Source: Apostichopus japonicus (lineage: Eukaryota > Echinodermata > Holothuroidea > Aspidochirotida > Stichopodidae). From it: a stretch of DNA of 64,000 nt. Under the pieces are notes generated by a model. It made no database searches and was not told the DNA's origin. It worked only from the letters and a program-made list of their open reading frames with translations. The position numbers were made by a program, and so were the translations under genes. Location of the stretch: assembly GCF_037975245.1 (NCBI RefSeq), contig NC_092568.1:30767501-30831500 (forward strand). The letters are read 5' to 3'. Of this stretch, positions 1 to 64,000 are shown one piece after another; positions within the stretch are counted from its first letter, which is position 1, and each line of letters starts with the position of its first letter.

Positions 1-2260
1 CTGATCCGTTGAATGGTGAGTTAATTGGTTTTGCTCTCGCTTCTCTTCATCTCCTAGGTATAAGGAGAACAATAATCCCAGTGATTAATCGTGTGCCTGT
101 GAGAGGCAGGGTCGCCTCTCTTTGACAACTCTGTGAAATTTCAAGAGTATTATTACCAAACCCTGGGAGACGTTAAAAAGGAAACAAAGCATTGTTATAA
201 GTACAATTCGTAAGCGAGAATTCCCACATATTAATCATATCTTGCAGAATTGCTCTTTTCAAACTTCCAGAAGATTATTGAAAAAATTCAACTTCCTCTC
301 ATGCCTTCTTTATTTGTTTGTTAGGCGATCATCGAAAACAAAATTGGCTTCGAAATCACGAAATTTAGTAAAAGACGTAGGATGGCATTTGATAACAAAC
401 GGTTGAGAGTGTTGGGTGGGAGGGGGGGGGGAGGATGTTACCTCCTGCAAAACCTGTACTCTAATAACTGAGCTTTTCAGTCCTAAGTGGTGATCCAATG
501 TATTACATTTTGAGGTACTTTGCGAGGACGAGACACAACAGACTGTTGCATAATTTCAAATGAAGTGTCACGCATGCGCTCGTTTTAATCTCTGGTGGTT
601 ATATGAGGGTATATAATGACAATAGGGTATAGCAAATGTTACAATTTGGTACTATATTGACATTTTGTATTCCGATCTGTGTGTTGCTTGGGTACTTTCG
701 GATACCATGTGGTACCAAACTTTAGTTGGCCCTTCAATTTTATTCAAGCATGTAGACATTTGATTTCTCTACTTCGGCTTTTATTTTTGATCTGGAGATG
801 ATCCAATAAAATATATCAAATTTATTATTGGATATTAAAGTTGACACCATTCCTGGTATATGCGTCTAGGTAGGTGGGTGGTGTATTGGTTGCAATGTTT
901 CGGACAAATAGTACCAAAACAACACCTCACGGCCTAGATATATGCAACGTGATTATACACAAATGGGCTTGATTTTTATCTTTGTTTTGTATTCAAATTA
1001 TCCACTTTGACATTTGAATTCTGCTCAGTTAGGGGGATAAAACAGAACAGTTTCCCCCTAATTTATAGACATTCATCTCAAGTATAGATAAACTGCCTAG
1101 AGATATCTCTATGGTCGAGGAAAACTTGACAAAGAAGACTCGCTTTACTTAAGCTCAATGAACTCGGTGGTGTATATTCTGTAATTCTATAACAAGGTAA
1201 AGGTGTAGGCTACTTCTTTAATTTGGGTATTATTCAAGGTCTTGTTATCACAGTCAGTTCGCTTCGTCGATAATTCAAGCAATCCAATTGAATTAATTAG
1301 TGACACACTTTTTACGCTTTGTCTGTTAGCTTGATTTTCTGGAACCAAGATAAATCGTTTCACGCTTTATGGAATTGATGTGGGTAGTTGTATACGAGGT
1401 AGCTTTCATAAGAAGAGGTTTATAAGGTGGGTGAGAGTTTTAGAGTACGAATATTTTTTTCAGTTTTGCTTCAAATTATAGCCTGGTAAATTCCACTCGC
1501 CTTCTCACTCCCTCACCAACCCCCATCTCCCTTTCTCTCACTCGCTCCTTATTTTGCCCTGTCTCACTCATTCACTCTCTTTGAGCAAGAAAATTCCGAA
1601 TCATTTGAACAAAAAAAAATTTTGCCTATAAAAACGTGTTGATGAAATTGTTTGCTGGAAATGATTTCCAAACCAAACCATTTAATCATGTTATGTAACT
1701 GAACAGAGGGTTGATGTTTTGAAAAAAATATATAATTTATGTAAGTTTTCGTTATTGAATATACTATTGTTGGTCAAGCTCAATAATTTGCAAACTAACT
1801 GATAAATTAATTTCACATTTTTAAGTTATTTGTTGACTTTACGAATCCACATTATCAAGAAGGGTTTTACTTGAATGTGCGCGGAGCCGTTTCACAAACG
1901 TCTCCTTTAAGTGTTGCGTTAAATGAAAACTCCCTTAAGGCAGCTCAGCTCGTGGCATTTCGTTGAAATGTCTTACTCCCCCCCCCCACCTCACCCCCTC
2001 CACATTTTTTATTTTAATATCATTTTGTTTTGCTTCATGTCACTTTATACTTCATTTTACAAACCTGATAACACGAAATATTGATTACATTATGTATGAA
2101 AGTCCGATTGATTCAAAATTCATAACATGGTATTTTGCTCTCTCTTTTTCTTTTCTTTTTGGCCATACGTTTATTTCTAAGTTCAGATACTTTCTTAACT
2201 AACTTCACTTATACATCTCGTTATAATGGGCTCGCTCCAGCTTTCTTTCTTTACTTCAAA
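1..2260. other. No recognised gene
   Basis: Both strands hold only short stop-limited frames with no family resemblance. There are homopolymer tracts (poly-G near 422, poly-C near 1980) and a CT-rich stretch near 1500-1580. Nothing else could be supported; this is probably intergenic or intronic DNA. Confidence 0.5.
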
Positions 2261-2738
2261 CACTCAGAGATATTTTTCTTCTGTCTCAATACAGTGTGCT
2301 CACTCAGAGATCTTTTCTTTTATTTGAATACAGTGTGCTCACTCTGAGAACTTTTATTCTGTCTTAATACATTGTGTTCACTTAGAGATCTTATATTTTG
2401 TCTTAATACAGTGTCTTCACTTAGAGATATTTTATTCTGTCTTAATATACAGTGTGTTCACTTAGAGATCTTTTATTCTGTCTTAATACAGTGTGTTCTC
2501 TCAGAGATATTTTATTCTGTCTTAATATACAGTGTGTTCACTTAGAGATCTTAATTTTGTCTTAATGCAGTGTGTTCACTTAGAGATATCTTATTCTGTC
2601 TTAATATACAGTTTGTTCACTCAGAGATCTTTTATTCTGTATTAATAAAGTGTGTTTACTCAGAGATCTTTTAATCTGTCTGAATACAGTGTGTTCACTC
2701 AGAGATCTTTTATTCTGTCTTAATATACAGTGTGTTCA
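2261..2738. repeat. Minisatellite, unit about 39 bp, roughly 12 copies
   Basis: Degenerate tandem repeats with the pattern CTTAGAGATC, TTTTATTCTG, TCTTAATACA, GTGTGTTCA. Some units carry an extra 'TA' (TTAATATACAG), giving 41 bp. Neighbouring units differ by single substitutions, so the array is moderately old. It is not coding. Confidence 0.9.
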
Positions 2739-5700
2739 ATTCTTTGTAATTATTGCTTGTCCGTAAGTCTTGTCAGAAATTTGATGACAGTTTACACCAG
2801 TCTATAAAAATTAACCTTGGATTGTTGATTGTAATTTTTATCGACATTCGGATAGTTAACCTTATCACCCTGCCAAAGAGGAAAATTTAGAGGCCCATTT
2901 TTCCAATAAATGCAAATTATATATACCAAATTCTTTATTGGTTAAGACAATATATCCTTTGTCTTCTTTTTGTTTCTGATGCAGCTAAAAAAAAATGAAA
3001 AAAATCCCCGTATGACATTACTGTAGAAAATTACCTGGCATTGGTTTATTGACGATATTTGGATTCAATTCTTCCAACAGACGGACAGACACACATACAT
3101 TCAGACATAAAGACGTGCAGATTAAACATCAAAGTGGACAGTGTATTCTTATTTTGATACATCGCTGGAGAACAACAATAACAATAATAGTAATAACAAC
3201 AACACCAAATGTTAGAAACAAAGTAAATACAAATGAAGAAAGAATGAAAAGATTATATAATAGTTTTTTTTGTGTGTGTGTGTAGTCTTTAAGTTCATCC
3301 GTTTTATCGATGGGACTATTTTCTTGTCAAAGGGGGTGGGGGGGGGGTGGAAGCGGTTGATGTCTGTCTATTTTGTCCAACAAATTATTACATAGACTAA
3401 ACCGGTCGCCTAATTCGCCTAAGGGGATCTTACAAAATCGATATTCGAAAATATAACGTATTAGGAGTTGAAACCCTTCAAATAGTCTAGTCTTATCCCA
3501 TTGCAACATTACAGGATGACTGCAGACATACTTTAAGGCTTAATTTGTTATAGTCCTCGAAAAAAACTTGAAAGCTGGAAGATGTTCTATTGCTGTTGCG
3601 GTTTTCAAGATGTTCACCTTTAAATTATGTTAAATCTCTCGTATGCTCCTATAAGGCTAGACTGATGATGACGTCAGCTCCTCATTACAGTCCTCAATGT
3701 GAAATTTTCATCGATTGCATTATAAATTTGATTAAAAAACTCAACCAAAACATGTTCTTTGAACTTCACATAACCAACCAGCACGTTCGCGTGACATTCA
3801 GCACCATTTGTCCCTTGATCATTTTGAAGCACATTGTATAAAACATGCCATTCGGGGAGGGCCATAAAAGTTTTATGCTTTCCTGTTGGATTTCGTGTTA
3901 CCCCGTCTGAGGAACTGAGCTAAATTTCTGTGTTTTACAGTATAAAGTTCACCCACTTAAACTGCTGAACCACTGCAGCTGTTTAAAGCGATATTTCTAA
4001 AAAATTAAATATTGTTATATATAGAAATACAAACTGAATTGATACCAGTGGATATGGATATTAACAATCTATAAAATATCAAAATTAATTTGGAATCTGA
4101 AGTCATCCTTTTAAAAGGACAGCTCTTCAGAAGCAGCATAAAAACCGACTAGACAAATTAACACAAAAGTTCTCTCTCCTTCATTATATTTTCACAATGT
4201 ATTTCATATTGTTTTCAAACTCAATTTAAGGCGTGTGATTTAATTCATGGCAACACTGTTATGAAGCGCAAAACGTATCTTTTTGTAGCGTAATTATTGA
4301 TAAGACTATGAATTTATCAAATAATTAAAGTAAGCAATATATCTAAGCAGTAGACGTTGTAGCTCTGACAATTTTTTAAAGGTGTATCATACTTTAATAA
4401 ATCCGGCATAGAAATATGATTCCATTTTTATTTGGACTATATCTGAAATTCACACCTTTTGCATAAACTCAGGGCCTAACCGATACGAAAGATATACCTT
4501 GAATTTTTTTGAGGAAGGGGAGGGTGGGGGGGGGGAGGAGGATGTGAACGGTAAAATCTATGGGCGTCTGACATGGTAAATTTTCACCTTTTACATCATC
4601 TTTCGAATACCAAAAAAAATCACTTCATAGTTTTATATTCAAATTGTGATAGATATAGGCCTATTAACATACGCAATCTCAATATTACTGTATATAATGT
4701 ATATGTTGTATGGTGTAACAATAATACAGGTAACGGAAAATACATTTTGCGTCAATATTTTTCAGAGACGAGGAGCCGTTTAAAACAATGCAAATATGAC
4801 CAGATTATTCCAATACTTAACATCTGGTTTAATAACGGTTCATTTCTATCATCGTTTCGCCATAAAAAAATTGTTTTAAATTCTCTGTGAGTCGACATTT
4901 ATCATTTTGATAATATTGAGTCTACTTGCCTAATTCTATTTCATTCTTGAGTTTGCATTTATTAAGTTTTCACCGAAATTCGTTGAAGAACCTGAAAGAT
5001 TTCGTGCTTGCAAATCGACCCCTTTATTACCCAACTTATTAAAATTTGCATGGACCGGAATAAGTAATGATAAATCTCATGCATACTTATTTCTGTACCT
5101 CTAACATCTGACGACATGTACTCACCCCGTGTATACTTTTGTATTTATAGCGAAAGCATTTACCACTGACCAACCGCGCTCCGTCCCCCTACCCCCCCCC
5201 GATCCCGCCACCAGCCCCTCTCTAGCCTTCCCCCTCAAAAAGACCCGACAGTTCCTCCGTGTTCGATATGTTTAATTAGCTACTTAATAGCTGAGTTAAT
5301 GACCTGCAGTTGTTAACTCACTTCTTTTATACTCGCGTCTCATTCTATAAATTCTTACATCATTACCACTTGAAAGCCTATACTTTACTTTATACACAAA
5401 ATGACATATAAACTTGTTTTTATTCTTTGGATCAATGCACTTTAATAAGATCTTGTACGGTAACTATTTTCATGCAGAGGGTCTTAAGTAACAATATATT
5501 CGAACACTTCAATTTAAATAAATAGACAACAATTTTAGTTTTCTACTTACCTTCTGGATCGCGGGGGAAATATCCACGTTTAACCGATGCAAACTTTGCA
5601 CTTGTCGTCTGCTGATAATTCTCAGTGTTGATTCTTACAGACTCTTGTGAATGGTACCATCAAGAAAAAGAAACAGCTCCGGTTGATTATCCAGTGAGAT

Positions 5701-6469
5701 TTTAAACAGGCACATGCGTATAGAAAACTATTTATTGGAATTGGATCAAAGTTCATATTGTAGCAGATTTAACAGTTTACTCCAAGCACACAAGAAGTTT
5801 ACAGTGTAAATAGAAGCTTGTTCAAAGTGTAGTCATGTTTATTCTTACATATTTACGTCATTCTTTGTATTACCCTCAATAAGTCTGCGAATTCTCATCC
5901 TTAGCAACGAATTGTCTAAATTTTAAATTCTTTAAGAAAAAAAAGAGAGAAGAACAACAAGATACCTGCCACGATTTAAAGAGGGCGTATTTTCAGATTA
6001 CAAAATTATCGTAGAGTGTATAATACACACCTGCTTTCGTCACAGCTGGGTGTCCTTGGATTAACCAGCCGGTGACGTACAGTATATACGGCATAAGTTT
6101 GATCGATAGGCAGGTCGCTATTTGATTAGTAGATCTTGTCAGGATGACATTTTATCACTCATCCTTGACAGGTCCATGATGGAAATTTAGTTACAGGAGA
6201 TCGTCTCCCCCTGAAGGGTTATCGAAGGCTAGCTACGTATCATTATTAAATGGTTAATCCCTGTAAAATAATTACAAACAAAAGCACTCGGACTGTTTCT
6301 TCGCTTTTGTGTATTTCCTTTCTTTCTGTCTTTCTTACGGGATAAATTTTAATAGACTCGCAGTCGCAATTAAATGAGTAGATCTTGCCAGATCTATTAA
6401 CATGGTAATAACTTTGCCATGTGTAATCCTTGTCGGTATAGCTAACTGAAACTAATTGTAATGCTATTA
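2739..6469. other. No recognised gene
   Basis: AT-rich sequence without a convincing exon. A 105-codon open frame on + at 4573-4890 resembles no family I know and has unremarkable composition. C-rich and G-rich tracts occur near 3333, 4518 and 5187. On the - strand a GTAAGT donor-like site sits near 5550, but no coding frame leads into it. Confidence 0.4.
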
Positions 6470-6800
6470 TATAATAAGGTCACTTCATGAGGAATAAATA
6501 TGTAATAAGGTCACTGAGGACAAATATGTAATAAGGACACTGCTGGGTGAATAAATATGTCAAAGGTCACTGAGGATAAATATGTTATAAGGTCACTGCT
6601 TGAGGAATAAATATGAAATAAGGTCACTGTGTGGTGAATAAATATGTAATAAGGTCACTGTGTGGTGAATAAATATGCAATAAGATCACTGAGTGGTGAA
6701 TAAATATGTTATAAGGTCGCAGCATGGTTTAAACATATGTAATAAGATCACTGCATAATTGTTAAAACATATATAATAAGGTCAGTGCATGGTTAACAAA
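6470..6800. repeat. Minisatellite, unit about 30 bp (left half of a split array)
   Basis: About eleven degenerate units built around AATAAATATG, TAATAAGGTCACTG and TGTGGTG. Unit lengths vary because of small indels. The same motif resumes near 7697, so the array is interrupted by about 0.9 kb of unrelated sequence. Confidence 0.85.
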
Positions 6801-7188
6801 GGGGCAATCCACCGAGTTGCATATCTCGTCGCAAGCAAACGCTGATTTCAAATGAACAACTAATTTTTTTTCTGGGGATCTGTGGGACACATGGGTGAAC
6901 CCTGGGGAAACATTCCCACCAAGTTTTAAAGGAAATCGGCCGTGCCGTTTAGGAGGAGTTTTGACAAAAAATTGCGCTTAAACTATAAATTTGACCTTTT
7001 ACCACGTGACATTTGACCTCGGTTCCCATGGCAATCACACATTTTGACAGTGGCCTACTTGACATTTCTATGACAGGCTGTGAAGGTTCCATGTCAATTC
7101 AATGGTTCCCCTTGGAATCAAAGCAGAAACTCGCTACAAGTTTGAAAACAATCGGCCCAATCGTTTAGGAGGAGTTTTAGACACACAG
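6801..7188. repeat. Dispersed repeat with an internal diverged duplication
   Basis: Two related segments about 216 bp apart (near 6917-6966 and 7134-7180) share the pattern 'AAGTTTNAAA..AATCGGCC..CGTTTAGGAGGAGTTTT'. This phrase followed by (CA)n is a common repeat style in marine invertebrate genomes. I cannot assign a family. The segment lies between the two halves of the 30-bp minisatellite, so it probably inserted there. Confidence 0.6.
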
Positions 7189-7448
7189 GCGGAGTGTATA
7201 GCCTAGTGGTTAACGCCGGCGTCTCCCAGTCATGAGATCCCCGGTTCGATTCCCCGCCGACAGCAATGTGTGTCGTCTGGCAAGGGTGTTGTTCAATAAC
7301 AACTTCCTGACATGGACGTTAAATGGATGTGTGCCGAGAGATTGGCTTCGGTCAGCTTGCGAGTCTACAAGCCTCCATGGCTTCTTTCGCGAGTTCCTGC
7401 TTGCGGGAAGATCACATATACATACATACATACAAATTAGACACACAG
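7177..7448 (+). mobile_element. tRNA-derived SINE with 12-bp target-site duplication
   Basis: The body spans 7189-7436. Its head is tRNA-like: an RNA polymerase III A box TAGCCTAGTGG at 7199-7209 and a perfect B box GGTTCGATTCC at 7243-7253. A tRNA-unrelated body (about 7265-7415) follows, then a short simple-repeat tail (CATA)n at 7420-7436. The element is bracketed by identical 12-bp direct repeats TTAGACACACAG at 7177-7188 and 7437-7448. This is the layout of a SINE inserted by target-primed reverse transcription. It lies in + orientation and joins a (CA)n tract on its right. A functional tRNA gene is unlikely because of the tail and the target duplications. Confidence 0.9.
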
Positions 7449-7696
7449 ACACACACACACACACAGTTGCACAATGAAACACGCACACCCACATGGACAC
7501 GTTTGACCCCTCCTTCCGTCATGGTCTAACCCATGGGTGCCCCCCCCCCCCCCAAGAGTATAGCTACTCAGGAAAATTAAATTAACCATTACCATGCCAA
7601 CTATTGCTATGGCAACTGACATAGCTGAATATGGTCCAGGTCAAAGGACTTTACAATATCTCATTGTCCCTATGGAAGCTATGAGATAATAAACAT

Positions 7697-7830
7697 TTTA
7701 GGTCACCGCATTAAGAATCAATATGTAAAGTAGGTCACTGGGAATAATTATGAAATCAGGTCACGGGGGATAAATATGTAATCATGTCCCAGAGGGGATG
7801 AGTATGTTAAAAAGTCACTATATTTGTGGT
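7697..7830. repeat. Minisatellite, unit about 30 bp (right half of the split array)
   Basis: Four to five degenerate units of the motif found at 6470-6800 (AATATGTAA..AGGTCACTG..). It shows that the intervening segment is an insertion into a pre-existing array. Confidence 0.75.
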
Positions 7831-10010
7831 AAAAAGATCTAAACCTGACACTATAACGTAAAGCTTTCCCGGCGTGGATATTATCTTTCAAAGGGGAAAC
7901 CATGATGTCAGACAGTTATACAGAGAATACAGGTTAACATTATAACCAGTTAATAGAAACAAAGACACACAAAGATCAATTCTATCAAATCTATTGTGTA
8001 AAATCGTTCTAATACTTCACAGAGAGATTTACTTCATAGCGTTATTTGTCGGTTATTTTTCCGTTACTTTATTAGACGGTGTTGTCCCTGAATTGATTGT
8101 GTGTATCACAGGAAGTGACAACGCGACGTTTATATGGTCTGATCATAAATTGTAGACAAATAAACGAGAGCCAAACGACATTATATGTTTATCCGTTAAC
8201 AAACAAATATACTGCAAATACGCCGTTTATATTAACAAGGTAAATGTAACATCGGTGGGCTTTATATGATTCCTGGTAATAAAACGTGACACAAACGTGA
8301 CACATGTTTCCAGAATAAACACATCCAAAAGGAATTAACAACACTATTTTATCGCCACAACCTAAACACTCTACATTTGAATACCAGGAAATGCCCATTC
8401 ACATGCCATCTGTGCCCCGAAAACTGGAGACCTCAATAACTAGGCCTAAATGTGCACTTAAATGGGAACTTAAAGAAGTTGTTAATTATTATGCCCAAAT
8501 GACACAATAATATAGGTCTTTAATTTAATTTAATTACATATACATATACAATTACACACACACACATACATTATTTAGACATTATTTTGGAGGGAACAAA
8601 ATCTAGGAAGATAGAGGATTACATTGATCGATCATAATCCTATTATAATAATTTGTAGGATTGGTGAAGCTATCGATCAATCGTATATAGAACGTCGCTT
8701 TAAACAGAAGCACGGGAAGTTCAATATTTCGTAACATGCATTCGAAGAACTGTAGTGGCTTTAGTAGTTAAATGCATTACATTAGAGAGTTTCTCTCCTT
8801 AACTTTCTCTGATCTATCATCTTACGTTTGGTCTCACCCTCAACCGTGCCCACTTCTACCGACCCCCATAAACTTCACCCTCTCTCCACCGATTCATATA
8901 AACGCGCGCACACTGCACACATCACATGTGTATCCTCTGTGATGCTTTGTTGTACGCACTCTAGTGCTTCAGAGAGATGTAAACAACAAATTTGAAATTA
9001 GTCTCGAGAATTCTGAAGCGTGTTTTCTTGGTATGACTTGTCTATTGATATCCCAACGGACAGTCATTTGCATATCTACTCGAGGGAATACAAGACTGTA
9101 CGCCACAAATGACGTCACAGCTTTCACGTTTTATTGTTATATCAATGAAACTATTTTTTAATGCAAGAACCTGCAGAGACATATTGTAATCGATCACAAT
9201 AACGGATTATTTTGAGAACAATGGAAGGAGGTCATAAATAATAGAGTTTCTGGTAATAAATTGTCAAATGCTTCCGATAAATAGTTAGTGTCGAAATTCA
9301 TGTTTTCCTTCACTTTCTTGATTCAGTATCAGAACTAGTAAATAATAGAAAGATGTTTATATATCTTGGGAACGCCTAAAATATTTTTGTTTTTGTAAAC
9401 ACATATTTTTTCATCAATTAATAAATTGGTGCATCATAAAGGCCACCAATGACGTATTACTGTGTATCTATTTCTTCTAAATGGTTGATTTATTCCGGGA
9501 ACTGCAGACGTGACCATTGGGAACGGAGTGACATTGATGGCAAGGGAATAATTTTTTATAGGCTATCACTTACAAATGCGATACTCTCTCGATATAGCAC
9601 ATGTGGATGAGGTCATAATTATTTATGAAGTATGGAACGCCAACAAGATAACCAGATATGTATTACCTTGAGGTAATACTTCTATTGTATAAGTAAAGGC
9701 AGTGAACACAGTAAAGATTTACAGTTTGTACATACCAGTGGGTACACGGCTCATCATATTTTCTTTTTCGGCGTCCCATATACTGCAACCTCTGTATCAT
9801 ATCCTCAAAGCAAACTCGTAAATGGTCGTCATAAGCATATATATATATATGGCAAGAACTATACTTTCGACCTGTTTGCTATAAGATCCAATCCTCACGT
9901 GACAGTATTTCTCAAGAGAACCGTTTGTACACAGTTTAATATGTCGAGCAATGTCATCATGCATTATACAGCCCAATGAATGACGTATCTTGTGGACCGG
10001 GAAACCCTAT
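7831..10010. other. No recognised gene
   Basis: AT-rich, with short CA/TA microsatellite tracts near 8535-8570 and 9838-9850. No frame resembles a known protein. Confidence 0.4.
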
Positions 10011-10044
10011 GGTTAGGGTTAACCCCTAGGGTTTAACCCTAACC
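10011..10044. repeat. Perfect inverted repeat built of telomere-like TTAGGG motifs
   Basis: GGTTAGGGTTAA at 10011-10022 is the exact reverse complement of TTAACCCTAACC at 10033-10044. The 10-nt centre contains a further CCC/GGG-type symmetry. It can fold into a 12-bp hairpin. Confidence 0.85.
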
Positions 10045-10286
10045 CGAGAAATACTGCATCACATGTAGTACCATACAATACCGTACTTCTTGAGGCAATG
10101 CAACTTACCCATCCTTATCAATTTCTATGAACTTGCCACATTATAACTTGTCTTGAGAGATGAAAAGAACTTGAGGTCTTGGTGTAAGATCAAGTGTAGT
10201 ATGCATATACATGGGAATAATAATATACTTCACAATATCGACACATCGAACTCGTGATCATATGGTCAAATTTCCGATTTTAGGGT

Positions 10287-10373
10287 GCTGAGGTTGAGAT
10301 TAGGGCTGAAGTTGAGATTGGGGCTGAGGTCGAGATTAGGCGCTGAGGTTGAAATTGGGACTGAAGCTAAGGG
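10287..10373. repeat. Tandem repeat, unit 18 bp, about 4.7 copies
   Basis: Units follow GCTGAGGTTGAGATTAGG with substitutions; one unit is 19 bp. Confidence 0.85.
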
Positions 10374-10793
10374 TGACTTATTCATCCTTGAAATAAGTCC
10401 TTTCTCTGTCTTGTGAGATCTATTTTTTTTAACGTAATTCGTTTATAACTCGGCTGTCTAAATTTCTTCCGAAACATGAAGTAAAGTAAAAAGGTAATTT
10501 GTTAATGTCTCTTACATACTACATGTTTAGACACCAATTCACATATAGCATGTGATGTCAATTACATTGGTGGTTGGTATTGAGTTTGTAAAGGTCAAAA
10601 GTTAGGTTTCCTTTAAAGTATCATCATTGAGCTGCTTTATTACCAGATCTTATTAACGTTGTGTTGAATCATTGTACCTTGCTGCATGGACAACACTGAT
10701 TCGGACGCCAGAAAAAGACAGAGTGCTGTGATATGTTAGCCAAGTACATGTAAGCCAAGTAACAGGCCATGTACGACTTGCTCCTTAACCATG

Positions 10794-10848
10794 GATCCTG
10801 CGATATGCTTTAGTATCAAGAAGCATATACGCAACCGATCGCAGGATC
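10794..10848. repeat. Interrupted inverted repeat upstream of PRORSD1
   Basis: Outer arms GATCCTGCGAT (10794-10804) and ATCGCAGGATC (10838-10848) are exact complements. Inner arms ATGCTT (10805-10810) and AAGCAT (10821-10826) are also complementary, with an asymmetric bulge between the inner and outer right arms. It lies about 230 bp upstream of the PRORSD1 start codon. It may be a cruciform/hairpin or the remnant of a small element. Confidence 0.6.
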
Positions 10849-11080
10849 AAAGAAGAACAAAGTTTGTAAATCAGTAACAGATAAAATAAAAACTTTATGT
10901 GGTGCGCAGCAACTTTAGTACATTTTTTTGTCTCACAAATTGTCGAAGTAGTACGGTATCTCCTTCATAGGAACTCTACACTAAACCTATGTTGATCGAA
11001 TAAAGTTATTGCACAAATGGCGGGCCCTATCTTCACAAAGCGAATGTTTAGTCTTTTAGTGACTTACTACCTACTGTAAC

Positions 11081-12212
11081 ATGGATGAAAGCAAACCAGA
11101 CACGTCTATGTCTCCTGGAAGTGGCAACATGAATCTTGGAAACCGAAAAGAATTAGAAGATTTCTTCGAAAAATTGTCTATCAATGTAGTTACTGTGGAA
11201 CATCCAGAGGTCAGAAGATTTTGATTTAATCAAAATGTATTTTTATGTCTTTGACTGCTTGAGTTTCGCTCATCTAGTCCCAACTATGCTAAGATACGCT
11301 AAATTTACCCAACGTACCTGTCAGTGTCAATGTGATACGAACCAAGTACCAATGATATATTTTGTAGTTATTACCACACTCTGCGTGTGCTGGAAGAAGG
11401 AAACATAAATATTAATAAATAATATAGAGATGATATAAATGGAAAATAGACAACAAAAAGAAAAATGTAGATATTTTATCACTCATTAGTACTCATTACC
11501 TCCTAGTAGTAGTACAATTCCGTAAACTTGACATTGAGGAGCCTACTGTAGGCCTCCAACCTTTAATTCGGCTTAAGTATGCATTCACTATGGATATAAA
11601 GAGATGGACCTTCAGTGTGTGTCCATCCTGTAGTGCAACCAGATTGATCTTCCCCATTCACATACAAATAAAGTATAGTTGCTGAAAGGGCAAAAATATC
11701 AGATTTAATTAGATTAAGAAATTTTGTTATAATATATATTGTGACAAGTTAATGATAAGAACACTACATGTATTTATCTTCCTCTTCAGGTCTTCACTGT
11801 TGAAGCTATGCTGCCATATGTCCAGCAGTTGAATGGAGCTGTCAGCAAAAATCTTTTCCTGAAAGACAAAAAGAAGAAAGGATTATGGCTCTTGACTGCC
11901 AGGCACGAGATTACAGTCAATCTATCAGACTTGGCCAAACAGGTCGGGGCACCCGGAGGATTTCGCTTTGCTGATGAATCACTACTGAAGGAAGCTCTGG
12001 GTGTTGGCCAAGGTTGTGTTACACCGTTTGCAGTTTTTAATGACAAGGAGCAGAAGGTTAAACTTTTGGTGGACTCTGACTTTGTCAATGGAGGACATGA
12101 AAGGATATATGGCCATCCTATGGTCAATTCAGCAACAATAGGCATAACACCAGAGGATTTAATGAAATTTTGGGAAGCAACAGGACACAAACCAATTTTA
12201 GTTAATTTATAG
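11081..12212 (+). CDS. PRORSD1: Prolyl-tRNA synthetase-associated domain-containing protein 1 (YbaK/ProX-type editing domain)
   Basis: Two coding exons: 11081-11209 (43 codons) and 11790-12212 (140 codons plus TAA), joined in phase 0 by a GT (11210) - AG (11789) intron, giving 183 residues. The start is the first ATG of exon 1, whose acidic N-terminal part (KELEDFFEKLSI, about residues 24-35) fits the family. The YbaK/ProX fold follows: KNLFLKDKKKKGLWLL from residue 63 with the conserved lysine of the KNLFLKD motif, GAPGGFRFA (97-105), the glycine-rich GVGQGCVTP (114-122), then GHPMVNSATIGIT. Known family members are free-standing proteins related to bacterial trans-editing factors that hydrolyse mischarged alanyl-tRNA(Pro); activity here is inferred. 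Length is close to vertebrate homologues (about 170). A GC-richer AAATGGCGGG motif lies about 70 bp upstream of the ATG. No disruption is seen. The human copy is annotated as a pseudogene; this one looks intact. Confidence 0.95.
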
Positions 12213-14498
12213 CAAAATATCACAATCAATGTTTTTCATCATCAACAGTGCCTGGGAATAATTTTATGTGTATTCCACCATATTACAGCATCGTTACAAA
12301 CGCAGGATTCTGCATTTCCTGGGAAATGTTTTAGCCAGGGATACCAAATCTTCAAACTGCTAACGTTTGACGGTGGCAGCTTTTTTTTTTTTACTCCAAG
12401 TACACACACTCACAACTAGGCCTATAGATGCAAAACAAACCAAAACAGACTATTGAATCAGCATCTTTCTTTCATTTCAAAAGCCACAACTTCTTCTCAA
12501 TAGAAACAAAATTTCTTCCAATCCTACAGATGATTGTTTGAAACGAATAATATCATAACACTCAACCACAAATTGTGTCGCTTTAGTACCAAGCTTACAA
12601 TATCTCCATAACAGAGATTTTCATGCTTAAAATAGTCAATGATGCTAACTGCTAATGGTATGAACTATGTAACAAAAGCGGCTCATAAAAGGTCTTAGAA
12701 AGTACTAGGCCTATTAGGGGCTTCTTCTCCCGTCATCAAGATATCTATACGTATTAATTTACTGATTATTATTTTACACATATTTTGATGCTGGCATTTT
12801 CTGTCAGGACACTCAGTTGACTTTACATCGATTTTCAACAGTCACAGCGTATGCATAGTGTATGCGTATGCATAGCCTCAAACATTTCCACATACACTTT
12901 GTAAGGGAGTTGTATAAAGTACAGTGGTGTGTATTGTATCCCATCCAGTCCTGCATATATGGTCACTAGTCTGCAGCAAAAGTTTTCACTTTGGAATTTG
13001 AGAGTAAGTTTGTTATTGTAAATTGGTAACAGGTTTCATCATTTCCTTTTTTTCATGCATACCATAGACCAATCACTATAGGTTTGCGCTCAAGCTTATG
13101 TGTTTTCAGGGGTCATTATAACTAACAATTGTGTGTTCCTATAGAGCCCAGCATGTTTTTCATGGAGGACTGCAGGGACGAAAGTTTTCTGAGCGGACAC
13201 AAACATTTGCAAGATGAGACGCAACTTTTAAAATCCTAGTAACAATACTGATATTATCACTAATTTGTTGGTAATGGGTTTATTCTACTGGTTGTTTGCT
13301 ACAGTAATTTTTGTCAATATATTTCAAGTGTAGTCTTGGACTATATACAACAAACCCTTTTGGCAATATATCTTTGGTCATAGTTAAGTCAGTCCAGTTT
13401 AAGATAGCCAACTTGTATATATAAAGAGTATTTTTCTAGTCCCCAGTTGTTGTAACTGCTATCAAATAGCAAACCTAAATATTCCTATAGGATCATTATT
13501 TTTGGTCCCATATTTTAACAAACTAAAAGTGGCCAGACGTTTAAAAAAAAAAACTGTCCATAGAGGCTCTTATCCTAGCCTTTGAGGTTTACTAAAATAG
13601 CCCATGAAATATCGCAGTATGGATAGCTTCTTGAAGAGCGGCCGTAAAAAATGTGTGTTGGAGTTTCAGCAAGACTGACCATTACTTGCCATCTAGCATA
13701 TTTGGAGGAAACACTGATGACCTTTAACACTTGAATAAAGAAGAAGTCAGATATTCTAAACTAATGTAAATTCGTCCTTATTTCTCGTCCTCGTTCTTAG
13801 TCTGAATAATACGATTTTTGAGTGTTGAGTGTTGGTGGAATTTACATGTTTGGTACAGCAACTTGAATGTAGTTAACCGTGAAATTGGCGACCAGTTGGT
13901 ACTTTAAAACTATTATATTGCTGAAACAAGCCATTTTTCAGGTCGAAGGGTCTTTTCTTACATACTTAATGGGGGATTCATCCCTTCCTCCCCTCCTCCC
14001 CAAACCACCAAGGCCGAGAAGCAGTATGGCCCCTATACTTCTCCATAGCGAAAATATACATACCCTTGTCACACACAAAAAAAATATCTAATTAGCAAAA
14101 CTACGTTAAAACTTGATATATCGGGCTTTCACCCCAACTGAAAATATCAACCGCACAAATAAGCAAATTTAGTTTATCATAAAAAAAAAATGGTGCACAA
14201 TGATAAAATATTCACCTATAAGGAGGCTGTATTTTAACCTCCCATGGACCTTATTGGTGGATATTGATTAACGAGGAGCATGTATACTGGGGGGGGGAGG
14301 GGTGTCCACCCTAAATCATTTGCTAAAAACAAGAAAGAAGGAGTAATGTTCGAAAGAAATATCACAAGAATTTCTCTTTCTAACATCTATTGTTATGCTC
14401 GAAAGTCACTCAATATCTGAAAATGTTGCAGCTCACAGGCATTCGCCTCTTGGGATACATCCGAAAATAATTTCTTCTTTCTAACTTCCATTCAGCCC
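12213..14498. other. PRORSD1 3' flank and intergenic DNA
   Basis: No coding frame of note. A candidate poly(A) signal AATAAA occurs near 13733-13738, about 1.5 kb past the stop codon. Poly-A/T and G-rich tracts occur near 12380, 13545 and 14290. Close copies of 'tatgcatagtgtatgcgtatgcatag' near 12845 form a short palindromic stretch. Confidence 0.4.
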
Positions 14499-14529
14499 CT
14501 GAAGAAGATCCTGCTAGGATCAAAACGTC
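14499..14529 (+). ncRNA. Minimal hammerhead-ribozyme motif, Penelope-like-element type (core mutated)
   Basis: CTGAAGA (CUGANGA box) is followed by a stem II hairpin (GATCCT / AGGATC, loop GCT), then CAAAAC instead of CGAAAC, then GTC (cleavage triplet). With almost no stem III this matches the minimal, possibly dimeric hammerheads described in animal Penelope-like retroelements. The G of the conserved GAAA is replaced by A, so this copy is probably inactive. The flanking GGCCCTCT is shared with the copies at 15110 and 52328. Confidence 0.7.
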
Positions 14530-15109
14530 AGGCCCTCTACATTTAAAACACTATCTTTTTTCAGACTCCTGAGTGGATAAGCAGTTTGCTAACAGTTTTG
14601 TTTTATCCTGATTTTCTCTTTCTAAGGTATATAACTTTGCCTGAAATCATTACGAGTGCCTATAAATATTTGAAACTGCTTGCATCTATCACGGTTTTGT
14701 CCCGCCGGACCTCCAATACCCTCTCTCAGTCATGCCAGTGTATCCAATCTCAAAAGGTCGAACCGGGTGGTAAAAGTTTGGTGTTGCCCACGTAAGTTTC
14801 TAAATTTTATTCGGTACAATATAGTAACCTTATAGTTACATTATTGTTTACAAATAAATACTTGATAGTATTCATGAAATTATTGGAATAGACTAAATAC
14901 AAACTAATTAAGAATGTTTAATGGATGAGTCAAATCGTGCATTCTCATGTATATTGAGATTAGAAATCAGTTCTCTAAGTAGCTATAGGTCTTAATGCAA
15001 GGTTTTGTTGAAAAGCCTACTCTTTGAATTTTGGGGTCAAACTTTAAAGGGGGATACCCCCGGACTGGTGGTCTAATTCTTTCCTGACCGTGTAAAAGTA
15101 AGAGGGCCT

Positions 15110-15140
15110 GACGTTTCGATCCTAGCAGGATCTTCTTCAG
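15110..15140 (-). ncRNA. Minimal hammerhead-ribozyme motif, Penelope-like-element type (intact core)
   Basis: Read on the - strand from 15140: CTGAAGA, stem II GATCCT-GCT-AGGATC (six pairs), GAAAC, GTC. All conserved core positions are present. It is inverted relative to the copy at 14499, about 580 bp away. The shared flank GGCCCTCTTACTTTTACAC follows it on the - strand. The two motifs probably mark remnants of Penelope-like elements; no reverse-transcriptase frame survives between them. Confidence 0.75.
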
Positions 15141-17266
15141 AGGCCTGACTGTATTTAAGGAAATACCCCGAATGAACCACTATCTCCCGACTGAGGATCG
15201 TATGTTTTCTTCATTTCTTTACTGGGTCTTCGAAAATGAACTGAATATTCAGTTATACTATATGCATCAAAGACAGCTCATACACGTGCAGAACCCAGCA
15301 ACTATTTGTAGAAAAAGGTTGAAGTTCGGCTTCATGAATCACATTAACTTCACCAACAGAGGAGCTAAATCAGTCAACAAATCAATATTAAAATAAGGCT
15401 ATGCATGGTTAATCGATCATTCAAAATTATGTGGCCGTAGCACTTAATATGACCGTTACAAACGATGTAGCTCAGGTCTATAATTACTGAAGAGAAACAG
15501 TAACATATCTGAAACAACTCCTGACTTTAAAGAGTTACAGGAAACATAATACCCAAATACGATGAATCACTTATATTCGCCGAGTACGGCGATATTATTG
15601 CCAATCTAAGGAAGTAGAAACAAGTGCAAGTTTCTGTTAGTACAGAATCGAATGACTCCTGCGGGACAGAAGATCACATTTTGCAATCATGTTCTTAAAT
15701 TACCGATAAAACAGTTTCCGGGGTTGGGCAATTTGCGTGGGCTGGTCAATTACACGCATTTCCTGTCATCAACAGCTAACTCCTGAGCCGATATCTCGAG
15801 TTACTTAGGGGCAATACATTTTGATATGGGCATTTCAAGTACATGTGAAATAATTTTTCTCGTAATAAACCAGAAATTGTCTGCCATCGGAATAACCAAT
15901 GAAAGTGATTTTTTTTGCTTTCTCTCTCGATCACTCTCTCTCTCTTTATATTTTCATTTATTGTGGTGATCTTGATTTGGATATGATTCCAACTTTACCT
16001 TGAGATGTAAATTTAAGAATAAATTTATGACTATATAGTTTATTCCATAAGGAGATTGATTCAAATTTTCAAGTCGAAATTAGATAAGTTTTTTAGGGGT
16101 GAGGGGTGGGGGAGTCAATTTTCTGTCCCTATTTTCAGGCACATAGCGGTGGATCGCCGTCTTGGGTAGGGGGTAAGGGGAGGGGTGTCCCCTTTTTGAA
16201 AATTTTTGTTTTAAGAAAAGGGCTTAGATGCAAATGGTTCTATCACTTCCATTTATTTACCGTTCATTGCATTCTCTTTAGTATTCCCCCTCCCCGGCCA
16301 TTATCGGCTCCATCCCCCAGGTTCGTGTACATTTAGATTTTCTTTTTTTGCCCTCTTAAGTTTTTCACCTTCGCCCATCGTGTCCCAAAAAATTTCTGTT
16401 GGCCCCTCCCACCTCGTCCAATGGCTACGCCACTGGTCCCTTCCCATCTTGTCCTTTCCTCCGTCAGTCTGGGTCGGCCCTAGACTTACCCATTCTCTCG
16501 TACAAGTCTACGAAGTTCTTCATTCATGGTGACATGGTCATTTCCACTGCCAACGATTAGGCTATGTGTAGGCTAGATGACATTGTTTTCGATGAAAGAA
16601 AAGTGTGGAGCTGGATGGTCTGTACACATAACCACGGAAAACATCGTCTGCTTATGATTGATTCTTAGAATGAACCCGTTTCATTCCAATGTATGTCCGT
16701 TATCTCTAGTAGGAAACAGAGAGGCAGTACCATTATTTCAGCCAGCACGACATGTGAGAAAACACGACATGCATTGTATTTCAGATTGTAACTGACATAG
16801 GTTAGACCTAGGCCTAGCCTAACTTAGGATGGCCTAGCCTAAGTTAGCAGTAAATTAAGCTAGTCCAACGTAGCCTCTCTTAGTAGAGGTTTGGTCAGTC
16901 CCAGCGTATCAATCCTTGTTCATAAGCACACTACTCAGTCGTACTTGTGCGTAGCATTTAAGAATAAGTCAGATCAGAGTCTGCCTTCTGTTACAATTGT
17001 TATTAGGTTATGCATGGAGGCCATAGAAATGGAGTTGCCTAATGCACATGTACTGACTACTAGTACTGGTACATAACTGACGCACCTTCGTAATTGGCAC
17101 ACCTTCAAATATTACTAGCAACGATACAGCAGACAAGCAAAACTTTTTGCAGTCAAGCAGAGTTACATATTTAATGAATTTTATTCCATTTCAGGTTTAT
17201 GCTGATCAAAGTGTGTTTTTTTTTAAGCTTTTAACCCCTCCCCCCCCCCCCAGTTTTGGGAGTAAC
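15141..17266. other. No recognised gene; transposon-end-like sequence near 16420
   Basis: No frame resembles a known protein. The segment GGCTACGCCACTGG (about 16424-16437) reads on the - strand as CCAGTGGCGTAGCC, a terminal style common in animal DNA transposons. A matching opposite end was not secured, though 'catagcggtggatcgcc' near 16143 is a weak candidate. The 16798-16850 stretch is rich in TAGGCCTA-like palindromes. Confidence 0.35.
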
Positions 17267-17952
17267 TATAGAATGCAGGGCCACTCGATGATTCTATCTT
17301 AGCATCCGGATGCGCGGATGCTCAGTCTCACCCAAGTACGTATGTGAGTAAAAAATGTCTAAGTCCAAGTTCTTTCTTTTTGAGTGGATGCTTGGATGCA
17401 GGGTCAAAAATTTCCTAACTCCTTTCCTAGTACGCCCGTGGTGGATGCGCGGATGCGGAGTCAAAATGAAATATGTGATGGAATTTTAGAGGGCGTCATA
17501 CATGTACGGATGCCTTTTAAGAACGACACACTATTGATGTGGCATATCTTCGTACATGCAGGACTTTCAGTATTTGAAATACGTGATGGTTTATAGGGAA
17601 ACTTTCTAAGTCCATTCCTAGTACTCCCGGGGTGGATGCGAGGATGCGGAGTCAAAATTAAATACGTGATGGTATATGGGGAAACGTTTCTCAGTCCATT
17701 CCTAGTACTCCAGGGGTGGATGCGCGGATGTGGAGTCAAAATGAAATACGTGATGGTATATGGGGAGACTTTTCGAAAATTTTCTTAATTCCTTTCCTAG
17801 TACTTCCGTGGTGGATGCGCGGATGCGGAGTCAAAATGAAATACGTGATGGAATTTTAGAGGGCGTCATACATGTACGAACATGTACAGACACACCGCGC
17901 ATCCGCGCATCCGGATGCTGGGAAGAGTTAATGAATGGCCCTGTATTCTATA
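17267..17952. mobile_element. Terminal-inverted-repeat element with internal tandem repeats (non-autonomous)
   Basis: The left end TATAGAATGCAGGGCCA (17267) and the reverse complement of the right end TATAGAATACAGGGCCA (17952) match at 16 of 17 positions. Further in, both ends carry AGCATCCGGATGCGCGGATGC. The interior has four copies of GTGGATGCGCGGATGCGGAG followed by TCAAAATGAAATACGTGATGG, at about 17440, 17631, 17715 and 17808. The two outer copies share a longer right side (ATTTTAGAGGGCGTCATACATG). No transposase frame is present. A target-site duplication could not be fixed because the flanking bases continue the palindrome. Confidence 0.75.
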
Positions 17953-18072
17953 ATTGTACCCAGTTTTGCACATTTTTTTGGCATTTGGAAATCTTACTCC
18001 CTACAAATAACCAAAATTACCTCTATATAATACCACTACTCTCTGGGCCCTGACGTGTCATAGCTGGGGCCG

Positions 18073-18597
18073 TGTCATTCCGCCATTGGTACATTCCGCC
18101 ATGGCGGTAAAGCACTTTTGTATGGCAGAAAGAGCACATTATTGTGGGTGCACTGTAGGCCTATATGTACTGTATTACCTAGGCCCGCAAATCCACAAAA
18201 TCGGTCATTTGAATCAACAATCAGAATCGGTCTTTTTAATAAACAATCAACTTAATTTGATTTATTCAACCAACTATATTATATATTTGAAGATAGTACC
18301 TTACTAACTTACAATTAAAACTATTCAATCAACATACTGTACATACATTAAAGACTGTATCTATTCCTTAATCTGGTCTTAACTACAATTCAGTCTATGC
18401 GGCGATCCATCACATTTGAAGACAGTGTACCTATCCTTCCATTCGAATCAAAGAAAGTTTCACCGATACATTCCTGTGTAAAATCCATTCCTAAAATGTA
18501 CCTTTCCGCCATAGGTTTCGAGCCTTTCCACAATGGCGGAAAGGATCGAAACATATGGTGGAATGGTATGGCGGTATGTACCTATGGCAGAATGGCA
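18073..18597. mobile_element. MITE-like element with CCGCCAT-rich terminal inverted repeats
   Basis: The left end TGTCATTCCGCCATTGGTAC (18073) matches the reverse complement of the right end TGCCATTCTGCCATAGGTAC (18597); similarity continues through ACATWCCGCCAT. The 525-bp element contains six CCGCCAT/ATGGCGG motifs and has no coding capacity. No clear target duplication was seen. Confidence 0.7.
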
Positions 18598-21369
18598 CTG
18601 GAACCATCAGAGCTTAGAGCCTCAGAGCATAGCAAACTGCACCACAGTCAATGGATGTATACTTAGGCCTACACTACAGTTAGCTTAACGACGAATGTGT
18701 CAATTTACGGGTACAGTATGAAAGAACTTGACTCGGCAGACATGTTGTGGTCAAATTCTGCTCAATTGAACGTTGCGTAGGCACAGAACAATAAATATTT
18801 TGAGATCATTACATTTCTGAGGAAGTACACATATGAAAAACAAATACAGTTGAGTGATTTGATTTTTCATGATAGACATCGTTAATCAAATCCTTGATTG
18901 CGTCAATTATGAGCCCACCATGCTACCTTTCTTTTCAGGGCATGAAGCTTTGCAAGTATCTGCAAGCTATGATACATCACCAACAATGTTTGCTCTCCAG
19001 ATTTAAAGCAAAAGTAGGCCTAAAGCCGACCAAGACTGCCTTAGTTCTAGGCCTGCAGTTCTATTAGTACTCACCGGTCAGACTCAGAGGGTATATGTTA
19101 TGTGCCATTCATTTGTCTGATTAGTAAAGCTGGTATGCAATATAATTTGAGACTGGTTATAGTTACCAAACTTACCATCTTCAAAATGTGTATTAGAAAA
19201 ATTTAAAAAAGTCAACTTTACTTAAATCTCTCTTTGCTGAAACATACAGGTTAACTGCAGTATGTAGATGTCAGATTTTGAGTAATCGTCCAATTCAGTT
19301 CATGCAGTGCTTCTCATACAAAATGCTTCGATTCAGCACTTTGGTATCCCCGTTGTGGGATCAACAGATTACAGTACCTGAGCATATGAAGCAGGCATTG
19401 TTGCAACCAACCATGAATATTGTCACTAAATTTCAAAGGTGTTGTGACTCGAACAAGTTTTCAGTCTTTCCCCATGTAAATAATATAGTAACTTGAATCC
19501 AGAAAATGGAATGAATCAACTTAAAATGAAGTGACTCATTATAAAGTCATATACTCATATGTACACAAATTGTAATGTACTGTCTGCTTCTAGTTTAATT
19601 CACTAAATTAAAAGTAACTTAAAATACAACTATAAAATGAATGTCAAGCAATATATAATGTACAGAATTCTTTATTAATTCAGATGTGCAGAACATGTGT
19701 GAAACACTTCAAAGTACAGCCTTCAAAGTACAGCCTTCAAAGTACTTTAAGGTCATTTAATTCAATAATTTATGCAGATTTCAGTGTGAAATATACAAAT
19801 AATATTTGCAATTTACTGTCTGCTTCTGGTTTAATTCACTTAATTAAAAGACTTTACTATAAAATTAATGTCAATCAATACATGTACATTATGTATTATT
19901 AATGCAAATGTGCAGAGCGTGTGTGAAACACTTCAAAGTACAGTATACGAACAAAAAAACAAAACCAAACAAACACAATGTTCAACCCAACATTGAACAT
20001 GTATTTTCTCCATGTTCACTTAAAGTGGCAGGCTTTGCTTGCTGAGAAGGGTTTAAGTTGATAGTAATCAATACAGTATTAATATATTAGTATTAAAGCG
20101 CCAGATACATCGGTAAATCAATTTAAACCTTCCAATTGTTCTTAACCCATTCATAAATTTAAGGAAGGTGGAAAAGCAGGAAGGACTATCAAAGCAAAAG
20201 CTCCAGTTTCTTCTTTAAAAAGAAACTGTTAGACTTGCATAAAACCAAAACAATTGAAGAATCTTGAAGAACAATACCCAGGCTTAAAATACATTTGGAA
20301 TAGCAAAACAGGCAAAAATGTTTTTTTTTTGTAAATATCCCAAATTTTGAGGGTTTTCATTTATAAGGCAAAATATCCTCCTGAAATATTTTGTACAAAC
20401 AGGGTGGTTCTATATCTCTGCTAGAAAAAAAAAATCAGATTTTTTCAATGTGACATGTTTTGAGTTATTGGCTGTCAAAGACAACCTCTTTTGAACATAG
20501 AGCAGCTTTGCAAAAATCTTGAGAAAAGCTAGAACCCTGAAATTTGATAAGTTGTTAGAGCTTTACACTAATAATTAAAGTAAAAAGCTCACAGGTCTCA
20601 CATTGTTATGTTGGTAAAGAATTGGCATTAAAGACCCTTCCTCATGCTGAATCACAGCATGAAATAGCAACTTTATCACTGCACAACTTACAAATTTATT
20701 ACATGAAAGCATAGTAATCATTTTTTTGTATTGTTTGGACTGGACATAATACCCTCTGAAAGAATCAAGTATCCTGAAGAAACAGTTTAGGAACAATTTA
20801 TCACTAAAAATAACACATTTTTATGTGAAAACTACCAAAGTTAAACACTTTGGCACTTTTGACTTGACCTAACGCGACAAGGCAATGCTTTTGTAGCCTA
20901 ATATTGTTAGTTTTCCAATTCTATGGGATATAATCTATGAGTGTCTGTAATGGGAAGTTTGTAGGAGTTTTAATTGCTGAGAAATCAGACCTCAAAAGTA
21001 AAGAAAATGGCTTGGTGGGGACAAATTGCAGAATTTCATAGTGTTATAAATCGGCCAATTTTGAAGCAATGTGACAGGAAGTTTCAGAATATGCATATGT
21101 CATGGTGCTCTAATCATGCAATGAGGGTGGTAAATTTTTGGAGAGGGTCCAGCAACAGCCATCAGTGATTTGACACGGAATGACAGACCCATATCAGGTG
21201 TCTACTGTCTTATATAGGGTTCAGCTAGAGGACTGCTTAATAATGACTATATAAGAGCTCAACAATGTGGCGTCATTACAGTTGCAACAATTTACAAACA
21301 GAAATCCTATTAATTATAGTTTGTTCGCATCTTACCTTTCTTGATATATATTGATTGCAGTTAATACGA
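18598..21369. other. Intergenic DNA upstream of ASB3
   Basis: No recognised coding frame. It contains the duplicated segment listed separately at 19568-19955. A TATATAAG box occurs at about 21248, some 120 bp before the ASB3 ATG. A pyrimidine-poor but acceptable acceptor (TTGATTGCAG, ending 21360) lies 9 bp before the ATG, so the ASB3 5'UTR may be spliced or may begin near 21280. Confidence 0.45.
19568..19955. repeat. Diverged tandem duplication, period about 236 bp
   Basis: ACTGTCTGCTTCTAGTTTAA at 19579 recurs as ACTGTCTGCTTCTGGTTTAA at 19815. The similarity continues to GTGTGAAACACTTCAAAGTA in both copies (near 19698 and 19920). In the first copy AAAGTACAGCCTTC is itself repeated two to three times. 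Confidence 0.8.
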
Positions 21370-24300
21370 ATGGATCCATTCACGTACCGGGACTCTTGTT
21401 CCCCTGTCGGTGCAGCTGCCAGGGAAGGTGACTGTGAGTTGCTCTATCGACTCATCCAGGAAGGGAAACCTATGGATGTACGAGACAATCGGGGCTGGAG
21501 CCCCCTTCATGAGGCTGCAGCACACAATAGTGCAAAATGCATGAAAGTTCTGCTGGCATTTATGGAAGATAGAGAAGGTACTATTTATAGTCATTATTCC
21601 TCGACATCAACCTTCCTTATTTCTGCATGGTTACTAACTCAGTATATGTGTACAGAGTGTAACATACCGTACCATGTTATACCATTATTTTATCTTTTGT
21701 GAATACTTTGATGTGTATGCTCCCTTAAGTTTCTCCTCCCACAGCAGTTGCATAACTTCATACAAATTATCAAGCCCCTCCCCTTCACATCCCCTCCCCC
21801 ACTTTTCATCTGCCTTCCTAATGTCGCCTTAAAACTGACTTCCCGCCATGGATAATAAGATTAAATTGACTCCTTAAATTGAATGGCAGATTAAGTAAAT
21901 GACACTTTTCTTCTATTTGACAAAAGGTCCTTTTCTTCACTTTTCAACATGAAGACTATGTTTGCACTTTCAAAATTTTAAAACCAGCAAACACTTTGTC
22001 ATTTCTTCAGATATCAACTTGCAGACTTTAGAAGGGGAAACACCTTTATTTCTTACTGGAATGTCCAACTGTGATGAATCGATGAAAGTCCTGCTGGAGA
22101 ATGGAGCCAATGTAAATACACCAAACAACATGGATCAAACACCTCTTATGAAGTGTAAGTACCGTATGATTGGGTAGATTCTATCCCCATGTTCGAGGAG
22201 TGTTGATGGTAAAATTAAACTTTTCTCTCTGCTGAGTGAGGTGAGATTATGATAACTGTGGTATCTTGAGTCAATCTGCTGCATATCTTGGTTTTGCTAC
22301 AGCACTGAATCATTGTATTACAGTATGATCAAGGAAAACTTGTTACATATAATGATGTATTTATTTATTTAACTTGGTTAGAGAAAGAAATGAAAACCGT
22401 CTGCAACAATTTGTTGGTGTCAAATGTCATCAGCGTGTGTTAGGTCACTTCATTTTGGTGATAGGTGAGGATGCAGAAAGTATGAATGGGTCTAAGGTCG
22501 CAAAATATCATCCACATTCTATTAGCATTTTAAGACTTTATAGCAGCCTGGTGAGCCTCTCAAGAAGCCGTACATTGGTTTGTTGGTCCTCTTCTCTGAA
22601 CATTCATGATTTGTGCTGCCCATTATGGTGTATGGATGTGAGTTAAGTGCTGTTCAGAAGTATTCCAATTATCAGTGTTTACCAATCTGGACACATTAAT
22701 TCTCATTGTCACTTTATTGCAATTTTGCTTTCACCTGAGTTTCAGAATTGGTTTAATTGTTTGAAACAGTTCATGTCTCCCTCTTGTCAATCTCTTGCCA
22801 ATTAACAATAGTTGACAAACAAGGGTTTGAAGTCGGTTCTGTAAACTACAGTATGGGTGCTGCGTTTTGGAGTGTAAGATTTCCATATTTTTTTGTTTCT
22901 TCCTTCTTCATCAGTAATTAGTAAGAAAGTTGTTAATCCACTGTGTCTGGAATTGTTGATACAATACGGTGCTGACGTCAATGCCCAAATGTGGAACGGA
23001 TGGACCGCCCTCCACGAAGCAGCCTATCGGGGCAACGGGTCTGTAATAAAGCGGCTACTACAAGAGGGAGCTTCACTGGATGCTAAAGATGACTATGACA
23101 TTCAGCCGGTGTTTGCTGCAGCTCAGTATGGCCATGTTGACTGTCTGAAAATACTTCTTGAATCAGGTGATATATCGTTTCATTATTTGTCCACACAGCA
23201 GGTATTAACAAACAAAATACTCTGAAAAGTTGGAAGGTCACCAAGTAGCAATCTACAGCCTGAATCCTTGTACGTTTTATGTTGTGTATCATATCATTCA
23301 ACAATGCTGTAGTAATATACAGTAATATATAATAAGCTGTCGGCTCCCTTAAAGCAACTCTTTGAGTTTACCAAACCCACAATGTATCACCCAGAAGAAG
23401 ATTGTAATTAATCAGAATGAAGATACATTCTCTAGTGTTTGCACAGGTTATCCGGGTACCCGCCTGACGCGATACTACCCGGTTCCTAATTTATTACCCG
23501 AATCCTACGCAAAGTGTGATTTAAAAAAAAAAAAATTGGGCAAACCGACGGTTAGGCAGATTTCCCATTGACTTAGTGTGGTATTAGGCTACCATGTGGT
23601 CGAAGATAACAGCAATAACGAAGGTACCCGCCCGACGCGATACTACCCGGTTCCTTATTTATTACCTGAATCCTACGCAAAGTGTGATTTTTTTTTTTTC
23701 GAACCGATGGTTAGGCAGATTTGCCATTGACTTAGTGTGGTGTTAGGCTGCCATGTGGTCGAAGATAACAACAATAAGAAAGTATTCCATGGATATCTTA
23801 TAACTGTGTCACAATTTCAGCTAATAAACAGATTGCTAGGCTAGATTACCCCATTGACTTAGTGTGGTGTTAGGCAACCATGTTGTCGAACGTAACAACA
23901 ATAATGAAGTATTCCATGGATATCTCATAACTGCGTCACAATTTCAGCGAATAAACAGATGGTAAGGCTTAGCTAGCTTTCTCATTGACTTATTGTGGTG
24001 TAAGGCTACCATGTGGAAGAAATTATGATTTATTCATTCGTTTATTTCATAGAAGGAAAGGCTGACAAGGAATTTTACGAGATGTTAATGGATTATAGAC
24101 AGATTAACTAAAAAATAATAATCGCAAGTGGCTTTTTACTATTGGTTTATTCGAAATGCGATCAAATTGCGCGAATCGCGCAATCTTGCGTCTAATACGA
24201 ACCCTGGGCCTGCATAATAGATAGTAGAAGTAACAACTGTTTAAGAGCTAAATTGGATATTTATATGGTCTGATCCAATAGACGTGGAGAGCAAGCATAA

Positions 24301-26638
24301 GCAGCGGCGGCAGTGCGATGTTAGTAGTAATGTGAATTATAAGTTATTAACAAGTTAATGAAAGAAACAAGAGCAAATAGAAATTATTGAGGTTTTATAC
24401 CTTACCTTACACCTACGTATTTGAACATGAAAACATTGCCAGTAGAGAATATAATTCATTTATTATAGCATCCAATATGTAATTTCTTAAAAATCCTAAT
24501 ACACGATGGTAAACAATTTTTTTCCGGGTACCTGGATACCCGACGGGTAACGCCTCTCGGGCACCCGGTTCCCGATTTTTGGACCTGTGTAAACGCTAAC
24601 ATTCTCAGATATTTGCATACAAAAGAATGTTAGCCAGCGATTAATTAATCAATTTGAATTGATGGTCTGTAATCGATGTAAAGTTGAAGGTTGACTTTTG
24701 GATGACATTTGACTTTATGCTGTTAACTGATCATACTGTGGAATGTTGCCTTGTTGAATGTTCTTCAAGATTGTTTCAAAAGTTGAAAACTATAGCACCA
24801 TATTTGTAGATCTAAGCACCATCCATTTCACCATAATTTCACAAAGGAGAGTTGTTAGAGGAGTACAGGGTGTGTAAAAGTACTTGATTTTACTTTGGCT
24901 ACTCATGTGCAAGTAAGAGTACCATTGCAAGTACAGAAAAACATTCTCAGAATAAACAAGCATGAGTAAATATAGGGACTCAAGTCTGTTGATTAGTCAA
25001 ACTTTTTCTACATTTCTCAGGTGCTGAAGCTAATTCCAGAGCCACAGATGAAGCCACAGCTCTGTATATTGCATCGCAGGAAAACTATCCAGAATGCGTC
25101 AAAGTACTTCTTAGCCATGGAGCAAGAACGGACCTAAAAGTAGGAGGATATGCAACGCCACTTCACATCGCAGCTTGGAAAGGGAACATAAGGTGCGTAA
25201 CATCCGACATCATTCTATTAAGACGAATCACCCCCCCCCAGCTTTTCCTCGTGGACATTTCTTTTAAAATATACATAAGTGTATTTTGCCATGAATAGAA
25301 AATATCAAACACTCTCCTGTTATGTACTTTATTTTCGACACGTCTTGACTCTCTTTGGTGTTTTTCTATTTTTATTTCTACTGGCATTTTTATTTTTGGC
25401 TCGGTGAATTTCTGCAAGGACCGTGAACTTCCCAAGAAACTGGTTCATATGGTTCTCAAGGTTTTTCAACCCTGTGAAAATTAAAGGCAATTTTCAGAGC
25501 AGTTAACAGGATAATTAAGAGGTTCAAAAATATAAAAATGCTTGACTAGTTGCACGGTTGCACCACTCTTGGCCAAGGAGACACTTCATCAAATTTACCA
25601 TTGCCTACTCTACCTACTCAAACAGAATTGTTTAAAAGTGGAGTATGGTCGGAATATCTTTAGGAATGAAATGTAATAGGCCTCTTTCAACTCAAGTTAT
25701 GATTACCAGTTATAAGTGTTGTGAACTTCTGACATTCATTTTCTTAGCAAAACTAGGTATGTTTGGTTGAAATTTATTTTTGGTGTCGCAATTTAAGTTA
25801 TTCATCTGCTGTAAATAGTGTGGGTAGGTAGCCAAAGGGTACATAATTTTATGCAAATCATTTTTGATATTAGTATATAATTAGTTGTATTTTTATTTAT
25901 AGATGCATGGAACTCTTGGATCTTCTGACAAAACCTTGCGTGAGGAAGTACACGCCTCTCCACCATGCAGCTCAAAACGGACAACTTGAAGCGGTGAAGT
26001 ATCTGATCGCGAACGGTCACGATAAAGAAACCGGAGTGAAGTTTGACTCCGAGACAGGCCAACGACTGTATTCTGAGCCAGCTTACAGACCAGAGCCTCC
26101 TCTCTACTGTGCCCTGGAGGAGAAAGAAATCAAAGTAGCGGAGTATCTGCTGTCGTTAGGGCTTCCAGAGAGTTTGGATTGCTGCTCGGTGCAGTGTCCT
26201 CTGCATATATCATTCCCGCACATTCCCAGTCTGGACTTACTCTTGAGACACGGTGCTAACGTTAACTGCGGACACTTGAGCATATGGGGCGACTACCTCG
26301 GGGACTGGGACGAATTCAAGCACGCCACAAAGTTTTTACTGGATAGGGGGATGAAGGAGAGCCTGACGTGTAAGTTTGTCAGTCTCGATAAATGCGAAAT
26401 GGAGAACATGAGCGACCTTACGGATTTAGTGAAGTACTTCAAATTACTGCATCATTACATGCCATCCATCAAACTGTGCCGACATGCGGAGGCTGCCTTA
26501 GAAGCCAGCGGTGTATTGCAGAACATACAGAGAATAACTGGTGAGAATTATAATTATATATATATATCGCAGGCCTGCTTGATCGATTTCTATGATGATA
26601 CATCAATCGATCAATCAATTGGGATCTTGAGGGGTATA

Positions 26639-26673
<35 letters not shown>

Positions 26674-27681
26674 AAAGGTAGAGAATGGTGACACTGATGA
26701 TCACTGCCTACCTGGGTTGCTTCCAAAATATGGAGGAGGATTTTCCCATTTGCTGAAGTTTATAGCTTTATCAAATTTGCTGGAAATTTATGACATCTTT
26801 AGGTCGAAACCACGTCATAGTATTTTGCTAGGCAAATGTTGAAATTTGATGGTACTTTGTTAATGCATCTGGGCTCTCATTGTGAATCATAATTCACTGT
26901 TTTTATAGTGATCAGGAACATTTGTCCTTAACATTTGGTATTTGGAGTAAAAAAGTCTCAATACTTTCCCTTTTGATATTTGTTGCCTTCTTCTGAGGAG
27001 CGTACCTTAGTTAATGGTCTGTGTTCTACATTGAAGAGATAACAAAAGTGGAAAATTTTCGAAAAATTTATATATCACAGAGTAGGGTGGAAGAAGTGTA
27101 TGGGTACACTGCGGGGAATAATTTACCCAGTATTGCATCATATGATGCTATGCCAAATTGTCAGATTGTTCGGTAGTGACATCACAGAATATTGTGCAAG
27201 CGCTCATCCAAATAAATCTCAACAAGGGAACAAGCTATTTATCTGGAAGTTGGATCAGTGAGCTTCATTTCACAAGCTCTATGCTATAAATATACATACA
27301 TCATTTAATTCTCAGCCATTGTTAGACCCTTAAAGTAGTAAATGCATTGTGACTCTAGGTATGTGGCACCAAAAGTGTGAACTGTAACTGAGATGGACGA
27401 TGTGTTCAATCGCCTGTCACCATATCAGGATTAGGAATGTGCTTAAATTATCTCTTTCGTTTTCCCTTGTCTCTCTCTCACTCTACAAAGGTAACCCACC
27501 ATCACTTCAAAACTTATGCAGAATATATATCAGACATCAAGTCGGCACTAAGAAACTTGTAACTGATGAATGGGTGGACAGGTTACCCATACCACCACCA
27601 TTGAAAGATGTTCTACTCTACAAGGATGTCAGGGTAGACAACGACGATGACGACGTCGATGATAAAGGTGATGGAGTGTGA
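21370..27681 (+). CDS. ASB3: Ankyrin repeat and SOCS box protein 3
   Basis: Six coding exons: 21370-21577, 22011-22154, 22915-23166, 25021-25192, 25903-26540 and 27491-27681. All have GT-AG junctions and compatible phases (1605 bp, 534 residues plus stop; vertebrate ASB3 is about 518). The N-terminus (SCSPVGAAAREGD, about residues 8-20; DNRGWSPLHEAA, from about 41) matches ASB3 closely. About nine ankyrin units follow, e.g. NGANVN, YGADVNAQMWNGWTALHEAA and TPLHHAAQNGQLEAVKYLI. Exon 6 encodes the SOCS box: the BC-box SLQNLCRIYIR (476-486), which binds elongin B/C, and the Cul5-box-like LPIPPPLKDVLLY (503-515). The protein ends in an acidic tail. Known role: substrate receptor of a Cullin-5 ubiquitin ligase (TNFR2 in mammals); the substrate here is unknown. 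The short exon 2-3 region leaves room for an unrecognised exon in the 22155-22914 intron, although phases join without one. Intron 3 carries a hAT element. Confidence 0.9.
23433..24598. mobile_element. Non-autonomous hAT-type DNA transposon in ASB3 intron 3
   Basis: The 8-bp direct repeat ACATTCTC lies at 23425-23432 and 24599-24606. Directly inside are inverted ends: TAGTGTTTGCACAGGT on the left, and TAGCGTTTACACAGGT as the reverse complement of the right. GGGTACCCG-type subterminal repeats occur at both ends. The interior contains tandem units with CATTGACTTAGTGTGGTGTT, GGC and ACCATGTGGTCGAA (four copies, about 23560-24016). The longest repeat pair (about 190 bp) starts at about 23458 and 23630. 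An 8-bp target duplication with short inverted ends indicates the hAT superfamily. No transposase frame remains. Confidence 0.9.
26638..26676. repeat. AAT/ATT palindromic microsatellite in ASB3 intron 5
   Basis: (AATA)(ATA)n is followed directly by (TTA)n, giving a self-complementary stretch just downstream of exon 5. The exon 5 frame continues open through it to 26842, but the GTGAGA donor at 26541 and the downstream SOCS-box exon show this is intron. Confidence 0.85.
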
Positions 27682-30600
27682 CCAAAACTCTATAAAGATA
27701 GGTCTGCGAGTCTCCCCTGACTCGGTACCTGTTTGGTAATGGTCCTAGAAGCAAAGTAACGCACAGCCTCTTCACAGCAGTAAAACTCAAAAGCGTTGTT
27801 CACAAATGCATTGTAGGCTGGAAATGTCTGTTGGTTGGTTACCCCCGCTTGGTCTGTTTGTACTTTTGTGTTTGCAAGAAACCTACTTGAAAGGCATGAG
27901 TTTTTGGTTCCTCAACTGGGTAAAGGTCAACGTACTACCATACCTCACCAGGAAAGATTTGGTGAAAGTTTGCCCAAAGTAATGTCATCATAAACTTGAT
28001 GAGAGCCATTCTGATGATAAAGTGTCATCCTTTTCAGTTTTTCCAATTAGGGAGAAAATTAATGTCGGGGTACACCCGGTTCTTTCCCGGGTAAACAGAT
28101 GCTCTCAAGTGGCAAAATGGAATTAGGAACATGTTTGTTAAACTTCATTACATGGTCTGAAGGGTAATTTGCAAATGGTCTGTGCTTAAACTCCCTGTTG
28201 CTAAGGCCCTATTAAGGGATACTCAAATTACTGTAAAAATTTAAAGAAAAAAAGATAAGGAAAGAAAAAGGAAACTCATAATTAAAGTAATGTGTTTTAT
28301 GTTCCAAGTTATTTTGACATGTTTCCAAAATGCTTGAAAAAAAATACACCACAAAACTGTTTGTTTGCATCATAATAGAGCCAATAGGTTTTGCCCTACA
28401 GGAAAATATTTCATTCGGTTTGTGATAAAGTACCACAGCAATTAGTTCTGACATTGATTCAAGTGTGCTTGCTAAAGAGTGTGGTTATAGACAAGGGTAA
28501 CATTAAATAGGCTAGGTGCATGTGCTAAGGAAGCAGTGAAGAAGACTCTTGAAAGTGTTTGAAATATGTCGGAAAACTAATGTGACATTATTTAAAAGGA
28601 GAACTCAGAAAGGTTTTTATCTATACTATCAGTGTTATGCTGTGGAGAGAGGAGACATATGACCTTTGACATTCTATCAGTGCCATTGTATTTTTTACCA
28701 GATTTCATTGCACATGGTGTGAGTCTTGGAAACGTAGTGATTATAAATAAAGTTAGCCAGTTGAATGTGTGTAGAAGTTTTTATTATATAACATGTTTAG
28801 CTATTGAAAAACAACATTGATATTAGTGTCTGCCTTGGTTGAGATGTCACAAAGACACTTGACCTGTTGGTTCTAACTTTCAGAGATATTTTCTCATGCA
28901 CGAACATTGCATGGCTAAGTGTTTTATGGTAAGGGTGTCACTGTACTATAACTGATTTATGCAGTAAATGCACTGACTGCTCCTGGTTGCTCTTCTCTTT
29001 CACAAAATCATTTCCTTAAAGGAGACTTTGCAGTGTATATGCAAAAAAAAAGTATTGTTGATATATGCACGCTGCCAAAATATCACCGTTATGGTACAAA
29101 ACAGATTTGTATCTTTTCTCATGTTAATTGCAATATCTGAGAAACATGAGGCATAGCCCAGTTAAGATAGACAGGGTAATAGCATAATGATAAATTTTTT
29201 TCAGCAGGAATCTGAAAGGTTCCTGTATTTGGCAAGATTTTGTGCAAGTTTTCTACAGTTGAAAGTTGTTTGAAGAAAGTATATCTTAAAAGCTGCTGAG
29301 TAGGCCTAATGGATTTGAGATGTAAACAAATTTCTGTTACCCCACAGGAAAGAAAAACAAGTGGGTTAGTGTTCCACTCAAAATGACTCAGTTATTACTT
29401 TTGTGAAGAAACTGTATCTGCAGTGGTTAGGATTAGGAATGTATGTCACTGTTCATGTTAGGCTACATGAAAAAAGGACTGAATTACATGGTGGTGCCGC
29501 TGTGGGCAAGTTTTACACCCTTCTTTCGTTATGGCAGGCGACTGGTTAGAAACAAGTATCACCACATCAGCTTTACAAAGACGTATTTATTTCTCAGTGT
29601 ATTGATATAATATTAACGAACCTTGATGAGATTTACTTTATCACCTTGTTACAAAGACTTCAGCTAATCTTGTGTTGAAAAAAAATACACCTGGTCATAC
29701 AACACTGTAACACATTTTATTGTGGCCGCTTGATAAAGTTTTCCCCAAAATTTTCAAAAAGGAAAAAAGTATCTAATAAATCTGTATATATGCTTTCAGA
29801 AAAGACAGTAAATACGGCTAGCTGCATTGTATCAATAAGCCTTGCCTCGTGATGTATTATATAGATCAGTGGTGGCAAATTTGTTTAAGGTATTAGAGCC
29901 ACATACCATAAACTTATATATGAATCTCTGAGAGCCGCAAGACAAAGAACAAAGTTGTCAATTTAAATTTAACTGTGATGCAAAAAGGAGCTCTGCCAAA
30001 GTATTTCCACAAGCCATGTGTTACATTTCAAGAAGCCACATGTGTCTCATGAGCCACGGTCCAGGCCCCCCCCCCCATCCCCGGCATTACCTTGTAGTGG
30101 ATTCATAACATTTTTTGTAGGAAGTTGAAAGGGTAACAAACCTGCTTGAATGTCCTCAGATCAAAATACTTAACATGTTGAATGATGGATCTAAGCTGTA
30201 CTGTATGGAATACAGTTATGACATGTTGTATACATATCTTGGCCCCCAATAACATATGACATATCATATCAGTCATGTGACTATTCACAGATGTTTTGGA
30301 TGGCCCTACCCTCCCCCCCCCCACCCTCCCCCTTCTCATTAATGACATAATGTTTTCATAAATGTGTTGTTTGACTCTCAGATGTTTGCAGTACACTTCA
30401 AACAGTTAAACTTACATGCAATACTTTCTCTTCTTATTCAGTCTTTTGATTAGTGTATACCAGAGAATGATATGGTTCTACTTGGTAGAGATCCATTCAA
30501 CTTAATTTCACCAGCCATTGATATGACCCAATTGGAGAATTTTAATGAAAGCTTTTAATGAGTATAAATATATAACTGCTTGCAATCGCCTGTCAAGCTC

Positions 30601-31192
30601 TGCAACTCACAGTAATTATTTGATGTTCATGCAGCTGATACTATTACTACTTATTTTATTACAAATGCAGTTTTCCATCAGATTTTCTGTGGTATTAAAA
30701 CCACTGATTACCCTCAAATTAAACTTCTTTATGAAATATTACGGCCTAGTCATTGACAAAGGTATTTCCTGTACTTCCACATTGTTTTGTATTATTATTG
30801 TTATTATTGTTATAATTTATTCCTGAAGAGGTTTCTTTATTGAAATATATTTTGATGTGTACCTTATGTGAAGATTTCACTTCTAACATAGTTGTACATC
30901 CTTGCAGAGACTACTCACATGGATGAATGTTTAAACAGATGCACTATTTCATTGAAATATTAGACACATTAATGTTCTCAACATCAGTACCAGTATTTGC
31001 TTTTGTCTCAACTTAGAAGAAGCCCAAGAAGAGATTCTTACAAAAGAGGGTTATAATTAAACCATTCAAACAGATTGTTAACAGAAAAATGGTGAATTTA
31101 GAATTTAGATAGCAGATATTTTCATTCCTTCCTGTTAATCTGTGTGTGTTTCTATCATTAAGTCACATGCCTGTATGTAATATTAAGTTTCA
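27682..31192. other. ASB3 3' flank and intergenic DNA
   Basis: A candidate poly(A) signal AATAAA lies at 28746-28751, about 1.07 kb after the stop codon. At about 29870-30070 a segment with 'cagtggtggcaaa', 'gagccaca' and 'gagccacgg' phrases resembles the ends of hAT-derived repeats, but no clean inverted pair was found. C-rich tracts occur at 30065 and 30310. No recognised coding frame. Confidence 0.4.
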
Positions 31193-32154
31193 TTTCTCAG
31201 CGTTATGCAGGGTGAATTTGTTTGTGTTGAGCAGATTGCATTTCTCAGTGTTGGGCAGACTGCATTTCGCAGTGATATGCAGACTGCATTAGTGTTGGGC
31301 AGACTGCATTTCTCAATGTTGGGCAGGCTGCATGTTCTCAGTGTTATGCAGACTATTTCTCAGTGTTGGGCAGGCTGCATGTTCTCAGTGTTATGCAGAC
31401 TATTTCTCAGTGTTGGGCAGCTTGCAGTTCTCAGTGTTGGGCAGCTTGCATTTCTCAGTGTTGGGCAGACTGCATTTCTCAGTGTTGGGCAGACTGCATT
31501 TCTCAATGTTGGGCAGACTTCATTCTCAGTGTTATACAGACTGCATTAGTGTTGTGCAGACTGCATTCCTCATTGTTGGGCAGACTGTATTTCTCAGTGT
31601 TGGGCAGACTGCATTTCTCAGTGTTGGGCAGACTGCATTTCTCAATGTTATACAGACTGCATTAGTGCTGGTCAGACTGCATTTCTCAATGTTGGTCAGA
31701 CTGCATTTATCAATGTTGGGCAGGCTGCATTTCTGAGTGTTATGCAGACTGTATTTCTCAGTGTTGGGCAGACTGCATTTATCAATGTTGGACAGACTGC
31801 ATTTCTGAGTGTTATGCAGACTGTATTTCTCAGTGTTGGGCAGACTGCATTTTCAGTGTTGGGCAGGCTGCTTTTCTCAGTGTTGGGCAGACTGCATTTC
31901 TAAGTGTTGGGGAGACTGCATTTCTCAATGATGGGCAGACTGCATTTCTCAGTGTTGGGCAGATTGCATTTCTCAATGTTGGGGAGACTGCATTTCTCAA
32001 TGTTGGACAGACTGCATTTCTGAGTGTTATGCAGACTGCATTTCTGAGTGTTAGGCAGACTGCATTTCTCAATGTTGGGCGGACTGCATTTCTCAATGTT
32101 GGGGAGACTGCATTTCTCAGTGTTGGGCAGGCTGCATTTCTCAAGTTGGGCAAT
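31193..32154. repeat. 24-bp minisatellite, about 40 copies
   Basis: The unit is TCTCAGTGTTGGGCAGACTGCATT (four of its bases vary between copies: cag/caa, ggg/atg, gac/ggc, cat/tat). Because 24 is divisible by 3 and the unit lacks stops, several frames on both strands stay open as 8-residue periodic peptides (e.g. SVLGRLHF). This is a by-product of the repeat, not evidence of a gene. A few units are shortened by 4-7 bp. Confidence 0.95.
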
Positions 32155-34998
32155 ATGCAGAGTGATACTCAATACATTCAATAAGTCAAGCCAAGAATTT
32201 CACAATTTTAGCCACATGCTAAGACATGCAAGTGTTTAAGAGATCTCCCGGCTAAAAACGAGTTGCCACTGACATTTTCCTTAATGACAGCACAAACCCA
32301 TTACTGAGCAGGCATATAATAGCAGCTCAGTAATATCTGATGATGATAATGAGCAGTGATAGGTGTTATGTTAGGTACGTAAATCACTAGCAGGAAAATG
32401 TAAGTGCCTTTATTGTTTCTATTGGCAAACAAGGAAATTCGCAGGCATTTAGCCAGGACAAACTAGCCTGAATGTAGAAGCCTGTAAGTTATTAAAAGGA
32501 AGACTTTGTTGCTGAGGACCTTGCTGGCTTAATATGCATACTAGCTACTGCATCGTAATGTATAGAAGAAGGAAATTGCTATACATAATTATTTGAGACT
32601 GACTTTACCAGACTTCTATTCTACTGGTAATTGCATAATAAAGGATTGTACAGTTGGAAATAGGTTTTTGGCTAATGAAAGAAGAACAATTTGCATGCAG
32701 TTCTCAGATTTGCATAATTTGAATTTTCAAGATATTGATAGTTGAAATTGTCAGTTTGTACCATACATACAGTGAAACATGAAACAAACAGGTGCCATGT
32801 CATAGCTGCATACAGTGAGCAACATGTTTTCTTGTTGCTTCATTTCATCACTGTAGGTGTTGTGAAGTTATCAATACCCTTATTAGTGAGGGTAATTGTA
32901 TGTTAATGCATCCTCCTCATGCAATCATCCTCATTTTGAAGAATTATTGGATGTATATTTTAAAGCAAAAATATTCAACCAAATTTGTCAGTGTGCATCT
33001 ATGACATCACATATTATTGCTTCAAGTTCACTTCTCTGATACATATATCTCTAAATCAGATGCATTGGAATGCAAATTTCACCAGGATGCCTGGAATATA
33101 TGTCCCTCTATCAAATATTCACCTGGACTTCTTGTATAAAGACACTGTACATGACAATGTTTTGGAAATAGCTTTTCATCTACTTTTCAGAGTTACTTGC
33201 CTTGCATGTTAAAGTTTGAAGCTGGCTCGTTAATATGCTGACCTAGATAAATTTGTCTTGCCGTTCGTCTTCCCCGTTTTTTCCCTTTGTTTTCTTTTTT
33301 TTTTCAGCAAAACATTTTTGAACTGCATCCATTACATTGTCCATATGACTTGACTGGTTCCAATGTGTGGATTATATGTTCAAATCAGATATTTATTAGT
33401 AGAATATTTGATTTGAATGTCTTTTGGTTTTAAATTAGTTATAACCAAGGCACATGCATTGTTGTTACCCGAGAAAGAGGTATATAAGATAATAGTACTT
33501 AAAAAATGCAAACTAAGCTGCGATATCTTTATGTCAAATTTATTTATTTTAACAATGTGCATGCATAGTTTGCATATTGGAGATGTCTTGTGTGAACTCA
33601 TTAAACATACTGTAGATATCTTGTATAGGTATGATCATAGCCTTGAAATAACTGTCAATTTCCTCCCTATTTTAACTTTGGTAAGATTTTATGGAGAGCA
33701 TGATGGGATTTGCAGCAAGCTGATTTCTAAATGACAATTCTATATATTTTCTTGTTAAGAATTTGATATTTACAGAAATGTGACATCGGTAGTCCTATTT
33801 ACATCACTGTTCCTGGAAGACTGTGTCAGGACTTTTTAGTCGGTGTTGCATTGCTTGAATCTGTTGAAATTTAAAATCAAACAATGCATGAATGTATTAG
33901 GTATGTCCACATCATCAAAGGAGAAAAATATTTTCCCCCCCCCCTCCCCCATTGCAGAAAAATTTCCCCTTTTGAATATCATAATTTTGCACTGTTCTGG
34001 TCAACAAGGCTATGTATCAATACACAGAGCAACCCGTGCCTACACCAACTGCCTCACAATTCTCATCCCTACTTTATTTCTGGTTACAGAGTGCATCCCA
34101 TCCCTACTTTATTTCTGGTTACTAAGTGCATTGATAAGACTCACATGATTTTGTGGTAGAGGCAATGAGCATACTGTTTATGCATATCATATCATCTTAT
34201 TATTATTATTATTATTATTAAGCCCAGTGTGCATGGATCTTGGTTGTCATGATGTGATATCCAAAGATGGATATAAACTTTTGAATTGCAGAAAAGCACT
34301 CTGATTCTTGTTTTGTTATTATTTCCATGTTCTTTAGACTATACTTAGAGATATATGTTACTGCAATAAATGGATATTCTGGTTGGGGAAGTATGACCTT
34401 CAACAGGAAGACCAAAAAAAACAGTGCTAGTTGAACAGCAAATATCTTTTTGCCATGTTTCAAATTTGTAGATGCTTTTTCAAGCTACATTAATAAAATT
34501 CATCATGTGATGCAGAAAACACACAACAAGCATTTGATAGTTAATTTCTACCACTTGCATATTCCTTTTAACTGGTTATCAAAATAAATTGCGGGATAAT
34601 ATTCCATCAAAAGGCATTTCGGTTGACCACCACTTCAACTTTTACTCTGTACATCTGAGCTTTGAAAATTACAGCACTTGCTGTATCCAGAAAGCAGCTG
34701 TTATTTGGTTTATAAGAGATAAACGAAAGTATCCGCTGACAATTTTGCAAGAAGCAGACTGAGGTTATTACTCTTTCCTCGATTAACCTTCATTGGGTGT
34801 AGAGCACTTACCCTTTGTAGTTTGATCAAAAACAAAATTGTTGTAAACAAAGCAAAACATAGAATTATGAGCAAGCACAATTTTAATTTAAAGGCATCCA
34901 TATAACTAGTACACATGATAACTTCTTCATTTTAGGTCATATATAATATAAATGGTTATGTCTTAACATTATATTTCCTCTGTTATATCTAAAACAAA
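32155..34998. other. No recognised gene
   Basis: No coding frame of note. A 34-bp direct duplication around CATCCCTACTTTATTTCTGG lies at about 34064-34132, and an (ATT)n microsatellite at about 34197-34220. Confidence 0.4.
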
Positions 34999-35422
34999 GG
35001 TTAAAATATTATAACCGGAAAGCAAACATTCCATGACACTGTAGATGGTGAGGAAAGGCAAGAATATAGAAATTTAATATTTTTCTAACGTGACTCAAAA
35101 TTTACTTAAAAAATTCAATCAAAAATGGGTAATTAAAATGAAGATGCAATGAGTTGTCGAAACTGTCTGTTTTCTCTTTGGAATATTAATCCTTACTGTA
35201 AATATCAACCAAGGGTCAAAATATTATAACCAGAAAAACAAACATTCCATGACACTGTAGATGGTGAGGAAAGGCAAGAATATAGAAATTTAATATTTTT
35301 CTAACGTGACTCAAAATTTACTTAAAAAATTCAATCAAAAATGGGTAATTAAAATGAAGATGCAATGAGTTGTCAAAACTGTTCCTTTTTGGAATATTAA
35401 TCCTTACTGTAAATATCAACAA
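34999..35422. repeat. Tandem duplication, period 215 bp
   Basis: The segment starting GGTTAAAATATTATAACC at 34999 recurs at 35214 as GGTCAAAATATTATAACC. It is nearly identical through AATCCTTACTGTAAATATCA. The second copy has a small deletion (near 35380, in the CTGTTTTCTCT stretch). Two copies only. Confidence 0.95.
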
Positions 35423-38400
35423 TGAAAGACATTGGCATAATACACAATGTATACACAATTACAAAATATCTTAACATGAATACAAATAATGCCATTTTTA
35501 AAAGCAGTTTGGTTACATATCACTACCCATCTTGGGAGCTGCTAAACTAAAGACAAATGTAAGTTTCATATCAAACCAAAACTACTTGACACTTTTAGAG
35601 CAAAATAAGATAATGAAAGTAAGGTGTAGCAAACAAAGTTTACCGGTATGCATTTTGAATGTGTTTAATATTATTACGAGAAGTGTCTGGGTCACAAAAA
35701 ATGTTGAGGATCTAATCACAGCAAAATAATAATTACGTGGTGATTTAGTTTCACTTCGTGTAAACATCTTACAAGTGATATATTACTGTGATTGATTGCA
35801 ATTTTGTCTTGAGTACAGAAAATCCTTCACAGATATAAAAAAAAAAACTTACTGAGCAAATTCAAACAGCTGCATTAATATGCCACTTTAATGTGAGATG
35901 AAAAATACGACATATATAGAACTCTGTATTGAGGTTAAAATATCATGACAATATTACCACTAACCAACTACTACAAGGAGAAATATACAATTCCTCAAAA
36001 TGAAATGGAAAAAACGTAAGAGTTAAGACATGAAATCTAGAACCCTTTGATCAAACCGCAGCATAGACATGATTTTTACATTTTATATTTTAAAAGCTAT
36101 GAATGTGGATAAATTAAGGTAAAGGAAACACAAACCAAACCATCATCTTTGTTCTATGCCCCTGGTATTCTGAATGGGGGTCGCAACCCTCTTGTCACCA
36201 AAATGTTTTGTCACCAAAATGTTTTGTCACCAAAGAGTAACCAAAATGTTTTGAGAGGTTGCCAAAAATTTGGAAGAAACATTTGTCACTGGATGACCAT
36301 GGTGAAAATTGGGGTTGTCAAGGAATCCAGTTTGAATACCAAGGGTCTATGTTTTGTGAAAGACTTACCCAAACAACTAAGAAAAGTCATATTTTTTGAG
36401 ATATCACACAGATTTAATCTTCCTTCACACAGAAGGCTGAAGAAATGTTCCAAGTCAAAACATGATACCATTACCATCAAGCCACATGTGCTTCAATATT
36501 TTTAAACTTTTCTTTAGTTTATGTAATGGAGATGGGTTTTGCAAATGCTAAATCTAAAATAACAGGATCTAATGAATTAGTTCCTTGAGAAGTTATAAAA
36601 AACAAAAAACAACGAGGAAGTAACATGTTCCAGATCCTGGTTGTTTCTTTGACATCAAAGATATTCTCTCAAACAGAGCAAAATATTAATTCCTTTGCTG
36701 TTTTTGGTTAGTTGTTCATCACAAAGACCACTGTCATATATTAAGCTAAAGGTGATGGTTTGGGATTGTGTCTCCTTTAATTGAAAACTAGTGACAGGAC
36801 CAAACCATCACACTTACAAAACAACAACAAATATTCACAATGCAGAGGGCAAAAAAAGTTACTGCTGCAAGTTTTGCCCACTTCTACAGAGAGAAACTTG
36901 CTAAGATAGTTTTCAAACTCATGGAACAAGCCCGGTTTAGTACATTAAAATTCTTTTTTGTATGGTTACTGAGAAACTGAATTTGATTTGACAGTAATGC
37001 TTTTGGCCAGCTCCGAGGTTCTTTAAGGAAAATTAATGTGAATAAAAACTACCCATCCAAACTGGGTACCTCATATTTGGAAAAGTTATGTATGAAACAG
37101 GGGGTTTGATTGACTGGCGAGAATTCGGTGCTCTTCAGGATATCAACTATAAACTTTTGAACCGGGAAAAGAAAGCTTTAAATGCCTGTATTATATGTTG
37201 AGTTGGGATCTGACTAGGCCTTGTATTTGTACACAAATCAATAGCTATTAGGCTATCAATCTAGCAACAAGATTTATGGCGTTACAACTGCTAAGCTGCT
37301 CGTCATATGTGAGAATACTAATGGTTGATCCAAAATAAACAATTTTAGTATCCCATAATTAAATTTGATGATATGCTTTAGTTTGTTTCATTAGCATACC
37401 TTGTTCATCATCTTTTGGGTATGACCTTGGTGGACTTAAGAAATGCATTCAGTCTCCTCGTGCATTATTTTCGTTTTTATACTAACCACCAGATTGAGGC
37501 AAATTCGGTTCAAAATGCAGCTCAAGCATCCTGTCCTATTTACCTGCTATGAACCAGAATCCAACAGGTTGCTAATCTCTTGAGCCAAAGATGCCACAAA
37601 TCTCTACATTTGGTTTTGAGAACATTTAGGCACCAATTTCCTATCCAGCTAAAATTATGCTGAATGGGTAGAAAGAAACCCAAATTGATTCACATCATAA
37701 AAGTGAAAACAGAATGGAAGATTTCCTCTTTAAAAGCAAAAGTTGGCATCTCTGAATCCTGAATCCCTTCTACTCACAAAATTAATGACCAGATCAGAAA
37801 AAATAAACCATCAAAATATGTTGATGAGATTTTACTTGTTGCCTTGGTTACCGACATTGGATCTTCTATTTTTACTCCTGTGACTTTTTGCCTTTTGATT
37901 TCTTTCTGGAACTTTCTTGGGCTGTTCTTGTCGTCTATTGGGTGGTTGGCATAACGGACGAGGAGAGTGCGAGCTTGGTACCACAGAAGACCCCCAGAAA
38001 GAGAGAGTAATGTGATGTTTTAACGCCGTCATTAATTATTAATCGAATCATTCTACCTATTAATTCCGATTTTAAATTACCACAAAATCTGAACAGAGAG
38101 GATTCTTGCTTTCCACACTGTGCCTTGCACTGCAGTTGTAACTGTGGTTTGTTGCATCACCTGTTGTTTTATTACTTCAATGTCTTTAAAGATGAAAGGG
38201 CAATCCAACTATACCTAGAGAAAGGAAAGCATGCGAAACATTATAAAGATAAAATTTGCGACTCTAGATTCTGTGGCTGATCTAACAGGATACAAGTTTT
38301 AAATTTTTACAGGACGACTTTAATGATACTTTTATGGTAAATTCACAAATCTCTTTGAAGTTTTGCACTTGCAAATACAGACTTTAAGAAAGAACAATCT

Positions 38401-38578
38401 TTGAAATAAAATTGTTTCTGCCTGACAAAAACAATATTTTCTCACCAAAAACATTGAAAGAAAGCAGACCTCAAAGTACCTATAGCAATCACTTAGTCAA
38501 TAAATCAGAAAAGCTGGAAAAAAAAAGAAGAGGAACATAGCAATGGTCATAAAATGTTACAAAAACTTCAATACTCAC
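35423..38578. other. NENF 3' flank; possible untranslated or alternative exon
   Basis: No confident gene. An 18-bp repeat (TCACCAAAATGTTTTG) lies at 36195-36255. On the - strand 38032-37832 is open in more than one frame, one of them basic and Gln/Lys/Arg-rich, ending at 37832. It could be a downstream NENF exon or 3'UTR, because a strong GTGAGT donor follows NENF exon 4 at 38578. I could not fix an acceptor. Confidence 0.35.
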
Positions 38579-38588
38579 ATCTCCATGG

Positions 38589-41354
<2,766 letters not shown>

Positions 41355-41583
41355 CTATTTCTACTGTTAGGTGATAGAAGCAGGAAACAAATTTACAGTT
41401 CAACATTTAACACTAGGCCCCATATCTAGGAAAACTTAAATGTTAAAGCATATAAAGTCAGCAAAAGTTTGTATGATATTAACTACATGTTTTATGCTTA
41501 TGATACTTAGTTCTATGTCACATTTGATCCAAATGATCTTGAAAAGTTGCTATATCCAAGATGGAATTATGTATTCATAGGGA

Positions 41584-42790
41584 TTGTGGATGTGCAACAA
41601 TTTTCTTAACTTAACTGCTGATAAGATAGAGGTGATTGTTTTCGGTTGGTCTCAGGACAGATGTGATTTTAAGAATCTTTCAGCATGGATTGGTGATCAT
41701 GTTATACATACCACTCCTGTGGTACGCCACCTTGGTGTTTGTTTGGATAAACTACCTTACTATGGATAAGCAAGTTAATTACATATGTAAGTCTAAAATG
41801 TATTGTATTAGACAAGTGGGTCACTATAGCAAACTCTTTACTAGCTGGCTCAACTTCTACCCAATTGGCTAGACTGCAAAAGATTCAGAACAGGGCTGCT
41901 CGCATTGTTCACAGAGCAGGTAGATATACTGCCATTACTCCAATATTGAAAAAGCTGTAAAAGACCTATAAATCTACACATAGATTATAAAATACTCATT
42001 TCGACCTTCTGTGCTATTAACTATGATACCCAAGTTTACTTATGTGATATCTTGCATCAACAAACTAAAACCAGGCAATTTAGATCACTATATCTTAAAC
42101 GGCTTATTGTTTCTGTGTCTCGTTTGAAATGCATGCTGCCCCCCGTTTGTGGAACTCACTTCCACTTCCAGTACAGATCTTAGGTCTCTGGACTCACTTT
42201 GCACAGTTTAAACATCATCTCAAAACTCTTCTTTTTCACATTATGAGATGTTTTCTTTGCTTTCTTACTTTTCTTCACCTGTAAAGAACATTGAGCAACT
42301 GTTGTTGGCTTCTGCCAGTGACATAACCAGCTCAGTGGCAGCTCCCCCAGTCAAATATCTTGCCCCACCCCACTCCCCCCCCCAAATGACATTGGTAGGC
42401 CAATAAAATATTGGACGAAAATTAAAGGCTCAGTTAAACCAGTACGCAGTTGACCTTAAACTGTAATCCCACCACTATACCACTTTTTACATTTTAAGTT
42501 TATCCAAATCTAAATTTGATTTAGCAAATGAAAAAAATTTCTGAAAAAAATGAAGGTCATCAAATTATAAAGAAATACATTTTCTTTAAAGAAATTCATT
42601 TTCCTTAATACAGCTTATAATATCTGAATTCTTTTTATGTATTATTATGTCTGTGGTTTGTCCATGGTTTTATATATATATTTTTTTATTCTTTCTTATT
42701 ATTGTTTTATTCTTCATCATGTAAAGCGCATATGAATATATATATTTTATAGTATTTGCGCTATATAAGGAACCAAAATAATAATAATTG
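41584..42790 (+). mobile_element. Decayed LINE (non-LTR retrotransposon) 3' end
   Basis: Broken reading frames match the C-terminal part of a LINE reverse transcriptase. They read NNFLNLTADKIEVIVFG (about 41596-41646) and VRHLGVCLD, then a frameshift to MDKQVNYICKS, another to ARLQKIQNRAARIVHRAG (from about 41868), and then LIDYKIL- and YLCDIL-like pieces with stops. The 3' tail has TGTAAAGCGCATATGAA, TTTGCGCTATATAAGG and an (ATA)n end near 42777-42788, the terminal style of many animal LINEs. A C-rich stretch near 42310-42400 may be a later insertion. Clade not assigned (CR1/L2/Jockey-like). At least two frameshifts, so inactive. Confidence 0.85.
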
Positions 42791-44637
42791 GCTTTTGTTG
42801 ACAAATTGTGAACGATACATTTATGCACTCTATAAAGTATTTGCACAGAGCACACAGGGTGATCAGCTAAGGGTACAGTGACGTTCTCCAAGCATGTAGC
42901 TCCCCCCCCCCCCCCATCCCCTACAGTATAAAAAAATGAGAGAAGGGAGAATTTGGATGTAGAGAGATCTTACACAAAGTTTCAGAAGTGTGAAGTTCCC
43001 ATTTATGACTAAAAATACATTTCAAAGTCATACAGTAGCTGTATATTTTTCAAAGCCTTTTGTCCCTCACACTTTTGAAAAGCTATCTATGCCGGCAGCC
43101 TACATAGAGTCACCCTATGAAAAGGAATGCACACTACCAAATTGTAGGCTATGTATACAGGGGCAGAAATCACACAGATATCTTTTTTGGCCTGTATTAA
43201 CTCGATTTGGCCAGCAAACTCTCTAAATTTGACCGGTTGTGTAACAGAAAAACTGGCAACCCTGCTGTAGGCTGTAAACTTCAAACTGGTATTACACTGT
43301 GACACCATACAATTATTTGTTCTGTATTAAGCCTACTGGCTACTGCCATAGTGCCACGGATTTGACTAGGCCACCCTAGAATTAGCTTCAATTTTGAATG
43401 ATGCATTACCTACTTGGGTAGTTTCTACCCAATTCATCAATATTAAGCTAATCATATACAGTATTTTGAACATCTTAATACAAAATGTAGGCCGGTTGGA
43501 TAAATTTTGAAAGCTCTGAAGCCTCTAAAGTCCACCATATCATGATATAGCTTCCAGAGGCTTTGCAAAGCGTTCTCATAAACAGGTCGATAATCCCCTT
43601 TAGATGAAATCCTGGCTCAGCTCTCGACTTTCTCTACAATAGGCCTAGCCTATATCAAGTTCCCTTCAACAATTTAGCAGATGGAATTCAGCAATAAACT
43701 GTTGAATTTGGGCATAGAAACATTCATAAGTAACGTTACTACATGGTTTCAAGTTCCCCGACTTGAAATCTTGCCCTGCCCCTGCTCCCCCCCCCCCCCA
43801 CTGGTCCCCAACTCCCCTGATGAAAAAGTCTGGTTAAGCCACTGTATTCTGTGATTTAGGACTATAACTAGACTAATTATTAATTGTTATTGATAAGTGT
43901 GTGCAGCCTTTTTATAATTAATATAAAAATTTGTCTTGTAAGTTGCACCTGACAGCAAACTCCTACAAGTCTCCTGCAATATCTGAGACCGCATTATTTT
44001 CACAAATTAGTGTGGACCGTAGGTCAATCATGTGGGAATTTTATAAGCTAGGCTAAGCATAATACTGTTAGGTAAGGGCAATTTGTACGCACAAGTTCAA
44101 CCGTACTGTAGGACTTACTTAGTACAGTAAAGCGTACTACTAGGGGCCTATGTAAATTACCCTCAGTTTTCAAATGTACAATACTTTCAAACACCAGGTC
44201 TTACTGAAAAGTTGCTGGCCTTTATATAGTGGCATACACCAGCTTCACTTACAAGTACTTTACAAGGAAATACAACCTATATGTCCTAAGTTGTTCCGTC
44301 TGACTCAGAACTACTGTACTGTACCAGCACGTTGAACCCGTTGCACGAACTCACTTGTTACTCTGTGTATAATGGTTTTAACTATCTAGGTACCTTGGAA
44401 AAGCAATTGGTTAGTTATCCCACTTTCCCAGCACCTTGTCCCAGATTAAGAAATGTTTAGCAAACTGAAGTGGGTGATACCCGTGAAGTAATTGTGTTTC
44501 ATATTTAAACAAAATTTTATTCAAAATAAACTAAGCATTCTCGAAGAATTACAAGACTATTTATCTGTAATTATCTAATAATCTATACAAAATCCTTTTC
44601 TTGCGACCTCCAGTTCTCAGTGTCGGCAAGCGGTAGT
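42791..44637. other. Intergenic DNA between the LINE and the ACTR2 promoter
   Basis: No recognised coding frame. Poly-C tracts at 42902 and 43787 sit in sequence reminiscent of degraded transposon ends. Confidence 0.4.
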
Positions 44638-44709
44638 TGACGTAGGAATACCCGGAAGTGTGTGTGTATCATAGAAATTTATATATATAGCCTAGTGTTA
44701 ACGACCAAT
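44638..44709 (+). promoter_or_regulatory. Probable ACTR2 core promoter motifs
   Basis: About 180-250 bp upstream of the ACTR2 ATG lie, in order, a TGACGTA CRE-like site (about 44638), an ETS-type CCGGAAGTG (44652-44660) and a CCAAT box (44705-44709). This mix is typical of ubiquitously expressed genes. It is motif evidence only; the transcription start is not determined. Confidence 0.45.
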
Positions 44710-44886
44710 AACGGAAACATTGCAGCCTAGCAATATATGTATATATATTGTGTGTGTATGTGTCATAGAGGAGGTGCCGCTGTAGCTGCTGACAAACGTA
44801 CGTATATACAACAAGCAGATTAGGCCAGAGACGTTTACTATCGAGGGGGGACAACATCCCATCCGAAATAACCTTCAAATTTCAGC

Positions 44887-47800
44887 ATGGATAGCCAGGG
44901 AAGGAAAGTAGTTGTTTGTGATAATGGAACTGGGGTAAGAATTGTTCATTATTATTGTAGTTTGGTATTCACATTTTAAGATGATTGAAGAGATTTTTAA
45001 AGATATTTACAAGGAAGTAAATGATCGCTGCATAAGTGTACTTTCAGATAGTCAGATCATTCTGTAGCCACAATCAATATATTATAGAAACTTATTATCA
45101 CTTTCTTCCGTAGGCCTAATTAGTATCAGATTACTTATTGTAATCTCATATTCTTTATGCTAAGTTGGTTTTATTCTGTCTTAGTAAATATTAGCAGAAC
45201 CGGGCCAATGTAAAATACCGGATGTCAACGCCTATCTAGTAGTATAGTATAGGCCTACGTAGAATGTTTATTACTAACAGTAACACTGTAAGTGTAACAG
45301 ACAATGTTACGCGTAGACATATAACTACCCTTCTTGATGTATACAGTATTTATATCATGACTTAAACTTTAAAGTCTCATTTATATAAGCTCAACTAACG
45401 TTTGCCAAAACAGTAACAGGTTTGGCCTCGACCTGTATATTATAACAATTGTAATAATGGATCCAAAATGTTTTCTGTGGTTATTCTAATTAGATTTAGC
45501 ATAGCTGCATACTCTAGAATAAATGAACACAACAATATGCAACAGTTTGAGATCTTGGTACTTTTTACTGCTAGAAGTCAGTTACGTTGAGAAGTCCATT
45601 TGTAATGTTGCTTAGCTCTTCACCAGTTAGTTGTAGATGGGTTTAGTCCTAGTGTACAGTCACATATAGTGATTGAGTAAGTCTTTGAATTGGCAAAGTT
45701 TACTCTAATAAATTTCTCTTATTGCTACATAGGGCCTATCTATCTTTTGCAGTATGTTTACAATATACCTCTCTATATTATTTTGTCCCAAAAAATTTGA
45801 AACTTTTTGTGATTTTACTGAAAAGTAACCTTGCTAAAAAATGACACGCTCAAGATGACCTCAGTTGAGTTTCAAATAAACTTATCAGTGGGAAGTAAAA
45901 TGTTTAAATTTCCTTTTCCTTCACAGTTTGTCAAATGTGGCTTTGCGGGATCTAACTTCCCTGCCCATATATTTCCGTCTCTGGTTGGGAGACCAATCAT
46001 CAGGTCCACAACCAAAGTTGGCGATATAGAAGTGAAGGTAATTAGCAACCCTAATTAATCGATGTCATTTGTTTCTAATTTCTGTTGAACAACATTCTAT
46101 AGTCCTTCTAATAATTGAAAAAAAAAATGTTAGTGATACAGGTAGTTTTGAGTTGCCCACAATTTGTGTAAACATTACTCTTTATGTACCATATAATTAT
46201 GAGCATCACTCTTTTAATACCATATAAAAATAATAATATACTATGTTATGTTTACAGTATACCATTTTGTTATATTGTTTTCCGATGTGACAGAGCTACA
46301 GGTACCAATTATTAAAGTACAGTAAAAGTTGGCCTACAGTTGTTTTGGAGTAGAGAAGAAGAGATTGTTTAGTTCTTGATGATACCAGTACAGGTTTAGT
46401 GCTGTAAAAGTCATATCAGTAGCACATGTACCACACACAATGGAAGCATTATTTATATTCTGTTGGTGTTAAACATGCACACTTGCACAACACTGAAAAA
46501 GGGAGAGTTAATCTAGCAGCAAGAAACGTCATATTTTGTGTCGTGCTCAATTCCGAAATTCTTGAAGTATTTTGTGAGTAAATATAGATCTACTAGATAT
46601 AGAATACTAGATTTAGATCTATTAAAAACAATCCTAATCAGGTTATTCCATTAGAGTTCCACAACACTGGACAGGCCTGGAAACGGATTGTGAATCTTCA
46701 TCTCCTAATTTGAACTACAGCAGGTGTCATAGGAAGAAATTAAACATTTGAACATTCTTGAATGTCATATTTTTCAAGTTACAGCATTGCACACTTGGTG
46801 TTCTACGCTTAAATATTGACCTCTTCATTTCTTGAACATCTTTTAACAGCAAAGGGGCATTTATCTGTGAAAACCATCATTCTGTCTTCAGTTCTCTGTT
46901 TCTTTTTGTTTTCTCTATTATTTATTTATTTATTTGTTTAGTCTTGCTTCATATATTTGCTTTTTGTTTCTTTCCTGCAATTCTTATAACAGATGAACCA
47001 GGTAGGGAATCAAGCCTTGACACATACATCTTTTGGAGTTTTTCTTCTTGTTTTTTGTGCATTTCACCTGATGTTTTCCAGTTTTACCCTCAAATTCCTT
47101 CTTCCCTATTTTTAAAATCATGTATATCTATCTATACTGTATGTATACCTTCTCAATTATATGTATAGATATCAGTTTGTTCTTCCTCCACTTCTCCCCA
47201 TACCCTTTCCCCTTCTCACCCCCCTATATACCACAACTTCACTCCTCCCTTCGTGTGAGTACTCACTGTCCCTGTGTTATGCCATCAAACTTGTTCCAAA
47301 CTGTTTTTCATTTAATTCTTTTATGCTATTAATGAAAATAGTTTAAGAGCCCTTGTGTGCTCCATTTACATGGAAAAGTCTTCTATTACAGTGATACTAT
47401 TTCCCATGTCAAAGATATTCCTCTTTACTGCTAGGATTATTTATCGGAGAACCTTTTCTTCCCTGTTTGTGAATCTGTGATGCTATATGTTTGCAAAATT
47501 GACAGTTTTTCTATATCCCTCCCTAAATTGCTCTACCAATTTTTATATATGTGAAAGTAGTAATCCATAAGCCCTTGCCAGTCTCTCCCACATTGGTGGT
47601 CACCTGATCGTTGAAAAATAACTGCCTAATTATTTGATTGATTATTTCGTGTTCACCTCCATGAGACATACTTTCAACAAGAATGCAAAAGGGTGCTGTT
47701 GAAATTACTTCTTAATTACTTTTGGTGTGGTTTGCATGATTTTTCTTGTTTTCTTCATTAAATGATCTTTCTCGCCTGTTTTGCCACCTTTCTTGGTAAT

Positions 47801-50800
47801 ATCATACAGTACTTCTAACTATATTCTATCACTTTCATCGTGTTTTTCCCTGTACTCTGTGTCCTTTGTAAGTTGCGACAAGTATTTTCTAAGCTGACCT
47901 GCAGTGCTCCTGAACCATCAAATCTGTGTGCCTCTTGCTTTTAACTTGCTATTTCTGTAATTCCCACATGTACGTAGAGTACCTCTCACCATACTAGCAT
48001 AAATAGAGAAACAAACCCAACCATCATCCTTGTCTACTGTCATAGAAGCTTTTGTGATGAATGACACACCCAAAACAGTTTTGACAAATCTTCCACCATT
48101 TGGGATCAAGGAAGTACCGTACCGTAACCCTGGATTAAAAGTTGTGTATGGCTACCATTTTGCAAATGCGTGTCATAGTGATACTAGTATGTTCAATCTT
48201 TTACTTTCCTTTTTAATACTTGCAAGGTGAATTTAAACAGGAATGGTAACAAAACCAATGCCAGTCCTTGGGTCATTAATTTAGATTTCAACATTTGCAA
48301 ACAGCAAATATCACTTAAAGAAATCCAAGCTTTTAGATTTTGCAAAACCCCTTACTATCACAGCAAATGAAAACAAAATTTGTCATAAATATGAAAATAA
48401 TAAAAAGGTTACAAATAAGAGCATGTGGCCTGATGATGTCATACTCATATTAGACTTGTTCAAGTTGTGTCTATGAAGGAACTTTGACCCTGTGATATTT
48501 CCAAAGTGGAATATGATATTCTCAGCTGGCAAGGGGATTTGTTCATCACAAGTATCTTAGACAGACCAATATGATGATGGATTGGTTTACTTCTCCTTTA
48601 AAAATAAGATTTTATCATCATTCTTCAAGTCACTGATATACACTAAAGATTTGTGAACTGACTGATACAGACTGACAATGAAACAGGACAGTCTGGTAGT
48701 CATGGCAATGAGAGAGTGACTGTCCACTCATTTAAAGTCATCTGTTTTGATACAAGACTGTAAAACTGAAACAACTCCATACAGCAACTCTCACTTCACA
48801 ACAGCTTTGCTGTAATTTTGACAATCCTCCACTGCTTTATACAAGTCGTACTTGTCCCCAATTCATGAGTATCTGCCAAAAGCTTGGTGATCTGAGCTGT
48901 TATTGGAAATATTCAGTCATATGGAGTTGTTAATCCTTTGTCAGGGTTAGTACCATGCTACAGGAGGGTGAAGGGTTCTTACAAGTGGCATATTGATTAA
49001 ATCATTTTCTAACAGTTTGGATTAATTGATTACAGGTAGGGAGATCAGTAAGTTTCTAAACAGAGAAATTTAGAAACAATTCTAGGGATAATATGTACCA
49101 TGAATTAAAGTATATAGTGTCAAGGATACAAGGAAGTCGCTGTGCATTTCATCAGAAGACATTGATCAGCAAAATGTCTTGTATGTTCAGTAATTTATTG
49201 CCCTAACAGCAAAATATTTACAGCAACTTTCGTTTCCTGAACTGATCTTTCAGAATATAGATACAGTAATTGACAGTACAGAAAAATATTTCCTTTGTGT
49301 TTCGTTTGGTCGTTTCCTTTTCTTCTTTGAAGTGTTACATTTAGTTCGTGCTACAAGAGTATTTGATTTGTTTCATGTTATCAGATATTTCTTTATCCAC
49401 CCTTGTTTACAGGACCTGATGGTCGGTGATGAGGCCAGTCAGTTGCGGTCCATGTTGGAGGTGAACTACCCCATGGAAAATGGTATTGTCCGAAATTGGG
49501 ACGATATGAGACATGTCTGGGATTACACTTTTAGCGAAAACAGACTGAATATTAATCCAAAGGAGAGTAAATTACTTCTTACTGAACCGCCAATGAATCC
49601 CAGGAAAAACAGAGAGAAAATGATTGAGGTTTGAATGATTTTACTACAACTATATGGGAGATAAGAATTTGTAGATCTATCAAATTTGAATGTACAATTT
49701 GTTGGGCTGTTTTTAAAGAGCTGTATTTTTCATTTGAATGTTTTGAATGTCGTGTTATTAATGGACTTCTTGTGGCATTTTGTTAGCATAGATAAGATCA
49801 AAGAATAATTGGTATAGTTGTTTTGCAGTGATGTCATCAGACAATAAAGTGGCCCAGTCAAATTATTAATTTCTGTCGCTTGCATACAGTATATGTCCAA
49901 CCCTCAATAGCAGGAGTTCTTAATAGGTACCCCACGGGCCAACTTCAACCCACGAAAGATATCAATCTGTCCCACTGAAAGAAAAATAAGCCGACCCACA
50001 ATCTTGGACTATTCAGGATTAGTCGGGAGCCGTCATCCCTACGGCGTTAGTCTTGAGGCCCCTGTTGGTACACCTGTAGGAAATTAATTGAGAATCCCTG
50101 CTCTGTAGTATAACAAAGAGCTGAATGGTTTGCTATTCAAAGCAAGAGAGTGGGTGGTCAGCAAGATTCAAACACCCATTGTACTACAGTATCAAACTAG
50201 TGTCATTTCTCACAATCTATATTTTACATCTTTTCCTCAGTCTCACCATAAACTGATCTACTGTGCCGTCGTACATAACTTCATCCTTAACTCTTATGTA
50301 CGTTTTCTTCGCATATCTTTCCCAGGTCATGTTTGAGAACTACCAGTTTGATGGCCTTTACATTGCAATCCAGGCTGTACTTACACTTTATGCTCAAGGT
50401 AAGTGTATAAATGTAATTAAGTCAATCAATCTGTTGGCCTATGGTCAGCCAGCTCATTTTAATGGAAAGTTGGAGATGAAGTGAGACATTTGGATATGCA
50501 TAAATCTTGACTAATGCTCGTCACATCCCCTCCTTCATCCTCCTTTCCACTGTCAGTTAAGAGGTCACCATTTTACCCCACTCTCATTCCTCCCCCCCCC
50601 CTCCTTCCCCGAGAATATATTACTACAATCCATGGTACTGTAGCTAGATGTTACCGTAGTAGTAGTATCTTTAACTTGCTTAATGATGACATCTTAGTTA
50701 CTGACTTCCATGAAGTTGTCCAAACTCTAAGAAGTTCTGAAAGCTCCAACATTCCACGAGATGACATTTTAATCTGCAAGCTCTGATGGAAGCCTGTCGT

Positions 50801-53800
50801 CTTATAACTTTCTCTTGTACCTGTGTAGCGAGGTCTCAACCTTAACGGCAGCTCATCAGAAATGTGTTTTTTTTTTCTTAAATTGATATTGATTGCCAGT
50901 TTCTCTTCTTTGGTACTCACAGGTCTACTGACGGGTGTGGTGGTGGACTCCGGGGACGGGGTCACTCACATCTGTCCGGTATATGAAGGGTTCTCTCTTC
51001 CCCATCTCACTAGACGTCTAGATGTGGCAGGACGGGACATTACCAGATATCTTATCAAGGTACCAAAGATATACCAGACTTAACACTTCTAAACTCTCTG
51101 TTAAGTCTTTCATATTTCTATCAATGTCGGGACATTTCTCAAATATTACCGTACCCCGTTTCAAAGGCAAATTTTGTTTAATATGAAAGCATACTATGTT
51201 AGCCATTTGATATACAAGGAGTAGCAATCTTTGCAGGTAACAGAATCTCTTTCACTGAGATCACATATATTCCCACATGTTTTTAGTTTTTCTGACTATT
51301 TTTTGCAACCAGACTGTTTTGACTCCATGCTTAATGATGACTTTTATCCACAAAATATGATGATTAGTGAATGCAAATCAAAGTGCTGAAGGCATGAGTC
51401 TTTGTACAAAAGACATGAGTCAATCCATTGATTAGAGCAAAAATAGACGTGCAACTAATTCCTGTGAAAGGATTGATTTCTTTTATGTTTAATTGAGGGT
51501 CTCTGCCAAATTCTTAAAACTCTCTCTCTCTGGGCACACGAACATGAGAATAGTTAGATATTTACTTAACTTTGGTAGAAATTTCTCTAAATGAGTCCCA
51601 AATGAACAATACAGTAACAAATATTGCAAGTCGTTCGATTTGCAGGCTTTGTGAAGATACTTAAATATAGTACAAGGATATACTGCATGTGTGGGTGATG
51701 CCGGAAGTTGTGAAGCATTGGATGTAGTGTTACATACTGAAGAGTGTATTGAAGCATAATCACAGAGTGTCTCAGACTTGGGATATAATATTTGGAAAGT
51801 TACAACAAAACCAATGACCATTATTAATAATCATGCAACCTCTATGTACAGTCAGATTCTTTTTTTTTCATTTCCTGGCTTTAATGCACACACCCAAAAT
51901 ATCAGCTACTGATTTAGTTAATCAACAAATCTTTGTTGTCATGGAAACACCAAAAGCTGTGTACGTAACAACGTTGTGTTTTCTTCTTTCTTTTTTTCTT
52001 TCCGTCAGCTTCTCCTCCTCCGTGGTTACGCATTTAATCAATCCGCTGATTTTGAGACCGTTCGTGTGATGAAAGAGAAACTGTGTTATGTTGGGTAAGT
52101 CCTAAATATGTGGACGTGAAGAGTCAGTGACTTTCTTAGGCTCATACAGGACAATTTTTCCGTTTAACATTGCCTCAGTGTCTTGGTTAAATCTGTCATG
52201 GACTGGTTGTTGAGGAAGTGCCTATCGAGAGAAAAGTCTAGGGACCACAGTACAGTATATAAAGAAACTGTACCAATATCAATCCCTAAGACTCGAAACT
52301 CTGTGGTTTCATTTAAAAACACAGCCTCTGAAGAAGATCATGCTAGGATCGAAACGTCAGGCCCTCTTACTTTTACACATGGTTTTATTTCAGGATGGGA
52401 ACAACCCGGTACATAGCGATACACCACAACACAAATATGTAGAGTAATATTAAATACAGATCAACTTCGGTCATTAAAGAGATAAATACGCTGAAAAGGC
52501 AACCCATTCAGATACAAAACTTACATGATAATTTCATGACAAACATGGGCCTTTCCCAACCCACCCCCCTCCCACCCATTTTTTTTTGGCTATGTCTCTG
52601 AGCACTGGAAAAGTCAGTGCTTTACATGCACAGATTGATTTACCCTGGAGGAAGGAAATAATGAAGTATTTTGTTTTAATCTGTTGAACCTTTTCAGATA
52701 CGATATTGTAAGGGAACAGCAGTTAGCCACAGAGACGACCACATTGGTTGAGAATTACACAGTGAGTATCCCTATCATTGGTATGACAACTGTAAGGCAC
52801 CAATCATCGTTAAAGGTGCAGTTTGGACCTGTTTGAGTTTCCCGGTTACACTGTACATCGATATCAAATGTGCTTAGTGAAAGTCACCAGGAGAAGGGGA
52901 ACATGTTCATGTTGTAGTGGGTAACCTTTGTAAAATTAACATACAAAGATCAGCTTAGTTGGTTCTATGCATGCAGGGACAGCAAATAGGTTACAGATTG
53001 GAAACCCCTTATGTACCAAAGAACTGTTATGTGAAATATGAATATTAATAAGTTAATTTGGCATATTCAATCTAAAGTGACTCATTGAACAACAACAATG
53101 ACTTCATGGTGATAACAACTATAACAATAGCATCAAAAGCAGCAATGTTGTGCCAGAATGCCAAGCTGATATACCTATGATATAAAAACAACCAGATGGC
53201 TTTTCTGACCAACAATATCGTAGTTTCCAGCCTGTTCATCGTTTGCTAATGAAAATTGTGTTGCAAGACACTGTCACGTCTTTTATAAGAGGGGAATAAC
53301 TTTTTCTATGTCCCGTAGCAAATCGCTAAGCAAGATGGGCAAATTGCAACACAGGTTCAATTATATAGCAGTTTTTTGTTCACAGATGCAAGATTGTTTC
53401 AGTAATTTCATAAACCTAAAAGATTGCTACAAGGAATTTGAAAACTACACTTTCCCCTGATAAGTCTACCTGACATTTGATGATGCTCTGATATAGAGAG
53501 CTGATTCTGTATCAGTCATGTTCCACCCATTCAGTAGTAGTAGGTGGTCATATAAGGTTTACATCTAGATGTTGTAGATGATTTTTCTACGAGTGCACCA
53601 TAATTTGACCAGCTTACGAGCCATAGTTTTTAACCCTGATAACAGTCATACATCTTTGTAAGATGTAATCTTTGTTTATATTTCTTAACATACATAATTA
53701 AATCTGCTTAAAGTTTATACTCTAAATGTAAAACAAAACTGCATAATTACAACTATATGCTACAGCTGACAGTATTGTTAGTTACCATAGCAACCAGACT

Positions 53801-56002
53801 CCTTGCTTGATGATGACTTTATCCACAAAAGATGATGATCCGTGAATACAAATCATTATCCCTCTATGAAGTGCTGAAGGCAAGATGTTCGTCTATCCAA
53901 TGCAATGAGCGAAAATTGGAAAATGCTATGACTTTACTTTGTGAGTTTTAATCCTTAGAACTGTGCAAGTGATATATGATGTCCGTCTAGGAATTTATGA
54001 AATGAAAAGTTCAAATGTTTGCAAACCCAATGTTTGTGAAAACTTCCATAGGGATAGTTGAATAATTTGTTACATATCCCGGTAGGAGCGATAGTATTAA
54101 TAGTTTAAGATGCTAAGCAACCATTTCTGTTTGTGGAGAGTGCAACAATAGGTTGTTGACAACCCTCCCAGTACAGTTTGAAGTTGATTATGATTGCTTG
54201 CGAAATGGAGAATATCAGTAACTGTAGTAAGACATATTGTTCGGATCTACTCCTGGATGTCAGACTCAATTCTGCTCCAGTTTTGCCAGGACTTCACCCC
54301 ACCGTTGATCATATGCTATATCTCATTACCTTATCGAGTAAGAGATTCACAAATTAATAATGTTCAAAGATAATGATGATGGTATCATTGGTTGATTTTG
54401 AACGTCATTTGTTTTCCCTTCAGCTACCCGATGGTCGTATCATCAAGGTAGGGGGTGAACGATTTGGCGCCCCAGAAGCACTCTTCCAGCCTCATCTCAT
54501 CAATCTGGAGTGCCTGGGCATCTCTGAGTACCTTTTCAGTACCATCCAGGCTGCTGACATCGACACCAGGCCCGAGTTCTACAAACACATAGTTCTTTCA
54601 GGTGGTACCACCATGTTCCCAGGTTTTCCATCCAGATTAGAAAGGGAATTGAAACAGCTCTACCTGGAGAGGGTACTCAAAGGAGACACTACCAGACTCT
54701 CGGTGAGTAACCAGAATCTAGGTCAAGAGCGTAGTCGCTTGGCGTCATGAATCACGTTAGGTAGCTGTGCTGGAGACACTAAGATACCATGCATTGTTAT
54801 GTTAAAAGATAACATTGTGCATGTTACTGTGAGGAAACTTCAATTTAAAGAACTAGCTATGTTTTGTCACCTGGCCTGTCTATAAAATACAAATTGGGCG
54901 CAAAGGTAACCTTAACACACTTGTCACATTATTGGTGTTCCACCTGGGTTAAGTTGAAAGCTATAAAACCACACAGGTATGTATGGATGTCGAGACCGAC
55001 TTGCATTGACGATTATACCTCACATCCAGGAGCAGTCAACTATCATTTCGAAACATTTGGAAGTTTTACGATATGGAAGACCCTTTCTAAAAGAGCATAA
55101 CCTTGGATTGGTTCTAAACACAAAACTGTGCTTTAATATGATCTGCTCAAAGTTTGAACCCTTAACCACTCAGATAGTTGGTTTCTTTGATGGCCATTGG
55201 CACTCAGCAACCCTGCTCATGCAGAAATTTGGGACGTAGCTCTTCAGACAGGCAAAACCAGAAATGGTCACTTGAAAAACAATGTTACAGTTTTTTAACT
55301 ATTGCTTGCATACACAACCCCTCTATGATGCTAGGTCTCAGTGTATACAGTAACACTCTATTAAGTTGACCCTTAGAATACAGACTCCTTGCTTGATGAT
55401 GACTTTATCCACAAAAGATGATGATCCGTGAATACAAATCATTATCCCTCTATGAAGTGCTGAAGGCAAGATGAGTCTAAGGTGTGAGAGGGCTGTGTCC
55501 TGAAAATGACCTTTCGCTCGTAGGTGGGAGGGGGCGCGTGGTGGGTGGGTTGTATCCATGGCTCGGTAGACACAGAGCTAGACTGCTGTAGAAAACATAA
55601 TTTTTAGCGCTCATTGACCAAAACTGACAAGATTAATGATTAATTACTTAGTTCTCGTCACAAACTTTCTTTTATTGATGAGAATTTCAGTAAGTTTCCG
55701 TTTTAATTTAATTTTGCCTATTTTGTGTGTCACAGTGCTTGTTCATTATTTTCAATTATGATTATTATTATTATTTTTTTATGTTCTCTTTATATGTAAG
55801 TATCATGCTGTTTATCTCCATCTCAATCTTATAGAAATTCAAGCTACGAATTGAAGATCCACCTCGTCGTAAACACATGGTCTTCCTGGGCGGGGCAGTG
55901 CTCGCAGACATCATGAAGGACAAAGAATCATTCTGGATTTCAAGGGCAGAGTATCTAGAGAAGGGCCTCAAGTGCCTGGAAAAGTTAGGAATTAAAGTGT
56001 AG
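44887..56002 (+). CDS. ACTR2: Actin-related protein 2 (Arp2/3 complex subunit)
   Basis: Nine coding exons: 44887-44934, 45927-46037, 49413-49628, 50326-50398, 50923-51059, 52009-52094, 52698-52761, 54424-54702 and 55835-56002. All are GT-AG and in phase (1182 bp, 393 residues plus TAG; human ARP2 is 394). Arp2 with Arp3 forms the first two subunits of the branched actin filament nucleated by the Arp2/3 complex, in the cytoplasm at the cell cortex. Visible motifs are the phosphate-1 loop [16 protein letters not shown] (8-23), the phosphate-2 loop DSGDGVTH (158-165), the adenosine loop GGTTM (305-309) and the C-terminal [21 protein letters not shown] block. Thr237/Thr238, whose phosphorylation primes vertebrate Arp2, are conserved in [12 protein letters not shown]. 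No lesion is seen. The introns hold a hAT-like MITE (intron 3), a hammerhead motif (intron 6) and three copies of a repeat of about 90 bp (introns 5, 7, 8); other intronic sequence shows nothing recognisable. Confidence 0.97.
49911..50100. mobile_element. Small hAT-like MITE in ACTR2 intron 3
   Basis: The left end CAGGAGTTCTTAA and the reverse complement of the right end CAGGGATTCTCAA match at 10 of 13 positions, the CAGGG-TTCTCAA style of hAT elements. The flanking octamers CTCAATAG (49903-49910) and CTCTGTAG (50101-50108) agree at six of eight positions, consistent with an aged 8-bp target duplication. The element is 190 bp, with no coding capacity. Confidence 0.75.
51310..51398 (+). repeat. 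Dispersed repeat of about 90 bp, diverged copy (ACTR2 intron 5)
   Basis: Related to the identical pair at 53795 and 55381: it shares the CAGACT start, TTAATGATGACTTTTATCCAC, GATGAT and AAAGTGCTGAAGGCATGAG, with small gaps. Confidence 0.75.
52328..52358 (+). ncRNA. Minimal hammerhead-ribozyme motif, Penelope-like-element type (ACTR2 intron 6)
   Basis: CTGAAGA, stem II GATCAT-GCT-AGGATC (one A.G mismatch), GAAAC, GTC, with an intact catalytic core. The downstream flank GCCCTCTTACTTTTACAC is shared with the copy at 15110. It lies on the sense strand of the ACTR2 transcript, within an intron. No reverse-transcriptase frame is nearby. Confidence 0.75.
53795..53887 (+). repeat. 93-bp repeat, copy 1 of an identical pair (ACTR2 intron 7)
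   Basis: CAGACTCCTTGCTTGATGAT through GCTGAAGGCAAGATG is identical, base for base, to 55381-55473. Its flanks differ from that copy. Confidence 0.9.
55381..55473 (+). repeat. 93-bp repeat, copy 2 of an identical pair (ACTR2 intron 8)
   Basis: An exact copy of 53795-53887, about 1.6 kb away and separated by ACTR2 exon 8. The sequences on either side are unrelated. Confidence 0.9.
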
Positions 56003-58194
56003 AGTATGGGGGTAGTCATGGACCTTTTTTACTTTATGGAGCAAGTACACCAAAGGTGCTCATTGTGGGCCACTACACATTGAGTAGTAATCTCAAGTCC
56101 AAGTGGTTGATAAGACCAACCAGGGTGGATTTATGTGTATTTTGCTTTCTTTCTGTAAAAAACGCACTCGGTTGATAAACATTATGATTTTGAATCTCTG
56201 TGGAAGGTCATTGACCAATAATAGAACACCCCCACATTCCATAGACTATAGTTGAAGCACGCTGATTTAGGTAAGGACTGAACCTTACTGGAAGGGTTGG
56301 AGGTGAATGAAGGCTTTTTAATGGAGAGAATCTGACCTTGGTTGTTGTTGACATTAAAAGGTGCAATCTGAGGTATACTTAGAGTATAAATTAGGGTCTA
56401 TTAATAACCTCCCCCCCCCCCTGCACATCCCTTTGTGCAACATACCAATGGCTTTTGAATACTTACTTGTATACCCATCCATTAACTGTTAAATGGTATA
56501 ATATACTAGAACGTACACATGTGAATTGTGCTTACTGATCACTAGTGAAAGAGGTAACTAAGGTTAACAGCAATATAATTGTATATATAGCCACAGATTT
56601 AGTTGATTAGATTGTATTATGCAGAGATAACTCAGAGATCTTCAAACCCTCACTGTATGAATTAATCTCAATAAATAACTCTTATTTGGGAAACATCTGA
56701 ACATGAGTGAAACTTTTTCTTTATTATGGCTTAATAAAGAAAATAATGGAAAAGAAAACCTTGTCAGATATGCTGAAATTGCCACAAAGTTGAAAACCTT
56801 CAAACAACAAATAAAGGTCAAAATAGGAGCAAATTGTTTTTTTTTGACAATGTGGAATATATTGTTGCATTATATTCATAACTTTGTGAAGCACTTTGTG
56901 TCTGTTGATAAACATCAAGTGATACTTCCTATTGTGTTACAGTCCTTATAAAGTTATACTGAGGGCAGACTGGATGTTATGTTCTCCACATGGCATAATC
57001 AGTTGGTCATCAAAAGTTTTAGGTCAATGGTTAACAATTTTGTAATTTTTATGGACCAATGTACCATTTTCTTTGTCTTCAAGATGCCACAAGTTATATG
57101 ACATTTGCAGTGGAAATCTTTTTTTTTCATATTTTTTTGGGGGGGAGCGCTCAATATTAAAAACACTTTGAAAGTTTGCTCCATTCTTTAAAATAAAGAT
57201 TGCTCAAACATTTTCTTACCAGGTTTAAATTGATTTAACCAGGTCTCTTGTTCGGGGCATACCGTTGTAATTGTAATCTCTCTTAAAAGATGATAAGCTT
57301 TCTTGATTTAAACGTAGTTTGGTTCTGAATCATCGTAAGGAATGTCTGAGACAATCAAAAGTGCTTTAGAACTGCTCTGGAAATGCACTTAGTAGGGACA
57401 TTTTTACAGTCTCTATAGATTTGACTGTTATGTAATTGGTAGTAGGGGGTAATAGGTACAGGAAAGTTTAGAAAGGCCTACTAACCAAACCATATCCCTT
57501 TATGGTTGTTTTTTTTTCTTCTTCTTCTTCTTTACCATCTCCAGAATCTACAAGGTATTGATAAAGAATGAGAAATATATTGTATAAATGAAGTCAGTGC
57601 TTATAGTGTACAGATTCGGGGTAGGTGGCACAAATAAGAAAGAAAAAAAAGATTTGGAGCACTTTATCTTTGGATGCCATTTTTGTTTTCTGCTCATTTT
57701 TATACCAAAATCATGTATAAGGCATGAAACGGATAGTTTCACCCTCTAATGGAAAGTTTAGTATTTTAAAGGAAAAATGTATTGTATTGTTAGACTTTTG
57801 CAAAACTATTAAATTTACTATTAAAATTCGACTTCATCTTGGTATTCATATTTATTGTCTCTTTATGTGAATTTTGGACCTCTCACCCTCCCCCAGCATC
57901 CACCCACTATAATAAGAGTTTCCCTTTGTATAAGCACATTGTATGGTATGAAGTTTATACCATGATATTGCAATTAACATCTTGCGTACATTTTCATGAG
58001 AAAGTCTACTGTCATACTAGAACACAGAACTAGTACACTAAACACAGGGCAGTCAGCGAGATTTCTCCAAGTTCCTTCTCCAGACGATTCCACTGAGACG
58101 GCCATTGACCTTTTGATCTTGACTGACCGATTGGTTTACCACATCTCCACCAAAAGCAATGGCATTCCGGAACATTTCAGCATTTTTGTATGTT
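56003..58194. other. ACTR2 3' untranslated region and flank
   Basis: A candidate poly(A) signal AATAAA at 56670-56675 lies about 670 bp after the stop codon and is probably the end of the ACTR2 transcript. Beyond it there is no recognised frame. A (TTC)n microsatellite lies at about 57516-57534. Confidence 0.5.
56670..56675 (+). terminator. Candidate ACTR2 polyadenylation signal
   Basis: AATAAA within 'ctcaataaataac', the first good hexamer downstream of the ACTR2 stop codon that I noticed. Other hexamers in the AT-rich flank are possible. Confidence 0.4.
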
Positions 58195-58500
58195 ACATAT
58201 GTAATTATGTGTGCTGCATTCATGGCTATTATATCTGTGTGTTGCAATCTTGGCTATTACATATGTGTTCTGCCTTCTTGGCTGTTAGATAAGTGTGCTG
58301 CAATCTTGGCTATTACATCTGTATGCTGCCTCCTTGGCTATTAGATCTGTATTTTACAGTTTTGACTAATAGATCTGTGTGCTGCAGCTTTGATATTAGA
58401 TGTGTGTGCTGCAATTTTGGCTATCCACTGCCCTGTTGGCTACTATACTAGATACATGTGCTGCCCTGTTGGCTATAAGATCCCTGCCCTGTTGGCTTAA
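58195..58500. repeat. Degenerate minisatellite, unit about 30 bp, about 9-10 copies
   Basis: Units follow TCTGTGTGCTGCAATCTTGG then CTATTACA with considerable drift. Later units shorten to 'CCCTGTTGGCTATAAGAT'. Confidence 0.8.
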
Positions 58501-58727
58501 GATATTTGCATGCAGATATTTGGAGATGCCATGTTTCAAGGTTTCACCTCGAGAAGGTTTCACCTCTAGGGACTATTGACATTCCAAAAATCCATCAAGC
58601 ATCTTGTTCTTTTATATGGGGCATCCTAAGAGAATCATTCCATCTGCATTTCTTGAGATGAAAGAGGTTTCCAGACTTGTTGAGCAACCCACAAACTAAG
58701 GGTGAAGATTGCACAAGTTACATCATG

Positions 58728-59172
58728 GGTGGCAAACTCCTATTAGAGTATATCAATCAGTCTGCATGTTCTCCTTACAGGAAAAGTGCCAACATGCAGT
58801 ACGAAAACATCTTTTTTGATACGTTATCAATCAGGATATGGTTTCTTTTGTCTTGCATGTTGAAGAAATAAATGGAAGTACATGTGGTGCAAAAATTGGG
58901 TCAATTGAGGCAATATTAGACCCCCTTTAGGCCTCCCAGGAGCAGGTATGATAATTGTTTACTACTGAGTGAAGAGGTCTGTTTACAAGTGACGAAAACT
59001 TCCGGCTCGGATAGCAAAAAATCTGCAAGGTCATGATACAGAAATTTAAAGTGCCATGAAAGGCCAACTTGTCAGCTATCCAGTGATGGGCAGCTTTTAG
59101 CTAGTGAGAACTTCTACCTAGACTAGACTTTAGTGTGTAAGTCAATGGGGCTTTTAATGGGCGTATGCTACC
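58728..59172 (-). mobile_element. Diverged inverted copy of the TTAA-type MITE
   Basis: The reverse complement runs from GGGTAGCATACGCCCATTAA (inner end, 59172) to GGAGTTTGCCACC (58728). It aligns along its whole length with 59188-59654 but carries many substitutions and small indels. Only 15 bp separate the two, so they form a large imperfect palindrome. It lacks flanking TTAA. Confidence 0.9.
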
Positions 59173-59183
59173 CTGGGATCTTT

Positions 59184-61451
59184 TTAAGGTAGCATACGCC
59201 CATTAAAAGCCCCATTGACTTACACACTAAATCACAAAAGTAATGTGGTCTCTAAGTCTAGATAGAAGTTTTCACTAGCTTAACGCTACCCATCACCGGA
59301 TAGCTGACAAGTTGGCCTTTCATGGCACCATCAATTTTCCGTACCATGACCATGAAAATTTTTTGCTATCCGAGCCGGAAGTTTTCGTCACTTGTAAACA
59401 AACCTCTTCACTCAGTGGTAAACAAATTTCCTACGCTGCTCCTGGGAAGCCTAAAGGGGTCTAAAATTGCCTCAATTGACCCAATTTTTTCACCACATGT
59501 ACTTCCATTCATGCTCTTCAACATGAAAGCCACAAAAAACTAGATTATGATTGATAACAGGTCACAAAAGATGTTCTCCTGCTGCTTTTTGGCACTTTTC
59601 CTGAGGGAGAACAATCGAGCGGATTGATATAGACTCTAATAGGAGTATGCCACCTTAAGTGAGAGTTGAATTTTTTTTTTTTTTCCAAAATGATACTTTT
59701 CATAGTCGTCACAATATAAACCACAACAGAATTATATGCAATTATCATTTTAGGTCCATAAAGATGTATTTTCAGAGATTTCAGTATGCACGGTGCAGTG
59801 TGTAAATACACATATGAGCAATACTGTGTAAGCAGTAACCAGGTCTATGTCTGCAACAACACTTCCAGTCACCAATTTTGATAAGCTTGACCAATTTGGG
59901 TGCATCTATGATTCTTGCAGGTATTATTGGTATCCCTGATCACAATCCACTTGGTCTGGCTTGCCCTACCTGCAGAAACATCATCCATAGAAGGGTTAGC
60001 GGTGAGGGCTTTTTCGTCTCTGGCTCTGAAAAGTGATGAAAACTACTTTTGTTTAGCTCAGCAGATTCCTCACAAACTGACCCACAGGACATACCCCAAT
60101 GTATTCCTGAACTGTTTGGAACATGTTAAACTGATATTGCATGTCACTCCAGTGCAACTGTTAAGTTACTAAGAATAAAAGAAGAGAATTGAAGGTGTTC
60201 TTTGCCAAAACTGGATCATCGGGATTTGTAAACAACAGCCTCACTGTAACAGTATTACAGCAGTCAAAAGGAAAGCTTACTGGAATGCTATCTAGATACA
60301 CTGTTCACCTCAATAGCATATCCAGTCCATTTAAAGGTTTGTGCATAGGTTGTTACAATGTATTAAAGACAGTTATAAGAGAAGAGAGGTGGATAGGGGG
60401 GCATATTTCATGATAAAACATTCAAATTTGTTGCTCGGCAGAGAACAACAACGTCAAATTACCTTATTCTCCATTGGTGGCAAGCACTGGTTCCTATAGT
60501 TACTACAGTAGATCTCCCATGGAAGCATCAGGATATCTCTTTCTGCTGTCAGAGTTGTTTGGGATTTGTTGTTACCTCATCTAACCAGTTGAGTCCATTG
60601 ATACCACACCCATTCAAAGTATATCGCTGTGCATGCTGAGGACTTAGCACATCAACTTTCTCTGAAATTGACAAAACAACAGAAAACTAATGAGGAGTGA
60701 ATAGGCTCAAAACCCCCTTGATGCACATTGGCAGAAGCAGAATATGCATACCTTTGTGGATTATTTGCTAAATAAGACTCAAAACATTCTCTGTGCAAGG
60801 TATTAACCCTCAGCAGCCACTCCACTTAGGATACAGACCTCATACAACATTGTGCTACAGCTGGTGTAGACTTGGTCTAGGATACTAACGTAGCGCCATT
60901 ATGAACCTGAGGCCTAGGCCTAAGCTAACAACATTAGGGGTATTTCATGCATTGAAACTGAGTTTTTGTCCTTAGTTAAACACCAGGTACTTCCAGCTTT
61001 AGCAAAAATAACCTAAAGTATGATTACCATGTAATTTAGGTGCCCACAGATGTCAAATTTCACTGAACTTAGTCGTTCATGTCACACACACTGCAGCCTT
61101 TTTGGTCTGATTCTGAGGGATTTTGAATTTCGTGCATTTGGCACCTACTTAGCAGCTTCAAGGCAGGAATCATACTACGGAAGCTTTGGTAGGTCAAGGC
61201 TTAATGACCCAATAGTTTATTGGGGAGGAAAACTGGTTAGAAATGCTCAGAAGGCTGTTCTAGTCTAATGTATGAACACGCACATGCTCTTTGTGGTACT
61301 TTAAGGCTGTAATACTAATTTATGCGTAAAAATCACCCAAGCGTGAAATTTTCTGACGTTTGCTTGAAAACCATTTTTACACACCATAGCAACTACTTTG
61401 ATCCAAAATTGGGACTTCTAGCACTTAAAATGAAAAATTTGGCATTTTTGC
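59184..61451 (+). repeat. Tandem repeat unit 1 (2,268 bp)
   Basis: Begins at the MITE's TTAA. It is followed at an exact 2,268-bp offset by a second copy; all open frames in it recur unchanged in unit 2. The non-MITE part (about 59659-61451) has no recognised gene. Two exon-like pieces are bounded by splice-like signals: + strand from about 59922, with IPDHNPLGLACPTCRN after a TTGCAG, and - strand from about 60661 down to 60580, with LSPQHAQRYTLNGCGINGL between TTTCAG and GTAACA. Both could be chance. Confidence 0.95.
59188..59654 (+). mobile_element. TTAA-flanked MITE (piggyBac- or Kolobok-like), copy in repeat unit 1
   Basis: The ends GGTAGCATACGCC and (reverse complement of the right end) GGTGGCATACTCC are terminal inverted repeats. 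TTAA sits directly outside both (59184-59187, 59655-59658). 467 bp, non-coding. Short low-quality frames inside carry no family signal. Confidence 0.85.
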
Positions 61452-63719
61452 TTAAGGTAGCATACGCCCATTAAAAGCCCCATTGACTTACACACTAAAT
61501 CACAAAAGTAATGTGGTCTCTAAGTCTAGATAGAAGTTTTCACTAGCTTAACGCTACCCATCACCGGATAGCTGACAAGTTGGCCTTTCATGGCACCATC
61601 AATTTTCCGTACCATGACCATGAAAATTTTTTGCTATCCGAGCCGGAAGTTTTCGTCACTTGTAAACAAACCTCTTCACTCAGTGGTAAACAAATTTCCT
61701 ACGCTGCTCCTGGGAAGCCTAAAGGGGTCTAAAATTGCCTCAATTGACCCAATTTTTTCACCACATGTACTTCCATTCATGCTCTTCAACATGAAAGCCA
61801 CAAAAAACTAGATTATGATTGATAACAGGTCACAAAAGATGTTCTCCTGCTGCTTTTTGGCACTTTTCCTGAGGGAGAACAATCGAGCGGATTGATATAG
61901 ACTCTAATAGGAGTATGCCACCTTAAGTGAGAGTTGAATTTTTTTTTTTTTTCCAAAATGATACTTTTCATAGTCGTCACAATATAAACCACAACAGAAT
62001 TATATGCAATTATCATTTTAGGTCCATAAAGATGTATTTTCAGAGATTTCAGTATGCACGGTGCAGTGTGTAAATACACATATGAGCAATACTGTGTAAG
62101 CAGTAACCAGGTCTATGTCTGCAACAACACTTCCAGTCACCAATTTTGATAAGCTTGACCAATTTGGGTGCATCTATGATTCTTGCAGGTATTATTGGTA
62201 TCCCTGATCACAATCCACTTGGTCTGGCTTGCCCTACCTGCAGAAACATCATCCATAGAAGGGTTAGCGGTGAGGGCTTTTTCGTCTCTGGCTCTGAAAA
62301 GTGATGAAAACTACTTTTGTTTAGCTCAGCAGATTCCTCACAAACTGACCCACAGGACATACCCCAATGTATTCCTGAACTGTTTGGAACATGTTAAACT
62401 GATATTGCATGTCACTCCAGTGCAACTGTTAAGTTACTAAGAATAAAAGAAGAGAATTGAAGGTGTTCTTTGCCAAAACTGGATCATCGGGATTTGTAAA
62501 CAACAGCCTCACTGTAACAGTATTACAGCAGTCAAAAGGAAAGCTTACTGGAATGCTATCTAGATACACTGTTCACCTCAATAGCATATCCAGTCCATTT
62601 AAAGGTTTGTGCATAGGTTGTTACAATGTATTAAAGACAGTTATAAGAGAAGAGAGGTGGATAGGGGGGCATATTTCATGATAAAACATTCAAATTTGTT
62701 GCTCGGCAGAGAACAACAACGTCAAATTACCTTATTCTCCATTGGTGGCAAGCACTGGTTCCTATAGTTACTACAGTAGATCTCCCATGGAAGCATCAGG
62801 ATATCTCTTTCTGCTGTCAGAGTTGTTTGGGATTTGTTGTTACCTCATCTAACCAGTTGAGTCCATTGATACCACACCCATTCAAAGTATATCGCTGTGC
62901 ATGCTGAGGACTTAGCACATCAACTTTCTCTGAAATTGACAAAACAACAGAAAACTAATGAGGAGTGAATAGGCTCAAAACCCCCTTGATGCACATTGGC
63001 AGAAGCAGAATATGCATACCTTTGTGGATTATTTGCTAAATAAGACTCAAAACATTCTCTGTGCAAGGTATTAACCCTCAGCAGCCACTCCACTTAGGAT
63101 ACAGACCTCATACAACATTGTGCTACAGCTGGTGTAGACTTGGTCTAGGATACTAACGTAGCGCCATTATGAACCTGAGGCCTAGGCCTAAGCTAACAAC
63201 ATTAGGGGTATTTCATGCATTGAAACTGAGTTTTTGTCCTTAGTTAAACACCAGGTACTTCCAGCTTTAGCAAAAATAACCTAAAGTATGATTACCATGT
63301 AATTTAGGTGCCCACAGATGTCAAATTTCACTGAACTTAGTCGTTCATGTCACACACACTGCAGCCTTTTTGGTCTGATTCTGAGGGATTTTGAATTTCG
63401 TGCATTTGGCACCTACTTAGCAGCTTCAAGGCAGGAATCATACTACGGAAGCTTTGGTAGGTCAAGGCTTAATGACCCAATAGTTTATTGGGGAGGAAAA
63501 CTGGTTAGAAATGCTCAGAAGGCTGTTCTAGTCTAATGTATGGACACGCACATGCTCTTTGTGGTACTTTAAGGCTGTAATACTAATTTATGCGTAAAAA
63601 TCACCCAAGCGTGAAATTTTCTGACGTTTGCTTGAAAACCATTTTTACACACCATAGCAACTACTTTGATCCAAAATTGGGACTTCTAGCACTTAAAATG
63701 AAAAATTTGGCATTTTTGC
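61452..63719 (+). repeat. Tandem repeat unit 2 (2,268 bp)
   Basis: Nearly identical to unit 1. The only difference I noticed is TATGAACACG (unit 1, about 61271) versus TATGGACACG (unit 2, about 63539). It contains its own MITE copy at 61456-61922 with TTAA on both sides. Confidence 0.95.
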
Positions 63720-64000
63720 TTAAGGTAGCATACGCCCATTAAAAGCCCCATTGACTTACACACTAAATCACAAAAGTAATGTGGTCTCTAAGTCTAGATA
63801 GAAGTTTTCACTAGCTTAACGCTACCCATCACCGGATAGCTGACAAGTTGGCCTTTCATGGCACCATCAATTTTCCGTACCATGACCATGAAAATTTTTT
63901 GCTATCCGAGCCGGAAGTTTTCGTCACTTGTAAACAAACCTCTTCACTCAGTGGTAAACAAATTTCCTACGCTGCTCCTGGGAAGCCTAAAGGGGTCTAA
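63720..64000 (+). repeat. Tandem repeat unit 3 (partial, cut by the window end)
   Basis: The first 281 bp of the same unit, again starting with TTAAGGTAGCATACG. The array continues beyond the window. Confidence 0.95.

Follow-up and report, generated by a model that had tools for sequence, protein, structure and literature searches.

What kind of structure occupies the right-hand end of the 64,000-nucleotide stretch of Apostichopus japonicus DNA analyzed here (hereafter, the window), and how did it come to be repeated? We compared the window with itself and found a tandem repeat with a period of exactly 2,268 bp, whose units start at positions 59184, 61452 and 63720 and consist of TTAA, a 467-bp element initially described as a MITE, a second TTAA and a core of 1,793 bp. 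A single mismatch (61275, A versus G) was found among 2,549 positions compared between units, and the regularity of the repeat is far beyond chance. An earlier note had reported a recent array of near-identical units, each headed by this element, with a diverged inverted copy 15 bp away, and these observations were borne out. The edge of the window cuts the array, which continues to C8:30867507, 36 kb past the window (C8 being the locus of the window array); in the genome it measures 40.8 kb and contains 18 cores and 18 copies of the 467-bp element. This element matches the long terminal direct repeat (LTDR) of KolobokP DNA transposons, and we refer to it as the LTDR and to the core as INT. 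Assigned by the published description, the array is very probably an (LTDR-INT)18-LTDR multimer of a non-autonomous KolobokP-type DNA transposon, with one inner LTDR missing. The features in the window are as follows.

58728..59172, minus strand: older solo LTDR, inverted, 84% identical over its full length; a neighbour, outside the element
59184..59187, no strand: TTAA left of the array; its counterpart at the array's right end, ATAT (C8:30867508), is different
59188..59654, plus strand: LTDR 1 (the "MITE"), complete, 467 bp without TTAA; termini GG...CC, 18-bp imperfect terminal inverted repeat (TIR; 15 of 18 match)
59655..59658, no strand: TTAA joining LTDR and core
59659..61451, plus strand: INT (core) 1, 1,793 bp
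61456..61922, plus strand: LTDR 2, complete, common to units 1 and 2
61927..63719, plus strand: INT (core) 2, one base different from INT 1
63724..64000, plus strand: LTDR 3, incomplete at the window edge; the array continues to C8:30867507

The earlier note had proposed a search for further copies of the 1.8-kb part outside the MITE, and such copies were found dispersed at many loci. The genome-wide form is LTDR-(INT-LTDR)n, with n = 1 at C11, C12, C13 and C16, n = 3 at C2, n = 6 at C15b and n = 18 at C8; other large arrays contain 34 core starts (C15a) and 13 core starts (a second array on C16). The LTDR was complete at both ends in all seven loci that were fetched whole with their ends reached, a sample picked by similarity to the window and therefore favouring young copies. 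Within the fetched regions, TTAA was present at 115 of 115 internal LTDR/INT junctions. We read both ends of 13 insertions, leaving aside C4 and C20 (L043/L044 and L049/L050), an older form in which the sequence fetched contains no left LTDR, and C15a, where reading stopped short of the ends. Nine of the 13 are flanked by perfect 4-bp target duplications (TTCA, ATAT, TTAA, TGAT, ATAA, CGCA, TTAC, CTAA and ACAT), and the remaining four carried imperfect ones (C8, TTAA/ATAT; C2, TTAA/TTAC; C18, TTAC/TTAA; C19, ATAA/TTAA); the window's own array is among these four. The flanks of the various loci are unrelated, except where they contain additional LTDR copies or common repeats. LTDR-(INT-LTDR)n is thus a single insertion at many places, as monomer or multimer, mostly with 4-bp target duplications. 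A piggyBac MITE with a TTAA-specific target was rejected as a candidate, as eight of the nine perfect duplications are not TTAA.

We further looked for uninterrupted insertion sites, using as query 1,395 of 1,860 letters of joined flanks from five loci (C12, C15b, C11, C2 and C16). Forty candidates were scored and 45 rows of matches obtained, of which 36 spanned the joined C12 site (n = 1), four spanned the joined C15b site (n = 6) and five were short; for C11, C2 and C16, no row was obtained among the 40 candidates scored with these 1,395 letters. In all seven paralogous sites fetched (three for C12, four for C15b), the target was present once, with no footprint. The C12 and C15b insertions therefore lie in dispersed repeats that have uninterrupted copies elsewhere. 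For the window array, the C8 flanks match only themselves. Satellite DNA, meaning a tandem unit without mobile ends, was rejected, as target duplications and empty sites were found.

These data also bear on the idea, raised in the earlier note, that the structure stems from an assembly artefact. The units are nearly identical, and the C15a array is interrupted by two gaps of 100 N, one of them with a switch of orientation, as an artefact might produce; however, copies of n = 1, 3 and 6 are anchored independently, several single copies have target duplications, empty sites occur elsewhere and most loci carry private differences, which makes this origin extremely unlikely. The window array is real, and it exemplifies well a kind already known.

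KolobokP DNA transposons were described by Kojima and Bao (2022; PMC9587614), and the sections of that paper on which we draw report LTDRs of about 450 or 660 bp with their own short TIR of up to 18 bp and termini 5'-RR...YY-3', target duplications of 3-5 bp without strong specificity, and (LTDR-INT)n-LTDR multimers, solo LTDRs and INT-INT junctions losing 3-4 bp. Each of these properties was recognized here: the LTDR-INT-LTDR architecture, an LTDR of 467 bp, an 18-bp TIR with 15 matches and GG...CC termini (end sequences GGTAGCATACGCC / GGTGGCATACTCC), unspecific 4-bp duplications (perfect in 9/13, imperfect in 4/13), multimers, solo LTDRs and INT-INT junctions with 4 bp lost. According to the same sections, autonomous members encode a Kolobok-type DDD/E transposase and a His-Me finger nuclease (PMC9587614). 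We found no Pfam domain in the nine of 22 INT ORFs tested and no RNA family in INT (Rfam), and a PDB search with two INT ORFs gave no nuclease match (best E values 0.73 and 0.25, unrelated proteins); none of these searches recognised a gene in the 1.8-kb core. The genome contains 31 matches to the piggyBac transposase profile PF13843, eight of them near full length; in the flanks (0.7-1 kb a side) of three, all from these eight, the best match to an LTDR end had six mismatches in 18.

Tandem copies of a small LTR retrotransposon (TRIM) would present a similar outline, with direct repeats, short duplications, identical ends and tandem arrays (compare the relevant parts of PMC11899658). However, the ends are GG...CC with an 18-bp TIR, not TG...CA, and LTDRs are absent at some junctions with one TTAA kept. 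Moreover, the primer-binding site of an LTR retrotransposon is expected to begin with TGG, and the core start, TTAAGTGAGAG, shows no such beginning by eye. We accordingly regard a TRIM as scarcely credible and retain the KolobokP-type assignment.

The junctions just mentioned, INT-TTAA-INT with the LTDR absent and a single TTAA retained, were found at five places (three or fewer mismatches allowed), all within the C8 and C15a arrays. An ancestral core without the MITE was rejected on account of this confinement. Judged from their sequence, the five junctions look like excision scars. We propose that a putative autonomous KolobokP element would supply transposase in trans, pairing any left LTDR end with any right one. 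If the two ends of one LTDR were paired, a solo LTDR would move, and if ends of different LTDRs were paired, LTDR-INT-LTDR would move; either pairing would leave an INT-TTAA-INT scar. After insertion, direct LTDRs may recombine unequally between sister chromatids and thereby raise or lower the number of units, and such recombination would even out the units of a multimer, so that new copies launched from it would have identical ends. Unequal crossover, which the earlier note had suggested, is thus a sound, if inferred, way of changing unit number, and crossover between direct MITEs is a likely cause of array growth. That note missed that LTDR-(INT-LTDR)n as a whole is a mobile element, of the KolobokP type. 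Its other suggestion, a rearrangement triggered by the inverted MITE, fared less well: the fetched flanks of C15b (n = 6), C12 and C16 contain no MITE copy, which does not support an inverted MITE as a necessary cause. At C8, the inner junctions of both the array and the inverted MITE lack matching target duplications, and the facing 44 nt of the two are perfectly complementary across a 15-nt spacer despite 84% identity overall, which lends small support to a palindrome-linked change at this locus. The inverted MITE itself is a neighbour only.

We next consider how the two ends of an insertion arise. Both end LTDRs were identical over their full length in seven of 13 insertions. The 18 LTDRs and 18 INTs of the C8 array contain four variable sites; the seven LTDRs and six INTs of C15b, and the four and three of C2, contain none. 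Of 51 LTDR variant events, 17 occurred in a single locus and there at both ends, nine occurred in several loci and at both ends of every carrier, and none was both common to several loci and confined to one end; two (columns 312 and 329) occurred at both ends of one locus and one end of another. In the seven most similar loci, 20 INT variants, private among eight loci, predict 10.4 one-ended LTDR variants if changes arose after insertion, and none was seen; the four n = 1 loci alone had 14 variants, with 7.3 one-ended predicted and none seen. It appears that the LTDRs at the two ends of an insertion are initially of one and the same type.

This pattern would be expected if each new insertion came from a circle with one LTDR and one INT, similar to an IS26 translocatable unit, whose LTDR is duplicated by a copy-out or replicative step, with multimers formed by rolling circle. 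The common private variants of the end LTDRs, the missing one-ended variants and the homogeneity of arrays agree with such a circle; however, launch from a homogeneous multimer yields the same variant pattern, no circle was observed, and the events at columns 312 and 329 do not fit. We consider the circle possible but not the favoured route. A broader proposal, that KolobokP-type elements use a single template to renew the repeats at both ends with every jump (through a circle carrying one LTDR, or by a replicative reaction), as LTR elements do, and can insert a tandem array of tens of kilobases in one event, is slightly more doubtful still.

The ends could also have become identical after insertion, by gene conversion from one LTDR to the other. 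All four imperfect target duplications have TTAA on one side, as if an internal TTAA had been copied outwards, and several loci carry both kinds of variant (C7, four two-ended and six one-ended private variants; C12b, two and two; C16b, three two-ended and one one-ended, the latter also in C13); a 3-bp insertion at both C11 ends recurs in the adjoining inverted solo copy, which hints at local copying. In contrast, C3 and C19 have nine and five one-ended variants without private two-ended ones, C13, C2, C15b and C11 have two-ended variants and no one-ended ones, and LTDR column 166 and INT columns 1055/1422 divide the seven loci and C15a identically. Conversion therefore seems rather unlikely. 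A further model, set out in PMC9587614 as one among the possibilities in the sections used, has an LTDR-INT circle recombining into a pre-existing solo LTDR, in which case the target duplications would date from earlier insertions of the solo LTDR. Three complete solo LTDRs were read, and they can have 4-bp duplications (C11, perfect TGAA; C2, ATCT/ATCC, three of four; C8, none), but at 83-95% identity to the LTDR they would lead us to expect divergent outer ends, against the full identity seen in 7/13; this model is improbable. We thus prefer launch from homogeneous multimers of the KolobokP type. The distribution of variants over the two ends suggests that a new copy is born with equal ends; this result touches on whether a circular intermediate is used, a question left open in the sections of PMC9587614 considered.

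In one genome, the element combines large recent arrays with empty sites and what look like excision scars, and it clearly illustrates a transposon type that was described only recently. We compared it with other systems as described in the relevant portions of the cited papers. IS26/IS6 pseudo-compound transposons and translocatable units (PMC7986276) likewise have direct-repeat ends and tandem end-cargo arrays, but are bacterial, make 8-bp duplications and encode transposase in the end element. In maize Ac/Ds composite insertions (PMC4270019), neighbouring transposon ends also cooperate and tandem copies are separated by a transposon, with rolling-circle replication proposed, although each of these is a separate chromosomal event, whereas the present element is a dispersed family whose core is constant. 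Tandem LTR retrotransposons (PMC11899658) share tandem arrays with common internal repeats and flanking target duplications, and differ in having LTR ends and moving via RNA. Coral CMITE arrays (PMC2872659) share tandem MITEs and TTAA, whereas they consist of full-sized, piggyBac-related MITEs. The passages on transposon-derived satellites in two reviews (PMC12628747, PMC9659126) contain no structure of this kind. The closest resemblance is to KolobokP (PMC9587614, same sections): INT-INT junctions at which a single copy of the 4 bp remains occur in both, and non-autonomous members measure 1.7-3.3 kb there, compared with 2,735 bp for two LTDRs, two TTAA and one INT here, whereas INT is flanked by TTAA here and by TATA in the KolobokP example, and the arrays here contain 18 cores (C8) and 13 and 34 core starts (the second C16 array and C15a), compared with (INT)4 as the highest number printed there.

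We examined the tandem structure that an earlier note had described at the right end of the window, and it was borne out with a period of 2,268 bp and one mismatch over the 2,549 positions compared; the unit starts at the TTAA of a 467-bp MITE, exactly as had been stated, and continues through a second TTAA into a 1,793-bp core. A search of the genome (671.6 Mb, 35 contigs, with the window at C8:30767501-30831500) placed the end of the array beyond the window, at C8:30867507, giving 18 cores and 18 MITEs in total. Further genomic copies of the core, a check proposed earlier, were found at many places, as were those of the MITE, and the core-to-MITE junction gave 154 genome matches at three or fewer mismatches, compared with 0 for a control. 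Eight regions were fetched whole, and both ends were reached in seven, the eighth being C15a; these seven loci had been selected because they resemble the window. A complete MITE was present at both ends in all seven regions with both ends reached, and only full units lay between, except at C8:30849363, where core meets core with a single TTAA between and the MITE is missing. These MITE-(core-MITE)n insertions, named by contig, where n is the number of cores, were as follows:

C11, C12, C13 and C16: n = 1 each
C2: n = 3
C15b: n = 6, 14 kb
C8: n = 18

The C15a array has 34 exact core starts, and its size is uncertain because the assembly has two gaps within it, one of which coincides with a change of orientation. 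A second C16 array has 13 core starts, judged from match coordinates only.

Identical 4-bp flanks were observed in 9 of the 13 insertions with both ends read, with nine different sequences, and the MITE/core junction was TTAA in all 115 cases in the eight whole regions. The imperfect flanks were:

C2: TTAA/TTAC
C18: TTAC/TTAA
C19: ATAA/TTAA
C8 (the window's own array): TTAA/ATAT

Between loci, the flanks resembled each other solely in additional MITE copies and in common repeats. We then used joined flanks as queries for empty sites, scoring 40 of 2,576 candidates at first look. For C12 (n = 1) and C15b (n = 6), these queries matched uninterrupted copies of dispersed repeats; among the candidates scored, the 45 match rows comprise 36 across the C12 site, 4 across the C15b site and 5 short ones. 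In 7/7 fetched empty sites, the target was present once, without a footprint. These uninterrupted copies indicate that a complete MITE-(core-MITE)n occupies its target as one insertion. For the C8 array, no second copy of the flanks was found.

An alignment of end MITEs (26 sequences, 13 loci) yielded 51 variant events. Seventeen occurred at both ends of a single locus and nowhere else, nine were common to several loci and two-ended in each of them, 23 were private at one end and two were mixed; left and right ends were identical in 7/13 loci. Paired carriers numbered 41, compared with a mean of 6 and a maximum of 26 when right ends were paired randomly among loci (2,000 trials). Among the eight cores compared, 20 variants were private (seven loci similar to the window). 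If core variants post-date insertion, 10.4 one-ended MITE variants are expected at the seven loci and none was seen (Poisson P = 3e-5), and eight two-ended variants were seen with 5.2 expected; the four n = 1 loci alone, with 14 core variants, gave 0 one-ended variants against 7.3 expected (P = 7e-4). Moreover, MITE column 166 and core columns 1055 and 1422 give one split, C8, C15a, C15b and C11 versus C2, C12, C13 and C16. Given this matching split and the two-ended variants, it seems that the unit moves as a whole and that each insertion arises from a source with equal repeats, either a homogeneous multimer or a one-repeat circle. The multimer is the likelier of the two, since it requires no molecule that has yet to be observed, and we regard a circle with one repeat as a rather unlikely source. 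Later gene conversion between the MITEs might also equalize the ends: C7, C12b and C16b have private two-ended variants plus one-ended variants, TTAA occurs on one side in 4/4 imperfect target duplications, and a 3-bp insertion at both C11 ends is also found in the adjoining solo copy. With the shared split of MITE and core weighed against these observations, conversion appears quite improbable, and we favor the homogeneous multimer.

Within arrays, we found four variable sites over 18 units in C8, six variable columns in 29 cores and two in 27 MITEs in C15a, and none in C15b and C2. In C8, both core variants depart from the base found at the seven other loci compared, and one sits in two units that do not adjoin, a pattern suggestive of exchange within the array. 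As proposed in the earlier note, unequal crossover between direct repeats would be the simplest source of array growth. Core-TTAA-core junctions (0-3 mismatches), which are what would be left by loss of one MITE, or of MITE-core-MITE, plus one TTAA, occur at five places genome-wide, of which C15a has four and C8 one. Searching for the exact core start gave 87 genome matches: 68 directly after an exact MITE end, five directly after a core, one after a variant MITE end in C15a, 12 within the second C16 array, and one at C19:10561938, 467 bp from a core start of opposite orientation. At C19:10561938-10565095, the opposed core starts are separated by 467 bp, the length of one MITE, and a third core start faces them 2.66 kb away; from coordinates only, this is a rearranged, partly palindromic copy.

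The inverted MITE beside the C8 array shows 84% identity and is an older solo copy in its own right. Comparable inverted copies were seen at two other insertions, 48 bp away at C11 and 578 bp away at C2, so that 3/7 insertions are accompanied on one side, within 15-578 bp, by an older inverted solo copy (C11:6216764, C2:18578878 and window 58728-59172); the flanks fetched for C12, C15b and C16 contained none. In 77 kb of flanks, the only others found were a partial copy near C11 and a duplicated fragment at C13. At C8, the inner and outer flanks of the inverted MITE differ (CCAG and CATG, respectively, in MITE orientation), and the 44 nt of the inverted and array MITEs that face each other are identical. 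Considering the mismatched inner flank and the TTAA/ATAT flanks of the array, the 15 bp between the inverted MITE and the array were probably altered later. A 2,152-bp tandem duplication, 100% identical, adjoins the C13 insertion (C13:13917905-13922207) and comprises left flank together with 354 bp from the start of the left MITE.

Among the 40 matches listed, an older form of the unit recurs approximately every 165-240 kb near the contig ends given below; copies at low coordinates are on the minus strand and those at high coordinates on the plus strand:

C20:238299-1379014
C19:31268901-32391100
C4:29069448-29526092
C14:113013-326087
C21:160230-337913
C11:334367-508334

Among these matches, the spacing looks as if it belonged to tandemly repeated giant subtelomeric blocks; it is similar inside C4 (10.3-10.9 Mb) and looser in C22 (10.4-12.3 Mb). 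Other repeats included clustered piggyBac transposase matches, several of which are broken, at C16:29.66-30.75 Mb (31 matches genome-wide), and two minisatellites:

Window 31191-32152: 24-bp unit, about 41 copies
Window 40740-41152: 46-bp unit, 9 copies, 96% match

In anatomy, the present element agrees with KolobokP, a DNA transposon group described by Kojima and Bao (2022; PMC9587614), to which we liken it by description. In the portion of that paper covered, the two are alike in repeat length class, TIR, RR...YY ends, 3-5 bp duplications, solo repeats, multimers, the 3-4 bp lost at core-core junctions and non-autonomous length, and KolobokP hosts include three echinoderm species. Unequal crossover or circles were proposed there for the multimers, and the main text, as covered, contained no comparable two-end test. 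The two-end variant test adds to the question of crossover or circle for KolobokP multimers.
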